NCBI RefSeq assembly: GCF_007994075.1
Contig: NZ_VIWU01000001.1
Span: forward strand, 7,130,001-7,194,000
Length of the DNA stretch: 64,000 bases
Origin: Pseudonocardia hierapolitana
GTDB lineage: Bacteria > Actinomycetota > Actinomycetes > Mycobacteriales > Pseudonocardiaceae
Direction: 5' to 3'
The notes under the pieces were generated by a model that did no database searches, was not told the origin of the DNA, and saw only the letters and a program-made list of their open reading frames with translations. The stretch's first letter is position 1, and the number at the start of each line of letters is the position of its first letter. Made by a program: the position numbers and the translations under genes. This document shows, piece after piece, positions 1 to 64,000 of the stretch.

Positions 1-64
1 CGGCCTCCTCGCACGACCCGTGCCATCCACCCGATGCTCGGGCGTCACGAAATGCCCGGCGGGC

Positions 65-1135
65 TCAGGCGACGGCCGCGTACGCGCCACGGACGTGCGC
101 GGCCAGCGGGCCCATGACGTGCGCCGCATCGCGGCTCACGCCGCGCAGGGTGTTGGAGGAGAAGGAGCGTTGCAGCTCGAGTCCGGTGTAGGCGAGGCCG
201 GGGCGGGTGGTGGAGATGCCGCCGACGTGCCTGGGGGCGCCGTGTTCGAGTGCGCCGAGCGGCTGGAGGTAGTCCAGGGCGGGGCGGTAGCCGGTGGCGA
301 AGATGACCGCGTCGACCTGCTCGCGCGTCCCGTCCGTCCATTCCACCGTTCCGGAGCCGAAGGCGGTGAACATCGGTCGGCGATCCAGGAGCCCGTCGGC
401 CATGGCCTTGCCGTATTTGCCGGGGTCGAGCACCAGGGTGGCGGTGAGCAGTGGGGCGAGCCACTCCAGGGGCAGGTCGTCGAAGCCCGCGGTGAGCCGG
501 TGGTGGATGTCGCGCCCGTCGGGCCGCTGATCCACGAACTGCAGCGGGTGGCGGGAGGCGACGGTCGTGGTGGCGACCTCGGCGAGGTCGTAGGCGATCT
601 GGACGGCCGAGTTGCCGCCGCCCACCACGACCACGCGCTGCCCGGCGAACGGCTCGGGTGAGCGGTACTCGGCGGCGTGCAGGATCCGGCCCGGGAAGTG
701 CTCCTGTCCGGGCAGCGACGGCCGGTAGGGGTTGTTGAACGAGCCCGTCGCCGCGACCAGGCCGGTCGCCTCGATCTCGTCACCCGCGGCGGTCTCGATG
801 CGGAAACCGCCGGCCTGGGCGTGCACGGCGGTCACCCGCACCGATGTGCGGATCTCCGCGCCGATCCGGTCCGCGAACGTGGTCAGGTACCCGCTGACCT
901 CGTCGCGGGTGGGGTAGTGGTCCAGGTCACCCGGGAACGGTGCGTCGGGCATGCCGCTGAACCTGGCAGGGGAGAACAGCCGCAGGCTGTCGTAGTAGTC
1001 GGGCCACGAGCCGGTCGGGCGCTCTCGCGCCTCCAGGACCAGGGGCTCCAGCCCGTGCAGCTGTGCCTGCTGGGCCGCGGCCAGGCCCGACTGGCCGGCA
1101 CCGATGATCACCAACGGGTGAGAGATCTGAACCAT
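65..1135 (-). CDS. FAD/NAD(P)-dependent flavin monooxygenase-like protein (ArsO type)
   Basis: A 356-residue soluble two-dinucleotide-fold flavoprotein. The FAD motif GAGQSG lies at residues 12-17, an FMO-type FxGxxxHxxxY signature (FPGRILHAAEY) is mid-protein, a second nucleotide motif GGGNSA follows, and an ATGYRP motif lies near residue 280. These features define the flavin-containing monooxygenase superfamily. It is divergent from an arsR gene across a 60-nt region with an inverted repeat, so arsenic-responsive control is likely. ArsO-type proteins recur in ars clusters but their reaction is not firmly known, and oxidation of an organoarsenical or a sulfur compound is inference. Other possibilities are a thioredoxin reductase-like or siderophore hydroxylase-like enzyme. 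A second, longer flavoprotein lies at 2529-3884. Confidence 0.85.
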   Translation of the reverse strand: MVQISHPLVIIGAGQSGLAAAQQAQLHGLEPLVLEARERPTGSWPDYYDSLRLFSPARFSGMPDAPFPGDLDHYPTRDEVSGYLTTFADRIGAEIRTSVRVTAVHAQAGGFRIETAAGDEIEATGLVAATGSFNNPYRPSLPGQEHFPGRILHAAEYRSPEPFAGQRVVVVGGGNSAVQIAYDLAEVATTTVASRHPLQFVDQRPDGRDIHHRLTAGFDDLPLEWLAPLLTATLVLDPGKYGKAMADGLLDRRPMFTAFGSGTVEWTDGTREQVDAVIFATGYRPALDYLQPLGALEHGAPRHVGGISTTRPGLAYTGLELQRSFSSNTLRGVSRDAAHVMGPLAAHVRGAYAAVA

Positions 1136-1195
1136 GACCGAATCATATCGTCATTTTGCGAGGTGACGATACGACTGCTCTGGGAGACTGGACGT
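1136..1195. promoter_or_regulatory. Divergent ars promoter region with inverted repeat
   Basis: This short region separates the flavoprotein gene (start 1135) from arsR (start 1196). It contains a perfect 8-bp inverted repeat, TATCGTCA (1146-1153) and TGACGATA (1164-1171), separated by 10 nt. The position between divergent genes suggests a single ArsR dimer site controlling both. A GGGAG ribosome site at 1182-1186 serves arsR. The link to ArsR binding is inference. Confidence 0.6.
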
Positions 1196-1549
1196 GTGAG
1201 CATCGATGGCAGCCGGGATGAGGTGTCCAGCCCGCCGCAGGCCGGCGCGGCCGATCGGCTGCCGGTCGAGCTGAAGACGTCGACCCGGGAGTTCCTGAAG
1301 GCGCTGACCAGTCCGACCCGGCAAAGGATCATGCTGCTGTTCGCCCGCGGCGCGGAGCTGTCCGTGGGTGAGGTCGCGGAGCAGATCGGCATCGGTCAGT
1401 CGACCGCGTCCGAGCAGCTGTCGATCCTGCGTCGTGCAGGCATCGTGACCTCGCGCCGCGAGGGCAAGGTCGTGTTGTACCGGTCGGACCGCGACGGTGC
1501 TCTCGAGGTTCTCGCCGACCTGCAGGCGTACCTGCAGACGTGCTGCTAG
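1196..1549 (+). CDS. ArsR-family metalloregulator with C-terminal Cys-Cys
   Basis: A 117-residue winged-helix repressor. The core (about residues 30-105) has the ArsR/SmtB pattern: 'LTSPTRQRIMLLFA' followed by the recognition helix region 'QSTASEQLSILRRAGIV' and a wing 'RREGKVVLYR'. The only two cysteines are the last two residues, a vicinal pair that could bind As(III) or another soft metal; such pairs are known ligands in ArsR sensors, but a pair at the extreme C-terminus is unusual. The GTG at 1196 was chosen because a GGGAG site lies about 9 nt upstream; the open frame extends further upstream but overlaps the divergent gene. It is convergent with the ArsR-ArsN fusion and probably represses itself and the flavoprotein at 65-1135. 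Confidence 0.88.
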   Translation: MSIDGSRDEVSSPPQAGAADRLPVELKTSTREFLKALTSPTRQRIMLLFARGAELSVGEVAEQIGIGQSTASEQLSILRRAGIVTSRREGKVVLYRSDRDGALEVLADLQAYLQTCC

Positions 1550-1570
1550 TGCGGGGAGTTGTAGCACTCG

Positions 1571-2434
1571 TCAGGCGTCGTCGGTGCGGCGGCGCTCCAT
1601 GAAGACGGTGTCGCGCCAGACGCCGTGGTGGCGGGCGATCCGTTCACGCACGCCCAGAGTGCGGAAGCCGGCGGAGTGGTGCAGGGCGATGCTCGCCCGG
1701 TTCTCGGGGAAGATCGAGCTCTGCAGGGTCCACATGCCGGAGTCGTCGGCGGCCGTGACCTGGCGGTGGATCAACGCCTTGCCGACACCGCGCCCTCGGT
1801 GACCCTCGCCCACGTAGACGGACGACTCGGCGACCCCGACGTAGGCGGGCCGGTCCGACGCCGCCTTCAACGCGGCCCAGCCGACGACCCGGCCCTCGAT
1901 CTCCGCCACCCAGCGGTGGTCGGGCAGCCAGGCCCGGTCCAGTGTGCGACGGTCCGGCACCTCGGTCTCGAAGGTGGCGTCGCCGGTGGCGATGCCCTCG
2001 GCGTAGATCCGCCGGACGTCCGGCCAGTCGGCCGGTTCGAGCATGCGCACGGTGACGTCGGCCGGCAGGTCCTCCGGGCAGCACGGCCGCGGCCCGAGCA
2101 TCCCCATCACCGCGTCGGCGGCGTGCGGCAGGCCGGTGCAGCACGCCGGGTTCACCGACACCAGGGTCGACGTGCCCTCCTTGCGGAGCCGCACGAACCC
2201 GACGTCGGCCAGCTTGCGCAGGTGGTGCGAACAGGTCGACTGGCTGACCCCCAGCTGCTCCGTGAGGATCCCCACCGTCACCTCGCGGCCTGCGACGGCG
2301 ACCGCGTGCAGCAGCCGCACCCGCATCGGCTCGGCGAGGCAGGCGAACCACTCGGCGTACGTGGCCGCGTCATCCGCGCTGAGCTGTTCCGGCTGCCGCG
2401 GCGACACGTCGATCAGGGGTAGGGACACGCTCAT
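1571..2434 (-). CDS. ArsR-ArsN fusion: ArsR repressor joined to a GNAT acetyltransferase
   Basis: A 287-residue two-domain protein. Residues about 20-95 form an ArsR winged helix (QSTCSHHLRKLADVGFV recognition region), followed by two vicinal cysteine pairs, C98-C99 and C118-C119, which may be the As(III) site. Residues about 127-280 are a phosphinothricin-acetyltransferase-like GNAT domain with the acetyl-CoA loop GHRGRGVGK, matching the ArsN group. ArsN1 enzymes acetylate the amino group of arsinothricin or phosphinothricin. The fusion would couple sensing to detoxification and likely represses the divergent operon beginning at 2529. No frameshift is visible at the junction. The acetyltransferase substrate is inferred from family and context. 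Confidence 0.88.
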   Translation of the reverse strand: MSVSLPLIDVSPRQPEQLSADDAATYAEWFACLAEPMRVRLLHAVAVAGREVTVGILTEQLGVSQSTCSHHLRKLADVGFVRLRKEGTSTLVSVNPACCTGLPHAADAVMGMLGPRPCCPEDLPADVTVRMLEPADWPDVRRIYAEGIATGDATFETEVPDRRTLDRAWLPDHRWVAEIEGRVVGWAALKAASDRPAYVGVAESSVYVGEGHRGRGVGKALIHRQVTAADDSGMWTLQSSIFPENRASIALHHSAGFRTLGVRERIARHHGVWRDTVFMERRRTDDA

Positions 2435-2528
2435 GGCAGCAAGTATCGACGACGGTCGATGGTTGCGTCAATCGAGAGTCGTCGATACAGTGCTGCGCTA
2501 TGGATCGACCGCGATCGATGGAGGAGCG
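2435..2528. promoter_or_regulatory. Divergent ars operator with three ATCGA-N6-TCGAT sites
   Basis: The 94-nt gap contains three copies of the dyad ATCGA-N6-TCGAT at 2445-2460, 2471-2486 and 2504-2519. In addition GTATCGACGAC (2443-2453) and GTCGTCGATAC (2478-2488) form a perfect 11-bp inverted repeat. The dyad resembles the known ArsR operator pattern ATCAA-N6-TTGAT. The third site almost touches the ribosome site GGAGGAG (2520-2526) of the downstream gene, so occupancy could block both transcription and initiation. Repressor identity (the fusion protein or the separate ArsR) is inference. Confidence 0.75.
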
Positions 2529-3884
2529 ATGAGTGCGTCGAGCAAGGGTGAGCTGCCGGTCGTCGTCATCGGAGCCGGTCCCGCCGGGCTCGCCGCCGCT
2601 GCGCATCTCGCCGGACGCGGCCTGACCCCGCTGGTGCTGGAAGCGGGGCCGGCGGCGGGGGCGGCGGTGCGCGAGTGGCACCACGTGCGGCTGTTCTCCC
2701 GGTGGGGAGAGCTCGTCGACGTCGCGGCGGAGAAGCTGCTCGCGCCGACCGGATGGCAGGCGCCGGACCCGGACGCCTACCCGACCGGAGAAGAGTGGGT
2801 GCAGCAGTATCTGCAGCCGCTGGCCGACGTGCTCGGCGACCGGGTCCGCTTCGGAGCCCGCGTGGTCGGGGTCGCCCGGCGAGGATGGGACCGCGTGGTC
2901 GACGTCGCCCGCGGGACCGAGCCGTTGACGGTGCGGGTGCGGTCCGCCGCCGGGGAGGAGCGGGTCACCGCTCGGGCGGTGATCGACGCCTCCGGCACGT
3001 GGACGCTGCCGAACCCGCTGGGTGGCGACGGGCTGCCCGCGCTGGGCGAGGACGCCGCCGCGGACCGGATCCGGTACCGCGTTCCGGACCTGACCGACGC
3101 GGCCGAGCGCGCCCGCTACGCGGGGAAGCGGATCGTCGTCGCCGGGAGCGGACACTCGGCCCTGACCGCGCTGGTGGCGTTCGCCGAGCTGGCGGAGGAC
3201 CACGCCGACACCCACGTGCAGTGGCTGTTGCGCCGCGGCGAGATCGGCAACACGTTCGGCGGCGGGGAGGCCGACCAGCTGCCCGCCCGCGGCGCACTGG
3301 GCCGGCGGGCCGCACGCGCCGTGGCCGCGGGGCACGTCACGACCGTCACCGGGTTCCGCACCAGCGCCGTGCACCGCGCCGAGGACGAGCGGCTGACGTT
3401 GGAGTCGTTCGACGGCGCCACCGTCGGCCCGGTGGACGAGGTCGTCGTGCTCACCGGGTTCCGCCCGGACCTGAGCATCCTGGGCGAGGTCCGGCTCGAT
3501 CTCGACCCGGTCCTGCAGGCGCCACGCGCGCTGGCGCCGCTGATCGACCCGAACGTGCACTCCTGCGGCACCGTGTACCCGCACGGCGCGGTCGAGCTGG
3601 CCCAGCCCGAACCCGACGTCTACCTCGTGGGCATGAAGAGCTACGGCCGTGCCCCCACGTTCCTGTCCCTGACCGGCTACGAGCAGGTCCGATCGGTCGT
3701 CGCCGCGATCGCGGGGGACCGCGAGTCGGCCGAGCGGGTCGAGCTCGTGCTGCCCGAGACCGGCGTCTGCGGCGGCGGCGGGCTCGTCGATCAGCCCGAG
3801 GACGACCTCGTCGAGGCCGCCGGTGGATGCTGCGGTCCGGCTGCACCGGTGGCGCTGTCGATCGGAGCGCCGGCCGGCCGCTGA
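2529..3884 (+). CDS. NAD(P)/FAD-dependent flavoprotein of ars cluster, Cys-rich tail
   Basis: A 451-residue flavoprotein with an N-terminal FAD motif GAGPAG (about residues 15-20) and a second nucleotide-binding motif GSGHSA near residue 205. The C-terminal tail contains a Cys in 'TGVCGGGG' and a vicinal pair in 'GGCCGP', which could bind trivalent arsenic or act in thiol redox chemistry. The ATG at 2529 follows GGAGGAG closely; an open frame further upstream crosses the operator and is not used. It is the first gene of the arsenic operon, followed by an MFS transporter. ArsO/ArsH-like redox detoxification is plausible, but the reaction cannot be read from sequence. Confidence 0.85.
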   Translation: MSASSKGELPVVVIGAGPAGLAAAAHLAGRGLTPLVLEAGPAAGAAVREWHHVRLFSRWGELVDVAAEKLLAPTGWQAPDPDAYPTGEEWVQQYLQPLADVLGDRVRFGARVVGVARRGWDRVVDVARGTEPLTVRVRSAAGEERVTARAVIDASGTWTLPNPLGGDGLPALGEDAAADRIRYRVPDLTDAAERARYAGKRIVVAGSGHSALTALVAFAELAEDHADTHVQWLLRRGEIGNTFGGGEADQLPARGALGRRAARAVAAGHVTTVTGFRTSAVHRAEDERLTLESFDGATVGPVDEVVVLTGFRPDLSILGEVRLDLDPVLQAPRALAPLIDPNVHSCGTVYPHGAVELAQPEPDVYLVGMKSYGRAPTFLSLTGYEQVRSVVAAIAGDRESAERVELVLPETGVCGGGGLVDQPEDDLVEAAGGCCGPAAPVALSIGAPAGR

Positions 3885-3921
3885 CGACCGCTCCCGGATC
3901 ATGCGACCCCCTCGAACGGGC

Positions 3922-5133
3922 ATGACGGAGCCCACGCCCCTCACCGAGTTCGGGCTCCGTCGCGTGCTCGTCGTCCTGTGCGTCACCCAGATCACCAGCT
4001 GGGGCGTGCTCTACTACGCCTTCCCGGTGCTCGCGCCGAGCATCGCGGCCGACACCGGCTGGTCGATCAGCGCGGTCACCGCCGGGTTCTCCACGGGCCT
4101 GGTCGTGGCCGCGGTGGCCGGTATCCCGGCCGGGCGGTGGCTCGACCGGTGGGGCCCGCGCCCGGTCATGACGACCGGCTCCGTGCTCGGCGTCCCGGCC
4201 GTGGTCGGGATCGCGTCGGCGCCGACGCTGGGCTGGTACTTCGCGGCATGGATCCTGGCCGGGATCGCGATGGCCGGCGTGCTGTACCAGCCGGCCTTCG
4301 CCGCATTGACCCGGTGGTGGGGGCCGCGCCGGGTCACCGCGCTCACCGCGCTCACGCTGCTCGCCGGCCTGGCCAGCACGATCTTCGCGCCCATCACCGC
4401 CGCTCTCGTCGAGAACGGCGACTGGCGACGGACCTACCTGGCCCTGGCCGTCGTGCTCGCCGTCGTCACGATCCCGGCCCACTTCTTCGGGTTGCGCGGC
4501 CGGTGGCCCGCACCCGAGCCGGCCACCGAGGTGCACCGGAACCCGGAGGCGATTGCGCGCAGTCGCCCGTTCGTCCTGCTGGTGATCGCGGTCGCGCTCG
4601 CGACGTTCAGCGCGTTCGCCGTCGTGGTGAACCAGGTGCCACTGCTGATCGAACGCGGCCTCTCCGCCACGACGGCGGCGTGGGCCCTCGGCCTCGGCGG
4701 GCTGGGTCAGGTGCTCGGACGGCTCGGCTACGGCCGCCTCAGCCGCGCCACCAGCGTCCGGGCACGCGGGGTGCTCATCCTCGCGCTCGGCGCGATCACC
4801 ACCGCGCTGCTCGCGGTGCTCCCCGGACCGGCCGTGCTGCTCATCGCCGTCGCCATGCTCGCCGGCGCCGCTCGGGGCGTGTTCACGCTGCTGCAGGCCA
4901 CCGCGATCAGCGACCGGTGGGGGTCGACGCACTACGGCAGGCTCGGCGGCATCCTCACGGCACCGGCGATGCTCGCCACCGCACTCGCGCCCTGGGCAGG
5001 CGCTGCTCTCGCCGAGGCCCTCGGCGGCTATCCCGCGGTCTTCGTCGTCCTCGCCGTCATCGCGGCGGTCGCCGCCGCCCTGGCCGTGGGCACCATCCCG
5101 GCCACCCGCGGCAAGCCGGCCGACGCGCCGTGA
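3922..5133 (+). CDS. MFS transporter of ars cluster
   Basis: About 403 residues with the hydrophobic periodicity of a 12-helix major facilitator. A motif-A-like loop 'GRWLDRWGPRPVM' follows helix 2, and pseudo-symmetry is visible around residue 200. It lies 37 nt after the flavoprotein in the same operon and directly before a truncated acr3, so export of an arsenical (inorganic, methylated or a flavoprotein product) is the best contextual guess. The start is uncertain: ATG 3901 adds seven residues and neither start has a strong ribosome site. MFS arsenic exporters (ArsK, ArsJ) are known, but no diagnostic residues allow assignment to either group. Confidence 0.82.
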   Translation: MTEPTPLTEFGLRRVLVVLCVTQITSWGVLYYAFPVLAPSIAADTGWSISAVTAGFSTGLVVAAVAGIPAGRWLDRWGPRPVMTTGSVLGVPAVVGIASAPTLGWYFAAWILAGIAMAGVLYQPAFAALTRWWGPRRVTALTALTLLAGLASTIFAPITAALVENGDWRRTYLALAVVLAVVTIPAHFFGLRGRWPAPEPATEVHRNPEAIARSRPFVLLVIAVALATFSAFAVVVNQVPLLIERGLSATTAAWALGLGGLGQVLGRLGYGRLSRATSVRARGVLILALGAITTALLAVLPGPAVLLIAVAMLAGAARGVFTLLQATAISDRWGSTHYGRLGGILTAPAMLATALAPWAGAALAEALGGYPAVFVVLAVIAAVAAALAVGTIPATRGKPADAP

Positions 5134-5159
5134 GAACCGCGTAGTCATCCGAGGCCACC

Positions 5160-5660
5160 GTGAACCTCCTGATCTTCCTCGGGATCCCGCTGGTCGCCGG
5201 CTACCTCTCGCGCCGCCTGGGCGAGCGGGACAAGGGCTGTGAGTGGTACGAGAGCCGGTACCTGCCGGTGGTGGGTCCCTTCGCCCTCTACGGCCTGCTG
5301 TTCACGATCGTGATCCTCTTCGCGCTGCAGGGCGACGCGATCATCGGCCGGCCGCTCGACGTCGTCCGCATCGCGCCGCCGCTGGTCGCCCACTTCGCGA
5401 TCATGTGGGCCGGTTCCCACGCCCTCGACAAGGCCATCGGACTGGGCTACGAGCGCACCACCACGCCGGCGTTCACCGCCGCCGGCGACAACTTCGAGCT
5501 CGCCATCGCCGTCGCCATCGCCACCTTCGGCGTCACCAGCGGGCAGGCTCTCGCCGGGGTCGTCGGCCCGCTCATCGAGGTCCCCGTCCTCGTCGCCCTC
5601 GTCTACGTCTCCCTCGCCGCCCGCCGCCGCTGGACCGCCACCAACCAGGAGTCCCGATGA
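5160..5660 (+). pseudogene. acr3: ACR3 arsenite permease, 5'-truncated remnant
   Basis: A 166-residue open frame that corresponds to the C-terminal half of ACR3 arsenite antiporters (normally about 350 residues). It starts at what is mid-protein in the family ('LLIFLGIPLVAGYLS') and keeps the conserved '[12 protein letters not shown]' helix with the Glu required for transport, and the C-terminal '[16 protein letters not shown]' helix. The N-terminal half with the essential Cys helix is absent, and an in-frame TAG lies at 5142-5144. The preceding MFS gene ends only 26 nt upstream, so the missing part was deleted. The stop overlaps arsC by ATGA, preserving the old operon coupling. Function as a permease is unlikely. 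Confidence 0.85.
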
Positions 5661-5821
5661 CCGACAAGCCATCCGTCCTGTTCGTCTGCGTCCACAACGC
5701 CGGGCGCTCCCAGATGGCCGCGGCTCTGCTCGCCCACCACGCCCACGGCGCCGTCGAGGTCCGATCCGCCGGCTCCGAACCCACGCCTTCAGCGATGTTC
5801 GGGTGCGTCCCCCGCCACTGA
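5657..5821 (+). pseudogene. arsC: Arsenate reductase (LMW-phosphatase type), 3'-truncated remnant
   Basis: A 54-residue frame that begins as a thioredoxin-type arsenate reductase: the P-loop CVHNAGRS (C11 to R17, CX5R) is intact and is followed by family-like sequence to about residue 44. Homology then stops abruptly around position 5785 and the frame ends after about ten unrelated residues. Full-length enzymes have about 130-140 residues, so the redox cysteines of the C-terminal part are missing. It overlaps the acr3 remnant by ATGA. Together the two remnants show that the efflux and arsenate reduction arm of this operon has decayed. Confidence 0.85.
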
Positions 5822-5901
5822 GGGTCGATCGGTCGGGTGCATCCGGCCCCCCGGTCGGGCGACTCGACCCGCGAGTCGCCTTGCCGGCCGGTGACGATGC
5901 T

Positions 5902-7071
5902 GTGGTGGGGGACGGGCGGCGTGGCGGGAGACGGGCGGGCGAGTTGCTCCTCCTCGCCGCGGCGCTCGGCCTGGTGCTCGCGCTGCTGGCCGGCCGGGAC
6001 ATCCCGGAGTCTGCGGCCGAGGCCGCCGCGACCGAACCCGTCCCGGTGCAGGCGGCCGGTCCCGTCGACGTGCAGGTGGAGCGCGCGGCCGCGCGGCTCG
6101 CCGCCTGGATGCGGCCCCTCGCGCCGGGCGAGCGGCCGCCGCAGTTCGTGCTGTTCTCCTTCGACGGCGCCGGGTCGCACCGGCACTGGCAGCGGGTGCT
6201 CGCCCTCGCCGGGGCGTCGGAGGCCCGGATCACCGGCTTCCTGTCCGGCGTCTACCTCGTTCCGGACGGGGAGCGACGCCGCTACCGGCCGCCCGGGCGG
6301 TCTCCGGGGACGTCCGCGGTCGGGTTCGGCGGTTCCCAGGCCGAGGTGGACACGCTGATCGGGGACCTCATGGAGGCCCGCAGGCGCGGCCACGAGATCG
6401 GCACGCACTACAACGGTCACTTCTGCGAGGGCGACGAGCCCAGCGTCGGGCGGTGGACGACCGCGATGTGGGACGCGGAGCTCGACCAGTTCTTCGCGTT
6501 CGTCGAGGCCGCCCGCGGGCGGGGGCTCGACCTCGGCCCCGGTGCCGTGAAGGGCGGACGCACCCCGTGCCTGGAGGGACGGTGGTCGCAGGCCTACCCC
6601 GCGATGCGCGCGCTCGGGTTCACCTACGACACGAGCCGCCCGACCGACGGCATCGGCTGGCCCACCGACGAGAACGGGATCCGCGAGTTCTGGATGCCCT
6701 CGGTGCGGGTGCCCGACCTGGGCCGGCAGGTGCTGCTCATGGACTACAACCTGTGGATGGCCGTGAACGGCGGCCGGGACGAGCCGGAGCGGGCGGCGGA
6801 GTTCAGCGACACGGTGCTCGGTGCCTACCGCGCCGCCCACGCGGCGGCGGCGAGCGGCAACAGGGCCCCGCTCGTGATCGGCAGCCACTTCAACCGCTGG
6901 TCGGGCGGCGGGTTCTTCGACGCGGTGGAACGGTTCATGGCGGAGGTGTGCCTGCGGCCCGAGACGGTCTGCGCCACGCACTCGGACGTGAACGCCTGGA
7001 TGGACCTGCAGGATCCCGAGGTGCTCGACGGGTGGCGGTCGATGCCCCCCGCCCACGTGTCCGAGCCGTGA
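5902..7071 (+). CDS. Secreted or membrane-anchored NodB-like polysaccharide deacetylase
   Basis: About 389 residues. An N-terminal Arg-rich segment followed by a Leu/Ala-rich helix (about residues 14-32) looks like a signal anchor. The remainder has NodB-type features: 'SFDGAG' for the first metal Asp, and an HxxxH pattern in 'GTHYNGH' for the two metal histidines. This suggests a metal-dependent carbohydrate esterase acting outside the membrane, possibly on cell wall or exopolysaccharide N-acetyl groups. The start is uncertain because the frame is open from 5803; GTG 5902 is chosen as it gives a compact signal segment. The family is divergent, so the substrate is unknown. The gene abuts the decayed arsC. 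Confidence 0.7.
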   Translation: MVGDGRRGGRRAGELLLLAAALGLVLALLAGRDIPESAAEAAATEPVPVQAAGPVDVQVERAAARLAAWMRPLAPGERPPQFVLFSFDGAGSHRHWQRVLALAGASEARITGFLSGVYLVPDGERRRYRPPGRSPGTSAVGFGGSQAEVDTLIGDLMEARRRGHEIGTHYNGHFCEGDEPSVGRWTTAMWDAELDQFFAFVEAARGRGLDLGPGAVKGGRTPCLEGRWSQAYPAMRALGFTYDTSRPTDGIGWPTDENGIREFWMPSVRVPDLGRQVLLMDYNLWMAVNGGRDEPERAAEFSDTVLGAYRAAHAAAASGNRAPLVIGSHFNRWSGGGFFDAVERFMAEVCLRPETVCATHSDVNAWMDLQDPEVLDGWRSMPPAHVSEP

Positions 7072-7986
7072 TCACCCCGATGTGACGGCATGCGGTCCGA
7101 CGGCGCCGCGCATCGCGTCGACGAACGCGGCGATGGCCGGGTTTTCGCCTGCGCCGCGCCGGTGGGCGGCCATGGTGCGCCGGTGCATGGGCAGCGGGGT
7201 GAGGACGACGTCCGGGTCCGGGGCGGAGACGCCCAGCTCAGGGACGAGCGCGACCCCGCCGCCGATCGCGACCAGCGCCAGTACCGCGGGGAAGTCGTCG
7301 ACGACGTGGCGCGCCTCCGGCGTGAACCCGGCTGCCTCGCAGGCCCGGACGATCATGGTCCCGCAGCGCGTGTCGGTCGGTGCGACGATCCACGGCGCGG
7401 CCCGCCAGCGGCGCAGCGGGTGCTCCTCGCCGGGCAGCGGGCCGAGCGTGCGCGGCGCCGCGAGGAACATCGCCTCCTCGAACAGGGCGACCGTCTCGAT
7501 GCCGGGTTCGACGGGCACCGGCACGAAGTCGTAGTCGTGCACGAGTGCGACGTCGACCTCGCCCGCGCGCAGCGCCCCCGCGACGGCGGCCGGGTCGAGC
7601 TCGCGCAGCCGCGGCTCGAGCGCGGGGTGCGCCGTCGCGAGGGTGGCGAGCGCGGCAGGCACCACGGCGCGCGCCGCCGACGGGAACGCGCCGATCCGCA
7701 GTGGGCCCGCCGGGCCGACCCGGCCGGCCGCCAGATCGGCCTCGGCCCGTTCGAGGCGCTCGAGCACCGCCTCGGCGTGCGCCACCAGTCCGTGGGCGGC
7801 CGGGGTGAGCTCCACCCGTCGCCCGGTGCGGGCGAGCAGGGGAGTGCCCGCCTCCCGTTCCAGCGCGCTGAGCTGCTGGGACACCGCCGAGGGCGTGTAG
7901 GCGAGCGCCTCGGCGACGGCGGCGATCGTGCCGCGGTGGGCGAGCTCGCGGAGCAACCGCAGGCGCCGCACGTCGAGCATCAGCAC
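7072..7986 (-). CDS. LysR-family transcriptional regulator
   Basis: 304 residues: an N-terminal winged helix (about residues 3-62; 'GTIAAVAEALAYTPSAVSQQLSALEREAGTPLL') and a C-terminal effector-binding domain of the periplasmic-binding-protein fold. It is divergent from a DapA-like gene across 64 nt, the usual arrangement for a LysR regulator and its target, so it probably senses the substrate or product of that aldolase. The ATG at 7986 and an in-frame ATG two codons later are both possible starts. The stop is adjacent to the end of the convergent deacetylase gene. Confidence 0.9.
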   Translation of the reverse strand: MLMLDVRRLRLLRELAHRGTIAAVAEALAYTPSAVSQQLSALEREAGTPLLARTGRRVELTPAAHGLVAHAEAVLERLERAEADLAAGRVGPAGPLRIGAFPSAARAVVPAALATLATAHPALEPRLRELDPAAVAGALRAGEVDVALVHDYDFVPVPVEPGIETVALFEEAMFLAAPRTLGPLPGEEHPLRRWRAAPWIVAPTDTRCGTMIVRACEAAGFTPEARHVVDDFPAVLALVAIGGGVALVPELGVSAPDPDVVLTPLPMHRRTMAAHRRGAGENPAIAAFVDAMRGAVGPHAVTSG

Positions 7987-8050
7987 AGCTTACGGACAGC
8001 AGCAGAAACATGAACTGGATCTGGTGCTCACGGCGGTGAACGCTCGGCCC

Positions 8051-8953
8051 ATGGAGCTCTCGGGGGTCTACGTCCCGCTGGTCACGCCGTTCACGCCCGA
8101 CGGGGAGGTGGACCTGGGTGCGCTGCACCGGCTGGCTCACGAGGTCGTGGCGGCGGGTGCGGCCGGGATCGTCGCGCTCGGCACGACCGGCGAGCCCGCC
8201 GCGCTCGAGGACGCCGAACGTCGGGCCGTGCTCGACGTGTGCGCCGCGGTGCGCCGCGACACCGGCACCACCCTGGTGGTCGGTGCCGGCGCGAGCGGCA
8301 CGCGGCGCGGTGCCGCCGAACTGGCCGCGCTCGCCGCATGGCCCGAGATCGACGCAGCGCTCGTTGCGGTGCCTGCGTTCGTACGGCCCACCGAGGCGGG
8401 CGTGGTGGCACACATGGCGGAGCTGGCCGCGCGCAGCCCGGTGCCGGTGCTCGTCTACCACGTCCCGCACCGGACGGCCCGGCCCCTGTGCGGCGCCACC
8501 CTGCGTGAGCTGGCCGCCCTGCCCGGAGTCGTGGGCGTGAAGCACGCCGTACCGGCGCTGGACGCCGACGCCGTGACGCTGCTCGCCGACCCGCCGCCCG
8601 GGTTCGCCGTGCTCGCGGGCGACGACGTCATGGCCGCGCCCCTGCTGGCGCTCGGCGCGGCCGGCGGGATCCTCGCGTCGGCGCACGTGTGCACCGGGCG
8701 CTGGGCGGCGATGGTCGACGCGTGGCGGACAGGCGACGCGCCATGCGCCCGTGAATTGGGCGCCCCGCTCGCGCCGCTGGCGGGAGCCCTGTTCGCCGAG
8801 CCCAACCCGAGCGTGATCAAGGCCGTGCTGCACGCACGGGGCCGCATCGCCACGCCGGACGTGCGGCTGCCGCTGCTCCCGCCGGACGCGGCGGCGCTCG
8901 CGGTGGCGCTCGACCGGCTCGCGGACGCCGAACGCGTCCCCGCGGCCGCCTAG
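8051..8953 (+). CDS. Dihydrodipicolinate synthase-family aldolase/lyase
   Basis: 300 residues, close to the usual DapA-family length. The family signature GTTGE is near residue 40, the catalytic Tyr is in 'YHVPHRTA', and the Schiff-base Lys is in 'GVVGVKHAV' near residue 162. The fold is a TIM barrel that forms a pyruvate (or other keto acid) Schiff base. It is not next to lysine genes and is divergent from a LysR regulator, so a catabolic aldolase such as a sugar-acid or N-acetylneuraminate-type lyase is more likely than true DapA. A frame extending upstream is open, but ATG 8051 matches family N-termini. Confidence 0.85.
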   Translation: MELSGVYVPLVTPFTPDGEVDLGALHRLAHEVVAAGAAGIVALGTTGEPAALEDAERRAVLDVCAAVRRDTGTTLVVGAGASGTRRGAAELAALAAWPEIDAALVAVPAFVRPTEAGVVAHMAELAARSPVPVLVYHVPHRTARPLCGATLRELAALPGVVGVKHAVPALDADAVTLLADPPPGFAVLAGDDVMAAPLLALGAAGGILASAHVCTGRWAAMVDAWRTGDAPCARELGAPLAPLAGALFAEPNPSVIKAVLHARGRIATPDVRLPLLPPDAAALAVALDRLADAERVPAAA

Positions 8954-8963
8954 GATGATCGGC

Positions 8964-9860
8964 ATGCAGATTGGCCTGGGAGCCCCGATCTCCGGGGCAT
9001 GGGCCGGCCCGGAGAACCTCGCGCGGGTGGCCGAGGAGGCAGAGGGGCTCGGGTACGCGTCGCTGTGGACCCTGCAGCGGCTCCTCGTGGGCACCGATCA
9101 AGACCTGCACCCCGTCTACCACAGCGTGTTGGACCCGATCACGGCCCTTGCGTTCGCCGCAGCCCGGACCTCCCGGATCCGGCTGGGAATCGGAGTGATC
9201 AACCTGCCGTTCGTGCCGCCTGCCTACCTCGCGAAGCAGGCGGCCACCCTCGACGTGCTGTCGAACGGGCGGCTCGACCTCGGACTCGGTGTGGGTTGGT
9301 CACCCGCGGAGTTCACCGCGTCGGGCGCGTCGACCGCGCGGCGCGGCCCCCGAACCGTCGAGTACGTGCAGGTCCTGCACACGCTGTGGGCCGACGAGGT
9401 GAGCGGGTTCGACGGCGAGTTCTACACGGTGCCGCCCAGCCGGATGCTGCCCAAGCCCGTGCAGCGGCCCGGCCCGCCCGTGATCCTCGGCGGCGGCGTG
9501 CCCGCGGCGCTGCAGCGAGCCGGCCGGATCGCCGACGGCTGGATCAGCAGCAGTGGCGCCGACCTCACCCGGCTCGCGGGAGACATCGCGCTGGTCCGCG
9601 AGGGCGCGGAGGAGGCCGGGAAGGACGCGGGGGCGGTGCGGGTGATCGTCCGTGGCGTGGTGCGGGTCGGCGGGCCGGCCGACCGGCTCCTGTCGGGCTC
9701 CTACGACAAGATCCGCGAGGACGCGGCGTGGCTCGGTGAGCAGGGGGTCACGGAGCTGTTCTACGACCTGAACTACGACCGCGCGATCGGGAGCCCTGAC
9801 GCCGATCCCGCCGCGGGCGTCGACCGGGCCCTGAAGATCATCCACGCGCTGCGTCCCTAG
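8964..9860 (+). CDS. Luciferase-like (LLM) F420-dependent oxidoreductase
   Basis: About 298 residues of the bacterial luciferase-like TIM-barrel family, with 'RIRLGIGVINLPFVPPAYLAKQAATLDVLSNGRLDLGLGVGW' -type sequence around residues 70-115 (given here only to locate the block; the key element is the 'LDxLSxGRxxLGxGxGW' signature). This signature is typical of actinobacterial F420-dependent oxidoreductases (TIGR03619-like). ATG 8964 is preferred because AGGA at 8952-8955 is correctly spaced; ATG 8955 is an alternative. It follows the DapA-like gene by about 10 nt, so the two are probably co-transcribed under the LysR regulator. Confidence 0.85.
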   Translation: MQIGLGAPISGAWAGPENLARVAEEAEGLGYASLWTLQRLLVGTDQDLHPVYHSVLDPITALAFAAARTSRIRLGIGVINLPFVPPAYLAKQAATLDVLSNGRLDLGLGVGWSPAEFTASGASTARRGPRTVEYVQVLHTLWADEVSGFDGEFYTVPPSRMLPKPVQRPGPPVILGGGVPAALQRAGRIADGWISSSGADLTRLAGDIALVREGAEEAGKDAGAVRVIVRGVVRVGGPADRLLSGSYDKIREDAAWLGEQGVTELFYDLNYDRAIGSPDADPAAGVDRALKIIHALRP

Positions 9861-10020
9861 GAGCGCCCTGAACAACTCCGACCTACTGCGCGTCGCCCGG
9901 GCGGCGCCCTCGCCGCGTTGGACGATCGCACCGATACAACAGCGGTATCGGCCCGATCGTCCGCCTGCGATGGCACCACCTGGACCCCGCTCGCTACGGC
10001 CGGAGTTGATCAGGACCCTC

Positions 10021-10779
10021 CTAGCCGAGCCCGCGGACGAAGTCGGCCACGGCGGCCTCGACCTCCGCCGGCCGCTCCAGGTGCGGCGCGTGCCCGCTCT
10101 CCAGCACGTGGAGCGTCACCGGGCCGGCGGCGCGGTCGCGCACGGCCTCCACGTGCACCACCGTGCCGTACGGGTCGGCGGTGCCCTGCATGCCCAGCAC
10201 CGGGCACGTGATGCCCGCCAGCTCCGGGCGGATGTCCCAGTCCCGGAAGGCGTCGTCGAGCCAGCCGTCGTTCCAGTTCCAGAACGTGACGTCGGGGTCG
10301 CGGTGGTAGCGGGCCATCCGCGCGCGCAGGTCACCCTCGACGTAGTCGCGGCGCGCCTGCTCGATGCCGCGCAGCCCTGCCTCCTCGACGAACACGTGCG
10401 GCGCGATGACCACGACCCCCTCCACCTCGGCCGTACCCGCGTGCAGCAGGGCGATCGAGCCCCCGTCGCTGTGCCCGACGAGCACGACCCGGTCCAGGCC
10501 GAGCGCCGCGCGTACCTCCGGGACGACCTCGGCCGCCTCGTCGTGCATGTACCGCGGCGTCCGCTTGCCGGTCGGGAGGTCGGAGCCGCCGTGGCCGAGC
10601 CGGGAGAACGCGACCGCGCGGCGGCCGGTGGCGGCGGCGAGCCGGTGGTGGAACCGCCGCCACAGCCGGACCGATCCGAGGCCCTCGTGCAGGAGGAGCA
10701 GCGGGGCGAGTGCGGGATCGCCGGGCACGTCGTCGTACTCGACGCGCCCGCCGGGCACGTCGACGAGCGGAAGGTCCAC
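10021..10779 (-). CDS. Alpha/beta hydrolase
   Basis: 252 residues with a canonical alpha/beta-hydrolase triad: the nucleophile elbow 'VGHSDGGS' (about residue 100), an acid in 'GTADPYG', and the His in 'SGHAPHLERP' near the C-terminus. A lid region rich in Trp/Asp (residues about 160-185) lies between. It is the last gene of a minus-strand operon that begins with a VOC gene at 12536; the preceding YjbR gene ends 19 nt upstream. Substrate unknown; esterase, lactonase or C-C hydrolase are all possible. Confidence 0.85.
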   Translation of the reverse strand: MDLPLVDVPGGRVEYDDVPGDPALAPLLLLHEGLGSVRLWRRFHHRLAAATGRRAVAFSRLGHGGSDLPTGKRTPRYMHDEAAEVVPEVRAALGLDRVVLVGHSDGGSIALLHAGTAEVEGVVVIAPHVFVEEAGLRGIEQARRDYVEGDLRARMARYHRDPDVTFWNWNDGWLDDAFRDWDIRPELAGITCPVLGMQGTADPYGTVVHVEAVRDRAAGPVTLHVLESGHAPHLERPAEVEAAVADFVRGLG

Positions 10780-10798
10780 GCCCGGAGCCTGCCTGCCG

Positions 10799-11155
10799 CT
10801 AGGCCGGCCCGTCCAGCCGGGTGGCGAGGCGTTTCGGCGCCACCTGGCGGTAGGCGTCGGTGACGATCTCCTCGATCTCGGTCCAGTCCACGTCCGGCAC
10901 GTCGAGGTACACGCCGAGCCAGCCGCGGACGCCGACGTAGGGCGGGCGGAAGAACCGCGACGGGTCGGTGGCCACGAGTTCCTCCTGCACGCCCGGCGGG
11001 GCCGCGCACCAGAACGCGAGGCGGTCGTCGTGGTGGTGGTCGGCGAACATCACGAAGGTCTTGCGCACGAACCAGGTCGGCTCGCCGTGGCTCAGCTTCT
11101 CCGTGACCTCGGGCAACCCCGTGCAGATGGCGCGGAGCCGCTCCAGCGGCGTCAC
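10799..11155 (-). CDS. MmcQ/YjbR-family protein
   Basis: 118 residues. 'GLPEVTEKLSHGEPTWFVRKTFVMFAD' marks the MmcQ/YjbR (CyaY-like fold) family, and the C-terminal 'WTEIEEIVTDAYRQVAPKR' helix is typical. These small double-wing proteins are thought to bind DNA or act in stress, but their role is not established. The GTG start at 11155 overlaps the methyltransferase stop (GTGA), so the two are translationally coupled. This supports the start choice even though the frame is open far upstream. Confidence 0.82.
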   Translation of the reverse strand: MTPLERLRAICTGLPEVTEKLSHGEPTWFVRKTFVMFADHHHDDRLAFWCAAPPGVQEELVATDPSRFFRPPYVGVRGWLGVYLDVPDVDWTEIEEIVTDAYRQVAPKRLATRLDGPA

Positions 11156-12153
11156 CCCGGGACCGCCCGCAGCACCGAGTAGCCCGACCCGCCCGCCGGG
11201 GTGACGTCGGTGAGCCGCAGCCCCGCCGCGGTGAGCAGGTCCGCGAACTCCGCCTCGGTGCGCTCCCGTCCGCCCGTGCAGACGAGCATGTTGAGATCGC
11301 TCATCAGGAGCATGCGCTGGTCGCCGAGCACCTGCGGATCCTCCCGGAGGATCGGCTCCACCAGCAACAGCACCCCATGAGCCGGCATCGCCTCCCGCAC
11401 GCGGGAGAGGATCGCGACGCTGCGCTCGTCGTCCCAGTCGTGGATCACGCTCTTCACGACGTACGCGTCGGCGGCCGGGACCGCGGTGAAGAAGTCGCCG
11501 GTCACCACCGTGCAGCGCTCGGTCACCACCGGATCGCCCACCCCGGAGGGCGAGTCGAACAGGATCCCCTGCAGGTGGGGGTGCGCGTCGAGGAATGCGG
11601 CGAGCAGGGTGCCGTTGCCGCCGCCGATGTCGGCGAGGGTCGTGACGCCGGTCAGGTCGCATGCGGCGGCGATGCCGGGCGCGGCCATCCGCGTGCCCTC
11701 GGCCATCGCCTCGGTGAAGATCGCGTTCAGGTGCGGGTCGTCGGCCATGTACGCGAATGCCGGCCTGCCGGTGACCTTCTCGAACGCCACGTCCCCCGTC
11801 CGGACGCTCCACTCCAGCTCGCCCCACGCCCGCCAGACCGCGTCGCCGCAGAACAGCTGCGCCAGGTTGCCGATCGAGCCGGGGAGCCCGGTGCGCAGCA
11901 GCTGCCCGCCGGGGGTGAGCGCGTAGGTCCCCTCAGCGGTCCGGTCCACCAGGTCCAACCCGATGGCCGCGCGCAGCAGCCTGAGCAGTGCGCCCGGGTG
12001 CGCGCCGGTGCGGGTGGCGAGTGCGTCGAGGGCGAGCGCGCCGTCGCCCAGCGCGTCCGGCACGCCGAGCCGGGCGAGGGTCTGCACCACCTGGGCCGGG
12101 AAGAACCCGAAGACCAGCCCGGCCACCCGTTCCCGTTCCGCCGCTGCGGTCAC
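11152..12153 (-). CDS. SAM-dependent O-methyltransferase (acetylserotonin/hydroxyneurosporene OMT family)
   Basis: 333 residues. An N-terminal winged-helix dimerization domain (about 1-110) precedes a Rossmann methyltransferase with SAM motif 'LADIGGGNGTLL' (about residues 165-176) and the catalytic-His block 'VIHDWDDE'. This is the family-2 O-methyltransferase architecture of natural-product tailoring enzymes. It overlaps the upstream VOC gene and the downstream YjbR gene by 4 nt each, so it is part of a coupled operon. No PKS or NRPS genes are nearby, so the hydroxylated substrate is unknown. Confidence 0.88.
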   Translation of the reverse strand: MTAAAERERVAGLVFGFFPAQVVQTLARLGVPDALGDGALALDALATRTGAHPGALLRLLRAAIGLDLVDRTAEGTYALTPGGQLLRTGLPGSIGNLAQLFCGDAVWRAWGELEWSVRTGDVAFEKVTGRPAFAYMADDPHLNAIFTEAMAEGTRMAAPGIAAACDLTGVTTLADIGGGNGTLLAAFLDAHPHLQGILFDSPSGVGDPVVTERCTVVTGDFFTAVPAADAYVVKSVIHDWDDERSVAILSRVREAMPAHGVLLLVEPILREDPQVLGDQRMLLMSDLNMLVCTGGRERTEAEFADLLTAAGLRLTDVTPAGGSGYSVLRAVPG

Positions 12154-12536
12154 GGCTTCACCTGCGGCCGGTAGCTCCCGACGGACCAGATGTTGCCCTC
12201 CGGGTCGCGCACGGCGTACTCGCGCGAGCCGTAGGGCTGGTCCACCAGCTCCTGCACGACCTCGGCCCCCGCCGCGACGGCGCGGTCGTGGTGGGCGTCG
12301 ACCGCCTCGGCGGAGTCGAGGGCGAGGTAGACGACCGCGCGGCCGGTGTCGAACGGGTCCGCCGTGCCGCGCCGGGTGCCGACCATGACCACGCCGTCGC
12401 CGAAGCTCAGCTCGGCGTGCCCGACGGTGCCGTCGTCGGCGGTGGAGAGGTGCTGCTCGACCAACCCGAGCGTGCCCGTGAGGTACGCGATCGCCGCCCG
12501 GGCGTCGTCGTAGCGGAGGGTCACGTAGATGCTCAT
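12150..12536 (-). CDS. VOC (glyoxalase/bleomycin-resistance) family protein
   Basis: 128 residues with the two beta-alpha-beta-beta-beta repeats of VOC proteins: 'YDDARAAIAYLTGTLGL' at the start and 'YAVRDPEGNIWSVGSY' at the end, which carries the metal-ligand or core Glu position. It is similar to PhnB/glyoxalase-like actinobacterial proteins and may be a small dioxygenase, isomerase or binding protein. It is the first gene of the operon, 56 nt after an AraC-type gene on the same strand, and its stop overlaps the methyltransferase GTG start. Confidence 0.85.
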   Translation of the reverse strand: MSIYVTLRYDDARAAIAYLTGTLGLVEQHLSTADDGTVGHAELSFGDGVVMVGTRRGTADPFDTGRAVVYLALDSAEAVDAHHDRAVAAGAEVVQELVDQPYGSREYAVRDPEGNIWSVGSYRPQVKP

Positions 12537-12592
12537 GCACCAGACCGTAGGAACCGTCGCGGCCGACGGCTTGGACGAATGGGAACCGGTGC

Positions 12593-13417
12593 TCAGCTCC
12601 ACTCGGCCAGGTACTCGCTGGGCGTGCACGCGGCGAGCGCGTGGAACTCGCGCACGAGGTGGGCGTGGTCGGCGTACCCGCATGCGGCGGCGACGTCGGA
12701 GATCGAGGCCGCCGTGACCGGCCGCGCCGAGATCTGCTGGGTGCCGTAGGCGCTGGTCGGGGCCAGCAGCCGGGCGGCGCGCTGGAACCGCAGAACCCGC
12801 GCGGCCGTCTTCGGGCCGAGGCCCACCTGGCCGCGGAAGCGGTTGAGCAGGTGGCGGCGGCTCCAGCCGGTGTCGGTGGCGAGCTCCTGCACCCCGACCC
12901 GACCCGCGCTGCGCACCAGCTGCCGCCACGCCCACGCGACCTCCGGGTCCGGCCGGGCGGCGGACGCGTCGAGGCGGCGCAGCAGCGCGTCGTCGAGCAG
13001 GGCGAAGCGGCGCGGCCAGTCCGGCGCATCGGCCAGGCGGGCGGGCAGGTCGGCCAGCTCGGGCACGTCGAGCTCGGTGAGCTGGGGCGCCACGTTGGTG
13101 AGCTCCGGCATCGGCCTGCCGAGCAGCGCGAAGACACCGAGCGGGCCCAGGTCGACCTGCACTCCGAGCTGGTGGCCGACGTACTCGGTCAGGACCGGAC
13201 CGTCGTGCATGCCGGCCAGGAACGAGGCCGGGGCAGAGGGTCCCGCCGGGCCGTGCAGCCGGATCCGCGGGCCGAGGCTGATGATCAGGGTGCACGAGGC
13301 CACGGGCGCCTGCCGGCGCCGCACCGGCGTGCTGCTGTGCTCCCGGTAGCCCAGGTAGCGCACGACGTACCGGGCGAGCGCGGGGTGCGGCCGCCCCAGG
13401 GAGTACTCCCCGTCCAC
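12593..13417 (-). CDS. AraC-family transcriptional regulator
   Basis: 274 residues. The C-terminal two-helix-turn-helix domain (about residues 165-270) shows 'ATDTGWSRRHLLNRFRGQVGLGPKTAARVLRFQRA' and ends with the AraC signature region 'ISDVAAACGYADHAHLVREFHALAACTPSEYL'. The N-terminal 150 residues are a variable sensor without an obvious cupin metal site. The gene leads the VOC-methyltransferase-YjbR-hydrolase run and may be its activator, though it could also be co-transcribed with it. Confidence 0.88.
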   Translation of the reverse strand: MDGEYSLGRPHPALARYVVRYLGYREHSSTPVRRRQAPVASCTLIISLGPRIRLHGPAGPSAPASFLAGMHDGPVLTEYVGHQLGVQVDLGPLGVFALLGRPMPELTNVAPQLTELDVPELADLPARLADAPDWPRRFALLDDALLRRLDASAARPDPEVAWAWRQLVRSAGRVGVQELATDTGWSRRHLLNRFRGQVGLGPKTAARVLRFQRAARLLAPTSAYGTQQISARPVTAASISDVAAACGYADHAHLVREFHALAACTPSEYLAEWS

Positions 13418-13464
13418 CCCGCCAGGATGGCACGTAGGGGCGGGACGGCGCCTGCCCCTACGCT

Positions 13465-13690
13465 GTGCCCGATCGCCACAGCCACATGCTGTTCGGCGAG
13501 CGCCGCCGCTTCAGCAGGCTCGACGCCACGCACCCGCCGCTGCACGAGCGGATCGTCGCCCTCGACCCGACCTTCCGCGAGGCCGACCTCGAGCGGCTGC
13601 GGGAACGCGGGCGCGACGAGCTCCCGCGCGAGCCGGCCGAGGACGTCGCTCAGGGCGCCGCCCCTCCGTCGGCGCGGGTCAGGCGTGATG
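13465..13690 (+). pseudogene. C-terminal remnant of an M48-family zinc peptidase
   Basis: The translated stretch 'SHMLFGERRRFSRL' followed by 'ATHPPLHERIVALDP' matches the C-terminal region of M48 peptidases, where the HPPxxxRI motif is highly conserved. The N-terminal membrane helices and the HEXXH site are missing. Similarity fades near 13600, and the frame then runs antisense into the 3' end of the DUF3500 gene. It is best explained as a relic of a deleted peptidase gene. Identification rests on one short conserved block. Confidence 0.55.
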
Positions 13691-14809
13691 CGCCGCCCGG
13701 TGGGCGGCCAGCACGTCGCGGCCGAAGTCGGACTCCGGGTCGCGCCACACCGCGTGGGCGTGGTTGGCGTGCTGCTGGGTGTTGTCCCACTCGATGAGCA
13801 GCCGTGGGCCCTGCAGCCGGTAGTAGTGCGGCTCGCCGGCAGCTGTGGAGCCGGCCCACGCGAAGTGCACGGCGCCGAGCGCGTCCGGGTCGTCGTAGCG
13901 GGGGAGCGGTGACACCGCGGCCGGGACGCGGTCGAGGTAGGTGGCGAGCAGCGCGCGCAGCACCTCGCGCTGCGTGGCGTCGAGCTCGGCGCCCGGCACG
14001 CCCTTCGGCTCGGCCATGATCGCGACGGCCTCCTGGTCGGCGCCGTGCAGGCCGGTCACGGGCGACGCCGGCTCGGCCGGTGTGCGCGGGCCGGGGCGCC
14101 ACAGCCCGGTGCGCTGCACCCCGTTGTCGATCCTGGGGCTGTTGCCCCCCACGATGTCGTCGGGAGCGCGGGAGAGCAGCACGGCCCGGGCGGCGAGCTC
14201 GGGGTTCAGGGAGCGCACCAGCTCGCGGGCCAGGTCCTCGGGCGCCCCGAGGAGGCGCAGGCTCGCGCCGCCCAGCAGCGGCGACCCGGCCGGGTTGGCG
14301 CCGAGGAAACACGGCGTGGTGGCCACGACGCGCCCGTCCACGACGAGGTTGTGCAGCGACACGTGGTGACCGCCGAACCGCCATCCCCACGGCCGGGAAC
14401 CGCCCGGTTCGCCGAAGACCCGCAGGAAGTACCTGCCCGGGTCGCGGCCCCGCTCCCACCCGAAGTCCACGCTGAAGCCCTCGTAGCGGTCGAGGACGTT
14501 CTCCAGGCCGAGCACGGTGGCCACGGTGGTGTACCCGGCCTCCGACAGGCCCGTGGAGAGCAGGCGCATGACGAGCCGGTGCTGCGCCGGGCGCTGCTGG
14601 TGGAAGGTGAGCCCGCCGTGGTCGGTGGGGGTGTAGAACCAGCGCGTGCGCTCGGACTCCGCAGCGTCATCGGCCTCGCCGCCCACCCCCGGCGCCGGGC
14701 CGACCGCCACCTCGCGCTGGGCCGGGTCGAGGGAGTCGAGCCATGCCGTGGCCGCCTCGGCCATCCGATCCGCCACTTCGCGACCGGCGTCGGTCACCGC
14801 CTGTGCCAT
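13679..14809 (-). CDS. DUF3500 domain protein
   Basis: 376 residues matching the DUF3500 family: 'RTRWFYTP.DHGGLTF' type sequence near residue 55, the 'FGGHHVSLHNLV' His-rich block (about 150-160), and 'YRLQGPRLLIEWDNTQQHANHAHAVWRDPESDFG' near the C-terminus. The conserved His/Asp residues suggest a metal site, but no reaction is known for the family. It has no signal peptide and stands alone between a peptidase relic and a MITE-like element. The family assignment is firm, the role unknown. Confidence 0.85.
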   Translation of the reverse strand: MAQAVTDAGREVADRMAEAATAWLDSLDPAQREVAVGPAPGVGGEADDAAESERTRWFYTPTDHGGLTFHQQRPAQHRLVMRLLSTGLSEAGYTTVATVLGLENVLDRYEGFSVDFGWERGRDPGRYFLRVFGEPGGSRPWGWRFGGHHVSLHNLVVDGRVVATTPCFLGANPAGSPLLGGASLRLLGAPEDLARELVRSLNPELAARAVLLSRAPDDIVGGNSPRIDNGVQRTGLWRPGPRTPAEPASPVTGLHGADQEAVAIMAEPKGVPGAELDATQREVLRALLATYLDRVPAAVSPLPRYDDPDALGAVHFAWAGSTAAGEPHYYRLQGPRLLIEWDNTQQHANHAHAVWRDPESDFGRDVLAAHRAAHHA

Positions 14810-14840
14810 GGGATGACCTTAACCGCCCGGCCCGAACCGT

Positions 14841-15006
14841 CTAGGCCGTGTCTCGCGGATCTTGACCGCGCTCTTCGAGCCCGGATCGTCCTGGCTGCGT
14901 TGTCGGCCCGACCGGGTATTCCGATAGAACGGCTCGGGCCTCCGCCTTGCCAGGAACGATCTGGATCTCGAAGCCCATCGCCCAAGATCCACGAAACACG
15001 GCCTAG
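14841..15006. mobile_element. IS5-type MITE (non-autonomous element with 24-bp end repeats)
   Basis: A 166-bp segment bounded by inverted copies of a 24-bp sequence, 14841-14864 and 14983-15006, matching at 22 of 24 positions. Each end starts with CTAG, the palindromic 4-bp target typically duplicated by IS5-family elements (YTAR), so the mobile unit is probably 14845-15002 with ends starting GGCCGTGT. The roughly 118-bp interior carries no open frame of note. The right CTAG contains the stop codon of the HicB-like gene. A full-length relative with the same ends was not seen in the window. Confidence 0.75.
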
Positions 15007-15284
15007 ACCGCCGGCATGGGCGGTCCGCCGAGCCCTCCCCGTGCCCGGCCCAGCCGGATCTCGCACCGCACGGCGGCCGGGTCCAGGCCGGTGAGGTCGA
15101 CGATCAGCGACCGGGCCGCGTCCTCGGCGTCCGGCATCGCCTGGGCGGTGGTGGCTGCCTCGATCTCGGGCACGTAGAGCACGAGGTGCCGTTCCGAGAG
15201 CCAGGCCACCACCTCGAACGTCCGCTCGCCGGCGTGCGTGGCCACACCGACCACGGTAGTCGGCGAACGCGCTGCCGTCGTCAT
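15003..15284 (-). CDS. HicB-like small protein
   Basis: 93 residues with the HicB antitoxin-like core: an N-terminal strand pair 'FEVVAWLSERHLVLYVPEIEAATTAQAMPDAEDAARSLI', given here only to locate it at residues 20-60, and a C-terminal 'VRCEIRL' strand. Such proteins are common in actinobacteria as orphans without a HicA toxin; none is seen here. The ATG at 15284 overlaps the TGA of the penicillin-binding protein gene (ATGA), indicating translational coupling. The stop codon lies inside the CTAG bordering the MITE, so the original C-terminus may have been altered. Function unknown. Confidence 0.65.
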   Translation of the reverse strand: MTTAARSPTTVVGVATHAGERTFEVVAWLSERHLVLYVPEIEAATTAQAMPDAEDAARSLIVDLTGLDPAAVRCEIRLGRARGGLGGPPMPAV

Positions 15285-17605
15285 CCACAAGGAGTGACGG
15301 AGCAGTCCTCGTCGTCGCCGGGACGGTCCACCCCGGGGTCACCGAGTATCCCCGGTCGCTCGGGATCGTCGGGGCTGACGTCCGGCTCGTCCGGTGGCGG
15401 CGCCGGTGCCATACCCGGTGGTTCAGGGGGCGGGTCGGACGGCGGCGCGGGCGGGGGTGGCGGGTTCTCGTTCGGGCCCAGCGGCGACGGGGGCTCGCCG
15501 ATGGGCCGCAACGGCGGGAAGTCCTCGACCGGGGAACCGGACAGGGCCTCGGACATGACCTTCTGCCACACGTCGCCGGGCAGGCTGCTGCCCTGGATCG
15601 GGCGGCCGCGAGCGGTGCGGATCGGCGAGTTCATGTCGGTGCCCATCCACACCGCGGTGGCGAGCGACGGCGTGAACCCGGCCATCCACGCGTCGTTGTT
15701 CTCGCCCTCGAACCGGGACTGGACGGTGCCGGTCTTCGCCGCCACGGGGCGCTGCCCCGGCAGGGCGAGACGGTCGTGCTCGGCGACCTCGAGCATCGCC
15801 TCGACCACGTTGCGCGCCACCCGCTCCGGGAAGCGGCGCTCGCCCTCGGTGGCGGCCTGGTAGAGCACCCGGTCGTCGGCGGTGACGACGGACGACACGA
15901 GGTGCGGCTGGCGCCATACCCCGCCGGCCGCGATCGTCGCGTACGCCGATGCCAGCTCGAGCGTCGACACCTCCTTGTTGCCGAGCGCGATGCCCTCGGT
16001 CGGGTCGTCGAGCGGCGCGGTGATGCCGGCGGCGCGGGCCGCGGCGGCGACGGCGTCGGGTCCGACCTCCTTGGCGAGGGTGTGGAAGACGACGTTGTTC
16101 GACACCGTCATGGCCTGCTTGAGGTCGCACTCGTCGCAGTCGGCGCCCTCCGCGTTGCGCAGGCCCGGAATCTCCCGCCCGTCGAAGACCTCGCCGAGGC
16201 CGACCGGCGGGTTGCGCAGCAGCCCCGCGAGCACGACGAACGGCTTGAACGTCGACCCGGCGAGCTTGCGCACCTGCGCGTAGTCCAGGCCCAGCCCGTT
16301 GTCGCCGCCGTAGTAGGCGAGCACGCCGCCGGTCCGCGGGTCGATCGCCACCACGGCGCTGCGCAGGTTCACCGGTTGCCCGTCCAGCGCGTCGTGGGCC
16401 GCCTCGACCACCTGCTGCTGCCGGCGCGGGTCCACCGTCGTCGTGATCCGCAGGCCCTCCTGGGCGACGTCCTGCTCGGTGAACCCGAGGTCCTCGAGCT
16501 CCGCGGTGACGGCGCTGACGATGTGGCCGCGGCTGTCGGTCGGCACGCCGCGGGCGAGGGCGCGGCGCGCGTCCGTCCGCGGGAAGTGCGCGGCGGCGCG
16601 GTCGGCCGGGGTGAGCCAGCCCTGCGAGACCATCCCGTCGAGCACGAAGCTCCACCGCTCGACGGCCCGGTCCGGGCTGACCGCGGGGTCCCACCGGGAC
16701 GGCGACTGGATCAGGCCGGCGAGCAGCGCACCCTCGGTCGCCGTGAGGTCCTGGACGTTCTTGTCGAAGTAGGACTGGGCGGCGGACTGGATGCCGTAGG
16801 CGCCGCGGCCGAAGTAGATCGTGTTCAGGTAGTCGGCGAGGATCTCGTCCTTCGTCCGCTCCTGGGAGATCTTGACCGCGAGGATGACCTCCTTGTACTT
16901 CCGCCACAGCGTCTGCTCGTCGCCGACGAGCGCCTTCTTGACGAACTGCTGGGTGATCGTGGACCCGCCGCCCTCGCCGCCGCGCAGCTGGTTCCAGGCC
17001 GCCCGCATGATGCCGGTGAGGTCGAAGCCGGGGTTGGAGTAGAACGAGCGGTCCTCCGCGGCGAGCACCGCGTGCCGCACGTGCAGCGGCACCTGGTCGA
17101 TCGGGACCTTGGTCCGGTTGCCCTCCTCGGGCACGAGGCGGGTGAGCGGGCTCCCGTCGGCGAACGAGACCACCGTGACCTGGTTGTTCACCGCCTCGTC
17201 CGGATTGGGGACCGAGAAGGCCAGGTAGCCGGCCGTGAAGGCGAGGACCGGCCCCAGCACGGCCGCGGCCGCGACGCCGAGCAGCGCGCGCCGCAGGAGC
17301 CGCACGCGCCGGGCGTGCCGCTGCTGCTGCGGGGACTGCCGGCGGGCGCGGGCGGGAGCCCCGACGGCAGGCAGCTCGTCGGTGGCCTCCGGTGCGCGGT
17401 GGCGGGCGGTGTCCTCGCCCGCCCGGGCCGGCGCCTGCCCCGCCGATCCGTTCCGCTGGGCCCGGTTCCGCTGTGGCTTCGGCGGCTGCCACCAGGCGAC
17501 GCCCGACGGATGGGCATCCCGCCGCGACCGTTGGGTCGGCAGCCCCGCACCCCGCACCCCGGCTCCCGTGGAGCGGGTGGAGTGCCTCGGGTGGGCTCCG
17601 TGCAC
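15281..17605 (-). CDS. Class A penicillin-binding protein (transglycosylase-transpeptidase)
   Basis: 774 residues. A basic, Gln/Pro/Arg-rich cytoplasmic N-terminus (about 1-90) precedes a single membrane helix. A GT51 transglycosylase follows with 'EDRSFYSNPG' (catalytic Glu), 'GGSTITQQ' and 'RKYKEVILAVKISQ', and then a transpeptidase with STFK, SNN and KTGT motifs. A Pro-rich extracellular tail of about 80 residues closes the protein. It polymerises and crosslinks peptidoglycan, like PonA-type enzymes. GTG 17605 is chosen because GGGAGG lies about 9 nt upstream; the frame is open beyond it but lacks support. Cysteines in 'GADCDECDL' may form an extracellular disulfide. Confidence 0.93.
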   Translation of the reverse strand: MHGAHPRHSTRSTGAGVRGAGLPTQRSRRDAHPSGVAWWQPPKPQRNRAQRNGSAGQAPARAGEDTARHRAPEATDELPAVGAPARARRQSPQQQRHARRVRLLRRALLGVAAAAVLGPVLAFTAGYLAFSVPNPDEAVNNQVTVVSFADGSPLTRLVPEEGNRTKVPIDQVPLHVRHAVLAAEDRSFYSNPGFDLTGIMRAAWNQLRGGEGGGSTITQQFVKKALVGDEQTLWRKYKEVILAVKISQERTKDEILADYLNTIYFGRGAYGIQSAAQSYFDKNVQDLTATEGALLAGLIQSPSRWDPAVSPDRAVERWSFVLDGMVSQGWLTPADRAAAHFPRTDARRALARGVPTDSRGHIVSAVTAELEDLGFTEQDVAQEGLRITTTVDPRRQQQVVEAAHDALDGQPVNLRSAVVAIDPRTGGVLAYYGGDNGLGLDYAQVRKLAGSTFKPFVVLAGLLRNPPVGLGEVFDGREIPGLRNAEGADCDECDLKQAMTVSNNVVFHTLAKEVGPDAVAAAARAAGITAPLDDPTEGIALGNKEVSTLELASAYATIAAGGVWRQPHLVSSVVTADDRVLYQAATEGERRFPERVARNVVEAMLEVAEHDRLALPGQRPVAAKTGTVQSRFEGENNDAWMAGFTPSLATAVWMGTDMNSPIRTARGRPIQGSSLPGDVWQKVMSEALSGSPVEDFPPLRPIGEPPSPLGPNENPPPPPAPPSDPPPEPPGMAPAPPPDEPDVSPDDPERPGILGDPGVDRPGDDEDCSVTPCG

Positions 17606-17713
17606 GCGTCCCCACCTCCCTGACCAGCACCCCCCGCCCCGGGTGCGGGGAGGACGTGGGGTCCAACGGGAGCTGCCGTGCGGGCGGTGTGGCGAAGGAC
17701 GCGACATCACCCG

Positions 17714-17938
17714 ATGGGCGTGCGCAGTGTGATCACGACCGGGTTCGAGGGCCCTATCCGTGCACGCTGCGTGAGCGGCCGTCCGTCGGACGGCCGCGTG
17801 CACGTCGCCGTCGGGATGCTCGGTGCGGCCGAGCCGGAGGTGGTGGTGCGCTTGGGCAGCGCCTGGCACCACGTGGTGCGGGAGGTCCCCGACCCTGCGC
17901 CTCCCGCGGCGCTGCCGCCCGGGCCTCGGGTGCCGTGA
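17714..17938 (+). CDS. Small hypothetical protein
   Basis: A possible 74-residue gene in the 440-nt gap between the PBP and the roadblock-like gene. The sequence has alternating beta-like segments ('GRVHVAVGMLGAAEPEVVVRLGSAWHHVVREV') and a Pro-rich end, with amino-acid composition like real proteins rather than the Arg-rich shadows of this genome. No family is recognised and the start is uncertain (ATG 17714 or GTG 17732). The rest of the gap (17606-17713) shows nothing definite beyond the PBP ribosome site. Confidence 0.35.
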   Translation: MGVRSVITTGFEGPIRARCVSGRPSDGRVHVAVGMLGAAEPEVVVRLGSAWHHVVREVPDPAPPAALPPGPRVP

Positions 17939-18045
17939 CGCTCGTGGGAGGGCGGGAGGACGAGGAGGTGGCCGGTCGGCGCAGTGGCGGTGCCGCCGAG
18001 CGGGTGGACCACCATTGCTCCACTGCGCAGCGGGATGCTGCGGGG

Positions 18046-19599
18046 ATGCTCCCCGCTCCCCGCGACCCCCACGCGCCCGAGGCGGTGCCCCCCGACCCGC
18101 CTCCGGCTCCGCCACCCGAGCCACCGCTCGCCCCCCAGCTCACCGGGCTCCTGCGGTCCGCGGGAGCGCAGGCCGTCCACGCCGTCGTCGGTGAGCACGG
18201 TGACGTGCTCGTCGAGGTCGGTCTCGCCGACGGCGACGACGTCCCCGCGCTCGTGCAGCTCGCCCGCGCCGCCAACGCCCTCGGCCGGGGACGCGGCGAG
18301 TGGGTGGAGGACCTCGTCGTGACCCTCGGCCGCACCGTGCACGTGCTCCGCGAGTGCGACGGGGTGGTGCTGCACGCGCGCCTCGATCCGGCCCGGGGGG
18401 ACCTCGGCGCCGTTCGGCGCGGGCTCGCCGCCGACGGCGTGCGGCGTGCCGCCGCCGCGGCAGGACGTGCCGCAGCGTCCGGTGCGAGGGGGTCCGGCAC
18501 GAGCGGGCCCAGCACGAGAGATGCCGAGGCGGCAGGGCCCGACGTGGCAGCGCTGGGCCCAGCAGGGCCCGACACCGCACGGCCGGGGTCAGCAGGCTTC
18601 GCCGGCGCCGGTCGGGGCGTGCAGGCAGGACGTCCGGGCCCGGCCCGCGACGGCGGTGCACGATCGGCAGGCGAGAGGTCCGGTCCCCGCCCCGCCGCGG
18701 TGCCGCCCGCCGGGCCGCGCCGCGCCGCCCACCCGCGTCCCGCGGCCGACGCATGGCCGTACTCCCTCCCGCAGCGGTCGACCGCAGCGCCGTCGACGCC
18801 CGCGCCGTCCGCTGCAGCGCCGTCGACGCCCGCGCCGTCCGCTGCAGCGCCGTCGACGCCCGCGCCGTCCACTCCCGCGCCGTCGACCGCAGCGCCGTCC
18901 ACCCCCGCGCCCTCGCCGACCCGCCGTCACGCCGGCCCCCGACCGGCCGACGCGTCGGGCGCACACCGCCTGTCCGGTCCGGCCGGGCCGCCGCTCGCCG
19001 CGGTGCCCACGGCCCCGGCGATGCAGCCGGTCGTACCCCAGCCCCGCCCGGTTCCCCCGCGCCCGCTCGCGAGCACGCCCCCGCGGGACCGCCCCCAGCC
19101 GGTGCAGCAGCAGGTACAGCAGCCGGTGTCCCAGCCCGCGCCGCAGCCGGTGTCCCAGCCCGTGCCCCAGCCCGCGCCGCAGCCGGTGTCTCAGCCGGTG
19201 TCTCAGCCGGTGTCTCGGCCCTCGCAGCAGATCCCCCGGCAGATCCCCCGGCAGATCCCGCAGCAGCAGAACCCGCAGCCTTCGCCGCAGCCGCGACCGG
19301 AGCGGCTGCCGGAACCGCCGCCGGTGCCGCTGCCGCGGCACGCGCTGCGGTCCGGTCCGGACGGCAGGGACCCCGCGCTCGTCACGGTCGACGGCGGCCA
19401 CCCGGCCACCCCTGCGGGGGCGCTCGCCGTGCTCGCGCTCCCGCCGGTGGCGACGCTGCCCCGGCGCAGGCGCGCCTCTCCCGCGGCGCCGGCTCCCTCC
19501 CGGCACGCGATCATGGTGCCCTCGGTGCTCCGGCAGCCGTGGGCCTCCGACGTCGGCACGATGCGGCGGATGCTCGCCGGGCTCCACCGGATGAGCTAG
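18046..19599 (+). CDS. Roadblock/LC7-like domain protein with long Pro/Gln-rich region
   Basis: About 517 residues. Residues about 30-130 resemble a roadblock/LC7 fold ('[28 protein letters not shown]', '[20 protein letters not shown]'), which in actinobacteria acts with small GTPases. This is followed by about 300 residues of low complexity: APST repeats (18781-18912) and QPVSQPAP repeats (about 19100-19217). A conserved-looking C-terminal segment ends in '[20 protein letters not shown]'. The architecture suggests a cytoplasmic scaffold with a short binding motif at each end. The ATG at 18046 is the best start, but ribosome-site support is weak. The roadblock assignment is by pattern and not certain. 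Confidence 0.6.
18781..18912 (+). repeat. 30-bp tandem repeats encoding Ala/Pro/Ser/Thr units
   Basis: Three near-identical 30-bp units (18781-18810, 18811-18840, 18841-18870; the second and third identical) encode ([10 protein letters not shown])-type decapeptides. Degenerate 15-bp derivatives continue to about 18912. The unit is a multiple of three, so copy-number change would preserve the frame. Confidence 0.85.
19102..19217 (+). repeat. Degenerate 12/24-bp tandem repeats encoding QPVSQPAP
   Basis: Repeats based on CAGCCGGTGTCC and CAGCCCGCGCCG encode Gln-Pro-Val-Ser-Gln-Pro-Ala-Pro strings inside the roadblock-like protein, followed by three [11 protein letters not shown] triplets near 19228-19263. 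All are in frame, and the encoded segment should be disordered or polyproline-II. Confidence 0.75.
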
Positions 19600-19705
19600 C
19601 TCCGGCTGTTGCCGCAAACCGCTCGCGGGCGCTGGCGAGTGCCCCACTAGCATCGACGGACCTCGGGTGGTCCGCGCCCGAGCCCGAAACCCGTGGAGGT
19701 CCCCC

Positions 19706-21757
19706 GTGTCCGCGCCCGCATCCCGCCCCGCGTCCGCCCCTGTCCGGGTGCCGGCCGGGACGACGGCCGGGGCCGCCGTACGGGAGGCGGGGTTGCCCAC
19801 CACCGGGCCCACCGCGATCGTCGTCGTGCGGGATGCCGGTGGGCAGCTGCGCGACCTCGCCTGGGCGCCGGAGTCCGACGTGGAGGTCGAGGCGGTCGCC
19901 GCCGACACCGACGAGGGCCGCAGCGTCATCCGGCACTCGGCCGCGCACGTGCTCGCGCAGGCCGTGCAGCAGCTGCACCCCGAGGCCAAGCTCGGTATCG
20001 GCCCGCCCATCACCGACGGCTTCTACTACGACTTCGACGTCGAGAAGCCGTTCACCCCGGACGACCTGGGCAAGCTCGAGTCGGCCATGAAGAAGATCAT
20101 CAAGGCCGGCCAGCGGTTCTCCCGCCGCCGCTTCGACTCGCGCGACGACGCCCGCAAGGAGCTCGCCGACGAGCCGTACAAGCTCGAGCTGATCGACCTC
20201 AAGGGTGCTCCCGGTGAGGACGTGGTGGAGGTCGACGCCACGGGCGAGCTCACCATCTACGACAACGTGCACGCGCACACCGGGGAGACGGTCTGGTCGG
20301 ACCTGTGCCGCGGCCCGCACGTGCCCACCACCCGCTTCATCCCGGCGTTCAAGCTGATGCGCACCGCGGCGGCGTACTGGCGGGGCGACGAGAAGAACCC
20401 GCAGCTGCAGCGCATCTACGGCACCGCGTGGGAGAGCCAGGAGGCCCTCGACGCGCACCTCGAGCGGATCGCGGAGGCCGAGCGCCGCGACCACCGCCGC
20501 CTCGGCGCCGAGCTCGACCTGTTCTCCTTCCCCGACGAGATCGGCTCGGGCCTCGCGGTGTTCCACCCGAAGGGCGGGGTGATCCGCAGGGAGCTGGAGG
20601 ACTATTCGCGCAAGCGCCACGAGGAGGCGGGCTACGAGTTCGTCAACACCCCGCACATCACCAAGGCGCAGCTGTTCGAGACCTCGGGGCACCTGTCCTG
20701 GTACCGCGAGGGCATGTACCCGGCGATGCACCTCGACGAGGAGCTGAACGCCGACGGCACCGTGCGCAAGCCCGGCCAGGACTACTACCTGAAGCCGATG
20801 AACTGCCCGATGCACAACCTGATCTTCCGGTCCCGCGGACGGTCCTACCGCGAGCTGCCGCTGCGGATGTTCGAGTTCGGCAGCGTGTACCGGTACGAGA
20901 AGTCGGGTGTGGTGCACGGGCTGACCCGTGTCCGCGGCATGACCCAGGACGACGCCCACATCTACTGCACCCAGGAGCAGATGCAGGGCGAGATCCGGTC
21001 GCTGCTGAAGTTCGTGCTCGACCTGCTGGCCGACTACGGCCTCGACGACTTCTACCTCGAGCTCTCGACGAGGGACCCGGAGAAGTCGATCGGTTCCGAC
21101 GAGGACTGGGAGCGCGCCACGGACGCCCTGCGCGAGGCCGCCGAGGCCAGCGGGCTGGACCTGGTGCTCGACCCGGGCGGCGCCGCCTTCTACGCCCCGA
21201 AGATCAGCGTGCAGGTCAAGGACGCGATCGGGCGCAGCTGGCAGATGTCCACCATCCAGGTGGACCTCATGGAGCCGGGCCTGTTCGGCCTGGAGTACAC
21301 CGCGGCCGACGGCTCCCGCCAGCAGCCGGTCATGATCCACCGCGCCCTGTTCGGCTCCATCGAGCGCTTCTTCGGGGTGCTCACCGAGCACTACGCGGGC
21401 GCGTTCCCGGCGTGGCTCGCGCCGGTGCAGGTGGTCGCCATCCCGGTCACCGACGAGCAGGTGCCCTACGTCGAGGACGTCGCCGCGCAGCTGCGCAGCA
21501 ACGGCGTGCGCGTCGAGGTGGACGCGAGCGACGACCGGATGCAGAAGAAGATCCGCACCCACACGCTGCAGAAGGTGCCGTTCCTGCTGCTCGTCGGCGG
21601 GCGGGACGCCGAGGCGGGGGCGGTGAGCTTCCGGTTCCGCGACGGCAGCCAGCTCAACGGGATCCCGGCGGCGGACGCCGTCGCCACCGTCGTCGACTGG
21701 ATCCGCAGCCGCACGAACGTCTCGCCGAACGCGGACGTCTTCGCCGCCGCTCCCTGA
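19706..21757 (+). CDS. thrS: Threonyl-tRNA synthetase
   Basis: 683 residues, with all domains of bacterial ThrRS. An N-terminal TGS domain (about 10-75) is followed by an editing domain with 'HSAAH' and the Cys/His of 'DLCRGPH', a class II catalytic core including the zinc Cys of 'MNCPMHNL', '[12 protein letters not shown]' and '[11 protein letters not shown]', and a C-terminal anticodon-binding domain from about residue 575. The GTG at 19706 has GGAGGT at 19695-19700. It heads the conserved actinobacterial thrS-HIT-pgsA-patA-pimA gene order. No T-box leader is visible in the 106 nt upstream. Confidence 0.97.
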
Positions 21758-21777
21758 GGCGAACCTAGGATCGGCGC

Positions 21778-22353
21778 ATGAGCGAGTCGGGCGAGCCGGC
21801 GTACGAGGCGCGCGACGGTGTCGGCACCCCCGACGGGTTCCGCAGGCTCTGGACCCCGCACCGGCTGGCCTACATCAAGGAGGCCGGTGCGGAGGGCTGC
21901 CCGTTCTGCCGCATCCCGAAGCTGTCCGACGAGGACGGGCTCGTCGTGGCCCGCGGCGATACGGTGTACGCGGTGCTGAACCTGCACCCGTACAACCCGG
22001 GGCACCTCATGGTGCTGCCCTACCGGCACGTGGCGGAGCTGGAGGATCTCGAGCCGGCCGAGGCGAGCGAGCTCATGACGTTCACCCAGGCCGCGGTGCG
22101 GGCCATGAAGAGGGTGGCGGCGCCGCACGCGTTCAATGTCGGTCTCAACCTGGGCACGGTCGCGGGCGGTTCGCTCGCCGAGCACTTGCACCAGCACGTC
22201 GTGCCGCGCTGGGGCGGTGACGCGAACTTCATCGCCGTGATCGGGCAGACGAAGGTGATCCCGCAGCTGCTGTCGGAGACCCGGTCACTGCTGGCGGAAG
22301 CGTGGCCGGTGCCCGGCGCGGCTGCGGACCGGCCATCGGGCGGGCGGCAGTAG
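21778..22353 (+). CDS. HIT-family AP4A phosphorylase-like protein
   Basis: 191 residues with a HIT triad region 'EHLHQHVVPRW' (HxHxH) near residue 140 and the Cys pair of 'GCPFCRI' near residue 40. It corresponds to the mycobacterial gene between thrS and pgsA (Rv2613c type), whose product phosphorolyses diadenosine tetraphosphate. Ap4A is made by aminoacyl-tRNA synthetases, which gives a rationale for the conserved linkage to thrS. It starts 20 nt after thrS. Confidence 0.9.
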   Translation: MSESGEPAYEARDGVGTPDGFRRLWTPHRLAYIKEAGAEGCPFCRIPKLSDEDGLVVARGDTVYAVLNLHPYNPGHLMVLPYRHVAELEDLEPAEASELMTFTQAAVRAMKRVAAPHAFNVGLNLGTVAGGSLAEHLHQHVVPRWGGDANFIAVIGQTKVIPQLLSETRSLLAEAWPVPGAAADRPSGGRQ

Positions 22354-22363
22354 GCTTGATTGC

Positions 22364-22396
22364 GGCCGGCGCACTAGGTAGAGGCGGGCGCCGGCC
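22364..22396. other. Hairpin between HIT gene and pgsA
   Basis: GGCCGGCGC (22364-22372) and GCGCCGGCC (22388-22396) form a perfect 9-bp stem with a 15-nt loop, located 20 nt before pgsA. It may attenuate or stabilise the operon transcript. No T-tract follows, so a strong intrinsic terminator is not indicated. Confidence 0.5.
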
Positions 22397-22416
22397 CGGC
22401 GACCAAGCAGGAGTCC

Positions 22417-23076
22417 ATGCTCAACGTCTTCGCCCGCGTGCAGGTCAACCGCGTGACCGAGCCCGTAGGCCGCTGGCTGGTCGCGCGGGGCGTCGCGCCC
22501 GACGTCGTCACGGTGATCGGCACGGTCGGCTCGGTGGCCGCGGCGCTGTGGTTCCTCCCGCGGGACGAGCTGTTCGTCGGCGCCGTCGTGGTCACGCTGT
22601 TCGTGCTGCTCGACCTCGTCGACGGGGCCATGGCCCGCGCTCGCGGCTACAGCACGCCGTTCGGGGCCGTCCTCGACTCCACCTGTGACCGGATCGCCGA
22701 CGGCGCCCTGTTCGCCGGCCTCACCTGGTGGTGCCTCGGCGCGGGCGAGGAGCGGGTGCTCGGCATCGCGGCGCTGCTGTGCCTCGTGTCGGGGCAGCTC
22801 GTGTCCTACATCAAGGCGCGGGCCGAGGGCGCGGGACTGTCGGCCGACGGCGGCCTCGTCGAGCGCGCCGAGCGGCTGATCGTCGCGCTCGTCGGCACGG
22901 GGCTGCACGGGCTCGGCGTGCCGTACGCGCTGCACGTCGCGCTGTGGCTGCTCGCGGCGGCCTCGGTGTGGACGGTCGGGCAGCGGATCGCGGCGGTGCA
23001 CCGCAGCGCCCGTGACGCCGCGGCCGGCACGAACGCATCCGACACGACCCCGCCCGACCCGGCTCCGAACCCGTGA
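22417..23076 (+). CDS. pgsA: Phosphatidylinositol phosphate synthase
   Basis: 219 residues, an integral membrane CDP-alcohol phosphotransferase. The signature D(x2)DG(x2)AR(x8)G(x3)D(x3)D is present in 'DLVDGAMARARG' and 'GAVLDSTCD' (about residues 67-93), with about six helices around it. It joins CDP-diacylglycerol to inositol 1-phosphate, the first committed step to phosphatidylinositol and PIMs. The Pro/Thr-rich C-terminus is variable. Its stop overlaps the patA GTG (GTGA). Gene order with patA and pimA makes the assignment secure. Confidence 0.95.
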   Translation: MLNVFARVQVNRVTEPVGRWLVARGVAPDVVTVIGTVGSVAAALWFLPRDELFVGAVVVTLFVLLDLVDGAMARARGYSTPFGAVLDSTCDRIADGALFAGLTWWCLGAGEERVLGIAALLCLVSGQLVSYIKARAEGAGLSADGGLVERAERLIVALVGTGLHGLGVPYALHVALWLLAAASVWTVGQRIAAVHRSARDAAAGTNASDTTPPDPAPNP

Positions 23077-23975
23077 ACGAGCGGCTGGCCGACATCCGGT
23101 ACGCGCTGGCGTGGCGGGCGGCGCGGACCCTTCCGGCCGGTGTCACGGCGCGCGCGTTCCGGCTCGCGGCCGATCTCGCCGCCCGTTCCGGAGGTGGGCC
23201 TGCCGCAGGGCTGCGGCGCAACCTCGCGCGCGTGGTACCGGACGCCACGCCTGCCGAGCTGGACGCCCTGGTGCGGGAAGGGCTGCGCAGCTACGCCCGG
23301 TACTGGTGCGAGATGTTCCGCCTGCGGCCAGGTGACGCCCCGGCCGTGCACGCCTTGATGGAGCGCGGGATGAGCGGCACGGCGCCGTTCTACTCGGCAC
23401 TCGAGGAGGGTCGCGGGGTGGTGTTCGCGGTGCCGCACAGCGGCAACTGGGACGCCGCGGGCGTCTGGGTGGTGGAGACGCTGCGCCGCCTCGGCCACGA
23501 GCCCGTGTTCACCACGATGGCGCAGCGGCTGCGCCCGGAGTCGCTCTACCGCCGGTTCCTGGCCTACCGCCAGGCCCTCGGGTTCGAGGTGGTGGCCGCG
23601 GAGGCGGGACTCACCGCCCACCGGGCACTCACCCGGCGGCTGCGGGCGGGCGGGGTGGTGTGCCTCGTCGCCGACCGGGACCTCGCCGGTTCGGGCATCG
23701 AGGTCTCGTTCTTCGGTGAGCCCGCGCGGTTCCCGGCCGGTCCCGCGCGGTTGGCGGCCCTCACGGGCGCGGTGCTGATGCCCGCCTACCCGCACTTCAG
23801 CGGGGGCGGCTGGGTGGTGCCGATCGCGGAGCCGGTGCCGGTGGACCGCACTCCGGGGTCGGTGGCGAAGGCCACGCAGGCGATCGCCGACGCGTTCGCC
23901 TGCCTCATCGTGCAGGCGCCGCAGGACTGGCACGCACTGCAGCCGTTGTGGACGGCCGACCGGGGAACCCCGTGA
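23073..23975 (+). CDS. patA: Phosphatidylinositol mannoside acyltransferase
   Basis: 300 residues of the LpxL/HtrB-like acyltransferase family. The catalytic HX4D is 'HSGNWD' near residue 125, with a later 'DRDLAGSGIEVSFFGEPARFPAGPARLA' substrate block. PatA palmitoylates the mannose of PIM1/PIM2 at the inner face of the membrane. The GTG start overlaps the pgsA stop, and the end overlaps pimA by GTGA, a tightly coupled trio. Length fits the family. Confidence 0.94.
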   Translation: MNERLADIRYALAWRAARTLPAGVTARAFRLAADLAARSGGGPAAGLRRNLARVVPDATPAELDALVREGLRSYARYWCEMFRLRPGDAPAVHALMERGMSGTAPFYSALEEGRGVVFAVPHSGNWDAAGVWVVETLRRLGHEPVFTTMAQRLRPESLYRRFLAYRQALGFEVVAAEAGLTAHRALTRRLRAGGVVCLVADRDLAGSGIEVSFFGEPARFPAGPARLAALTGAVLMPAYPHFSGGGWVVPIAEPVPVDRTPGSVAKATQAIADAFACLIVQAPQDWHALQPLWTADRGTP

Positions 23976-25123
23976 ATCCCCCGGCCCGGTTGCGGGTGGG
24001 GATCGTCTGCCCGTACTCGCTGGACGTCCCCGGCGGCGTGCAGGCCCACGTCGTCGGGCTCGCAGCGGCGCTGGAGCGCCTCGGGCACACGGTGAGCGTG
24101 CTCGCGCCTGCCGCGGTGGGCACGCCGGTGCCCGGGTTCGTCACGACGGCCGGCCGATCGCTGGGAGTGCCCTACAACGGCTCGGTGGCACGGGTGGCGT
24201 TCGGCCCGCTGACGTACGCGCGGGCCCGGCGTTGGCTCGCCGAGCACACCTTCGACGTGCTGCACCTGCACGAGCCGACGACGGTCAGCATCTCGGTGCT
24301 GGCGTTGCTCGCTGCCGAGGGGCCGATCGTGGCGACGTTCCACACCGCCACCGAGCGCTCGCGCGCGCTCGCCGCGTTCGGCGGCGTGCTGCGCCCGCTC
24401 ATGGAGAAGGTGACGGCGCGGATCGCGGTCTCTCCGCACGCCCGCCGCGTGCAGGTGGAGCACCTCGGCGGCGACGCGGTCGAGATCCCCAACGGCGTGG
24501 ACGTCGAGGCGTTCGCGCACGGCCCGCTGCTGCCGGGCTACCCGCGGCCCGGGACGGTGGGCTTCGTCGGCCGCTTCGACGAGCCGCGCAAGGGCATGCC
24601 GGTGCTGCTGGAGGCCGTCCGCAGGCTCGCCCCGGACCGGCCGGACCTGCGGGTGCTGGTGGTCGGGCGCGGCGACCCGGCGGCCCTGCTCCGCCAGGCC
24701 GGGCCGGTGGCCGACCGGCTGGACGTCCTGGGCCCCGTCGACGACGCCGCGAAGGCGGCGGCGTTGCGCTCGGTCGAGGTGTTCTGCGCGCCGAACACGG
24801 GCGGGGAGAGCTTCGGCATCGTGCTCACCGAGGCGCTCGCGGCCGGGGCGCCGGTGCTGGCGAGCGACCTCGACGCATTCCGAGCCGTCCTCGGGGAGCC
24901 CGAGCCCGCAGGCGTCCTGTTCCCCGCCGGGAACGCGGGTGCGCTGGCCGAGTGGCTGGCGGCCCTCCTCGACGATCCGGGGCGGCGCGCGGCGCTCGCC
25001 GCCGCCGGGCGGGCGCGGGCGGCCGACTTCGCGTGGCCCGCGGTGGCCGCGGCGGTGGTGCGCGTCTACCGGGCGGCGATCGCGGCCGACCCGCGGCTGG
25101 TGCCGCCGCAGGGGGCCCGATGA
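23972..25123 (+). CDS. pimA: Phosphatidylinositol alpha-mannosyltransferase
   Basis: 383 residues, GT4 family with GT-B fold. The N-terminal 'VCPYSLDVPGGVQAHV' carries the glycine-rich acceptor loop. The donor-binding half has 'VGFVGRFDEPRKG' and the E-x7-E element in 'GESFGIVLTEAL'. It transfers the first mannose from GDP-mannose to phosphatidylinositol at the cytoplasmic membrane face. The GTG start overlaps the patA stop; a frame open upstream is not used. Confidence 0.95.
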   Translation: MNPPARLRVGIVCPYSLDVPGGVQAHVVGLAAALERLGHTVSVLAPAAVGTPVPGFVTTAGRSLGVPYNGSVARVAFGPLTYARARRWLAEHTFDVLHLHEPTTVSISVLALLAAEGPIVATFHTATERSRALAAFGGVLRPLMEKVTARIAVSPHARRVQVEHLGGDAVEIPNGVDVEAFAHGPLLPGYPRPGTVGFVGRFDEPRKGMPVLLEAVRRLAPDRPDLRVLVVGRGDPAALLRQAGPVADRLDVLGPVDDAAKAAALRSVEVFCAPNTGGESFGIVLTEALAAGAPVLASDLDAFRAVLGEPEPAGVLFPAGNAGALAEWLAALLDDPGRRAALAAAGRARAADFAWPAVAAAVVRVYRAAIAADPRLVPPQGAR

Positions 25124-25256
25124 GGCGCGCGGCCCGGACCTGCCCACCGCACACAGCCGCTAGGGGCGGCACACATGGGGGACGGTGTGCGCCGCCGCCA
25201 CTCGATGTGTGCGGTCGCCCACCGGCCCTGCCGGGCGCCGGTCGGGAGCGGGGTCG

Positions 25257-25820
25257 ATGAGCCTCCTGATCTGGCTGCTCGTCGCCGTCGTCGTGCTCGT
25301 GCTGGTGGGGCTCGCCACGCTCGTCGCCGCCCGGGTGCGGCGGCTGGACCGGCTGCACGTGCGCACCGACGCCGCCCGCGTCGGTCTCGAGTCGGCGTGC
25401 GAGCGCCGGGCCACCGCTGCCCTGGCCGCGGCGCAGGTGCTCGCGGCGGTACCCGCCGAGCGGGACCGTGCGGAGGGCCTGCGGGCGGCCGTCGCCGCGA
25501 CGCGTGCCGCGGGCGTGAGCGGCGGCGACCGGGAGGGCGCGGAGAACGTGCTGGGCCGCGAGCTCGCCGCCGTGCCCCGGGGGGCGCTGCCGGGTGCCGT
25601 GCTCGAGGAGCTGGTGGACGCCGAGCAGCTGCTCGTGCTCGCCCGCCGGGTGCACAACGACGCCGTCCGCGACACCCGCGATCTGCGTTCGCGGCGGCTC
25701 GTGCGCTGGCTGCACCTGGCCGGGACCGCGCCGATGCCGGCGTACTTCGAGATCGCCGACCCCGACCCCGGTGTGACCACGGCCGCCCCCGTGCGCGGGC
25801 GGGTGGCACCTCCCGCCTGA
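25257..25820 (+). CDS. LemA-like membrane protein (N-terminal part of Rv2609c-type proteins)
   Basis: 187 residues. One N-terminal helix (about 1-27) is followed by a helical domain ending in 'RRVHNDAVRDTRDLRSRRLVRWLH' and 'MPAYFEIADP', the LemA-type block. In mycobacteria the gene after pimA encodes this region fused to a C-terminal Nudix domain. Here the Nudix part is absent and the protein ends just after the LemA-like region. It lies 133 nt after pimA and 48 nt before pdxS. Function unknown; the conserved position suggests an envelope role linked to PIM synthesis. Confidence 0.75.
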   Translation: MSLLIWLLVAVVVLVLVGLATLVAARVRRLDRLHVRTDAARVGLESACERRATAALAAAQVLAAVPAERDRAEGLRAAVAATRAAGVSGGDREGAENVLGRELAAVPRGALPGAVLEELVDAEQLLVLARRVHNDAVRDTRDLRSRRLVRWLHLAGTAPMPAYFEIADPDPGVTTAAPVRGRVAPPA

Positions 25821-25868
25821 CGTACGATCGGGTGGATCGCCTGCAGCAGAACCGAGAGGTAGACCGCC

Positions 25869-26795
25869 GTGTCGTCCCCCGAGAAGGCCACCACCGGACC
25901 CACCCAGAACCAGTCGGTGTTGGGCACCGCACGCGTCAAGCGCGGGATGGCGGAGATGCTCAAGGGCGGCGTGATCATGGACGTGGTCACCCCGGAGCAG
26001 GCGAAGATCGCCGAGGACGCAGGCGCCGTGGCCGTCATGGCGCTCGAGCGGGTGCCCGCCGACATCCGCGCCCAGGGTGGCGTGGCCCGCATGAGCGACC
26101 CCGACATGATCGAGGGCATCATCGGCGCCGTCTCGATCCCGGTGATGGCCAAGGCCCGCATCGGCCACTTCGTCGAGGCGCAGGTGCTGCAGTCGCTCGG
26201 CGTCGACTACGTCGACGAATCCGAGGTGCTCACCCCGGCCGACGAGGCCCACCACATCGACAAGTGGGCCTTCACCGTGCCGTTCGTCTGCGGCGCCACC
26301 AACCTGGGCGAGGCGCTGCGCCGCATCTCCGAGGGCGCTGCCATGATCCGCTCCAAGGGTGAGGCCGGCACCGGCAACGTCGTCGAGGCCACCCGGCACA
26401 TGCGGTCGATCCGCTCCGAGATCCGCAAGCTCGCTGCGCTCGACGAGGCCGAGCTGTACGTCGCCGCGAAGGAGCTGCGGGCGCCGTACGAGCTGGTCGC
26501 CGAGGTCGCCAAGGCCGGCAAGCTGCCGGTGGTGCTGTTCACCGCGGGCGGCATCGCCACCCCCGCCGACGCCGCGATGATGATGCAGCTGGGTGCGGAG
26601 GGTGTGTTCGTCGGCTCCGGCATCTTCAAGTCCGGCGACCCTGCGAAGCGCGCCGAGGCCATCGTCAAGGCCACCACGTTCCACGACGACCCCGACGTGA
26701 TCGCCAAGGTCTCGCGTGGCCTCGGCGAGGCGATGGTCGGCATCAACGTCGCGGAGATCCCCGAGGACCAGCGCTACGCCGCGCGCGGCTGGTGA
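25869..26795 (+). CDS. pdxS: Pyridoxal 5'-phosphate synthase, lyase subunit PdxS
   Basis: 308 residues, highly conserved TIM barrel. It shows '[35 protein letters not shown]' (residues about 35-70), the ribose-phosphate Schiff-base Lys in 'PVMAKARIG', and the second Lys in 'KGEAGTGN'. It makes PLP from ribose 5-phosphate, glyceraldehyde 3-phosphate and ammonia supplied by PdxT. GTG 25869 has an AGAGG site upstream. PdxT is encoded 12.7 kb downstream (39526) instead of nearby as in related genomes. Confidence 0.97.
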
Positions 26796-26858
26796 CCCGG
26801 GCCGTCGCTCGATTCGGTCGAGTTCACCCCCCGGTGCGGTGATCCGCCCGGCCGGAGT

Positions 26859-26868
26859 AGTGATCACT
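26859..26868. promoter_or_regulatory. Palindrome AGTGATCACT upstream of GH16 gene
   Basis: A perfect 10-bp palindrome located 50 nt before the GH16 start, within the 123-nt gap after pdxS. Its position fits an operator for the hydrolase gene. No regulator is adjacent, and a chance palindrome cannot be excluded. Confidence 0.3.
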
Positions 26869-26918
26869 GCTTAGTGTCCGCCGTGTCCGAGTTGTGACTC
26901 GAGGTGCGGGGGAGACGG

Positions 26919-27779
26919 ATGAGGCGATCGCTGACCATTGCGGCCGTCGTCGGGGCGGTCGTGCTCGGGAGCGCCTCGACGGCAGGAGCGGCGCCCCGGC
27001 AGGCCCCGCCGCCGCCGGCGGCCCCGGGTACGTCGGCCGGTCACGAGACGAGCGCGGCCGCGCTGCACGACTGGGGCGAGCCGAACCGCGTCGAGGAGTT
27101 CAACGGACCCCTCGACGGCAGCTGGAACGTCTACGACGGGCCCGGGCACGCCGGCAAGGGGCGGCGCACCCCCTCCGCGATCAGCTTCGCCGACGGGATC
27201 ATGACGATCACCGGGAGCCCGGAGGGTGACACCGCGGGCATGGGCTGGGAGCCGGGGCAGCGCTACGGCCGGTGGGAAGGCCGGGTCAAGGCGCCCGCGA
27301 GCGACGAGTCCTACAACGCCCTGCTGCTGCTCTGGCCCGACGCCGAGGACTTCCCGGTGGGCGGCGAGATCGACTTCATGGAGATGCTGGACCACACGCG
27401 CCAGACCACCAACATCTTCCTGCACTACGGCAAGGACAACGACCAGATCGCGGGCGAGGTGCAGATCGACGGCACCCAGTGGCACAACTGGGCGGTCGAG
27501 TGGGCGCCCACCCACATCGCCGCCTTCGTGGACGGGAAGGAGTGGTGGCGCACCGAGAAGACCGAGATCTTCCCGCCGCGCGCCATGCACCTGTGCGTCC
27601 AGCTCGACTGGTTCCCCGGTGACGCCAAGGGTGAGGTGCAGGAGTCGCACATGCTGGTCGACTGGGTGAAGCAGTACTCCTACCCGGGGGCCGAGGGTGC
27701 GGAGGGCGGCCCCGCCCCGCTGACCGAAGGTGGTCCCGATGCGCTGCGGTCGTCCCAGCGGGCGCAGTCGGGGCGGTAG
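26919..27779 (+). CDS. Secreted glycoside hydrolase family 16 protein
   Basis: 286 residues. A Sec signal peptide (RR then a hydrophobic stretch, cleavage near 'AGA-AP', about residue 27) precedes a GH16 jelly-roll domain. The catalytic block is 'GGEIDFMEML', fitting E-x-D-x-x-E with nucleophile and acid/base Glu, near residue 150. GH16 enzymes cleave beta-1,3/1,4-glucans or related polysaccharides. ATG 26919 is preserved by GGGGGAG just upstream; GTG 26904 is an alternative. The protein lacks a carbohydrate-binding module. Confidence 0.9.
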   Translation: MRRSLTIAAVVGAVVLGSASTAGAAPRQAPPPPAAPGTSAGHETSAAALHDWGEPNRVEEFNGPLDGSWNVYDGPGHAGKGRRTPSAISFADGIMTITGSPEGDTAGMGWEPGQRYGRWEGRVKAPASDESYNALLLLWPDAEDFPVGGEIDFMEMLDHTRQTTNIFLHYGKDNDQIAGEVQIDGTQWHNWAVEWAPTHIAAFVDGKEWWRTEKTEIFPPRAMHLCVQLDWFPGDAKGEVQESHMLVDWVKQYSYPGAEGAEGGPAPLTEGGPDALRSSQRAQSGR

Positions 27780-27841
27780 AACCACCCCTTCGCGACGAGA
27801 CCGCCGCGGCCCCGCTGCTCGTGCACCTGTCCGCGTCCCCG

Positions 27842-28396
27842 TCAGATGTACTCCATCACCAGCACGGCGGAGCAGCCCGCTGTGAGGGCTTCGTAGGTGT
27901 GCGGGCGGTCGCCGGGGAACCGGGCGTAGTCGCCCACGCCGAGCTCCACCTCGCCGCCGACCGGTCCGGCGCGCCACCGCCCTGATGTGACGATCATGTG
28001 CTCGGTGGTGCCGGGGATGTGGCTGTCGGCTTCGCGCTGGGGCCCCGGCTCACCTGCGATGACGTGCAGGTCGCGGCGTGCGCCGGGCGGGCAGGCGGCG
28101 AGCAGGGTGCCGCTGAACGGGGCGTGCTCGGACGGGATCGCCACCCCCTCGCCAGCGCGCAGCACCTGCACCGGGGCGGCAGGCGGGTCGACCAGCCTGC
28201 TGAACGGGACGTCGAGCACCACGGCGAGCGCCCAGAGCGTCTCCACGCTGGGGTTGCCGGTGCCCGCCTCCAGTTGGGAGAGCGTCGATTTCGCGATGCC
28301 GGCGCGGCGGGCGAGCTCGGTGAGGGAGATGCCGTGCCGCTCGCGCTCCCTGCGCAGCGAGGCGGCGATCACGGACAATGGGCCCGTTCGGTCCAT
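27842..28396 (-). CDS. XRE-type regulator with C-terminal cupin
   Basis: 184 residues. An N-terminal helix-turn-helix (about 8-62; 'ISLTELARRAGIAKSTLSQLEAGTGNPSVETLWALAVVLDV') is joined to a cupin domain (about 75-184) that includes 'TTEHMIVTSGRW' and 'GDYARFPGDRPHTY'. This HTH-cupin type often controls a neighbouring transporter or degradative gene. It is divergent from azlCD with a perfect palindrome between them, so it likely regulates branched-chain amino-acid export. An AAGGAG ribosome site precedes the ATG. Confidence 0.9.
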   Translation of the reverse strand: MDRTGPLSVIAASLRRERERHGISLTELARRAGIAKSTLSQLEAGTGNPSVETLWALAVVLDVPFSRLVDPPAAPVQVLRAGEGVAIPSEHAPFSGTLLAACPPGARRDLHVIAGEPGPQREADSHIPGTTEHMIVTSGRWRAGPVGGEVELGVGDYARFPGDRPHTYEALTAGCSAVLVMEYI

Positions 28397-28405
28397 CGGA
28401 CTCCT

Positions 28406-28423
28406 TGTTCGGCTTGACGAACA
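28406..28423. promoter_or_regulatory. Palindromic operator TGTTCG-N6-CGAACA
   Basis: A perfect 6-bp inverted repeat with 6-nt spacer, centred in the 54-nt gap between the XRE-cupin gene and azlC. It is adjacent to the ribosome site of the regulator gene, which fits autorepression and co-control of azlCD. Confidence 0.65.
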
Positions 28424-28450
28424 CGCCTGTTATCGTTCACTCTACTGGAC

Positions 28451-29128
28451 ATGCGTTCGCTCACCCGAACACTGCACGCGGACGACCTCCGCGATGCACT
28501 CGCGCTGGCAGCCGCGATCGCCGTCGTCGGTGCCTCGTTCGGCGCGCTGGCCGGCACCGCGGGGGTGCCGTTCGTCCTGATGATCGCGCTCTCGGTGGTG
28601 GTGTTCGCCGGCGCGTCGCAGTTCCTGGTGGTGGCCGTGGTGGCAGCGGGCGGCAACGTGTTCGCGGCCGTGGCCGCCGGGCTGCTGATGAACGCGCGGC
28701 ACGTGCCGTTCGGGCTGGCGATCGGCGACACCATCGCCGACCGCTGGCCGGCCCGGCTGCTCGGGGCGCACCTGCTCATCGACGAGTCGGTGGCGTTCTC
28801 CCGGGCCAGGGGGAGCGGGCCCCGCGGCCGCGCCGCCTACTGGACCTGCGGGATCCTGCTCTTCGTCTTCTGGAACGCAGGGGCGATCGTGGGCAGGCTG
28901 GCCGGCTCCGCCATCCCGGATCCGGCCGCTTTCGGGGTCGACGCCGCGTTCCCCGCCGCGCTGCTGGCCATGCTGCTGCCCGCGCTGCGCCGCGCCGACG
29001 CCCGCCGGGTCGGGCTCGCGGCGGCGGTCGTGGCGCTCGCGGCCACCCCGTTCCTGCCCGCCGGTGTGCCGGTGATCGTCGGGCTGCTCGGCCTGCTGGC
29101 GGCGCGCACGGCGCGGGAGGCGTCATGA
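28451..29128 (+). CDS. azlC: AzlC-family branched-chain amino-acid exporter subunit
   Basis: 225 residues with about six hydrophobic helices and the AzlC family landmarks 'FGALAGTAGVPF', 'FAGASQFLVVAVVAAGG' and 'LLMNARHVPFGLAI' (residues about 30-90). With AzlD it forms an export system for branched-chain amino acids or analogues such as azaleucine. The stop overlaps the azlD ATG (ATGA). It is divergent from the XRE-cupin regulator. Confidence 0.92.
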   Translation: MRSLTRTLHADDLRDALALAAAIAVVGASFGALAGTAGVPFVLMIALSVVVFAGASQFLVVAVVAAGGNVFAAVAAGLLMNARHVPFGLAIGDTIADRWPARLLGAHLLIDESVAFSRARGSGPRGRAAYWTCGILLFVFWNAGAIVGRLAGSAIPDPAAFGVDAAFPAALLAMLLPALRRADARRVGLAAAVVALAATPFLPAGVPVIVGLLGLLAARTAREAS

Positions 29129-29433
29129 GTTGGGCGGCGGTACTCACGCTGGGCATCGGGACCTACCTGCTGCGGCTGGTCGGGATCGTCCTGCGGGACC
29201 GGATGACGGTGCCCGAGCGCGTGGAGCGCTACCTCGACCTGGCGGCCACGGCGCTCCTGGTGGCCCTCGTCGCCACCGCCACCCTCACCGAGGGCGGCGG
29301 GTTCGCCGGGTGGGCGCGGCCCGCGGGCGTGCTCGTCGGCGCACTGGCGGCGTGGCGGCGCGTGCCGTTCGTGCTGGTCGTGGTGCTCGCCGCCGCCACG
29401 ACGGCCGGCCTGCGGATGCTCGGGGTGCCGTAG
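29125..29433 (+). CDS. azlD: AzlD-family small membrane protein
   Basis: 102 residues, three to four helices, with the family N-terminus 'LTLGIGTYLLRLVGIVL' and a C-terminal 'VVVLAAATTAGLRMLG' helix. It partners AzlC in branched-chain amino-acid export. The start is fixed by the ATGA overlap with azlC. A convergent EF-G-like gene ends 27 nt downstream. Confidence 0.92.
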   Translation: MSWAAVLTLGIGTYLLRLVGIVLRDRMTVPERVERYLDLAATALLVALVATATLTEGGGFAGWARPAGVLVGALAAWRRVPFVLVVVLAAATTAGLRMLGVP

Positions 29434-29460
29434 TGTCCGCCCTCCCGGCGGGGCACTTGG

Positions 29461-31566
29461 CTATCCGGGCGCCACGTCGTAGCGCGCGAACCGGCGGGTG
29501 AACGTCGCGGCGCCCGCGGTGAGCGCCCGCAGGTCCACCGCGTAGCGCAGCAGCTCCACGCTCGGCACCTCGGCCTGCACGAGGGTGCGGCCGTGGCCGG
29601 CGACGTCGGTGCCCATCACCCGCCCGCGCCGGCCGGACAGGTCGCCGAGCACCGAGCCCAGGTGCTCGTCGGGCACCCGGATCGACACCGCGTCGTACGG
29701 CTCGAGCGTCACCAGCCCGCACGCCTGCGCCGCTTCGCGCAGCGCGAGCGCACCCGCGGTCTGGAACGCGGCGTCGGAGGAGTCCACGCTGTGCGCCTTG
29801 CCGTCCACGAGCGTGGCGCGGACGTCGACCACCGGGTAGTGGTCGTCGGTGAGACCGCGCTCGGCCTGCGCCCGGATCCCCTTCTCGACGCTGGGGATGA
29901 ACTGGTTCGGGACCGAGCCGCCGAAGATCTTGTCGACGAACTCGATCCCGGCACCGCGGGGGAGCGGCTCGAACTCGACGTGGCAGACGGCGTACTGCCC
30001 GTGCCCGCCGGACTGCTTGACGTGCCGCCCGGTGACCTTCGCGTGCTTGGCGAGCGTGGTGCGCAGCGGGACGCGGACCGGCTCGGTGTCGACCTCGGCG
30101 CCGCCGGCGCGCAGCCGGGAGAGCACGACGTCGGCGTGGGCCTCGCCCATGCACCACAGCACCGTCTGGTGCGTCTCCTGGTTGCGCTCCAGGCGCAGGG
30201 TCGGGTCGGCGGCGACGATCTTGGCGAGGGTCTTCACCATCGCGTCCTCGTCACCTCGGGTACGGGCCACCACCGCGACCGGCAGGAGCGGCTCCGGGAG
30301 GTTCCAGCAGGAGAGCAGCAACGGGTGGTCGGCGGAGGAGACGGTGTCGCCGGTCTCGGCGCTGCCGATCTTGGTGAGCGCGCAGATGTCGCCCGCGATA
30401 CAGGCGTCGACCTCGCGCAGGGTGGCCCCCATCGGGCCGTAGACGTGCGCGAGCTTCTCGTCGGCGTCGTGACCGTCCGCCTCGCCGGTGCGCTGCGTCG
30501 GGATGCCGGTCGGGTGCCCGCTCACGTGCACGGTGGACTCCGGGCGCAGGGTCCCGGAGAACACCCGTACGAGCGACACCCGGCCGACGTAGGCGTCGGC
30601 GGAGGTCCGCACGACCTCGGCGGCCAGCGGGCCCTGCGGGTCGGTGGCGAGCGGCGGGTGTTCGGCGCCGTCGATCCCGGTGACGCGGGGCAGCGGGTGT
30701 TCGAGGGGGGACGGGAACCCGCCGACCAGCACCTCGAGGAGCGCGTCCAGTCCCGTGCCGGACGCGGCGCAGACCGGGATGACCGGGTGGAACGTGCCGC
30801 GGGCGACCGCGGTCTCCAGGTCGTCGATGAGGGTGCCGACCTCGATGTCCTCGCCGCCGAGGTAGCGGTCCATGAGCGTCTCGTCCTCGGACTGCTCGAT
30901 GATGCCCTCGATCAGCGCGGCGCGGGCGTCCTCGGCGCCGGGCGGGGCATGGCCGGCCGGGGTCTGGGAGAGCAGCCCGTAGAGGCCGGTGAGGGTGTCG
31001 CCGTCGCGCAGCGGCAGGTAGAGCGGGGCGACGCCGTTGCCGAACGCCTCCTGGCAGGCGGCGATGGTGGATTCGATGTCGGCGCGCGGGTTGTCGCAGC
31101 GGGCGATGACGACCGCGCGGGGCATGCCCACGGCGGCACATTCCTCCCACTGGGCGACGATCGTGGGGTCGATGGGACCCGCGCGGCCGGCGTTGGCCGG
31201 CACGACGAAGAGTGCGGCGTCGGCGGCGCGCAGCCCGGCGCGCAGCTCGCCGACGAAGTCGCCGTAGCCGGGGGTGTCGATCAGGTTGATCTTGGTGCCC
31301 TCGTGGAAGAGGGGAGCGACGGACAGCGCGACCGAGCGCTGCTGGCGGACGGCGGCCGGGTCGTGGTCGCAGACGGTGGTGCCGTCGAGCACCGTGCCCG
31401 CCCGCGGGATCTCGCCGGTGTGCGCGAGCAGCGCCTCCACCAGCGTCGTCTTCCCGGAACCGGACGGTCCGACGAGAACCGCGTTGCGCACCCGGGCCGG
31501 GTCGCTGACGGTGGGGGCCGTCCCACGGCTCCCCGCGCGCTGCCCGGCCTCTGCTCTGACCGCCAT
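29461..31566 (-). CDS. Elongation factor G-like GTPase (EF-G2/FusA2 type)
   Basis: 701 residues with EF-G domain order. G1 'GPSGSGKTT' lies near residue 35, DxxG is in 'IDTPGYGDF', followed by domain II, then domains III-V including 'GHGQYAVCHVEFEPL' and 'RRGRVMGTD'. The N-K-x-D base-recognition motif is degenerate ('ARCDN'). This is the second EF-G family of actinobacteria (Rv0120c type), not the translocase next to rpsG; roles in ribosome recycling or stress are suggested for relatives. ATG 31566 is chosen for its GGAGG site. It is not next to ribosomal-protein genes. Confidence 0.9.
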   Translation of the reverse strand: MAVRAEAGQRAGSRGTAPTVSDPARVRNAVLVGPSGSGKTTLVEALLAHTGEIPRAGTVLDGTTVCDHDPAAVRQQRSVALSVAPLFHEGTKINLIDTPGYGDFVGELRAGLRAADAALFVVPANAGRAGPIDPTIVAQWEECAAVGMPRAVVIARCDNPRADIESTIAACQEAFGNGVAPLYLPLRDGDTLTGLYGLLSQTPAGHAPPGAEDARAALIEGIIEQSEDETLMDRYLGGEDIEVGTLIDDLETAVARGTFHPVIPVCAASGTGLDALLEVLVGGFPSPLEHPLPRVTGIDGAEHPPLATDPQGPLAAEVVRTSADAYVGRVSLVRVFSGTLRPESTVHVSGHPTGIPTQRTGEADGHDADEKLAHVYGPMGATLREVDACIAGDICALTKIGSAETGDTVSSADHPLLLSCWNLPEPLLPVAVVARTRGDEDAMVKTLAKIVAADPTLRLERNQETHQTVLWCMGEAHADVVLSRLRAGGAEVDTEPVRVPLRTTLAKHAKVTGRHVKQSGGHGQYAVCHVEFEPLPRGAGIEFVDKIFGGSVPNQFIPSVEKGIRAQAERGLTDDHYPVVDVRATLVDGKAHSVDSSDAAFQTAGALALREAAQACGLVTLEPYDAVSIRVPDEHLGSVLGDLSGRRGRVMGTDVAGHGRTLVQAEVPSVELLRYAVDLRALTAGAATFTRRFARYDVAPG

Positions 31567-31757
31567 CGAGGACCACCTCCGCGACGCTGCGTGTGACGTG
31601 CCCGCCATCACACACCCCTCCCGGAACGCCCACAACCCCTGCCGTCCGGCTTCGACCGGCAGGGGTGGAGCGGGTTGCGGGGCGGACGAGGTGGGCAACG
31701 CCGGGGAAGGCCGGGCTCGACGCCGACGCCCCGCCGCTCACCGCGCTCCTGTTCTGC

Positions 31758-32480
31758 TCAGGCCCGAGGCGCCGGGAACAGGAGCTCGGTCTGCTGCCGG
31801 CTGACCCGCCGGATGATCACGACGAGCAGGGCGACGACCGGGGCGCACACGACCGCGACCAGGGTGTTGTACAGCGCGACCCCGAAGAGGCCCTGCACCG
31901 CCTCCGCGCCCCCGCCGACCAGCCGGCCGTCGGGCGTGTAGGTGAGCACGTGGAACGAGAAGAAGGGCCGGACGACGATCGACACGAGCGCGGCGCCGAT
32001 CGAGATCCCCCAGCACGCGCGGACCAGGCGCACGGTGTCGCCGGCGGGGCGGTTCGGGCTGCTGCCGACGCAGATGTCCTCGAGGATCGGCCGGAACCAC
32101 CAGTAGTTCGCGAACGGGACGACCATGCCCCCCACGGAGAAGCCGGGGGAGTAGCGGAAGCGGTACTGCGGGGAGAGGACGCCGGCGTTGGTCCGGGCCC
32201 GGTGGACCCAGACGAGCCATGTGGTGGCCGTCGCGATGATGAGCGGAAGCATCAACACCGTGAGCGTGAGCGACCCGGAGGAGTACTGCTCCCAGAACGC
32301 GTCGTCGGAGAGCCGGCCGCTGACGTGGTCGGAGAGCAGCCGGTAGTTCGACCAGTCCGAGACGAGGAAGGACGCCAGGAGCAGGCCGGTGGCGACGGCG
32401 AGCGCACTGGCGGCCGTGCCCAGTCCGTTGATCGGGCGCGGCCGGGCGGGGGCGGTGGTCGGAGCGGGTTCGGTGGTCAT
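31758..32480 (-). CDS. DUF4328 membrane protein (copy 1)
   Basis: 240 residues with about five or six helices. The family block 'TWLVWVHRARTNAGVLSPQYRFRYSPGFSVGGMVVPFANYWWFRPILEDI' lies near residues 90-140. DUF4328 proteins are common in actinobacteria and have no known function. ATG 32480 follows GGAGGTACC. A paralogue lies directly upstream on the same strand, 88 nt away, with the same domain order and the same ribosome site. Confidence 0.85.
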   Translation of the reverse strand: MTTEPAPTTAPARPRPINGLGTAASALAVATGLLLASFLVSDWSNYRLLSDHVSGRLSDDAFWEQYSSGSLTLTVLMLPLIIATATTWLVWVHRARTNAGVLSPQYRFRYSPGFSVGGMVVPFANYWWFRPILEDICVGSSPNRPAGDTVRLVRACWGISIGAALVSIVVRPFFSFHVLTYTPDGRLVGGGAEAVQGLFGVALYNTLVAVVCAPVVALLVVIIRRVSRQQTELLFPAPRA

Positions 32481-32568
32481 CGGTACCTCCGGAGGGGGCG
32501 ACGGGACACCAGGGGCGACCCGGGTCGCCCTGATGCGGTTGGGCGCTGTGACGTGAGTCATAAAGGGG

Positions 32569-33291
32569 TCACCACTGGGCGCCGGGCGGGGGCAGCAGCG
32601 CAGCCTGCTGCCGGGAGATGTGGCGCACCACGCGGGCGAACAGGACGGTGCACGCGATGGCGAGGAGGTACTCGACGGTGGCGAACGCCAGCCCGGCGGT
32701 GGCCATCCACGTGTTCAGCGTTTCGTCCACGGGCCGGCCGGGCCCGTACAGCTGCGTGCTGATGCCGTGCATGGCGAGGTTGCCGAGCAGGGAGACGGTG
32801 GCGGTGACGACGGTGGTCGCCCAGCAGGCGCGGACGAGGCGGGCGCCCCGCGCGTCCGGCGTGTACGGGCTGCTCGCAGTGCAGAGGTCCTCGAGGACCG
32901 GGCGGAGGAACCACAGGTTCGCCAACGGGATCAGGAGGAGGCCCACCGACGCGGCGGGTGTGTACCGGGGTCGCAGATGCGGGGACAACGCCGCGGCGTT
33001 CGTGCCGGCCCGGTGGACCCACACGAGGGTCGTGACCGCCGCGGCGATCAGGGCGGGTACGAGGAGGATGAGGCCCACGAGCAGCAGGAGGATCGGGGTG
33101 TCCAGTCGCTGGACGAGCGAGTCCAGCCCGTCCTGCGGCTCGGTGAACATCGCCGAATAGACCCACCAGCTCGCGACGATTCTCGGCAGGTACGCCACGA
33201 TGACGGCGATTCCGAGGGCGGTCACGGCGATCGCGAGCCCGCTCACGGATCGGAGCCGGGGCGGCGCGGGGGGCGGCGGGGCGACGTACAC
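32569..33291 (-). CDS. DUF4328 membrane protein (copy 2)
   Basis: 240 residues, paralogous to the next gene: 'TTLVWVHRAGTNAAALSPHLRPRYTPAASVGLLLIPLANLWFLRPVLEDLC' aligns with its partner without gaps. Five to six helices are predicted, and both proteins end with 'ISRQQ'-type sequence before a short cytoplasmic tail. The GTG start at 33291 follows GGAGGTACC, the same leader as copy 1, so the pair arose by tandem duplication including the translation start region. Function unknown; a heteromeric membrane complex is possible. Confidence 0.85.
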   Translation of the reverse strand: MYVAPPPPAPPRLRSVSGLAIAVTALGIAVIVAYLPRIVASWWVYSAMFTEPQDGLDSLVQRLDTPILLLLVGLILLVPALIAAAVTTLVWVHRAGTNAAALSPHLRPRYTPAASVGLLLIPLANLWFLRPVLEDLCTASSPYTPDARGARLVRACWATTVVTATVSLLGNLAMHGISTQLYGPGRPVDETLNTWMATAGLAFATVEYLLAIACTVLFARVVRHISRQQAALLPPPGAQW

Positions 33292-33453
33292 GGGTACCTC
33301 CGATGCGGGAGCCGGCAGGGGACGGGCCGCTCCCGTTCCAGGTCGGGTCGGCCTCGGTGCGAGCCGGACGACTGCAGGTGGGCGCCCGTCGTTGGGCTGC
33401 TGGCTCGGGTGTGGCGCGCCTCACAGTCGATGTCCGCGGATAGGGTGCGGTCC

Positions 33454-34854
<1,401 letters not shown>

Positions 34855-34913
34855 CCCCACGCGAGTCGGGTCGTGATGCGCGCGAGTTGCGGTCCGGGCG
34901 CAGGCGGGCCGGG

Positions 34914-35846
34914 TCAGCAGGCGAACAGGTGCCGGTCGGGCGGCGGCAGCCAGACCTCGGCGGTCGTGGGCGGGCGGTAGCGGGCCTTCAGGTGCGCGAT
35001 CAGCCCGGGTAGCAGCGGGTGTCGGTTGTCGCGGCGCCACAGCAGGTAGTGCGGGTAGCACGGCACCGGGGGGGCCACTGGGATCCGGACGAGGTCCGGG
35101 TGCCACGGCACGCGCACGCCCTCGCCGGCGAACGTCACCGTCTCCGCCGAGCGGGCCACCTCGTCGAGGAGGTGGTCGAAGCCGAAGTTCGGGCCGCGGG
35201 TCTCGATGTTCAGCGCGAACTCGGCGGCGAGGTCGGTGAACCAGGCCGTCCACTCGGTGCCGGGAGCGTTCCCGGGCATCCAGGCGGTGGTGCCGGCGAG
35301 CTCGGCCATCGTCACCCGCTTCCGCCCTGCCAGTGGGTGCGCGACTCCGACCAGGACGTGCAGCGGGTCGAGGCGGGCGGGGGTGTGCGCGAGCGCGGGA
35401 TCCAGCGGGCCGAGCACCCTCGCGAACGCCGCGTCGACGGAGCCGCGCAGCAGCGCCGGCACCGCGGACCGCAGGCCGTCCGAGGTGATGATCTCGACGT
35501 CGGCTCCGGAGCTCTCGTGGAACTCCCGGACCAGTTCGGTGGTGGCGAGCCGGGTGCCGAGCACGTCCACGCGCAGCGCCCGTCGACGGGACCGCACGGC
35601 GTCGACCGCCTGGTCCGCCGTGGCGAGCAGGGCGCGGGCCGGCAGCAGGAACGCCGCGCCGTCGTCGGTCGGCTCGGCACCCGCGGACGTGCGGCGCAGC
35701 AGCGTGGTGCCGAGGTCGGACTCGAGCTTCGCGATCCGCTTGGAGACGGCCTGCTGGGACAGGCCCAGCTCGTCGGCGGCCTCGCCGAAGCGGCGGCACC
35801 CGGCGACGGCGACGAACGCGCGCACCGCTCCGAGGTCCAGCTCCAC
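34914..35846 (-). CDS. LysR-family transcriptional regulator
   Basis: 310 residues: winged helix at about 1-60 ('FGEAADELGLSQQAVSKRIAKLESDLGTTLL') and a substrate-binding-protein-like effector domain. GTG 35846 is favoured over GTG 35852 because AGGAGG then lies six nt upstream. A perfect palindrome sits just before the start, pointing to autoregulation. The divergent neighbour is a DNA polymerase gene, an unlikely metabolic target, so the regulon is unclear. Confidence 0.9.
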   Translation of the reverse strand: MELDLGAVRAFVAVAGCRRFGEAADELGLSQQAVSKRIAKLESDLGTTLLRRTSAGAEPTDDGAAFLLPARALLATADQAVDAVRSRRRALRVDVLGTRLATTELVREFHESSGADVEIITSDGLRSAVPALLRGSVDAAFARVLGPLDPALAHTPARLDPLHVLVGVAHPLAGRKRVTMAELAGTTAWMPGNAPGTEWTAWFTDLAAEFALNIETRGPNFGFDHLLDEVARSAETVTFAGEGVRVPWHPDLVRIPVAPPVPCYPHYLLWRRDNRHPLLPGLIAHLKARYRPPTTAEVWLPPPDRHLFAC

Positions 35847-35859
35847 CTTCACCCTCCTG

Positions 35860-35878
35860 CGACAACCGATGGTTGTCG
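35860..35878. promoter_or_regulatory. Perfect palindrome CGACAACC-GAT-GGTTGTCG
   Basis: A 19-bp perfect dyad (8-bp arms, 3-nt spacer) located 14 nt upstream of the LysR start and 91 nt upstream of dnaE. It abuts the LysR ribosome site, which fits an autoregulatory operator. Confidence 0.7.
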
Positions 35879-35969
35879 GTGCTCGCGTGTCTGCTGTTGG
35901 ACCGCAGGGCACTGCCCTGGCTGGGATGCCTGATCGGAGATCGGCTTCCCACCACCGAGGAGCGTACGC

Positions 35970-38900
35970 GTGGACTCGTTCGCGCACCTGCACGTCCACA
36001 CCGAGTACTCGATGCTCGACGGCGCCGCGAAGATCGCAGCACTCGTCGCCGAGGCCGAGCGGCTCGGCATGCCCGCCGTGGCGATGACCGACCACGGCAA
36101 CCTGCACGGCGCCGACGAGTTCCACCGGGTCGCGAGCCGCAGCGCCGTGAAACCGGTCATCGGGATCGAGGCGTACGTGGCACCGGCGAGCCGGTTCCAC
36201 CGCAAGCCCGTGTTCTGGGGCCAGGCGCACCAGCGCGGTACCGACGAGCTGGGTGGGGGCGGTGACGTCTCCGGCGGCGGCGCGTACACCCACCTGACGC
36301 TGCTGGCGCAGGACGCGACCGGCCTGCGCAACCTGTTCCGGCTCTCCTCGCTCGCCAGCATCGAGGGCTACTACCGCAAGCCGCGGATGGACCGGGAGCT
36401 CCTCGAACGGCACGCGGCGGGGATCATCGCCACGACCGGCTGCCCGTCCGGCGAGGTGCAGACCCGGCTGCGGCTGGGGCAGCGCGCGGAGGCGATGCAG
36501 GCCGCGTCCGATCTCAAGGACCTGTTCGGCGCCGGCGACGTCTACCTGGAGCTGATGGACCACGGACTGCCGATCGAGCGGTCGGTCCGCGACGGCCTGC
36601 TCGAGATCGGCCGAGCCCTCGACCTGCCGCCGCTGGCCACGAACGACTCCCACTACGTCACCCGCGACCAGGCGGCCATGCACGCCGCGCTGCTGTGCGT
36701 GCAGTCCGGCAGGACGCTCACCGACCCGACGCGGTTCCGGTTCGACGGCGACGGCTACCACCTGGCCTCGCCTGCTGAGATGCGGGCCTACTGGGACGCG
36801 GAGGTGCCCGGCGCAGCCGACAACACCCTCGAGGTGGCAGAGCGGATCGGTTCCTACGCCGAGGTCTGGGAGCACCGCGACCGGATGCCGGTCCCCGACG
36901 TGCCGGACGGCCACGACGCGGCGTCCTGGCTCCGGCACACGGTCGCCGAGGGCTTGCGCCGCCGTCTCCGCGCAGGGGTCCCGGACACCTACCGCGAACG
37001 GGCCGACTTCGAGATCGACGTGATCGTCCAGAAGGGATTCCCCGGCTACTTCCTGATCACCGCCGACCTCATGGCCCACGCCCGCAGCGTGGGGATCCGC
37101 GTGGGGCCCGGCCGCGGGTCGGCGGCCGGCTCGCTGGTGGCGTACGCGCTGGGCATCACCAACCTGGACCCGATCCCGCACGGGCTGCTCTTCGAACGCT
37201 TCCTCAACCCCGAACGCGTGTCGATGCCCGACATCGACATGGACTTCGACGACCGCAGGCGCGGCGAGATGGTGCGTTACGCCACCGAGAAGTACGGCGC
37301 CGACCGGGTCGCTCAGGTCATCACGTTCGGCACGATCAAGACGAAGGCGGCGATCAAGGACGCCGCCCGCGTGCACTTCGGGCAGGCCGGCTACGCGGTC
37401 GCCGACCGGATCTCCAAGGCGCTGCCGCCGCCGGTCGCCGCGAGGGACATCCCGCTCTCCGGGATCGTCGACCCGGCGCACGAGCGCTACGCCGAGGCCG
37501 CCGAGGTGCGGACGCTCATCGAGAGCGACGAGACCGCGGCGACGATCGTCGAGACCGCGCGCGGGCTCGAAGGCCTGGTGCGCGGCGCGGGCGTGCACGC
37601 CTGCGCGGTGATCATGTCGGCCGAGCCGCTGATCGACGTCGTCCCGCTGTGGCGGCGCGACGACGGCGCGCTGATCACCGGCTGGGACTACCCGTCCTGC
37701 GAGGCCATCGGCCTGCTGAAGATGGACTTCCTCGGGCTGCGCAACCTCACGGTGATCGGCGACGCGATCGAGAACGTCCGAGCCAACCGGGGCGTCGACG
37801 TCGACCTCGAGAACCTCGCACCGGACGATCCGGAGACCTACGCGCTGCTGGCCCGCGGCGAGAGCCTGGGCGTGTTCCAGCTCGACGGCGCCGCCATGCG
37901 GGAGCTGCTGCGCCGCATGCGCCCGACCGGGTTCGGCGACATCATCGCGGTCAACGCCCTCTACCGGCCGGGGCCGATGGCGATGAACACCCACCTGAAC
38001 TACGCCGACCGCAAGAACGGCCGCCAGCGCGTCGAGCCGATCCACGCCGAGCTCGCCGAGCCGCTCTCCGACATCCTCGCCGAGACCCACGGCCTGGTCG
38101 TCTACCAGGAACAGATCATGCAGATCGCGCAGCGGGTGGCGCGCTACTCGATGGGGCGCGCCGACGTCCTGCGCCGCGCGATGGGCAAGAAGAAGAAGGA
38201 GGTACTGGAGGAGGAGTTCGACGGCTTCCGCGCCGGCATGCGGGCGCAGGGATTCAGCGACGAGGCGGTGCAGGCGCTGTGGGACACGGTCCTCCCGTTC
38301 GCCGGGTACGCGTTCAACAAGTCGCACGCCGCCGGGTACGCGCTGGTCGGCTACTGGACGGCGTACCTCAAGGCGCGCTACCCGGTGGAGTACATGGCGG
38401 CCCTGCTGACCTCGGTCGGCAACGACAAGGACAAGTCGGCGGTGTACCTCGCCGAGTGCCGGCGGCTCGGCATCCGGGTCCTCCCGCCCGACGTCAACTC
38501 CTCCGCCCGGCGCTTCGCCGCGGTCGGTGACGACATCCGCTTCGGTCTCGAGGCCGTGCGCAACGTCGGCGCGGGCGTCGTCGAGGCGATCCTGCGCACC
38601 CGCGAGGACGGCGGGCCGTACCGGTCCTTCGCCGACTTCATGGAGCGCTCCGAGCTCGCGGTCTGTGCCAAGCGGGCGCTCGAGTCGCTCGCCAAGGCCG
38701 GGGCGTTCGAGTCGCTGGGTGCGACGCGACGGGCCGTGATCCAGGTCCACGAGGCGGCCGTCGACGCCGTCGTCCCGCTCAAGCGGCGGGCGGCGGCGGG
38801 CCAGTACGACCTGTTCGGGGAGGAGACCGCGGACCCCGAATCCACCTCGCCGCTCGCGCACCTGCGGCTGGGCACCGAGGAGTACCCGCGCGCGGAACTG

Positions 38901-39563
38901 CTCGCCCACGAGCGGGAGATGCTCGGCCTCTACGTCACGGCGCACCCCCTCGACGGCGCGGAGCGCCTGCTGCGACGCCACACCGACCGCTCGATCGCCG
39001 CCCTGCTCGCCGATCGGCCCCGCGAGGGGGTGGTCACGGTCGCCGGCCTGATCACCGCCGTGGACCGGCGCGTCGACAAGAAGGGCGAGCCGTGGGCGAT
39101 CTGCACCCTCGAGGACCTCGACTCGGGCCTGGAGGTCCTGTTCTTCGCCCGGACGTACGCGGCGGTCGCAGCGCAGCTCGCCGACGACACCGCTGTTGCC
39201 GTCACCGGGCGGGTGAGCTGGCGGGAGGACCGGATGTCGGTGTTCGGCGAGTCGCTGGTCGTGCTGGACCTGGCCGCGACCGGGCCGGAGCCGCTGGTGC
39301 TCTCGTGCGGGCCCGAGCGGTTCGACGCCGACGCGGTCGACGAGCTGCGCCGCACCCTGCTCGCACACCCGGGCGACACGCCCGTGCACGTCCGCCTCGA
39401 CGGGCGGCGCGGGCCGCGGCTCTTCGCGCTCGACGACTACCCGGTCGAGATCACCTCGGCGCTGCTGGGCGAGCTGAAGGGCGTGCCGGGGATCGCCGTC
39501 CCACCGGCGACGTACCCTGGAGGGCGTGGTTCCGGTGATCGGCGTGCTCGCATTGCAGGGTGA
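35970..39563 (+). CDS. dnaE: DNA polymerase III alpha subunit, DnaE1 type
   Basis: 1197 residues. The PHP domain keeps its metal motifs ('HLHVHTEYS', '[10 protein letters not shown]', 'ATNDSHY'), consistent with proofreading PHP activity as in mycobacterial DnaE1. The C-family polymerase has '[10 protein letters not shown]' and the catalytic Asp in '[10 protein letters not shown]', then tandem HhH and a C-terminal OB domain. It closely follows the mycobacterial DnaE1 pattern over its length. GTG 35970 has GAGGAG upstream. The 3' end overlaps pdxT by 38 nt. Whether it is the main replicative enzyme or an extra DnaE1 copy cannot be told from one window; the location next to pdxT is atypical. 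Confidence 0.93.
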
Positions 39564-40158
39564 CGTCCGCGAGCACGTGGCGGCCCTCACGGCCTGCGGT
39601 GACGTGCGCGCGGTGCCGGTGCGACGCCCGTCCGAGCTCGACGCGGTGGACGCCCTGGTGATCCCCGGCGGCGAGTCCACCACGATGAGCCGGCTGCTGC
39701 AGACGTTCGACCTGCTCGACCCGCTGCGCAAGCGCATCGTCGACGGGATGCCCGCCTACGGCTCCTGCGCCGGGATGATCCTGCTGGCCGGCGAGGTCCT
39801 GGACGGCCGCCCCGACCAGCAGCAGCTCGGCGGCCTCGACGTCGTGGTGCGGCGCAACGCCTTCGGTCGCCAGGTCGACTCCTTCGAGACCGACCTGGAG
39901 TTCAGCGGCCTCCCAGGCGGCCCGGTCCGCGCGGTGTTCATCCGCGCCCCGTGGGTGGAGTCGGTGGGGCCTGCGGTCGAGGTGCTCGCCACCGTCCCGG
40001 CACGCACCCTCACGGGCGCCGACGCGGGGGCGGCGGCCGGACGCGCGGTGGCCGTGCGGCAGGGCTCGGTGATCGCCACCGCCTTCCACCCGGAGCTGAC
40101 GGGCGACCTGCGGGTCCACGGCCTCTTCTGCGAGCTGGTGAAGACGGCGACGGGGTAA
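39526..40158 (+). CDS. pdxT: Pyridoxal 5'-phosphate synthase, glutaminase subunit PdxT
   Basis: 210 residues, a class I glutamine amidotransferase. '[14 protein letters not shown]' is the PdxT N-terminus, the nucleophile Cys is in 'YGSCAGMI', and the His/Glu pair is in 'AFHPELT'. It delivers ammonia to PdxS (25869-26795). GTG 39526 follows GGAGGGC and lies inside the end of dnaE in another frame, so translation may be coupled to dnaE; GTG 39535 is an alternative. Separation from pdxS is unusual. Confidence 0.95.
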
Positions 40159-40235
40159 CCCGTCGATCGGCAGGTTTCACCCAGGCCTGTTGATCACGGC
40201 CTTGCTGACTGCGCTGCGCCGTCCCGGCCCTATGG

Positions 40236-40410
40236 CCTCCTGGCGGCGCCGCGCATTGTGCGGGGCCGCCCCTCCCAGGTCAAGGGCGCCTTCGGCGTCG
40301 CTGCGCGATCGCTTTGCGACCCTTGACCTGGGAGCCTCTGCGGCCCCTCGGGCAAGCTGCGCGGGCAGGCCGGGGGCCTGCCCCGGTAGGCGCGCGGCGC
40401 CGCCAGGAGG
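40236..40410 (+). repeat. Dispersed palindromic element, copy A (long form)
   Basis: A 175-bp element bounded by perfect 19-bp inverted ends, CCTCCTGGCGGCGCCGCGC (40236-40254) and its complement (40392-40410). Nested inside are a perfect 15-bp inverted repeat (40272-40286 with 40320-40334) and a central GCGATCGC, so one strand could form a long branched hairpin. A second GC-rich dyad (GGGCAGGCC...GGCCTGCCC type) lies near the right end. Copy B is the same sequence inverted. Confidence 0.85.
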
Positions 40411-40758
40411 CGGTCCCGCGCATGATCAGCAGCTCGGATCTGTGTGGCCTGCAGCGACGATCAAGGCTGATGGCCGCGATCAAGGGAGATCGGCCACGAT
40501 CAAGGGCAGATGGTCGCTGTTGAAGATCAACTAGCCGCCATTTCGCCTTGATCGCCGATCAGGCCCCGGTGCGCGGCTGTGGTTGGTCCTCATTGGGGAA
40601 GATCGCCGATTCGGTGCGCTCACGGCGGGCCGGGCAGCCGTGGGTGCGCCAGATCGCCGATCATCGGGGCGCGGAGGCCTCATGATCGGTGTTTCGGCGC
40701 GTTCACGGCCGGATTCCGCCGTAGAGGCACCAACGCCGTGATCATGCCCGTGGGCCCG
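40411..40758. other. Spacer rich in GATCA motifs, no gene seen
   Basis: About 350 nt between two repeat copies. CGATCAAGG occurs at 40458-40466, 40477-40485 and 40497-40505 with a 19-20-nt period, and further GATC motifs follow. No open frame has plausible composition. It may be decayed repeat or former coding DNA. Confidence 0.5.
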
Positions 40759-40931
40759 CCTTCGGTGGCGCCGCGCGCCCTCCGGGCAGGCCCCGGCCTG
40801 CCCGCGAAGTGCCGCCCGGAGGGGCCGCAGAGGCTCGCCTGTCAAGGGTCGCGAAGCGATCGCGAAGCGACGCCGGAGGCGCCCTTGACGGGTGAGGGGC
40901 GGCCCCGCACGATGCGCGGCGCCACCGACGG
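40759..40931 (-). repeat. Dispersed palindromic element, copy B (long form, inverted)
   Basis: A 173-bp copy in the opposite orientation to copy A. The inverted ends are CCTTCGGTGGCGCCGCGC (40759-40776) and GCGCGGCGCCACCGACGG (40914-40931), one mismatch. The interior matches copy A closely, including the CCCTTGAC/GTCAAGGG block and the central GCGATCGC. Its right end joins the truncated lipoprotein reading frame directly. Confidence 0.85.
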
Positions 40932-41082
40932 TGCGGCTGGGGGTCGGCTCCGGCGTGGCCTCCGGGGCGCTGCCGCAGGCGGTGAGCAGCCCTGCGAGCC
41001 CGGCGGACGTGAGCAGCGAGCGCCGGGACAGCGCGGCACGGAGCCCGCCGATGCCCGGCTCGTCAGGGGCGAGGAGGAACAC
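40932..41082 (-). pseudogene. Truncated siderophore-type substrate-binding lipoprotein
   Basis: Reading leftward from GTG 41082, the first 50 codons give a lipoprotein signal: twin Arg in 'LSRRSLLTSAG', a hydrophobic run and the lipobox 'LLTAC', then 'GSAPEATPEP'. This is typical of actinobacterial iron-siderophore binding proteins. At 40931 the frame enters repeat copy B and continues as Arg-rich non-protein-like sequence, so the mature domain (about 300 residues) is missing. An iron box lies 10 nt upstream of the start. It is interpreted as a gene cut by deletion or insertion linked to the repeat. The substrate class is inference from signal and operator. Confidence 0.7.
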
Positions 41083-41091
41083 GACGCGATG

Positions 41092-41110
41092 TTAGGTGAG
41101 CCTGACCTGA
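41092..41110. promoter_or_regulatory. DtxR/IdeR iron box
   Basis: TTAGGTGAGCCTGACCTGA matches the 19-bp DtxR/IdeR consensus TTAGGTTAGGCTAACCTAA at 15 positions, including both outer half-sites. It sits directly upstream of the truncated lipoprotein start on the minus strand, the normal location for iron-dependent repression. The yebC start lies 87 nt away on the other side and is probably not controlled by it. Confidence 0.75.
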
Positions 41111-41196
41111 AACCGTGGGCGAGAGGACTCCGAGGGGGCGCGACGGCCGCCGCCGGTACCATCGACGGGATCTGTGCACGGCGAAGGGACTAGACG

Positions 41197-41946
41197 GTGA
41201 GCGGCCACTCCAAATGGGCGACGACGAAGCACAAGAAGGCCGTCATCGACGCTCGGCGCGGCAAGATGTTCGCCAAGCTGATCAAGAACATCGAGGTCGC
41301 CGCGCGTACCGGCGGCGGTGATCCCGACGGCAACCCCACGCTCTACGACGCCATCCAGAAGGCGAAGAAGAGCTCGGTGCCCAACGACAACATCGAGCGT
41401 GCCATCAAGCGCGGCTCGGGCGCCGACGCCGGCGGCGCGGACTACCAGACGATCACCTACGAGGGTTACGGCCCCAACGGCGTCGCGGTGCTGATCGAGT
41501 GCCTCACCGACAACCGCAACCGGGCCGCCACCGAGGTGCGCCTCGCGATGACCCGCAACGGTGGCCAGATGGCCGACCCCGGCTCGGTGGCCTACCTGTT
41601 CACCCGCAAGGGCGTGGTGATCGTCCCGAAGAACGGGCTCACCGAGGACGACGTGCTCATGGCCGTGCTCGACGCGGGCGCTGAGGAGGTCAACGACCTC
41701 GGCGAGAGCTTCGAGATCGTCTCCGAGGCCACCGACCTCATCGCGGTGCGCACCGCGCTGCAGGAGGCCGGCATCGACTACGACTCGGCCGACCCCACGT
41801 TCCTGCCGTCGATGTCGGTGCCGCTGGATGCCGAGGCGGCCAAGAAGGTGTTCCGGCTCATCGAGGCCCTCGAGGACTCCGACGAGGTCCAGAACGTCTA
41901 CGCCAACTTCGACGTGTCCGACGAGGTCATGGCCGAGGTCGGCTGA
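41197..41946 (+). CDS. yebC: YebC/PmpR-family (TACO1) protein
   Basis: 249 residues. The N-terminus '[36 protein letters not shown]' is the family hallmark, followed by '[22 protein letters not shown]'. Members bind ribosomes to relieve pausing at proline-rich stretches and were earlier viewed as transcription regulators. The pdxT-yebC order matches mycobacteria. The GTG start is supported by family N-termini. Transcription ends at a strong hairpin just after the stop. Confidence 0.95.
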
Positions 41947-41960
41947 CCCGCCCGCAGCCG

Positions 41961-42446
41961 CTACGAACGGCGCTCCCCGCCCGGGGGAGCGCCGTTCGTC
42001 TTCTCCGGCACCCGCAGGCGGTGCACGGACACCCGCGCCGGGCGCACCGAGCGGCCGTCGACCTCCAGGCCGGGTTCCAGCAGGGCGGCCACGGTGCGGT
42101 CGAGCGCCGCGTCGTCTGTGGTCAGGACCTCCGCCGCCTCCATCGTGGCGGCGCTGAACGCGTGCCCGGGGCGCGGTGAGACCAGGGTGCCGCCACGGCC
42201 GGCGAGCAACCGCTCCAGCCCGGCCGCGATCGCCTCGAACGCCGCGCGCTCCTTGCGGGTGCGGGTGGTCGCCGCGCAGGCCAGCGCGTCGGATCGCAGG
42301 GCGTGCAGCTCCACGAGCAGCGGCACGTCCGGACCGGCCCGCGTGCCGCCCTCCGCCAGCCGGGCGAGCGCTGCGGACTGGCGCGTGACGAGCCGTGACA
42401 GGTCGTCCACCTTGTCAGCGAGGTCCTGCAGTGAGGGGTCGGCCAC
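41961..42446 (-). CDS. GrpE-like nucleotide exchange factor
   Basis: 161 residues. The N-terminal 40 residues form a coiled coil ('LQDLADKVDDLSRLVTRQSAAL') and a helical bundle follows. The C-terminal beta domain shows 'HAFSAATMEAAEVLTTDD' and 'GLEVDGRSVRPARVSVHR', which align with the GrpE end (HEA..; G..L..RVLRPARV.V). It is divergent from an Hsp70 gene with 29 nt between starts and would serve as its exchange factor. It is clearly distinct from housekeeping GrpE. The C-terminal tail is encoded by the terminator stem. Confidence 0.75.
   Translation of the reverse strand: MADPSLQDLADKVDDLSRLVTRQSAALARLAEGGTRAGPDVPLLVELHALRSDALACAATTRTRKERAAFEAIAAGLERLLAGRGGTLVSPRPGHAFSAATMEAAEVLTTDDAALDRTVAALLEPGLEVDGRSVRPARVSVHRLRVPEKTNGAPPGGERRS
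41963..41999. terminator. Bidirectional terminator hairpin after yebC
   Basis: A perfect 16-bp stem (41963-41978 with 41984-41999) with a 5-nt loop begins 17 nt after the yebC stop and is followed by CTTCTCC. The same bases encode the last residues of the convergent GrpE-like gene, so one hairpin serves as the 3' end signal for both genes. Confidence 0.85.
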
Positions 42447-42475
42447 CCGGGGGAACCTATCGCTACTCTCCGGTC

Positions 42476-44158
42476 GTGGCCGTCCACGGTATCGATCTCG
42501 GCACCACGAACTCCGCCATCGCCCACACCGGAATCGACGGACGGCCCGAGGTGCTCGAAGGGCTGGCGGGTTCGCCCACCACGCCGTCGGTGGTGTTGTT
42601 CGCCGGCCCGGACGAGCACGTCGTGGGGGAAGGGGCGCGCCGGGAGGCGCGGCTCGACCCCGAGCACGTTTGCGCGCTGGTGAAGCGCCGGATGGGCGAC
42701 GCCGAGTGGCGGTTCGTGGCGCACGGCAAGGCCTGGTCGGCGCCCGCGGTGTCGGCGCTGATCCTGAAGAGCCTCGTCGCCGACGCCGCGTTCGCCACCG
42801 GGGAGACCCAGACGTCCGCGGTGATCACCGTGCCCGCCTACTTCGGCGACGAGGAGCGGCGCGCCACGGTCCTGGCCGGCACCTATGCCGGGCTGGACGT
42901 CGTCGACGTGCTGTCCGAGCCGATCGCCGCCGCGCTGTCCTACGGATTCGGGCGGCTCGACGCCACGCCGGACCTCGCCAAGGGGGATGCGCACGAGACC
43001 GTGCTCGTCTACGACCTCGGCGGCGGCACCTTCGACGCCACCGTGATCGAGCTGGCCGACCGGCGCATCGCCGTGCTCGCCGTGGAGGGCGACCACCAGC
43101 TCGGTGGCGCTGACTGGGACGAGCGGATCGCCCTGCACCTGTCCCGCCGGTTCTGCGCCGAGAACCCCGACGCCGAGGACCCCCTGGACGACTCCGCGGG
43201 GTCACAGGCGCTGGTGCTCGCCGCCGAGCGCGCCAAGCACCAGCTCACCGACGCCGACAGCACCGACGTGGTCGTCGCCCACGACGGCGCCCGCTCGGTC
43301 GTCAGGATCACCCGGGCCGAGCTGGAGGAGATGACGGCCCCGTTGCTGCGTCGCACCCTCGACCTCACCCGCGCCTGCCTCGCGGAGGCCGCCCGCCGCG
43401 GGGTTCCTCGCGTCGACCGCGTGCTGCTCGTCGGCGGATCGTCGCGGATGCCGGTCGTCGCCGCCGCCCTCCGCGACGAGCTGGGGCTCGAGCCGCGGCT
43501 GCACGACCCCGATCTCGCCGTCGCCCGCGGCGCGGCGCTGTACGGGGAGAAGAAGGAGCTCGAGCGGATGGTCGCCGCCGACCTGCGCACCCGCGGCCGG
43601 CTGCGCGACGGCGTCCCGCTCGACGACGCCGCGGCCCCTGATCTGGACGACGCCTGCCGCCGCGTCGCGGACGCCTACGGGGTGGCGCTGGTGCAGGTGC
43701 GCCGCGCGGTGGAGATCCAGGTCGACACGGTCGTCTCCCGCGGGTTCGGCGTGCTCGCGATCAACGGGTTCACCGGCCGGCTCGAGGCGTCATGGCTGGT
43801 GCACCGCAACGACCGACTGCCCATCCGCACCAGCCGCTCGTACGGCACCATGCGCGCCGACCAGGACGTCATCCAGGTCACCGTCGTCGAGCAGCAGGGC
43901 CAGGCGGAGTCGGCCCGGCCGGAGGACGTGAAGATCCTCATCGCGGGGGAGATCACCGGCATCCCGCCCGGCTACGACGAGGGCAGCGAGGTGCGGGTGA
44001 CGTTCGAGATGGGGTTCGACGGGGTCCTGCACGTCACCGCGTTCCACCTCGACGCCGGCATCCCCCTGCAGCTCACCGCCACCACCGGGGCCACGCTCTC
44101 CCAGGCCGAGGTGGCGCGCGAGCGCGACCAGCTGGGGAAGACCCGCCGACGTGGCTGA
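42476..44158 (+). CDS. Hsp70-family chaperone, lidless form
   Basis: 560 residues. The ATPase domain has 'GIDLGTTNSA', 'VYDLGGGTFDATV' (about 180-192) and 'LLVGGSSRMPVV' (about 320-331). The substrate-binding part is short: a beta-sandwich with 'FEMGFDGVLHVTA' near the end, and no alpha-helical lid or EEVD-like tail. Housekeeping DnaK has 610-640 residues. GTG 42476 gives the canonical Hsp70 start; the frame is open slightly upstream. The stop overlaps the next gene by 8 nt. Paired with a GrpE-like gene and a TerD gene, it is probably a specialised stress chaperone. Confidence 0.9.
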   Translation: MAVHGIDLGTTNSAIAHTGIDGRPEVLEGLAGSPTTPSVVLFAGPDEHVVGEGARREARLDPEHVCALVKRRMGDAEWRFVAHGKAWSAPAVSALILKSLVADAAFATGETQTSAVITVPAYFGDEERRATVLAGTYAGLDVVDVLSEPIAAALSYGFGRLDATPDLAKGDAHETVLVYDLGGGTFDATVIELADRRIAVLAVEGDHQLGGADWDERIALHLSRRFCAENPDAEDPLDDSAGSQALVLAAERAKHQLTDADSTDVVVAHDGARSVVRITRAELEEMTAPLLRRTLDLTRACLAEAARRGVPRVDRVLLVGGSSRMPVVAAALRDELGLEPRLHDPDLAVARGAALYGEKKELERMVAADLRTRGRLRDGVPLDDAAAPDLDDACRRVADAYGVALVQVRRAVEIQVDTVVSRGFGVLAINGFTGRLEASWLVHRNDRLPIRTSRSYGTMRADQDVIQVTVVEQQGQAESARPEDVKILIAGEITGIPPGYDEGSEVRVTFEMGFDGVLHVTAFHLDAGIPLQLTATTGATLSQAEVARERDQLGKTRRRG

Positions 44159-46148
44159 TCTTGCGCCGTTCGATCCCAACGACTACCGCAAGCGCGTGCT
44201 CGCCGCCGTCGAGAAGCGCGGCGGGCCGGACGCGTCGGACCCGTTCGAGCTCTACGACCTGCCCCCGGTCGACGACCTGGACGACGCCGCCGTCGCCGAG
44301 CAGGTCGCCGAGGTGTGGGCCGCTTGGCAGCGCCAGCGCGACCACCCGAAGTACCGGGTGCTCGTCGGGCTGCTCGTGCAGCAGCACGCGCAGCGCAGCG
44401 CCGAGCTGCTCGACGCCCGGCGGCGCCGGATGGCCGCGGCTCGGGTGCGCGCGCAGCGGGAGCAGCGCGACTCCGCGCGCTACGAGCTGCTCGACGCCGC
44501 CATCCGCCGCCTGGTGCAGCGGCACCGCGGGATCCCCGCGGACAAGGTGGAGGGCCTGTACGAGGTGGGTGCGCTCGCGGGGCTGAGCCGCGCCGAGGTG
44601 GACGCGCGGTTGGGGCGGCACCGGGTGCTGCCGACGGCCGCGTCGGCACGGGAGCCTGCGATCGGACCGGAGCGCCGCCGGCAGGTGCGCGCCCTGCTGG
44701 ACGAGTTCGGCAGGCTCACCGGCGATCCGGCACCGCCCACCCTGCTCGCGCTGCTCGGGCTGGGCCCGGACGCCACGGCCGAGCAGGTGCGCACCATGGC
44801 GGGCGCCTGGCGGGCACGCGCCCGGGAGCTGCCGCCGGAGCGGCTGCGGGCCGTGGTGGACGAGCTGCTCGTGCACGTGTCCGAGCTGCTGGAGCCGGGG
44901 CGCGAGGCCGTCGACGCCTACCTGGAGGCGGTGGCGGCCGACGTCGCCGAGTACCTGCGCCCCCGGGTGCGCGCCGCGGTGCTGGTGGAGGACCGGCTGG
45001 TCGCCGAGGACCGGGAACACCTGCTGGAGGAGGCCCTGGAGCTCGGGCTGGACCGCCGCCGGGTGGCCGCGCTGATCGCCGCGCTGGCCGAGGAGCTGGG
45101 GGTGGGCGTCGACGGGCCCGCGCCTGCTCCTGCGCCGCCGGCCCCGCCCCGCGTGCGGGAGTGGGAGGAGCCGCTGAAGGCGGCCCGTGCGGCGCTGCGG
45201 GCGGGCCGGCCTGCGGAGGCGCAGCGCCTCGTCGGGGTTGCCGAGCAGCACGCCGGCCACGACGGGGGCACGCGGGTGCGGGCGGTCGCCGGCGAGGTCG
45301 CCGCCGTGCTCGCCGACGCCGAGACCCGCTGGCGCGCAGCCATGGCCGCCGTCGAGGCACGTCGGTGGAGCGAGGCCGTCGAGATCCTGGACGGGCTCCG
45401 GCGGACCGCGGCCGACGTACCCGGCCCGCGGGGTTCCTCCGTCGAGGATCTGCTGCGGGAGGCGCGCGCCGCGCTGGAGCGGGCCGACCGGGCCGTCGCC
45501 GCCGCGCTCGGCGGTCCGGTGGCCGACCGGGCCCGGGCCCTGTCCGCGGTGCTCGCCGACTGCGCCGGCCACCCCGGCGCCACCGCGGCCCTGCAGCAGA
45601 TCCCTGTCGCCGCCCCGGCCTGGGTCAGCGCGGCCCGCGACGCCCGGGGCGACGTCCTGGTGCTGTGGGCCGCGTCCATCACGCCCGACGTCGCGTACCG
45701 GGTGAGCCGGCAGGGCAGCGACGGCCGGTGGCAGGTGCTGGGCCGCACCGACACCACCTCCATGGACGACGGCGGAGCTCCGGTCGGGGTCGAGGTTCCG
45801 GTGTACGCGGTGGTGGCGATGCACGCCGGACGCGCATCGGGGGAGACGCGCTCGGACGCCGTGCACGCGGTGGAGCCGATTGCCGTTGCCCGTGGGCCGC
45901 AGCCGCCCCGGGACGTCCGTGCGCTGCGCACCGCGGGCGGCACCGTGCGCGTCAGCTGGACCGGATCGGGCGAGGTCGAGTACCGGGTGCGCAGCCTGAC
46001 CCCGGACGGGCGATGGCGGGTGGTCGGGCGCACGCGGGACCTGTCGATCGAGGACGGCGGTGCCCCCTCGAACGGCCCCGTACCCGTGTACGGGGTGAGT
46101 GCGGCGGCCGGCGGCGAGCGCTCGCCGGAGATCCACTCGGCGCCGTGA
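44151..46148 (+). CDS. Hsp70-partner protein: possible degenerate J-like N-terminus, helical middle, two FN3-like C-terminal units
   Basis: 665 residues, overlapping the Hsp70 stop by 8 nt. Residues about 30-95 ('DPFELYDLPPVDD', 'VAEVWAAWQRQRDHPKY', 'SAELLDARRRRMA') follow a J-domain layout with HPD replaced by HPK; this is inference. Residues about 170-460 are Ala/Arg/Glu-rich helices, perhaps TPR-like. The C-terminus has two tandem beta units (about 485-570 and 580-660), each with 'DGRW.V.GRT' and 'DGGAP', resembling FN3 domains. No signal peptide. Likely a co-chaperone or scaffold that brings clients to the adjacent Hsp70. No function is established. Confidence 0.7.
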   Translation: MADLAPFDPNDYRKRVLAAVEKRGGPDASDPFELYDLPPVDDLDDAAVAEQVAEVWAAWQRQRDHPKYRVLVGLLVQQHAQRSAELLDARRRRMAAARVRAQREQRDSARYELLDAAIRRLVQRHRGIPADKVEGLYEVGALAGLSRAEVDARLGRHRVLPTAASAREPAIGPERRRQVRALLDEFGRLTGDPAPPTLLALLGLGPDATAEQVRTMAGAWRARARELPPERLRAVVDELLVHVSELLEPGREAVDAYLEAVAADVAEYLRPRVRAAVLVEDRLVAEDREHLLEEALELGLDRRRVAALIAALAEELGVGVDGPAPAPAPPAPPRVREWEEPLKAARAALRAGRPAEAQRLVGVAEQHAGHDGGTRVRAVAGEVAAVLADAETRWRAAMAAVEARRWSEAVEILDGLRRTAADVPGPRGSSVEDLLREARAALERADRAVAAALGGPVADRARALSAVLADCAGHPGATAALQQIPVAAPAWVSAARDARGDVLVLWAASITPDVAYRVSRQGSDGRWQVLGRTDTTSMDDGGAPVGVEVPVYAVVAMHAGRASGETRSDAVHAVEPIAVARGPQPPRDVRALRTAGGTVRVSWTGSGEVEYRVRSLTPDGRWRVVGRTRDLSIEDGGAPSNGPVPVYGVSAAAGGERSPEIHSAP

Positions 46149-46362
46149 CGTCCGGAGAGCTCGAGGCCGTCGACGGGGACGCCGCCGGATCCCGCGACGT
46201 GGGCGTTGCCTTCATCCTGTCCGTACTCGCCGGCAGTAATGTGCGCAACCGCGGGTTGGAGGCGCAGGGGGGCGAGACCCACACGACGGCCGACGGGCCG
46301 GCCGCAGACCACGGCGGCGTCTGATCAACCTGCGATCTGTTCACGGCTACGAGGGGGTACGT

Positions 46363-46941
46363 GTGAGTATCAACATGACCAAGGGTCAGAGGGTGTCGCT
46401 GGCCAAGCGCGGCGGCGGCACCCTGACCCTGGTCCGGATGGGCCTGGGATGGGACGCGGTGAAGAAGCGCGGCCTGTTCGGCTCGAAGTCCCAGTCGATC
46501 GACCTCGACGCGTCCGCGCTGCTGTTCGACACCGGGGGGAACCTGGTCGACGCCGTGTGGTTCCGGCAGCTGCGCAGCGGGGACGGCGCCGTGCAGCACA
46601 CCGGCGACAACCTCACCGGTGCCGGCGAGGGCGACGACGAGTCGATCCTGGTGGACCTCACCCGGCTGTCGCCGAGCACCACGCAGATCGTCTTCACGGT
46701 CAACTCGTTCACCGGCCAGGACTTCTCGCAGATCGAGAACGCCTTCTGCCGGCTGATCGACGACACCACGAACGACGAGCTGGCCCGCTACCAGCTCACG
46801 GGATCGGGCCGGCACAACGCGCAGATCATGGCCAAGGTGAGCCGGGACGGCGCGGGCGCGTGGAGCATGACCGCGATCGGCGCCACCGCCAGTGGCCGCA
46901 CCTTCCAGGACCTGCTCCCCGCCACCTCCGCCCACCTCTAA
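46363..46941 (+). CDS. TerD-family calcium-binding stress protein
   Basis: 192 residues, one full TerD domain: 'KGQRVSLAKRGGGTLTLVRMGLGWD', 'IDLDASALLFD' and the acidic metal block '[15 protein letters not shown]' (about residues 75-90). TerD domains bind calcium at paired sites and act at the membrane or in assemblies. It has the long insertion 'VKKRGLFGSKSQ' typical of the TerZ/TerD group linked to other modules. GTG 46363 follows a GAGGGGG site. It comes 214 nt after the Hsp70 partner gene on the same strand and is convergent with a GH13 gene, overlapping by 4 nt. Confidence 0.93.
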   Translation: MSINMTKGQRVSLAKRGGGTLTLVRMGLGWDAVKKRGLFGSKSQSIDLDASALLFDTGGNLVDAVWFRQLRSGDGAVQHTGDNLTGAGEGDDESILVDLTRLSPSTTQIVFTVNSFTGQDFSQIENAFCRLIDDTTNDELARYQLTGSGRHNAQIMAKVSRDGAGAWSMTAIGATASGRTFQDLLPATSAHL

Positions 46942-48281
46942 GCGAGCACGCCCCAGCCATGGGGCGGCACGACGACGCGGGCGGCCGGGCCCGCCCGGCG
47001 CAGCTCCCCGCTGCCCGCGAGCAGCTCGGATGTCCCCGGAGCAGGCAGGTCGGCCGCGTCGTCGTCGAGGTTGAGCGCGAGCAGGAGGCGGTGGTCGCCG
47101 TCCCCCTGCTCGGCCACGGACTCCAGCACCGCCAGCCGGTTGTGCAGTTCCACCGGAGTGGTCCGGGCCCGGTGGAGCCACGGGTGCCGGCGGCGCAGCC
47201 CGATCAGCTGCTGGTGGAGCCGGTAGGTCGGCCACCCCCACGGGGCGAGCCCGTCCGGGCCCTCGTCCGGGAAGGCGGGGCGGATCGCGTCGTCCCCGCC
47301 CTCCCGGTGCTCCTTCACACCGCGGAACGCCTGCTCGTCCCCGTAGTAGATCGACGGGGTCCCGCCGACGGTCAGCAGGACCGCGAGGGCGTGCGGGAGA
47401 TGCCGCTCGTCCGGGAGCGCCGACGCGATCCGCGTGACGTCGTGGTTGCCGACGAACGTCAGCGGCACGAACGAGTCGAGGAAGTCGTTGTGCCGCTGCA
47501 GCGCCCATGCGAGCTCGTGGAGGTTGCGGTCGGCGAGCGAGCTCCACACCGCCTTCCACAGCTCGTACTGGGTAACCGCGTCGACACCGCTGCGCTCGAC
47601 GATCTCCCCGTAGTCGCCGTGGATGACCTCGGCCACGACGTAGGCGTCCGGATGCCGGGCCCGGACCCGGGGGAGCACGGCCGCCCAGAACTCGGGCGGC
47701 ACCGCGTACGCCGCGTCCAGCCGCCACCCGTCGGCGCCTGCATCGAGCCAGTGGTTCATGACGTCCACGACGTAGTCCGCGACCGCGGGGTTGGCGTGGT
47801 CGAGGGCGACCAGGGCGTGATGGCCCTCGAAGGTGTCGTACTCGGGTTCCGACCCCGGCCCGGCGGCGTCCGGCCGGCTCCGCCGGAACCAGCCGGCCTC
47901 CGGCGCTCCCGGCCCCTCCGCGAGGGTGCGGGCGAACGCCGGGAACCCCCGGCCGACGTGGTGGAACACCCCGTCGAGCAGCACGCGCAGGCCGCGGGCA
48001 CGGGCCGCGGCGAAGAGGTCGGCGAGGTCGTCGGCGTCGCCGAGCCGCGGGTCGACGCGGAAGTGGTCCACCGTGTCGTAGCCGTGCGTCCCGGAGGCGA
48101 ACACCGGGCCGAGCGCGAGCCCGGAGGCGCCCAGCTCCACGGCGTAGTCCAGCCACCCGACGATGCGGTGGAGCCGGTGGCGCACCGGGCCGTCGATCGA
48201 GTCGAGGGCCGGCTCGGCCCCCACGAACCCGAGCGGGAACACCTGCCACCAGATCGCGTGCCGGACCCAGTCGTCACCCAT
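46938..48281 (-). CDS. GH13 alpha-amylase-family glycosidase
   Basis: 447 residues, a cytoplasmic (no signal peptide) alpha-amylase-fold enzyme. Conserved regions are present: region I 'DGVFHH', region II 'GWRLDAAY' with the nucleophile Asp, region III 'VAEVIH' with the acid/base Glu, and region IV 'FVGNHDV'. It is similar to neopullulanase or cyclomaltodextrinase-like enzymes acting on short alpha-glucans or trehalose-type substrates. ATG 48281 follows GGGAGG. It sits between the Hsp70-TerD operon and the Ter biosynthetic operon. The functional link is uncertain, though glycogen or trehalose turnover is part of stress responses. Confidence 0.9.
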   Translation of the reverse strand: MGDDWVRHAIWWQVFPLGFVGAEPALDSIDGPVRHRLHRIVGWLDYAVELGASGLALGPVFASGTHGYDTVDHFRVDPRLGDADDLADLFAAARARGLRVLLDGVFHHVGRGFPAFARTLAEGPGAPEAGWFRRSRPDAAGPGSEPEYDTFEGHHALVALDHANPAVADYVVDVMNHWLDAGADGWRLDAAYAVPPEFWAAVLPRVRARHPDAYVVAEVIHGDYGEIVERSGVDAVTQYELWKAVWSSLADRNLHELAWALQRHNDFLDSFVPLTFVGNHDVTRIASALPDERHLPHALAVLLTVGGTPSIYYGDEQAFRGVKEHREGGDDAIRPAFPDEGPDGLAPWGWPTYRLHQQLIGLRRRHPWLHRARTTPVELHNRLAVLESVAEQGDGDHRLLLALNLDDDAADLPAPGTSELLAGSGELRRAGPAARVVVPPHGWGVLA

Positions 48282-48386
48282 CGCGCCTCCCGAGCATCCG
48301 CCGTCCGCGCCACCGACGGCCAGCCTCGCGCAAGCTCCGGTCGTCCGCTCGGCGGCGTTCCCGGTCGGTTCGGGACCGCCCTGACG

Positions 48387-48437
48387 ACAGCAGAGCCACT
48401 TTCCTGCCACGAGGCTGCAGGAAAGTGGCTCTGCTGT
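48387..48437. terminator. Hairpin with perfect 21-bp stem after terB
   Basis: Perfect inverted repeat 48387-48407 and 48417-48437 with a 9-nt loop, starting 15 nt beyond the terB stop and ending 106 nt before the GH13 start. It is well placed to end the seven-gene Ter operon. No T-tract follows, which is common for actinobacterial terminators. Confidence 0.8.
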
Positions 48438-48451
48438 AACGGGCGCTGGGC

Positions 48452-48907
48452 CTACAGGTCGAAGTCGGCAGGCGAGATGCCGACCGCGTTGCAGACGTCG
48501 CGCACGGTGCGCTTCTCGTTCTCGTCGAAGGAGCCGTCGGCGCCGCCGATGATGATGCCGACCTGGATCACGGCACGGGCGGCCTCCGGCTTCGACTTGA
48601 GCTTGCCGATGGTCGCGACGGATTCCAGCTTGCCGAACTCGAAGTCCTTCTCCAGCTTCGAGGCATAGAACTCGAAGTGCTGCTGCAGCTCCGAGGGCGG
48701 GAACACCGACAGTGCGTCGTTGCTGGAGATGAAGCCGATCATCTTGGTCCGCTCATCGGCGGAGATGGTGCCGTCGGCCGCGGCGATGAGGGCGCACATC
48801 GCCATGCTCGCCTTCGCGAAGTCCTTGTTCTGGAACTTGCCGACCTGCACCTTCGTGTCGGCCGTCAATCCCTGCAGCCGGGACTTGAGCTGGTCCCACA
48901 GCGCCAT
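48452..48907 (-). CDS. terB: TerB-family protein
   Basis: 151 residues, matching canonical TerB: 'VGKFQNKDFAKASMAMCALIAAADGTISADERTKM' in the first half and the second metal-binding repeat 'IIGGADGSFDENEKRTVRDVCNAVGISPADFDL' at the end. TerB is an all-helical protein with two Asp/Glu metal sites, found at the membrane with TerC/TerD. Last gene of the operon, 35 nt after the HAD gene, followed by a strong hairpin. Confidence 0.96.
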   Translation of the reverse strand: MALWDQLKSRLQGLTADTKVQVGKFQNKDFAKASMAMCALIAAADGTISADERTKMIGFISSNDALSVFPPSELQQHFEFYASKLEKDFEFGKLESVATIGKLKSKPEAARAVIQVGIIIGGADGSFDENEKRTVRDVCNAVGISPADFDL

Positions 48908-48942
48908 GGTGTTCCTCTCGGGAGATCTTCGGTGGAAGTGGA

Positions 48943-49782
48943 TCACAGACTGCCAGAAACGGACATCGCGGCGGATACCGCCCGATCTCGCAGCCAGTCG
49001 AGCAGCTCGGCGCCGGCCGCGACGCCGGTGGCCGCGGTGACGGCGACGTGCGGCCGCGTGAAGCCGGTGGCGGCCAGCTCGCCGTGCGCGGGACGGATCG
49101 CCGCGTCGGCCGCGTCGAGCAGGTCGGCGTCGAGCAGGGAGTCGCCCGCGGCCAGCAGCGGACCGCCGCCCCCGCAGCGGGCCACCACCTCGGCCGCCGC
49201 CGCCGACTTCGTCAGGCCGGCCGGCACGGCGTAGACCTTGCGGCCCTGCAGCGACACCGTCCAGCCGCGCCGGGCACACCAGTCGGTGAGCTCGTCCACC
49301 CATCCGGCAGGCAGCGCGGCCCGCTCGACGACCGCGTACGCGAAGAGCCCGCTCGCCTCCCGCAGCGACAGCACGAACGTGCCGCTGCGGGCCTGCATGT
49401 GGGCGTACACCTCGGCGAGGGGGGCGCATGCCGCGACCCGGTCGCGCACGACGGCGTCCCACCCGGGGTCGGCGACGCCGTCGACGAGCAGGTGCCCGCC
49501 GTTGCTCGCGATCGCGTACCGCGCGGGCGGGCCGGGCAGGCGGACCCGGGCCAGCTGCGCGGGCGTGCGGGTGGTGGTGGGCACCACCGTGGCGACGTCC
49601 TGCAGCTCCCGAAGCGTCACCGCAGCGGCCTCGGTGAGGAACGACAGCGGCGCGCCCTTGTGGATCTCGACGCACAGCAGCCTCGGCGCCTCGTGGTCGG
49701 GGGTGCGCAGGTCGAGCGCCGCCGCCGAGTAGATGACCGTGCGGTCCAGGTCGAGGCAGGCAACGGGGCCGACGGCCGTCAT
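48943..49782 (-). CDS. HAD-superfamily phosphatase of Ter locus
   Basis: 279 residues. 'CLDLDRTVIYS' near residue 12 is the HAD DxDx[TV] nucleophile motif, with later 'LTKSAAAAEVV' and 'LLAAGDSLLDADLLDAADAAI' (motifs III and IV) around residues 205-235. The spacing fits the Cof-type C2-cap group. HAD enzymes of this type recur in Ter biosynthetic operons and are predicted to dephosphorylate a nucleotide-like product. The ATG overlaps the StiP stop (ATGA). Confidence 0.88.
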   Translation of the reverse strand: MTAVGPVACLDLDRTVIYSAAALDLRTPDHEAPRLLCVEIHKGAPLSFLTEAAAVTLRELQDVATVVPTTTRTPAQLARVRLPGPPARYAIASNGGHLLVDGVADPGWDAVVRDRVAACAPLAEVYAHMQARSGTFVLSLREASGLFAYAVVERAALPAGWVDELTDWCARRGWTVSLQGRKVYAVPAGLTKSAAAAEVVARCGGGGPLLAAGDSLLDADLLDAADAAIRPAHGELAATGFTRPHVAVTAATGVAAGAELLDWLRDRAVSAAMSVSGSL

Positions 49783-50933
49783 GAGCCCACCGCCGCGAGC
49801 CCATCGGTGCCGGTGCCGGCACGCGTGAACCGGGGATGGATCAGCCCTACGCAGGTGTACGGCAGGTCGGCCACCTCCTCGACCGGGACGCCCCGGCGTC
49901 GTGCGAGCAAGCGGACGTGCGTCAGGTCGGCGGCGGGCGCGCCGGTGCGCACCAGCACCCGCCACGGCACGCGGCGCAGCAGCACCCGCGTGGTCTCCCC
50001 GACCCCGGGCTTGACGAGGTCGGCGTCGCCGATGCCGTACTCGTCGACGATCCGCTCCACCGCCGCACGCCCGGCGAAGTCGGCGACCCGGCCCGCAGGC
50101 TGCTCGGTGTCCGTGACTCCCGCGAACTCCGCGGTGACGGTGTCGAGGAAGTCGTTCGAGACGTCCACCGGCGCGAGCTCGCGGTAGAACTTCGCCCCGT
50201 GGTAGCGGCCGGGCGGCAGCAGGCGGGGGTTGAGCACGGTGCGGGACACCAGGCCGGAGACCGTCGAGTTGAGGCACGCGGAGGCGATCAGCCAGTCCGC
50301 ACGGGTGCCGAACGTGGTGGTGCAGCGGCCCGGGTCGGCGAGCACGGCGAGGTCCGGGTCGAAGCGCACCCCGGTGTCGCGTTCGTGATCGGAGAGGGCG
50401 GCGGCGAGCTCGCGGGAGATCGTGCCCTTGCCGGTCCAGCCGTCGACGAACACGACGCGCGCCGGGTCGTGGTGGGCGGCGAGGTGGCGCAGCGACAGCC
50501 GGTCGATGCCCCGGCCGCGCACGATCGACACGGAGTAGTGCGGCAGGTCGAGCCCGTGCGCGTAGCGCAGCCAGCGGCGCAGCAGCACGCCGACGGGTGT
50601 GCCGGCCCTGGCGAGCGAGACGAGCACCAGGTCGCGGCCGTGCCGTCCGCCGCGCTCGGCGAGCACCAGCTCGGCCACGGTGGCGACGGCCCGCGCGAGC
50701 CGCGGTGCCCCCGCCGCCAGTGCCGACCGGTACAGGCGCAGGTACTCCGCGTCCGGCTGGTACTCCTGCGGCAGTGATTCGGCGTAGTGGGCCCCGCCGT
50801 TCTGGACGGCCTCCTCGCGCTCCTCGATCGGTGCTTCCAGCGCGAGGTGCGAGATGTCGGTGAGCAGCCAGCCGACCTCGTCGGGGGCGTAGCTGCCGAA
50901 GGCGGGCCCGCGCAGCGGGTCGGGCGTGTTCAG
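49779..50933 (-). CDS. StiP-type protein: PRTase-like domain plus PELOTA RNA-binding-like domain
   Basis: 384 residues. The main domain (about 1-270) is the StiP family (PF11202), with 'LVLVSLARAGTPVG' and 'RVVFVDGWTGKGTI', a degenerate PRPP-binding loop. It is often labelled cysteine protease but was reinterpreted as a phosphoribosyltransferase relative. The C-terminal 80 residues ('WRVLVRTGAPAADLTHVRLLARRRGVPVEEV') fit PELOTA_1. No ATG, GTG or TTG lies near the family N-terminus; CTG 50931-50933, overlapping the previous stop as CTGA, is the probable start. It acts with the TRSP protein in the predicted nucleoside pathway. Confidence 0.85.
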   Translation of the reverse strand: MNTPDPLRGPAFGSYAPDEVGWLLTDISHLALEAPIEEREEAVQNGGAHYAESLPQEYQPDAEYLRLYRSALAAGAPRLARAVATVAELVLAERGGRHGRDLVLVSLARAGTPVGVLLRRWLRYAHGLDLPHYSVSIVRGRGIDRLSLRHLAAHHDPARVVFVDGWTGKGTISRELAAALSDHERDTGVRFDPDLAVLADPGRCTTTFGTRADWLIASACLNSTVSGLVSRTVLNPRLLPPGRYHGAKFYRELAPVDVSNDFLDTVTAEFAGVTDTEQPAGRVADFAGRAAVERIVDEYGIGDADLVKPGVGETTRVLLRRVPWRVLVRTGAPAADLTHVRLLARRRGVPVEEVADLPYTCVGLIHPRFTRAGTGTDGLAAVGS

Positions 50934-52336
50934 GGCGTCACCACCAGGGTCGTGCGGCGGGTGTACGGGGCGAGTGCCGGGAGCAGCCCGCCGTGCAGCG
51001 CGGGGGTGTCGGCAGGCGGGTCGACGACCACGAGGACGTGGTCCCAGTCGGCGGCTCCGATGTTGTAGGCGAACCGCGGGCCGGGCCCGTCGGCGGGGCC
51101 GTCGTGGGCGGGGAAGGTGATCCCGCTGGTCAGGGCGTAGCCGGGCTCGTCGACGACCACCGCGGGGGAGCGGGTGGTGGTGGAGAACGCCACGTTGTGG
51201 CCGGCGTCGGCCAGGGTCTGCGCCAGCCGCAGCGGCAGCTGCATCAGCTCCTCGGTGCCCAGCACGAGGGTCCGTTCCCCGAGGCGCATGCCGGCGGCCG
51301 GTGCGAGTGCATCGGCCAATCGCGGGAGCGCCGCAGCGAACGCCCGGTGCTCGGCCGCGCCGAACCCGTGCCGTGCCCCGGCCGGCACCCCGGCGGGCCA
51401 CCCCAGCCCGGCCAGCTCCACCCGCGAGTCGCGGTCCGGGTGCTCGCGGGTCGCGGTATGGGTGCACGCAAGTACTGCCTCCAGCTCGGCGCGCAGCGCG
51501 GTCGCCCGCTCGGCGACGTCGGGCGGGAGGTCGACCACGCCGCGGGCCAGCGAGACGACGTCGAGCCGGGCCCCGAGCGCGGCGACCCCCGCGGGGAGCT
51601 CCCCGCCCGCCGGCCGGACGTCGACGAGCGCCGCCACGACGTAGCGCTCCCGCGGTGACGCCCGGTGCAGCGCCGTGATCGTGTTGAGGACGGTGCGCCC
51701 GGTGGACAGCTCGTCGTCGACGAGCACGAGCGGGCGCCCCCCGCGGAGCAGGCCCGGGTCGGCGGGCAGCAGCAGGTGCTCGGTGGCGTGCGAGTGCTCC
51801 TCGGTGAACCCGCCCGCCGTGGCGAACCCGGGCACCGGCCGCCGGGTGGAGTGCAGAACGTCCGCGCCACCGAGGCCTTCTGCGACGCAGTGGCCGAGCG
51901 CGGTGGCCGTCTCGGCGAACCCGAGCACGAGCGCGTCGGGCGGCTCGCCGATCGCGGCCTGCGCCGCGGTGTGGAGGGCGGCGACGGCCGTGCGGTCGCC
52001 CTCCACCGCGGCGTGCAGCAGCGGCACGGGCAGCGTCCGGGCCGGCCGGTCGGCGAGCGCGTCGGCGACGAGGCCGCCCAGCAGCAGCCCGGCCGAGCGG
52101 ACGAGGCGCGGGTCGGTGGGCACGTGCTTGCCGAGCACGCGGGAGACGAGCAGCTGGGCGCGGCGCGGGTTGCGGCGCAGCGCGAGCCCGAGCAGCACCC
52201 GGGGGTCGGAACCCGCCCCGGTGGGGTGCAGCCGCACCCCGAGCCGGTCGATCACGCCTGCGGCGATCCCGGTCGTCGTCTGCTCGGTCGTCGTCTGCTC
52301 GGTCGTCGTCTGCTCGGTCGTCGTCTGCTCGGTCAT
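50930..52336 (-). CDS. Phosphoribosyltransferase with C-terminal TRSP domain
   Basis: 468 residues. After a TEQTT-repeat leader (residues 2-21), a PRTase domain follows with the PRPP motif 'LVLVDDELSTGRTVLN' near residue 205. The C-terminal TRSP domain (about 330-468) contains the 'LGTEELMQLPLRLAQTLADAGHNVAFSTTTRSP' region that gives the family its name (PRTase_2 + TRSP). It is predicted to attach ribose 5-phosphate to an unknown base or amide in Ter-linked metabolite synthesis. ATG 52336 overlaps the upstream stop, and the end overlaps the StiP start. Confidence 0.88.
   Translation of the reverse strand: MTEQTTTEQTTTEQTTTEQTTTGIAAGVIDRLGVRLHPTGAGSDPRVLLGLALRRNPRRAQLLVSRVLGKHVPTDPRLVRSAGLLLGGLVADALADRPARTLPVPLLHAAVEGDRTAVAALHTAAQAAIGEPPDALVLGFAETATALGHCVAEGLGGADVLHSTRRPVPGFATAGGFTEEHSHATEHLLLPADPGLLRGGRPLVLVDDELSTGRTVLNTITALHRASPRERYVVAALVDVRPAGGELPAGVAALGARLDVVSLARGVVDLPPDVAERATALRAELEAVLACTHTATREHPDRDSRVELAGLGWPAGVPAGARHGFGAAEHRAFAAALPRLADALAPAAGMRLGERTLVLGTEELMQLPLRLAQTLADAGHNVAFSTTTRSPAVVVDEPGYALTSGITFPAHDGPADGPGPRFAYNIGAADWDHVLVVVDPPADTPALHGGLLPALAPYTRRTTLVVTP
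52271..52330 (-). repeat. Four 15-bp tandem repeats at the start of the TRSP gene
   Basis: Four perfect copies of GGTCGTCGTCTGCTC on the plus strand encode (TEQTT)n directly after the initiator Met of the PRTase/TRSP protein. The unit is in frame, so copy number changes only the length of a flexible N-terminal leader. Slippage at this site could vary coupling to the upstream stop or protein level. Confidence 0.9.
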
Positions 52337-53517
52337 CGGGGCAGGCTCGCGGCCAGCAGGTCGACGAACGACACGCCGTCGGCGGCCACGCCGAACACCT
52401 GCGCCCGCAGCATGGTGTCGCGGGCCCACGCGGTGTGCGGGCGCACCTCGTTCATCTTGTTGCGGCGCACCGACGCGAGCACACCCCCGGCCCGCCGGGC
52501 GCCGAGCACGTCCGCGGCGTCGCGGTGCTCCTCGTGCGAGACCACGGACAACGCGTTGACGACGGCCACGTGGCTGGGGTGGATGGCGGTCTTCCCCGTG
52601 AGCCCGTTGGCGCGGTCGAGGGTGACCTCGCGGATCAGCCCGTCGATCGCGCGGGAGACGAGCTGGCCGCGCAGGTCCGGCTCGTCGTGCTCGACGAACG
52701 GCGACTGCCGCAGCTGGGGCTTGAAGATGCGCTCCGGTCCGCCGAAGTACTCCCAGACCGGGCCGGTGACCGTGAAGCCGGTGCCGTCGGCGCGGCCGAG
52801 CACGTTGACGACGTCGGCGATCAGGTCGCTGACCACCTTGACGTCGTAGATGGACAGGTCGGGCGAGCGGCGCAGCCCGTAGAGGGCGCACAGGTCGGTG
52901 GCGCCGAGGCGGATGGCGAGGATGCGGTGCCGCTCGCGGTGCAGCAGGTCGCGCAGCCGAGTGAGCTCCACGACGCGGGTCTCGGCGTACAGCACGGCGC
53001 CGGACTCGATGACCGGCATGACGCGCAGCGCCGGGCCCGGCCCGCCCGACAGGGCTCGGCGCAGCGCGTCGGCCTCGTCGACCGCGTGCAGGTAGACCGC
53101 CCCGAGCGCGGCGGTGAACTTGGGCAGCACGAACCCGTCGAGCACGGCGGCCGCCTGCCCGAGCCGGGACACCAGGTCGGGGATCTGGGCCGGCGCGCGG
53201 ACCCGGACGAACAGGAGCGGTAGCTCGGCCTGGTCCTGCTGGTGCAGTTCCACGAGCGCCGCGACGAGGTTGGCCTCGGCCTCGGCGAGGTCGTCGTCGG
53301 CGATCGAGTCCTCCAGGCAGACGACGACCGAGGTGACCCCGGCCGCCGCCTGCTTGGTGACGTCGGCGGCGAGCGCGGGACGGCTCGCCGGCATGTACAG
53401 CGTGGCGCCGAGGGCCACCGCGAGCAGATCGGCGGCGCTCTCGCGGCTGAACTGCTGCGGTGGAGCCTCGAACAGCGCGTCCGTATCGGACGCGCTCAGG
53501 TACCCGAAGTGCCGCAC
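52333..53517 (-). CDS. HpcH/HpaI (CitE-like) TIM-barrel C-C bond lyase of Ter locus
   Basis: 394 residues. TIM-barrel landmarks of the CitE/HpcH group are visible: 'VVCLEDSIADDDLAEAE', 'FVLPKF', 'VMPVIESG' and 'IRLGATDLCALYGLRRSPD' (about residues 230-248). The C-terminal region adds 'GKTAIHPSHVAVVNAL'. This is the C-C_Bond_Lyase family found in Ter operons, expected to make or break a carbon-carbon bond in the metabolite pathway. GTG 53517 was chosen over an upstream in-frame start from family fit. It overlaps the TRSP start by ATGA. Confidence 0.88.
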   Translation of the reverse strand: MRHFGYLSASDTDALFEAPPQQFSRESAADLLAVALGATLYMPASRPALAADVTKQAAAGVTSVVVCLEDSIADDDLAEAEANLVAALVELHQQDQAELPLLFVRVRAPAQIPDLVSRLGQAAAVLDGFVLPKFTAALGAVYLHAVDEADALRRALSGGPGPALRVMPVIESGAVLYAETRVVELTRLRDLLHRERHRILAIRLGATDLCALYGLRRSPDLSIYDVKVVSDLIADVVNVLGRADGTGFTVTGPVWEYFGGPERIFKPQLRQSPFVEHDEPDLRGQLVSRAIDGLIREVTLDRANGLTGKTAIHPSHVAVVNALSVVSHEEHRDAADVLGARRAGGVLASVRRNKMNEVRPHTAWARDTMLRAQVFGVAADGVSFVDLLAASLPR

Positions 53518-53579
53518 GGTGGAGCCCCCCTCGACGACGCCACCCCCGCGTGGCACGGCCTGCATCGCTGCCGCGAGCG

Positions 53580-54251
53580 CTACTTGCGCCCGCGCGCCCA
53601 CTCCATCCCCCAGCCGTACGCCGCGTCGACGTCTGCCTGGCCACCTCGGATGTAGCGCACCTCCCGGCGCACCACGAGATCACCGCCCCGGTTCTCCAGC
53701 ATCGCGATGACGCAGGTGGGCGAGCTGGGGTCGGGCTCGTCGAGCCGCACCTCGATCTCCGGCCCGCTCGCCGGGTGGAGCGTGACCACCCCGTCGGCGC
53801 TCGCCCAGTTCGGCACACCCTCGTAGATGAAGGTGAACACGAGGATGCGGCGGATCTCGTCGACCCGGGACAGGTCGATGAACATGTTCTCGCCGCCACT
53901 GGCGGAGCCGGACCGGTCGTCCCCGTCGAGCCGGACGATCGGTGTGCCGTGGTACGGCGCGGTGAACGCGTTGCCCAGCGCCTGCACCACGCCCTTGCTG
54001 CCGTCGGAGAACTCCCACAGGCAGCCGAGGTCGAGGTCGATCGCGTTGCCGCGGCGTTTGCCGAACAGGCCCCGGCTCTGCTGCTCGCCCGCGCTCCACT
54101 GGAGGTTGACGCGCAGCTGCCCGCCCGTCGCGCCCTTGGTGAGCGAGACGCTCGGTGCGGACTTCGTGAGCGTGACCTTCGAGAGCGAGACGCCGCCGCC
54201 GTCGGGGGCGGGCGGCTGGGCCTTCGGTCGTTTGGTGTAGTCGATCGCCAC
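53580..54251 (-). CDS. TerD-domain protein (TerA-like)
   Basis: 223 residues with a modified TerD domain. 'VSLTKGATGGQLRVNLQW' and 'NAIDLDLGCLWEFSDGSKG' are the N-terminal strands, 'LDGDDRSGSASGGENMFIDL' is the metal-binding loop, and the C-terminus extends beyond canonical TerD. The first 30 residues are Lys/Pro-rich and precede the core. It starts 8 nt after the stop of the upstream terD. Probably a calcium-binding partner of TerD. Confidence 0.88.
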   Translation of the reverse strand: MAIDYTKRPKAQPPAPDGGGVSLSKVTLTKSAPSVSLTKGATGGQLRVNLQWSAGEQQSRGLFGKRRGNAIDLDLGCLWEFSDGSKGVVQALGNAFTAPYHGTPIVRLDGDDRSGSASGGENMFIDLSRVDEIRRILVFTFIYEGVPNWASADGVVTLHPASGPEIEVRLDEPDPSSPTCVIAMLENRGGDLVVRREVRYIRGGQADVDAAYGWGMEWARGRK

Positions 54252-54259
54252 GACGGGCG

Positions 54260-54838
54260 TCAGCCGACGTTGACGCCGTAGTCGCGGGCGATGCCCACGA
54301 GACCCGATGCGTAGCCCTGGCCCACGGCGCGGAACTTCCAGTCGGCGCCGTTGCGGTAGACCTCGCCGAACACCATCGCGGTCTCGGTGGAGGCGTCCTC
54401 GGACAGGTCGTAGCGCGCGATCTCCTTGGAGTCGGCGGCGTTGACCACGCGGATGAAGGCGTTGCGCACCTGCCCGAAGCTCTGGCCGAGCTCGTCGCCC
54501 TTGTAGATGCTGACCAGGAAGACGATCTTGTCGGCCTCCGCGGGCAGGCCGGCCAGGTGGATCTTGATCTGCTCGTCGTCGCCCTCGCCCTCGCCGGTGA
54601 GGTTGTCGCCGGTGTGCTCGACGGTGCCGTCCGGGGTCGTCTTGTTGTTGAAGAAGATGAAGTGCCCGTCGGAGAGGACCTTGCCCTCGGCGCCCGCGAC
54701 GATCGCCGACGCGTCCAGGTCGTACTCCACGCCGGTGGTGGTGCGGGCGTCCCAGCCGAGGCCGACGACCACGTTGGTCAGACCGGGGGCCTCCTTGGAG
54801 AGGCTGACGTTTCCACCCTTGGTGAGGCTGACGCTCAC
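54260..54838 (-). CDS. terD: TerD-family protein (first gene of Ter operon)
   Basis: 192 residues, canonical TerD/TerE: '[29 protein letters not shown]' at the N-terminus, 'YDLDASAIV', the calcium block '[16 protein letters not shown]', and '[18 protein letters not shown]'. It opens the minus-strand operon terD-terA-like-lyase-TRSP-StiP-HAD-terB. GTG 54838 is preceded by GGAG, and an 18-nt hairpin lies 22 nt upstream in the leader. It is divergent from the NfeD-like/flotillin pair. Confidence 0.95.
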
Positions 54839-54859
54839 GTATTGCTCCGCATCTGTCTC

Positions 54860-54877
54860 GGGGGGCTCGAACCCCCC
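54860..54877 (-). promoter_or_regulatory. Leader hairpin of terD, T-arm-like
   Basis: GGGGGG-CTCGAA-CCCCCC on the plus strand; the minus strand reads GGGGGGTTCGAGCCCCCC, the shape of a tRNA T-arm. There is no anticodon or D-arm nearby, so it is not a tRNA gene. It sits just upstream of the terD ribosome site and could affect translation or be a relic of an integration site. Confidence 0.4.
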
Positions 54878-55039
54878 TGGTTCTCGAGCTGGGCGCGGCC
54901 GAGCTTAACGGGATGAATCGGACGCGACGCCACGGATGTCATCACGGCAACGGAGGACCCGTCCGTCCGGTTCCCGCAGCCGCTCCCGGCGTTCACGGCG
55001 GTCCACTAGGCTGCCTCCGCTCGAGGAAGTGGGGGTCGC

Positions 55040-55243
55040 GTGATCGGCAAGGTGGGGCGGGTGACCGGCCGGGTGGGACCGGGGCTCGTCGGCGAGATCA
55101 TGGTGTCGGTGCGTGGCGGTTCGGAGGCGTTCTACGCCCATCCGCAGCAGCCGGACGAGGTGATCGAACCGGGTACGCAGGTGCTGATCGTCGACTTCCA
55201 GGCACCCCGCACGGCGTACGTCGAGCGGTGGTCCTCGAGCTGA
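55040..55243 (+). CDS. Small OB-fold NfeD-like protein
   Basis: 67 residues. The sequence 'GKVGRVTGRVGPGLVGEIMVSVRGGSEAFYAHP' and 'IEPGTQVLIVDFQAPRTAYVERW' matches the soluble OB domain that ends NfeD proteins, without the membrane part. NfeD and flotillin are commonly encoded side by side and work together in membrane microdomains. It starts with GTG and lies 22 nt before the flotillin gene. The reduced size is notable, though short versions occur in actinobacteria. Confidence 0.75.
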   Translation: MIGKVGRVTGRVGPGLVGEIMVSVRGGSEAFYAHPQQPDEVIEPGTQVLIVDFQAPRTAYVERWSSS

Positions 55244-55265
55244 TCCACATCACTGGGGGGACGTC

Positions 55266-56738
55266 GTGGAACTGCTCATCACCGCCGGCGCGGTCGTCGT
55301 CGGCATCATCGTGCTCGCGCTCGTGCTCAAGATGCTGTGGCGGGTGGCCGAGCCGAACGAGGCGCTGATCATCTCCGGGTTCCGGGCCCGCAGCAGTCCC
55401 GGCGAGGCCGCCGACAGCCTCGGCTTCAAGATCGTCACCGGCAAGGGGACGATGGTCATCCCCGGCTTCCAGGCCGCCCGGCGCCTGTCGCTGGACACCC
55501 GCGGGGCGAACCTGCAGGTCTCCTGCGTCACCAAGCAGGGCATCCCGGTGGCCGTGCGCGGCGTCGTGATCTACAAGGTCGGCGACGACTTCGTCTCGAT
55601 CGCCAACGCCGCGCGCCGCTTCCTGGACCAGCAGAACACGATGAACGACACGATCCACGAGCTGTTCGCCGGGCACCTGCGCTCGATCTGCGGCGGGCTC
55701 ACGATCGAGGACATGATCCACAACCGGGAGGCGCTCACCGGCGAGGTGCGCCGCAGCTCGGCCGACGAGATGAGCAAGCTCGGGCTGGTCATCGACTCGC
55801 TGCAGATCCAGGAGATCGACGACAACTCCGGCTACATCGTGAACCTCGGCAAGCCGCACGCCGCCGCGATCGCCGCGGCCGCGCGGATCGCCGAGGCGCA
55901 GCGCGACCAGGAGGCCACGGAGGCCGAGCAGATCGCGGAGGCCAAGAAGGCGGCCGCCGTCCGTGCCAGCCGCATCCAGCAGGCCGGCTACCAGGCCGAG
56001 ATGGACGAGGCCTCGGCGAAGGCCACCCAGGCCGGTCCGCTGTCGCAGGCCACCGCCCGCCAGGAGGTCGTGGTCCAGGAGACGCGAGCCGCCCAGCTGG
56101 AGGCCGACCTCGCCGAGCAGCGGCTGCAGTCCCAGGTGCGCAAGCCCGCCGACGCGAAGGCCTACGAGCTGCGCACCCTCGCCGACGCCGAGCGCGACGC
56201 CCAGATCGCGCGCGCCCAGGCCCGTGCCAGGGAGACCGAGCTGTCGGCGGGTGCGGACGCCACGCGGGTCAAGACCGCGGCGCAGGCCGACGCCGAGGCC
56301 ACGAAGGCGCGCGGCGAGGCCCACGCCACCGCCACCCGCCTCACCGGCGAGGCGGAGGCCGACGCCGCCCGCGCCCGCGGTCTCGCCGAGGCCGAGGCGG
56401 CCAAGGCCAAGGGCCTCGCCGATGCCCAGGCGATGCAGGCCCGCGCCGACGCCCTCGCGCACAACCAGGAGGCCGTCATCGCCCAGCAGCTCGCCGAGAA
56501 CTGGCCGGAGATCGTCCGCGCCGGCGCGGGTGCGCTGGGCAACGTCGACCACATGGTGGTGCTCAACGGCGCCGACGGGGTGGCCGACCTGCTCACCAAG
56601 GCACTGGCCATGGGTGGCACCGGCCTCGGCCTCGCCCGCCAGCTGCTCGCGTCGATGGGCGACAAGCAAGAGCCCGCCACAACCACCAACGGCTCCGCCC
56701 CGGTCGCGGTCCGGAAGGTCGACGAACCGGCGCCCTGA
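55266..56738 (+). CDS. Flotillin-like SPFH-domain protein
   Basis: 490 residues. An N-terminal membrane helix (about 4-25) precedes an SPFH domain ('EPNEALIISGFRA', 'VIPGFQAARRLSLDTRGANLQVSCVTKQGIPVAVRGV'). A long Ala/Glu/Gln coiled coil follows (about 200-420, with AEAEA/AKAKGLA repeats) and a 'VIAQQLAENWPEIVRAGAGALGNVDHMVVLNGADG' tail. This is the bacterial flotillin layout, cytoplasmic and membrane-attached, organising lipid domains. Paired with the NfeD-like protein. Divergent from the Ter operon. Confidence 0.92.
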   Translation: MELLITAGAVVVGIIVLALVLKMLWRVAEPNEALIISGFRARSSPGEAADSLGFKIVTGKGTMVIPGFQAARRLSLDTRGANLQVSCVTKQGIPVAVRGVVIYKVGDDFVSIANAARRFLDQQNTMNDTIHELFAGHLRSICGGLTIEDMIHNREALTGEVRRSSADEMSKLGLVIDSLQIQEIDDNSGYIVNLGKPHAAAIAAAARIAEAQRDQEATEAEQIAEAKKAAAVRASRIQQAGYQAEMDEASAKATQAGPLSQATARQEVVVQETRAAQLEADLAEQRLQSQVRKPADAKAYELRTLADAERDAQIARAQARARETELSAGADATRVKTAAQADAEATKARGEAHATATRLTGEAEADAARARGLAEAEAAKAKGLADAQAMQARADALAHNQEAVIAQQLAENWPEIVRAGAGALGNVDHMVVLNGADGVADLLTKALAMGGTGLGLARQLLASMGDKQEPATTTNGSAPVAVRKVDEPAP

Positions 56739-56790
56739 ACCCGGCTCCTCGGTGCTCGGCGGGCCGGGAAACACTGTCGGGGGGTGGTCC

Positions 56791-56796
56791 TACACT
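56791..56796 (+). promoter_or_regulatory. Possible -10 element of polA (TACACT)
   Basis: TACACT lies 8 nt before the GTG at 56805, which would place the transcript start at or next to the start codon, a leaderless mRNA as is common in actinobacteria. No ribosome site precedes the GTG, in agreement. The -35 element is not clear. Confidence 0.5.
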
Positions 56797-56804
56797 CGCG
56801 TCCC

Positions 56805-59591
56805 GTGAGCACCGCCACCACCGCATCCAGCAAGTCCGGCGCCGCGCAGGACGCGCCGCCGTCAACGGGGCGGCGGTTGCTGCTGCTCGACGGCCACTCG
56901 CTGGCCTACCGGGCGTTCTTCGCGCTGCCCGCCGAGAACTTCCGCACGGGCACCGGGCAGACCACCAACGCGGTCTACGGCTTCACCTCGATGCTGATCA
57001 ACCTGCTGCGCGACGAGCAGCCCACCCACCTCGCGGTGTGCTTCGACGTCTCGCGGGTCACGTTCCGCAACGAGCGCTACGCCGAGTACAAGGCCAACCG
57101 CACCACCACGCCCGACGACTTCCGGGGCCAGGTCGACCTCATCAAGGAGGTCCTGCGGGCGCTCAACATCCCCGACTTCGGCGTCGAGGGCTACGAGGCC
57201 GACGACCTGATCGCCACCCTCGCCACCCAGGCCGAGGCCGACGGCTTCCAGGTGCTCATCACCACGGGCGACCGCGACGCGTTCCAGCTGGTCAGCGACA
57301 ACGTCACGGTGCTCTACCCCAAGCGGGGGGTCTCGGAGCTCTCGCGGGTCGACCCGGCCGAGGTGATGAACCGCTACGGCCTCACGCCCGCGCAGTACCC
57401 CGACTTCGCAGCGCTGCGCGGCGACCCGAGCGACAACCTGCCGAGCATCCCGGGTGTGGGGGAGAAGACGGCGGCCAAGTGGGTGCGCGAGTTCGGCTCG
57501 CTCGCCGATCTCACCGACCGCGTCGACGAGGTCAAGGGCAAGGCGGGCGACGCGCTGCGCGCCCACCTCGCCGGGGTGCTTCTCAACCGCCAGCTCACCG
57601 AGCTGATCCGCGACGTCCCGCTCGACGCCGTTCCGGCCGAGCTGGTCGTGCGCCCGTGGGACCGCGACGCGGTCCACCGGCTGTTCGACGAGCTGGAGTT
57701 CCGGGTGCTGCGCGAGCGGCTCTTCGCCACGCTGCAGAGCGCCGAGCCCGAGGCCGAGGGCGGCATCGAGGTGCAGGGCGGCGCGATCGAGCCGGGCGCG
57801 GTGCGGGCGTGGCTCGACGAGCACGCGCGCGACGGCCGCCGGATCGGTGTCGCGTTCGCCGGGGTGCGGGGCGGCGCCACCACAGCCGACCTGTCCGGCA
57901 TCGGGCTGGCCGTCGGCGAGCCCACCGTGGAGGCCCGTGCCGAAGGGGCCGCTGCCGGGGTGCCGCAGGCGGGCTTCCTCGACGTCACCCGGCTCACCCC
58001 CGACGACGAGGCCGCGCTGGGGGAGTGGCTCGCCGACCCGTCGGTCCCGAAGGCCGCCCACGACGCGAAGGCCGCACTCCACGCGCTGCGCGGGCGTGGC
58101 TGGACCCTCGCCGGGCTCACCAGCGACACCGCGCTCGCGGCCTACCTCGCCCGGCCGGGGCAGCGCAGCTTCGACCTGGCCGACCTCGCGCTGCGCTACC
58201 TGCGGCGCGAGCTGCGCTCCGAGGGTGAGGCCGAGTCCGGGCAGCTGTCGTTGCTCGGCGGCGAGGAGGAGGCCGACGCGCAGCGGGCGCACGCCCAGAT
58301 GGTGGCCGCGTCCGCCGTGGCCGAGCTGGCCGACGCGCTCGACGCCGAGCTCGCCCAGCGCGGCGGCACCGAACTGCTCGCCGAGCTGGAGCTCCCCCTC
58401 GAGTACGTGCTCGCCGATCTGGAGACCGCGGGCATCGCCGTCGACCACGAGGCACTCGCCGCGCTGGAGGCGGAGTTCGCCGCGCAGGTCAAGCAGGCCG
58501 CCCAGGACGCTTACGCGGTGATCGGCAAGGAGATCAACCTGGGCTCGCCCAAGCAGCTGCAGGTCGTGCTCTTCGACGAGCTGGGCATGCCGAAGACCAA
58601 GCGCACCAAGACCGGCTACACCACCGACGCCGACGCGCTGCAGACGCTCTTCGAGCAGACCGGCCACGAGTTCCTGTCCCACCTGCTCCTGCACCGCGAC
58701 GCCACGCGGCTCAAGGTCACCGTGGAGGGCCTGCTCAAGTCGGTGGCCGACGACGGGCGCATCCACACCACCTACAGCCAGACCATCGCGGCCACCGGCC
58801 GGCTGTCGTCCACCGAGCCCAACCTGCAGAACGTGCCGATCCGCACGGCCGCGGGCCGTCGGATCCGCGAGACGTTCGTGGTGGGCCCGGAGCACGCGGA
58901 GCTGATGACCGCCGACTACAGCCAGATCGAGATGCGGATCATGGCCCACCTGTCGGAGGACGCCGCGCTCATCGAGGCGTTCCGGTCCAGCCACGACTTC
59001 CACGCCGACACGGCGGCCCGGGTGTTCGGCTGCGAGCCGACGGACGTGTCGGTCGAGCAGCGCGCCAAGATCAAGGCGATGAACTACGGGCTGGCCTACG
59101 GCCTGTCCGCGTTCGGCCTGTCGGGCCAGCTGCGGATCTCCACCGAGGAGGCCCGCGGCATGATGGACGACTACTTCGAGGTCTTCGGGGGCGTGCGCGA
59201 CTACCTGCGCAGCGTCGTCGACGTCGCCCGCAAGGAGGGCTACACGGCCACGATCATGGGTCGCCGCCGCTACCTGCCCGACCTCACCAGCGACAACCGC
59301 CAGCGCCGCGAGATGGCCGAGCGCATGGCCCTGAACGCGCCGATCCAGGGCAGCGCCGCCGACATCATCAAGGTCGCGATGCTCGGCGTCCACCGCGCGC
59401 TGGCCGCCGAGGGCCTGCGCAGCCGCATGCTGCTGCAGGTGCACGACGAGCTCGTTCTCGAGGTCGCCGACGGGGAGCGCGAGCACGTGGAGGAGCTGGT
59501 GCGCCGCGAGATGGGTGCGGCGGCGAAGCTGTCGGTGCCCCTCGAGGTCTCCGTCGGGTACGGGCGCAGCTGGGACGACGCCGCCCACTGA
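56805..59591 (+). CDS. polA: DNA polymerase I
   Basis: 928 residues. The 5'-3' exonuclease domain (about 20-320) has 'LLLLDGHSLAYRAFFALP', 'GYEADDLIATLA', 'TGDRDAFQLV' and 'GDPSDNLPSIPGVGEKTA'. The middle domain (about 325-520) lacks the DxE exonuclease residues, so proofreading is absent, as in mycobacteria. The polymerase domain has motif A 'DYSQIEMRI', motif B 'KAMNYGLAYGLS' and motif C 'QVHDELV'. It serves gap filling and repair. GTG 56805 is likely leaderless. Confidence 0.96.
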   Translation: MSTATTASSKSGAAQDAPPSTGRRLLLLDGHSLAYRAFFALPAENFRTGTGQTTNAVYGFTSMLINLLRDEQPTHLAVCFDVSRVTFRNERYAEYKANRTTTPDDFRGQVDLIKEVLRALNIPDFGVEGYEADDLIATLATQAEADGFQVLITTGDRDAFQLVSDNVTVLYPKRGVSELSRVDPAEVMNRYGLTPAQYPDFAALRGDPSDNLPSIPGVGEKTAAKWVREFGSLADLTDRVDEVKGKAGDALRAHLAGVLLNRQLTELIRDVPLDAVPAELVVRPWDRDAVHRLFDELEFRVLRERLFATLQSAEPEAEGGIEVQGGAIEPGAVRAWLDEHARDGRRIGVAFAGVRGGATTADLSGIGLAVGEPTVEARAEGAAAGVPQAGFLDVTRLTPDDEAALGEWLADPSVPKAAHDAKAALHALRGRGWTLAGLTSDTALAAYLARPGQRSFDLADLALRYLRRELRSEGEAESGQLSLLGGEEEADAQRAHAQMVAASAVAELADALDAELAQRGGTELLAELELPLEYVLADLETAGIAVDHEALAALEAEFAAQVKQAAQDAYAVIGKEINLGSPKQLQVVLFDELGMPKTKRTKTGYTTDADALQTLFEQTGHEFLSHLLLHRDATRLKVTVEGLLKSVADDGRIHTTYSQTIAATGRLSSTEPNLQNVPIRTAAGRRIRETFVVGPEHAELMTADYSQIEMRIMAHLSEDAALIEAFRSSHDFHADTAARVFGCEPTDVSVEQRAKIKAMNYGLAYGLSAFGLSGQLRISTEEARGMMDDYFEVFGGVRDYLRSVVDVARKEGYTATIMGRRRYLPDLTSDNRQRREMAERMALNAPIQGSAADIIKVAMLGVHRALAAEGLRSRMLLQVHDELVLEVADGEREHVEELVRREMGAAAKLSVPLEVSVGYGRSWDDAAH

Positions 59592-59620
59592 TCGGCGTGT
59601 GTGGAGGGCTGGCGGTGTGG

Positions 59621-59718
59621 CCTCCGGTGGCGCCGCGCATCGTGCGGGGCCGCCCCTCCGGGCAGTACAACGCGGGCAGGCCGGGGCCTGCCCGGAGGGC
59701 GCGCGGCGCCACCGAAGG
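59621..59718 (+). repeat. Dispersed palindromic element, copy C (short form)
   Basis: 98 bp bounded by CCTCCGGTGGCGCCGCGC (59621-59638) and GCGCGGCGCCACCGAAGG (59701-59718), one mismatch as an inverted repeat. Its outer arms match copies A and B, but it lacks their roughly 75-bp internal CAAGGG/CCCTTG block. It lies 30 nt after the polA stop, and the palindrome might also serve as a transcript end. Confidence 0.82.
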
Positions 59719-60013
59719 CGGTGTCCGCGGACAAGATCGAGGCTTCGGCGCGGAACGGGCCAAAAGCGACACGGGATCGCGTCGACCTGCCGATCACGTC
59801 GGCGGGGGCGACGGCTCTGATGACCGGCCCGAGGAGTGCATCAACGTCTCCGCCGAGCCCGTGGTGTGCTGATCGGACGATTTGCGCAGCTGACGCATCC
59901 GTTCTCGGCTCACACGCCCCGTCGACCGGGCGCGTCGGCGGACACGGGGCGCGTGAGCGCACACCAGGTGCGTGACGGGCACGGAGATCCACCTTCACGT
60001 GCCCTGAGACCGG
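59719..60013. other. Intergenic spacer, no gene seen
   Basis: About 295 nt between repeat copies C and D. No frame has convincing protein-like composition, and no RNA gene or terminator is evident. A loose dyad (ACACGCCCCGTC / GACACGGGGCGCGTG, near 59915-59955) is the only structure seen. Confidence 0.4.
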
Positions 60014-60098
60014 CCTGCTGGCGGCGCCGCGCGCCCAACGGGCAGGCCCCGGCCTGCCCGCGATGCTTGCCCGCACAATGCGCGGCGCCGCCGGGAGG
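60014..60098 (-). repeat. Dispersed palindromic element, copy D (short form), with adjacent 15-bp repeats
   Basis: 85 bp with inverted ends CCTGCTGGCGGCGCCGCGC (60014-60032) and GCGCGGCGCCGCCGGGAGG (60080-60098), two mismatches. It is oriented like copy B and lacks the internal block. Its right end runs into three 15-bp units of the GGGAGGCCTGCCGCC type (60093-60107, 60108-60122, 60123-60137, the last degenerate), apparently a local expansion of the end sequence. Confidence 0.78.
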
Positions 60099-60150
60099 CC
60101 TGCCGCCGGGAGGCCTGCCGCCAGGAGGCCTGTCGTCAGAAGAAGTGCCC

Positions 60151-60344
60151 CTCAGCCCTATCGCACCACGCGCTCCGGCTCACCGGCTTCCAGATCGTCG
60201 CCTCCATACCGCTGTCGACGATCTCCACCCACGAGGCCCGATGAGGTCCGCGACGTAGAAGGGGCGGAACTGCCGGCCCCGCAGGCGAACCCGGTCTCTG
60301 CGAAGAGCGCGTCGGCGAACCGCTGGTGCAGGGCCTCGTCCTGC
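60151..60344 (-). pseudogene. Decayed partial duplicate of the PPOX-fold gene at 62062-62553
   Basis: About 194 nt that match the 3' end of the PPOX-fold gene (62061-62256) at most positions, including the long identical stretch 60209-60272. Several single-base losses break the frame (for example CACCGG for CACCCGG and CAGGCG for CAGGTCG). The copy starts at the same stop-codon end and ends abruptly near 60344, about 17 nt before the MOSC stop. It is a non-functional relic from duplication across the MOSC-ADH genes. Confidence 0.85.
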
Positions 60345-60360
60345 AGCGCCGGCGGGACGA

Positions 60361-60909
60361 TCACGCCTCGGCGGGCACGAACTCCAGGATGCGCAGGCGC
60401 GCGGGGCCGAGCCGGAGGACGCCGTCGTCGAGCGGCTCGCACCGCACCCCGCCCCGGCCGCGCATGGCCCGGAAGGCGCCCGGAGCGAGTACGACGTCCA
60501 TCCAGCGGCACGGGTTGGCGGGGCGGTGGGCCTGGAAGCGCACCGGACCGTCGCCGGTGTCGAGGCTGAACAGCGCCCCGGGATGGTCCCGGCCGGCGGC
60601 GAGCTCGTCGACCGGGAAGCCGCGCAGCACGAGGTTGCGCCGGGCCAGCAGTGGGTCTGGCGTGGCCGGAAGGTCCAGCTCGCGGGCGATCGTGTCGATC
60701 GACTCGGCCGCGAAGAGCGTGACCGCCGCCCGCCGGTGCGCCGGCCGTCCGAAGTAGCGGTCGCCGACGAGCCCGAGCCCGGCGCGCACCTCGACCGCGG
60801 TCGGGCGGCGGCCGTCCGGGTCGGGTCTCGGGCCGTCGTCGGGCCGGCCCCCATAGGCGTGGATCGGGGAGACGAGCAGGCCGACGATCTCCACCGCGGT
60901 CTCCACCAC
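60361..60909 (-). CDS. MOSC-domain protein
   Basis: 182 residues with a MOSC beta-barrel: 'GDRYFGRPAHRRAAVTLFAAESID', 'LARRNLVLRGFPVDELAAG' and the conserved Cys in 'ANPCRWMD' (about residue 138), which in relatives carries sulfur or binds the molybdenum cofactor. No flavin or ferredoxin domain is attached. It probably acts in molybdopterin sulfur transfer or reduction of N-hydroxylated compounds. It lies 17 nt downstream of the alcohol dehydrogenase gene on the same strand. Confidence 0.87.
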   Translation of the reverse strand: MVETAVEIVGLLVSPIHAYGGRPDDGPRPDPDGRRPTAVEVRAGLGLVGDRYFGRPAHRRAAVTLFAAESIDTIARELDLPATPDPLLARRNLVLRGFPVDELAAGRDHPGALFSLDTGDGPVRFQAHRPANPCRWMDVVLAPGAFRAMRGRGGVRCEPLDDGVLRLGPARLRILEFVPAEA

Positions 60910-60926
60910 GCCGACGCTACCGGCGG

Positions 60927-61955
60927 TCAGGGCACGAGTACGCCCCTGCCGTGGATGCGGCCCTGCTCGAGATCGGTCATCGCGTCGGCGAAGGCGTCGA
61001 GCGGGTAGGTGCGGGTGTGCACCGGCACCGCGCCGATCGTCGCGAGGGCCATGAGCTCGCGCAGGTCGTCGTGGGTACCCACGGCGTTGCCGACGATGCT
61101 GATCTCCGGCAGCACCACCGCGAACGTTGGCACCCGCAGCTCGCCGCCGTAACCCACCACGAAGTACGTGCCGCGGGCGCGCACCATGCCGACGGCGGCG
61201 GCCACGGCGTCCCCCTCACCGACGAAGTCGATCACCACCTCGGCGCCTTCACCGCCGGTCAGGGCACGGACGCGCTCGACCTGCTGCTCGTCCGCGGGGA
61301 CGACGTGGTGCGCGCCGACGCCGGTGGCGAGCTTGAGCGCGTCGGGGTCGCGGTCGACGGCGATGACCTCGGCGGTGGTCAGCGCGCGCAGGCACTGCAC
61401 GCCGATGTGCCCGAGGCCGCCGATCCCGACGACGACCACCCGGGTCCCGGGCCCGAGCAGCGGTACGGCCTTGCGGACGACGTGCATGACCGTCAGCCCG
61501 GCATCGGCGTGGGGCGCGACGTCCGCCGGTCGCAGCCCGGCCGGGAGCGGGAGCACGGCCCGGTCGGTGGTCGCGAAGAGTTCGGCGAAGCCGCCGTCGC
61601 GGGTGAGGCCGGTGAAGCGCAGGCCGCGGGCGCAGCGCATGTCGTCACCGATCCGGCACGCGGGGCAGACCCCGCAGGACTGTTGCGGGTGGCAGATCAC
61701 GGGGTCGCCGACCGCGACGTTCTCGACCGCCGACCCGATCTCGTGCACCCACCCGCTGTTCTCGTGCCCCAGCGTGATCGGCAGCTCGGTGGGGACGGCG
61801 GGAGCGAACCACCCGTCGCGGATGTGCAGGTCGGTGCGGCACACCCCGGCACCCCCGACCCTGACGACGACGTCGTGCGGGTCGCGGACCTGGGGCTCGG
61901 GCACCTCCTCGAGCCGGGGCGGCTGGTGGTACGAGTGGAGCCGGACGGCCTTCAT
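60927..61955 (-). CDS. Zinc-dependent alcohol dehydrogenase (MDR family)
   Basis: 342 residues. Catalytic zinc ligands are in 'GVCRTDLHI' (Cys) and 'GHENSG' (His-Glu). The structural zinc loop 'CGVCPACRIGDDMRC' has all four Cys. The NAD(P) fold has 'VVVGIGGLGHIGVQCL' (about residues 168-183). Soluble NAD-dependent oxidation of alcohols is expected; the substrate is not evident. It precedes the MOSC gene in a probable two-gene unit. Confidence 0.93.
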   Translation of the reverse strand: MKAVRLHSYHQPPRLEEVPEPQVRDPHDVVVRVGGAGVCRTDLHIRDGWFAPAVPTELPITLGHENSGWVHEIGSAVENVAVGDPVICHPQQSCGVCPACRIGDDMRCARGLRFTGLTRDGGFAELFATTDRAVLPLPAGLRPADVAPHADAGLTVMHVVRKAVPLLGPGTRVVVVGIGGLGHIGVQCLRALTTAEVIAVDRDPDALKLATGVGAHHVVPADEQQVERVRALTGGEGAEVVIDFVGEGDAVAAAVGMVRARGTYFVVGYGGELRVPTFAVVLPEISIVGNAVGTHDDLRELMALATIGAVPVHTRTYPLDAFADAMTDLEQGRIHGRGVLVP

Positions 61956-62061
61956 GGCGCCTCCCGGATGACGCGTGACCGCAGGGAGCGGCCAGCATCA
62001 CAGGTGGCGCAGGAGCTGTCGTCCGCCGTTCGGACGCCGCATCAGCCGCCGGCGATCGCCC

Positions 62062-62553
62062 TCAGCTCTTGCGAACCACCCGCTCCGGCTCACCCGGCTT
62101 CCAGATCGTCACCTCCATCGCGCCGTCGACGATCTCCACCGACGAGGCCCCGATCAGGTCCGCGACGTAGAAGGGGCGGAACTGCCGGCCCCGCAGGTCG
62201 AACCCGGTCTCTGCGAAGAGCGCGTCGGCGAACCGCTGGTGCATGGCCTCGTCCTGCTCGTCGTGCACCCGGCCGAAGATCTTCGCGTCGCCGTCGGCCA
62301 CGTGGGTGTCGACGGTGGCGGTGTGCAGGCAGAACCGCGGGTCGCGGGCGAGGTCCCGGAACTTCGTGGTGTCCGGCATGCCGGCGACGACCAGCCGTCC
62401 CTCGAAGATCCGCGGCTCGATCGGGCTGATCCGTGGGAAGCCGTCGGAGCGGATCGTGGCGAGCATGCACAGGTTCCCGGCCTTCGCGTGGCGGCGCCTG
62501 AAGATCTCCGCGATCCGCGGGGCGCCCGCCGTGAACTCGTCCCATGTGCTCAT
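62062..62553 (-). CDS. PPOX-fold (pyridoxamine 5'-phosphate oxidase-like) protein
   Basis: 163 residues with a split-barrel flavin-binding fold: 'LCMLATIRSDGFPRISPIEP' near the start, 'VAGMPDTTKFRDLARDPRFCLHT' in the middle, and 'VTIWKPGEPERVVRK' at the end. Such proteins bind FMN, F420 or heme. It lacks the residues of true PdxH. ATG 62553 is favoured over an upstream in-frame start. A decayed duplicate of its 3' third lies at 60151-60344. Confidence 0.87.
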   Translation of the reverse strand: MSTWDEFTAGAPRIAEIFRRRHAKAGNLCMLATIRSDGFPRISPIEPRIFEGRLVVAGMPDTTKFRDLARDPRFCLHTATVDTHVADGDAKIFGRVHDEQDEAMHQRFADALFAETGFDLRGRQFRPFYVADLIGASSVEIVDGAMEVTIWKPGEPERVVRKS

Positions 62554-62590
62554 GGCCGGAGACGCTACGGGCATACCTTGACAGGTGCTG

Positions 62591-63178
62591 TCAGGATGCT
62601 GCGGAGCGGGGTTCGCGGGCGATGAGGACGCGGGCCGGCGGCAGGTTCTGCCAGATCGTCGGGCTCGCCGTGAGCGTGCCGAACGCCGCGCGCAGGTCCC
62701 GGGCCTGGCGCCGGGCGGGTGGGAGCAGGTGGAAGCCGCGCAGGGTGGCCTGGGTGAACGTGCCGGACGGAGCCAGGGCGCGAGCCGCCATGGCCGGCAC
62801 GGGTACGACCGCGTACGCCGCCCAGGGCAGCAGGCTCACGATCGCGTCCACCCGGTCGATGCCGTGCTCGCGCAGGACGTCCGGGAGCCGGGCGGCGTCG
62901 GCGCACACGACGGTGACCGCAGGGTGCCGGGTGGCGAGCCGGTCGGCGAGCACCGGGTTGATCTCGACGGCGAGGTGCCGTCCCGTGCCGCTGAGGCGGT
63001 GCTGCAACGCGTCGGTGACCCGGCCGGTGCCGGCGCCCAGCTCGACGACGGTCGGTGAGCCGTCCAGCCGGTGCGGTGCGAGCAGCGCGTCGACCAGGGC
63101 GTTCGAGCTGGCCGTGACGGTCGCGACGCGTGTCGGCGCGCGGAGGAACTCCTGGAACAGAACCCGGCCATCACCCAT
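62591..63178 (-). CDS. Class I SAM-dependent methyltransferase (PmtA/KsgA-like)
   Basis: 195 residues. The SAM motif I is 'VVELGAGTGRVTDAL' (about residues 37-51), motif II is 'LAVEINPVLADRLA', and a 'ADAARLPDVL' region and 'IVSLLPWA' in motif IV position follow. The NPxx/SLLPW-type motif resembles phospholipid N-methyltransferases and rRNA dimethyltransferases. ATG 63178 gives the family N-terminus ('LFQEFLRAPTRVATVTASS'). The methylated target is unknown; phosphatidylethanolamine is one possibility. Confidence 0.85.
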   Translation of the reverse strand: MGDGRVLFQEFLRAPTRVATVTASSNALVDALLAPHRLDGSPTVVELGAGTGRVTDALQHRLSGTGRHLAVEINPVLADRLATRHPAVTVVCADAARLPDVLREHGIDRVDAIVSLLPWAAYAVVPVPAMAARALAPSGTFTQATLRGFHLLPPARRQARDLRAAFGTLTASPTIWQNLPPARVLIAREPRSAAS

Positions 63179-63230
63179 GCCGAGACCGTAGAGATCCCTC
63201 CGCGACGGCGGGGTGACGTGCCGGGGAACA

Positions 63231-64000
63231 TCAGCCGTCGGACATGCGGGCGAGGTCGCGGGCGCGCAGTGCGAGCCACAATTCCTGGCGGTCGTGGGCC
63301 GACGCCAGCCGGCGGCCGGTGAGCTGCTCCACCGTCGCGATGCGGTTCCGCACGGTGTGGCGGTGGACCTGCAACGCGGCGGCGGCCGCCTCCCAGTGGC
63401 CGTTGTGCTCGAGGAACGCGGTGAGGGTGCGCACGAGATCGGCGGATCGGTCGCCCGCGTCGAGCGGGCCGAGCACGGCGTCGGCGTAACCCTGCAGGCG
63501 TTCGCCGGGCACGGTCGCGAGCAGCTGGCGGCTGTTCGCGATGTCGGCGGCGTGCACGTGGCGGCCGGTGATCCGGCTCTCCGGCAGCGCGGAGCGCGCC
63601 TGCCGCAGCGACACCGCGAGCGCCCCGGGCCGTACTCCGATGCCGATCCCGGCGGGGCGCGCGGGGGCGAGGGTGCGCAGCACCGCGGCGAGGTCGACAC
63701 CGACGGGCACCGCCAGCTCGACGCAGGGTTCACCCGCGAGCTCGACGACGCGGGTCAGCGCGTCGGGGAGGGCGCCTGCGAGGTCGGCGGCGAGCTCGGC
63801 CGCGTGGGGCGCCGCGACGACGGCGGCGCGCAGGTCGCCGTCGGGCAGCCCCGCCGCGTCCAGCCAGCGGGCAGCGAGGATGTCGTCGACGGTGCCCCGG
63901 GCCAGCCGGGCCAGCACCTGCGCGCGGTCGCGCTGCCGCGTCGCGCCCAGCCCGTGCACGCGTTCGAGCTCGAGGGAGAGCAGCGAGACGAGGTCGCCGG
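63231..64000 (-). CDS. PucR-family transcriptional regulator, 5' end beyond window
   Basis: At least 256 residues. The C-terminal helix-turn-helix (last about 75 residues) includes 'AAAALQVHRHTVRNRIATVEQLTGRRLA', the PucR-type HTH_30 signature, and is preceded by a GGDEF-like fold without catalytic residues. The frame stays open to the window edge, and the upstream codons ('LVSLLSLELERVHGLGATR') look like normal PucR sequence, so the start lies outside. Related proteins activate catabolic genes. It lies 53 nt upstream of the methyltransferase gene on the same strand. Confidence 0.88.
   Translation of the reverse strand, partial: GDLVSLLSLELERVHGLGATRQRDRAQVLARLARGTVDDILAARWLDAAGLPDGDLRAAVVAAPHAAELAADLAGALPDALTRVVELAGEPCVELAVPVGVDLAAVLRTLAPARPAGIGIGVRPGALAVSLRQARSALPESRITGRHVHAADIANSRQLLATVPGERLQGYADAVLGPLDAGDRSADLVRTLTAFLEHNGHWEAAAAALQVHRHTVRNRIATVEQLTGRRLASAHDRQELWLALRARDLARMSDG

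Follow-up and report, generated by a model that had tools for sequence, protein, structure and literature searches.

A conserved trio of GrpE-like, lidless Hsp70 and FN3-containing proteins and its recurrent association with actinobacterial Ter loci

A GrpE-like gene, a gene for an Hsp70 that lacks its lid and a gene for a 665-residue partner protein form a conserved trio, which we analyzed in a window of 64,000 nucleotides (C1:7130001-7194000, in a genome of 8.86 Mb on a single contig). On the evidence of the sequences, we give about an even chance to the interpretation that this trio is a dedicated and rewired Hsp70 machine, self-contained and attached to the Ter stress locus of actinobacteria. 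The kind of trio is not entirely new, in that an HSP70/GrpE/FNIII set has been published in GAP1-N2 neighborhoods, according to the available portion of that report (PMC7159879). Compared with this set, what appears to be new here is the Ter-linked setting of the trio and a predicted partner that combines two J-like with two FN3 domains.

Gene organization and conservation of the trio

The four genes named in a preliminary description of this DNA do exist. The GrpE-like protein (161 aa; recognized through Pfam and profile relatives) is encoded on the minus strand at 41961..42446, and is separated by a gap of 26-29 bp from the divergent gene for the lidless Hsp70 (42476..44158, plus strand), whose product has 560-561 aa, an alternative start codon being present at 42473. 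The Hsp70 gene shares an overlap of 8 bp with that of the 665-aa partner (44151..46148, plus strand), and TerD lies further downstream on the same strand (46363..46941, with an alternative start at 46375; Pfam TerD, E=6.7e-44). The host is a soil actinobacterium, and the near relatives of these proteins come from Pseudonocardia. We take the gene upstream of the trio to be YebC. No HAIR heat-shock site, searched for with the motif that we assume for it, was found near the genes; the one site with 3 mismatches, at 20183, is at chance level.

Downstream, beyond an alpha-amylase gene that separates it from the trio and TerD, there is a Ter locus encoded on the minus strand. It comprises TerB (48452..48907; Pfam TerB, gene model), a gene that we presume to be HAD-like (48943..49782), which has no Pfam match and is found near StiP in relatives too, StiP with a PELOTA domain (49779..50900; Pfam StiP, E=4.4e-100, and PELOTA_1; start uncertain), a PRTase_2-TRSP protein (50930..52336; Pfam, gene model), a relative of the C-C bond lyase of locus L112 (52333..53565; 408 bits to L112, where the gene at 10846-12000 is a Pfam C-C_Bond_Lyase), a presumably TerA-like gene (53580..54251; gene model) and a second TerD (54260..54838; gene model, TerD match).

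Using the partner as the query in a genome collection, we collected 49 named loci, in which the partner is thus present by construction. The Hsp70 gene lies immediately upstream of the partner gene in all 49, and the gap between the two is -53 to +22 bp in the gene models of 45 (the exceptions being L072 with 144 bp, L058 and L070 with broken partner models, and L073 with none). Profile searches recovered a GrpE-like gene in 39 of the 49 loci, in agreement with the dedicated GrpE-like/Hsp70/partner team that had been proposed. The ten loci without it are L048, where a large TerD-domain gene occupies its place, L063, a short contig with disrupted reading frames for both Hsp70 and partner, and those of Frankia, two Pseudofrankia and five Geodermatophilaceae.

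The lidless Hsp70 and its putative co-chaperones

Positions of the Hsp70 family were numbered against E. coli DnaK in an alignment of 47 rows. The alignment shows that the Hsp70 retains a predicted ATPase and, as in DnaK, a hydrophobic groove for peptides: the catalytic K70, E171, T199 and D201 are kept in 47/47 rows, as is P419, and the groove positions 426, 436, 438 and 440 are hydrophobic in every row. Residues 4-358 match the DnaK NBD and residues 441-549 align with residues 384-488 of a DnaK chain in the PDB (SBD-beta), while the stretch leading from NBD to SBD-beta spans 88-89 residues as against 37 in DnaK, an excess of 51-52. The lid is missing, with 19-20 residues following position 507 in 45 rows and 55 in the other two, as against 131 in E. 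coli DnaK. Thus, the lidless Hsp70 with intact ATPase motifs that had been noted earlier is borne out. A literature search for lidless actinobacterial Hsp70s, with most subscription journals outside its coverage, found no description.

Position 167 is D in 28 of the 47 rows, G in 19 and R in none, and L112 and L131, the most distant of the relatives, have D there as well. Loss of R at this position is common among divergent Hsp70s, since the seven aligned Hsp70-like paralogs of the host genome carry S, T, R, T, V, E and A. Furthermore, Q378 is replaced by Y or F and E217 by S or A, and the salt-bridge positions 55 and 267 are kept (R in 47/47 and E in 46/47, respectively). The GrpE-signature region (284-300) is shortened in 47/47 rows to 11 residues from the 17 of E. 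coli DnaK, a loss of 6, which would indirectly argue against a classical GrpE-Hsp70 contact. The GrpE-like protein itself scores below the cut-off of the Pfam GrpE model (E=5e-5, 23.5 vs 25.8 bits); precomputed annotation assigns PF01025 to many of its close relatives, and its C-terminal beta region aligns with the host's own GrpE.

The partner is predicted to consist of two J-like domains, a helical middle and two FN3 domains. J-like folds were detected by VIA-align against J domains at residues 27-110 (J1; 44229..44480, plus strand; loop RDHPKY) and 163-269 (J2; 44637..44957, plus strand; ELPPE at the HPD place), with weak scores in the uncertain range of the tool, and J2 was also matched by profile, with an hhalign score of 28.7. 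The tandem FN3 domains (residues ~488-570 and ~584-663; 45612..46139, plus strand), which had been noted before as two FN3-like units, are supported by Foldseek against the PDB, a PDB sequence profile, Pfam in relatives and model strands. Among 33 sequences the J1 motif reads HPK in 31 and HPR in 2, and the J2 motif reads PPx in 23, RPD in 8 and PAG in 2. In distant relatives the HP of J1 is lost in 20 of 29 cases, and it is mainly [KR]Y that persists. On this ground we rejected the notion that the HPK loop arose by a mere D-to-K change in a J domain whose HP is otherwise fixed. Of what the preliminary description proposed for the N-terminus, a J-like fold is tentatively supported, at the scores given above, and the reading of HPK as a modified HPD is not supported. 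We likewise rejected a complete inversion of charge across the J/NBD surface, since NBD patch 206-218 and the J1 side are both near neutral.

Summed over the 18 residues that precede the J1 loop, the charge comes to 0 in 20 of the 33 sequences, to +1 in 6 and to a negative value in 7, whereas 29 of 31 canonical J rows have a net charge of +1 to +3. Together with the absence of HPD from both J1 and J2, the replacement of all three of DnaK R167, Q378 and E217, the loss of HP in distant relatives, the shortened GrpE loop and the weakness of the fold matches, this speaks for an alternative in which the partner does not act as a J co-chaperone: the J-like folds would be relics or look-alike binding bundles, and the Hsp70 an ATP-dependent scaffold or switch. 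We regard this alternative as a serious one, although probably incorrect, because the catalytic and groove residues are universally kept, the pairing of the Hsp70 and partner genes is strict, and a basic [KR]Y stands opposite a non-basic Hsp70 167 in 31 of 35 rows.

Distribution, Ter linkage and a possible mechanism

According to the available portion of PMC7159879, GAP1-N2 neighborhoods encode an HSP70, a GrpE and a protein in which FNIII is fused to DnaJ or TPR, and some add a second HSP70 without the peptide-binding domain. Those of theme 2 have been proposed as biological-conflict systems. PMC7159879 was the only relevant paper retrieved for Hsp70 with FN3 and for DO-GTPase/GAP1-N2, most subscription journals being outside the coverage. 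Our searches for GAP1-N2 gave eight matches in 7 of 396 genomes, among which L131 carries the described chaperone set, as consecutive genes for GrpE, lidless Hsp70, FN3 partner, DO-GTPase2 and GAP1-N2. The L131 Hsp70 scores 498 bits against the family profile; it has neither a lid nor the GrpE loop, and its residue 167 is D. The match of the L131 partner to the window partner is weak, with 14.8 bits over the J1 region; at L129 a different Hsp70 near a GAP1 gene gave a weak match of 54.6 bits. The host genome has no GAP1-N2 (PF20013) match at E<=0.01, and the trio was rejected as a member of a GAP1-N2 system for this reason. Given the homologous L131 set and the lack of GAP1-N2 in the host, the trio is therefore a relative of that set in a Ter-linked setting.

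The pairing of a homologous trio with DO-GTPase2 and GAP1-N2 in L131, and the patchy spread of the partner, which has matches in at least 24 of 62 genus-sample, at least 13 of 298 order-sample and at least 2 of 396 phylum-sample genomes, could suggest that the trio provides the chaperones of an anti-invader conflict system, with Ter proteins replacing the GTPase and GAP1. We consider this unlikely, as there is neither a GAP1-N2 match in the host genome nor a match of the four proteins to the PADLOC defence library at E<=1, and as the trios of Nocardia and Nocardioides sit among apparent housekeeping genes (infB/truB/rpsO-type and argS/hom/thrC/rho-type, respectively, named by eye from the sequences). 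Moreover, the trio is hardly seen on plasmids (only 2 of 72,556 records, with no match for the L131 partner), and of 14 pattern matches among IMG/VR viral contigs 0 were confirmed.

Taken over whole loci, the link to Ter has stronger support than the preliminary description could know. Among the named loci, 18 of 49 have Ter genes within the DNA that was fetched (Pseudonocardia 14, Gordonia 1 and Geodermatophilus 3), as do 5 of 8 further loci from a genome search, of which the Ter-less L114 duplicates L067; the linked lineages are Pseudonocardia, Gordonia with G317, Geodermatophilus with G611, G487, and G016/G486. At L112 the order TerD-TerC-TerA-GrpE-Hsp70-partner-lyase-PRTase-StiP runs in one direction throughout, its GrpE scoring 18.9 bits to the GrpE-like profile and having no Pfam match, and at L115 Hsp70-partner-TerC-TerB-PRTase-StiP also share one direction. 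Mapped onto a tree built from 56 Hsp70 rows, the Ter label takes 7 changes versus 17.9 when shuffled, a figure helped by near-copies, and it reaches the outermost branch, L112 being a long branch. No Ter gene was detected in the fetched DNA of the other 31 named loci, which comprise three Pseudonocardia contigs stopping at the partner and 28 loci, some of them short contigs, from Nocardia (16), Nocardioides (4), Tsukamurella (3), Pseudofrankia (2), Frankia, Blastococcus and Trujillonella.

In Pseudonocardia the partner is followed by a TerC-type gene and then TerD in 13/13 loci with downstream DNA, four further loci ending too early to show the downstream genes. The L027 copy of the TerC-type gene matches Pfam DUF475/TerC, and in the window ~115 bp matching its end are left before TerD (46211..46324, plus strand; phmmer E=2.7e-6 and blastn against L027 TerC), the rest of TerC being gone; besides this 3' remnant, no intact TerC was found within the window. 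Since TerC was lost between partner and TerD, the three-gene operon of the preliminary description is a deletion derivative. TerD as a fixed fourth gene, and with it the claim that TerD is an obligatory member of the team, was rejected in view of the TerC that intervenes in Pseudonocardia and the 31 loci with no Ter gene in the fetched DNA. The four-gene co-occurrence survey suggested earlier thus yielded a conserved trio and a Ter linkage recurring in several lineages, with TerD not fixed. That the Ter neighborhood is accidental and the trio an autonomous chaperone set, as the many Ter-less loci and the TerC deletion responsible for the closeness of the window TerD might indicate, is quite improbable, given that five branches of the Hsp70 tree, the outermost among them, show Ter linkage, that the trio is co-directional inside the L112 Ter run and beside that of L115, and that TerD genes are few (2-16 matches per genome across 14 genomes), with 2/2 matches of the host genome lying inside the window, so that chance adjacency should be rare.

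In the favored interpretation of a dedicated Hsp70 machine, the partner would act as a dedicated co-chaperone and scaffold, with its J-like domains docking on the Hsp70 and its FN3 domains binding the client or a Ter complex. As the Hsp70 has no lid, fast client exchange might be expected, with clients being held mainly by the partner. Lys67 of the partner and Asp167 of the Hsp70 may stand in for DnaJ Asp35 and DnaK Arg167. A compensating change at 167/35 appears feasible, because the DnaK R167-DnaJ D35 pair has been tested, with R167H and R167A tied to D35N by suppression in the available portions of the reports (PMC7289447, PMC13012618). The meeting of the basic-Tyr loop of the partner with Asp or Gly at 167 would insulate the pair from the housekeeping DnaK/DnaJ. 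Against the Lys67/Asp167 pairing, we noted that K/R in the partner does not covary with D/G at Hsp70 167 and that HP is unconstrained. The GrpE-like protein may reset the cycle through an altered contact, given the shortening of the classical GrpE-signature loop. The client would most likely be a Ter component, either a TerC/TerD/TerB membrane complex or the StiP/PRTase pathway, a suggestion drawn entirely from the recurrence of the linkage. The most far-reaching version, a private Hsp70 engine with a swapped J contact and a GrpE reset without the signature loop, orthogonal to the housekeeping chaperones and serving as an ATP-driven part of Ter, seems doubtful to us. If true, a natural Hsp70 pair without HPD and without its Arg partner would test the HPD rule (a change of the histidine or aspartate abolished Hsp70 stimulation in every system tested, according to the available part of PMC8215388), and could possibly be used as an insulated chaperone pair. 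The Ter locus would also gain an ATP-driven component, and one whose genes are defined and could be deleted.

Comparison with known systems

The window resembles the GAP1-N2 theme 2 in having HSP70, GrpE and FNIII genes together, and differs from it in that the trio is Ter-linked and the partner appears to combine two FN3 with two J-like domains without HPD. Pam16-type degenerate J domains likewise have a J-like fold without HPD; unlike them, the window partner is predicted to hold two such folds plus FN3 in one protein. Ter is a poorly understood metal and stress response, whose biochemical role is to our knowledge still unclear. As in the Ter stress-response locus, genes for TerD, TerB, StiP and PRTase_2-TRSP, identified by Pfam, adjoin the trio in the window. 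We know of no Hsp70 trio as a Ter component, and a literature search for the trio with Ter (Hsp70/GrpE/DnaK, stress response), with most subscription journals outside its coverage, found no description.

E. coli HscC with DjlB/DjlC, as presented in the available part of PMC8215388, is a short specialised Hsp70 with dedicated J partners and no GrpE-signature motif, and has a metal (cadmium) stress link of its own. It differs from the window Hsp70 in keeping a lid with a nine-residue deletion and in that DjlB/DjlC are class C J proteins (PMC8215388). Unlike HscC, the window set includes a GrpE-like gene and has D or G in place of R167. DjlB and DjlC carry HPD. HscC is the nearest functional parallel to the trio.

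GrpE-like genes and a TerD-domain gene at related loci

The genome from which the window derives carries a second GrpE/Hsp70 set (locus L017, 12070-17579; genome positions 5938070-5943579), in which co-directional genes encode a GrpE scoring 46.6 bits, a dynamin-type GTPase, a divergent Hsp70 and a DUF6777 protein. A second GrpE-like gene was also detected near the trio of Nocardia inohanensis (L059, 4143-4862, minus strand), with a score of 137 bits against the family profile. At two further trio loci, L045 and L048, a gene on the opposite strand, coding for 679-722 residues, separates the Hsp70 from YebC. The L048 copy contains a clear TerD domain and occupies the position expected for the GrpE-like gene.

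The Ter region of the window

Within the window, an alpha-amylase gene (46938-48281, minus strand) separates TerD from TerB, unlike the Pseudonocardia trio locus L027, where TerD directly adjoins TerB with no such gene between them. The single tRNA call made by ARAGORN in the window (47784-47867), whose identity is not clear, falls within this alpha-amylase gene and is probably an artefact.

Plasmid and GAP1-N2 relatives

A relative of the partner is encoded on a 152-kb Tsukamurella plasmid record (NZ_LR134461.1, 58903-59769). The GAP1-N2 locus L131 (3019-13294) combines GrpE, a lidless Hsp70, an FN3 partner and a DO-GTPase2, and offers a good set for comparing residue 67 of the partner and residue 167 of the Hsp70.
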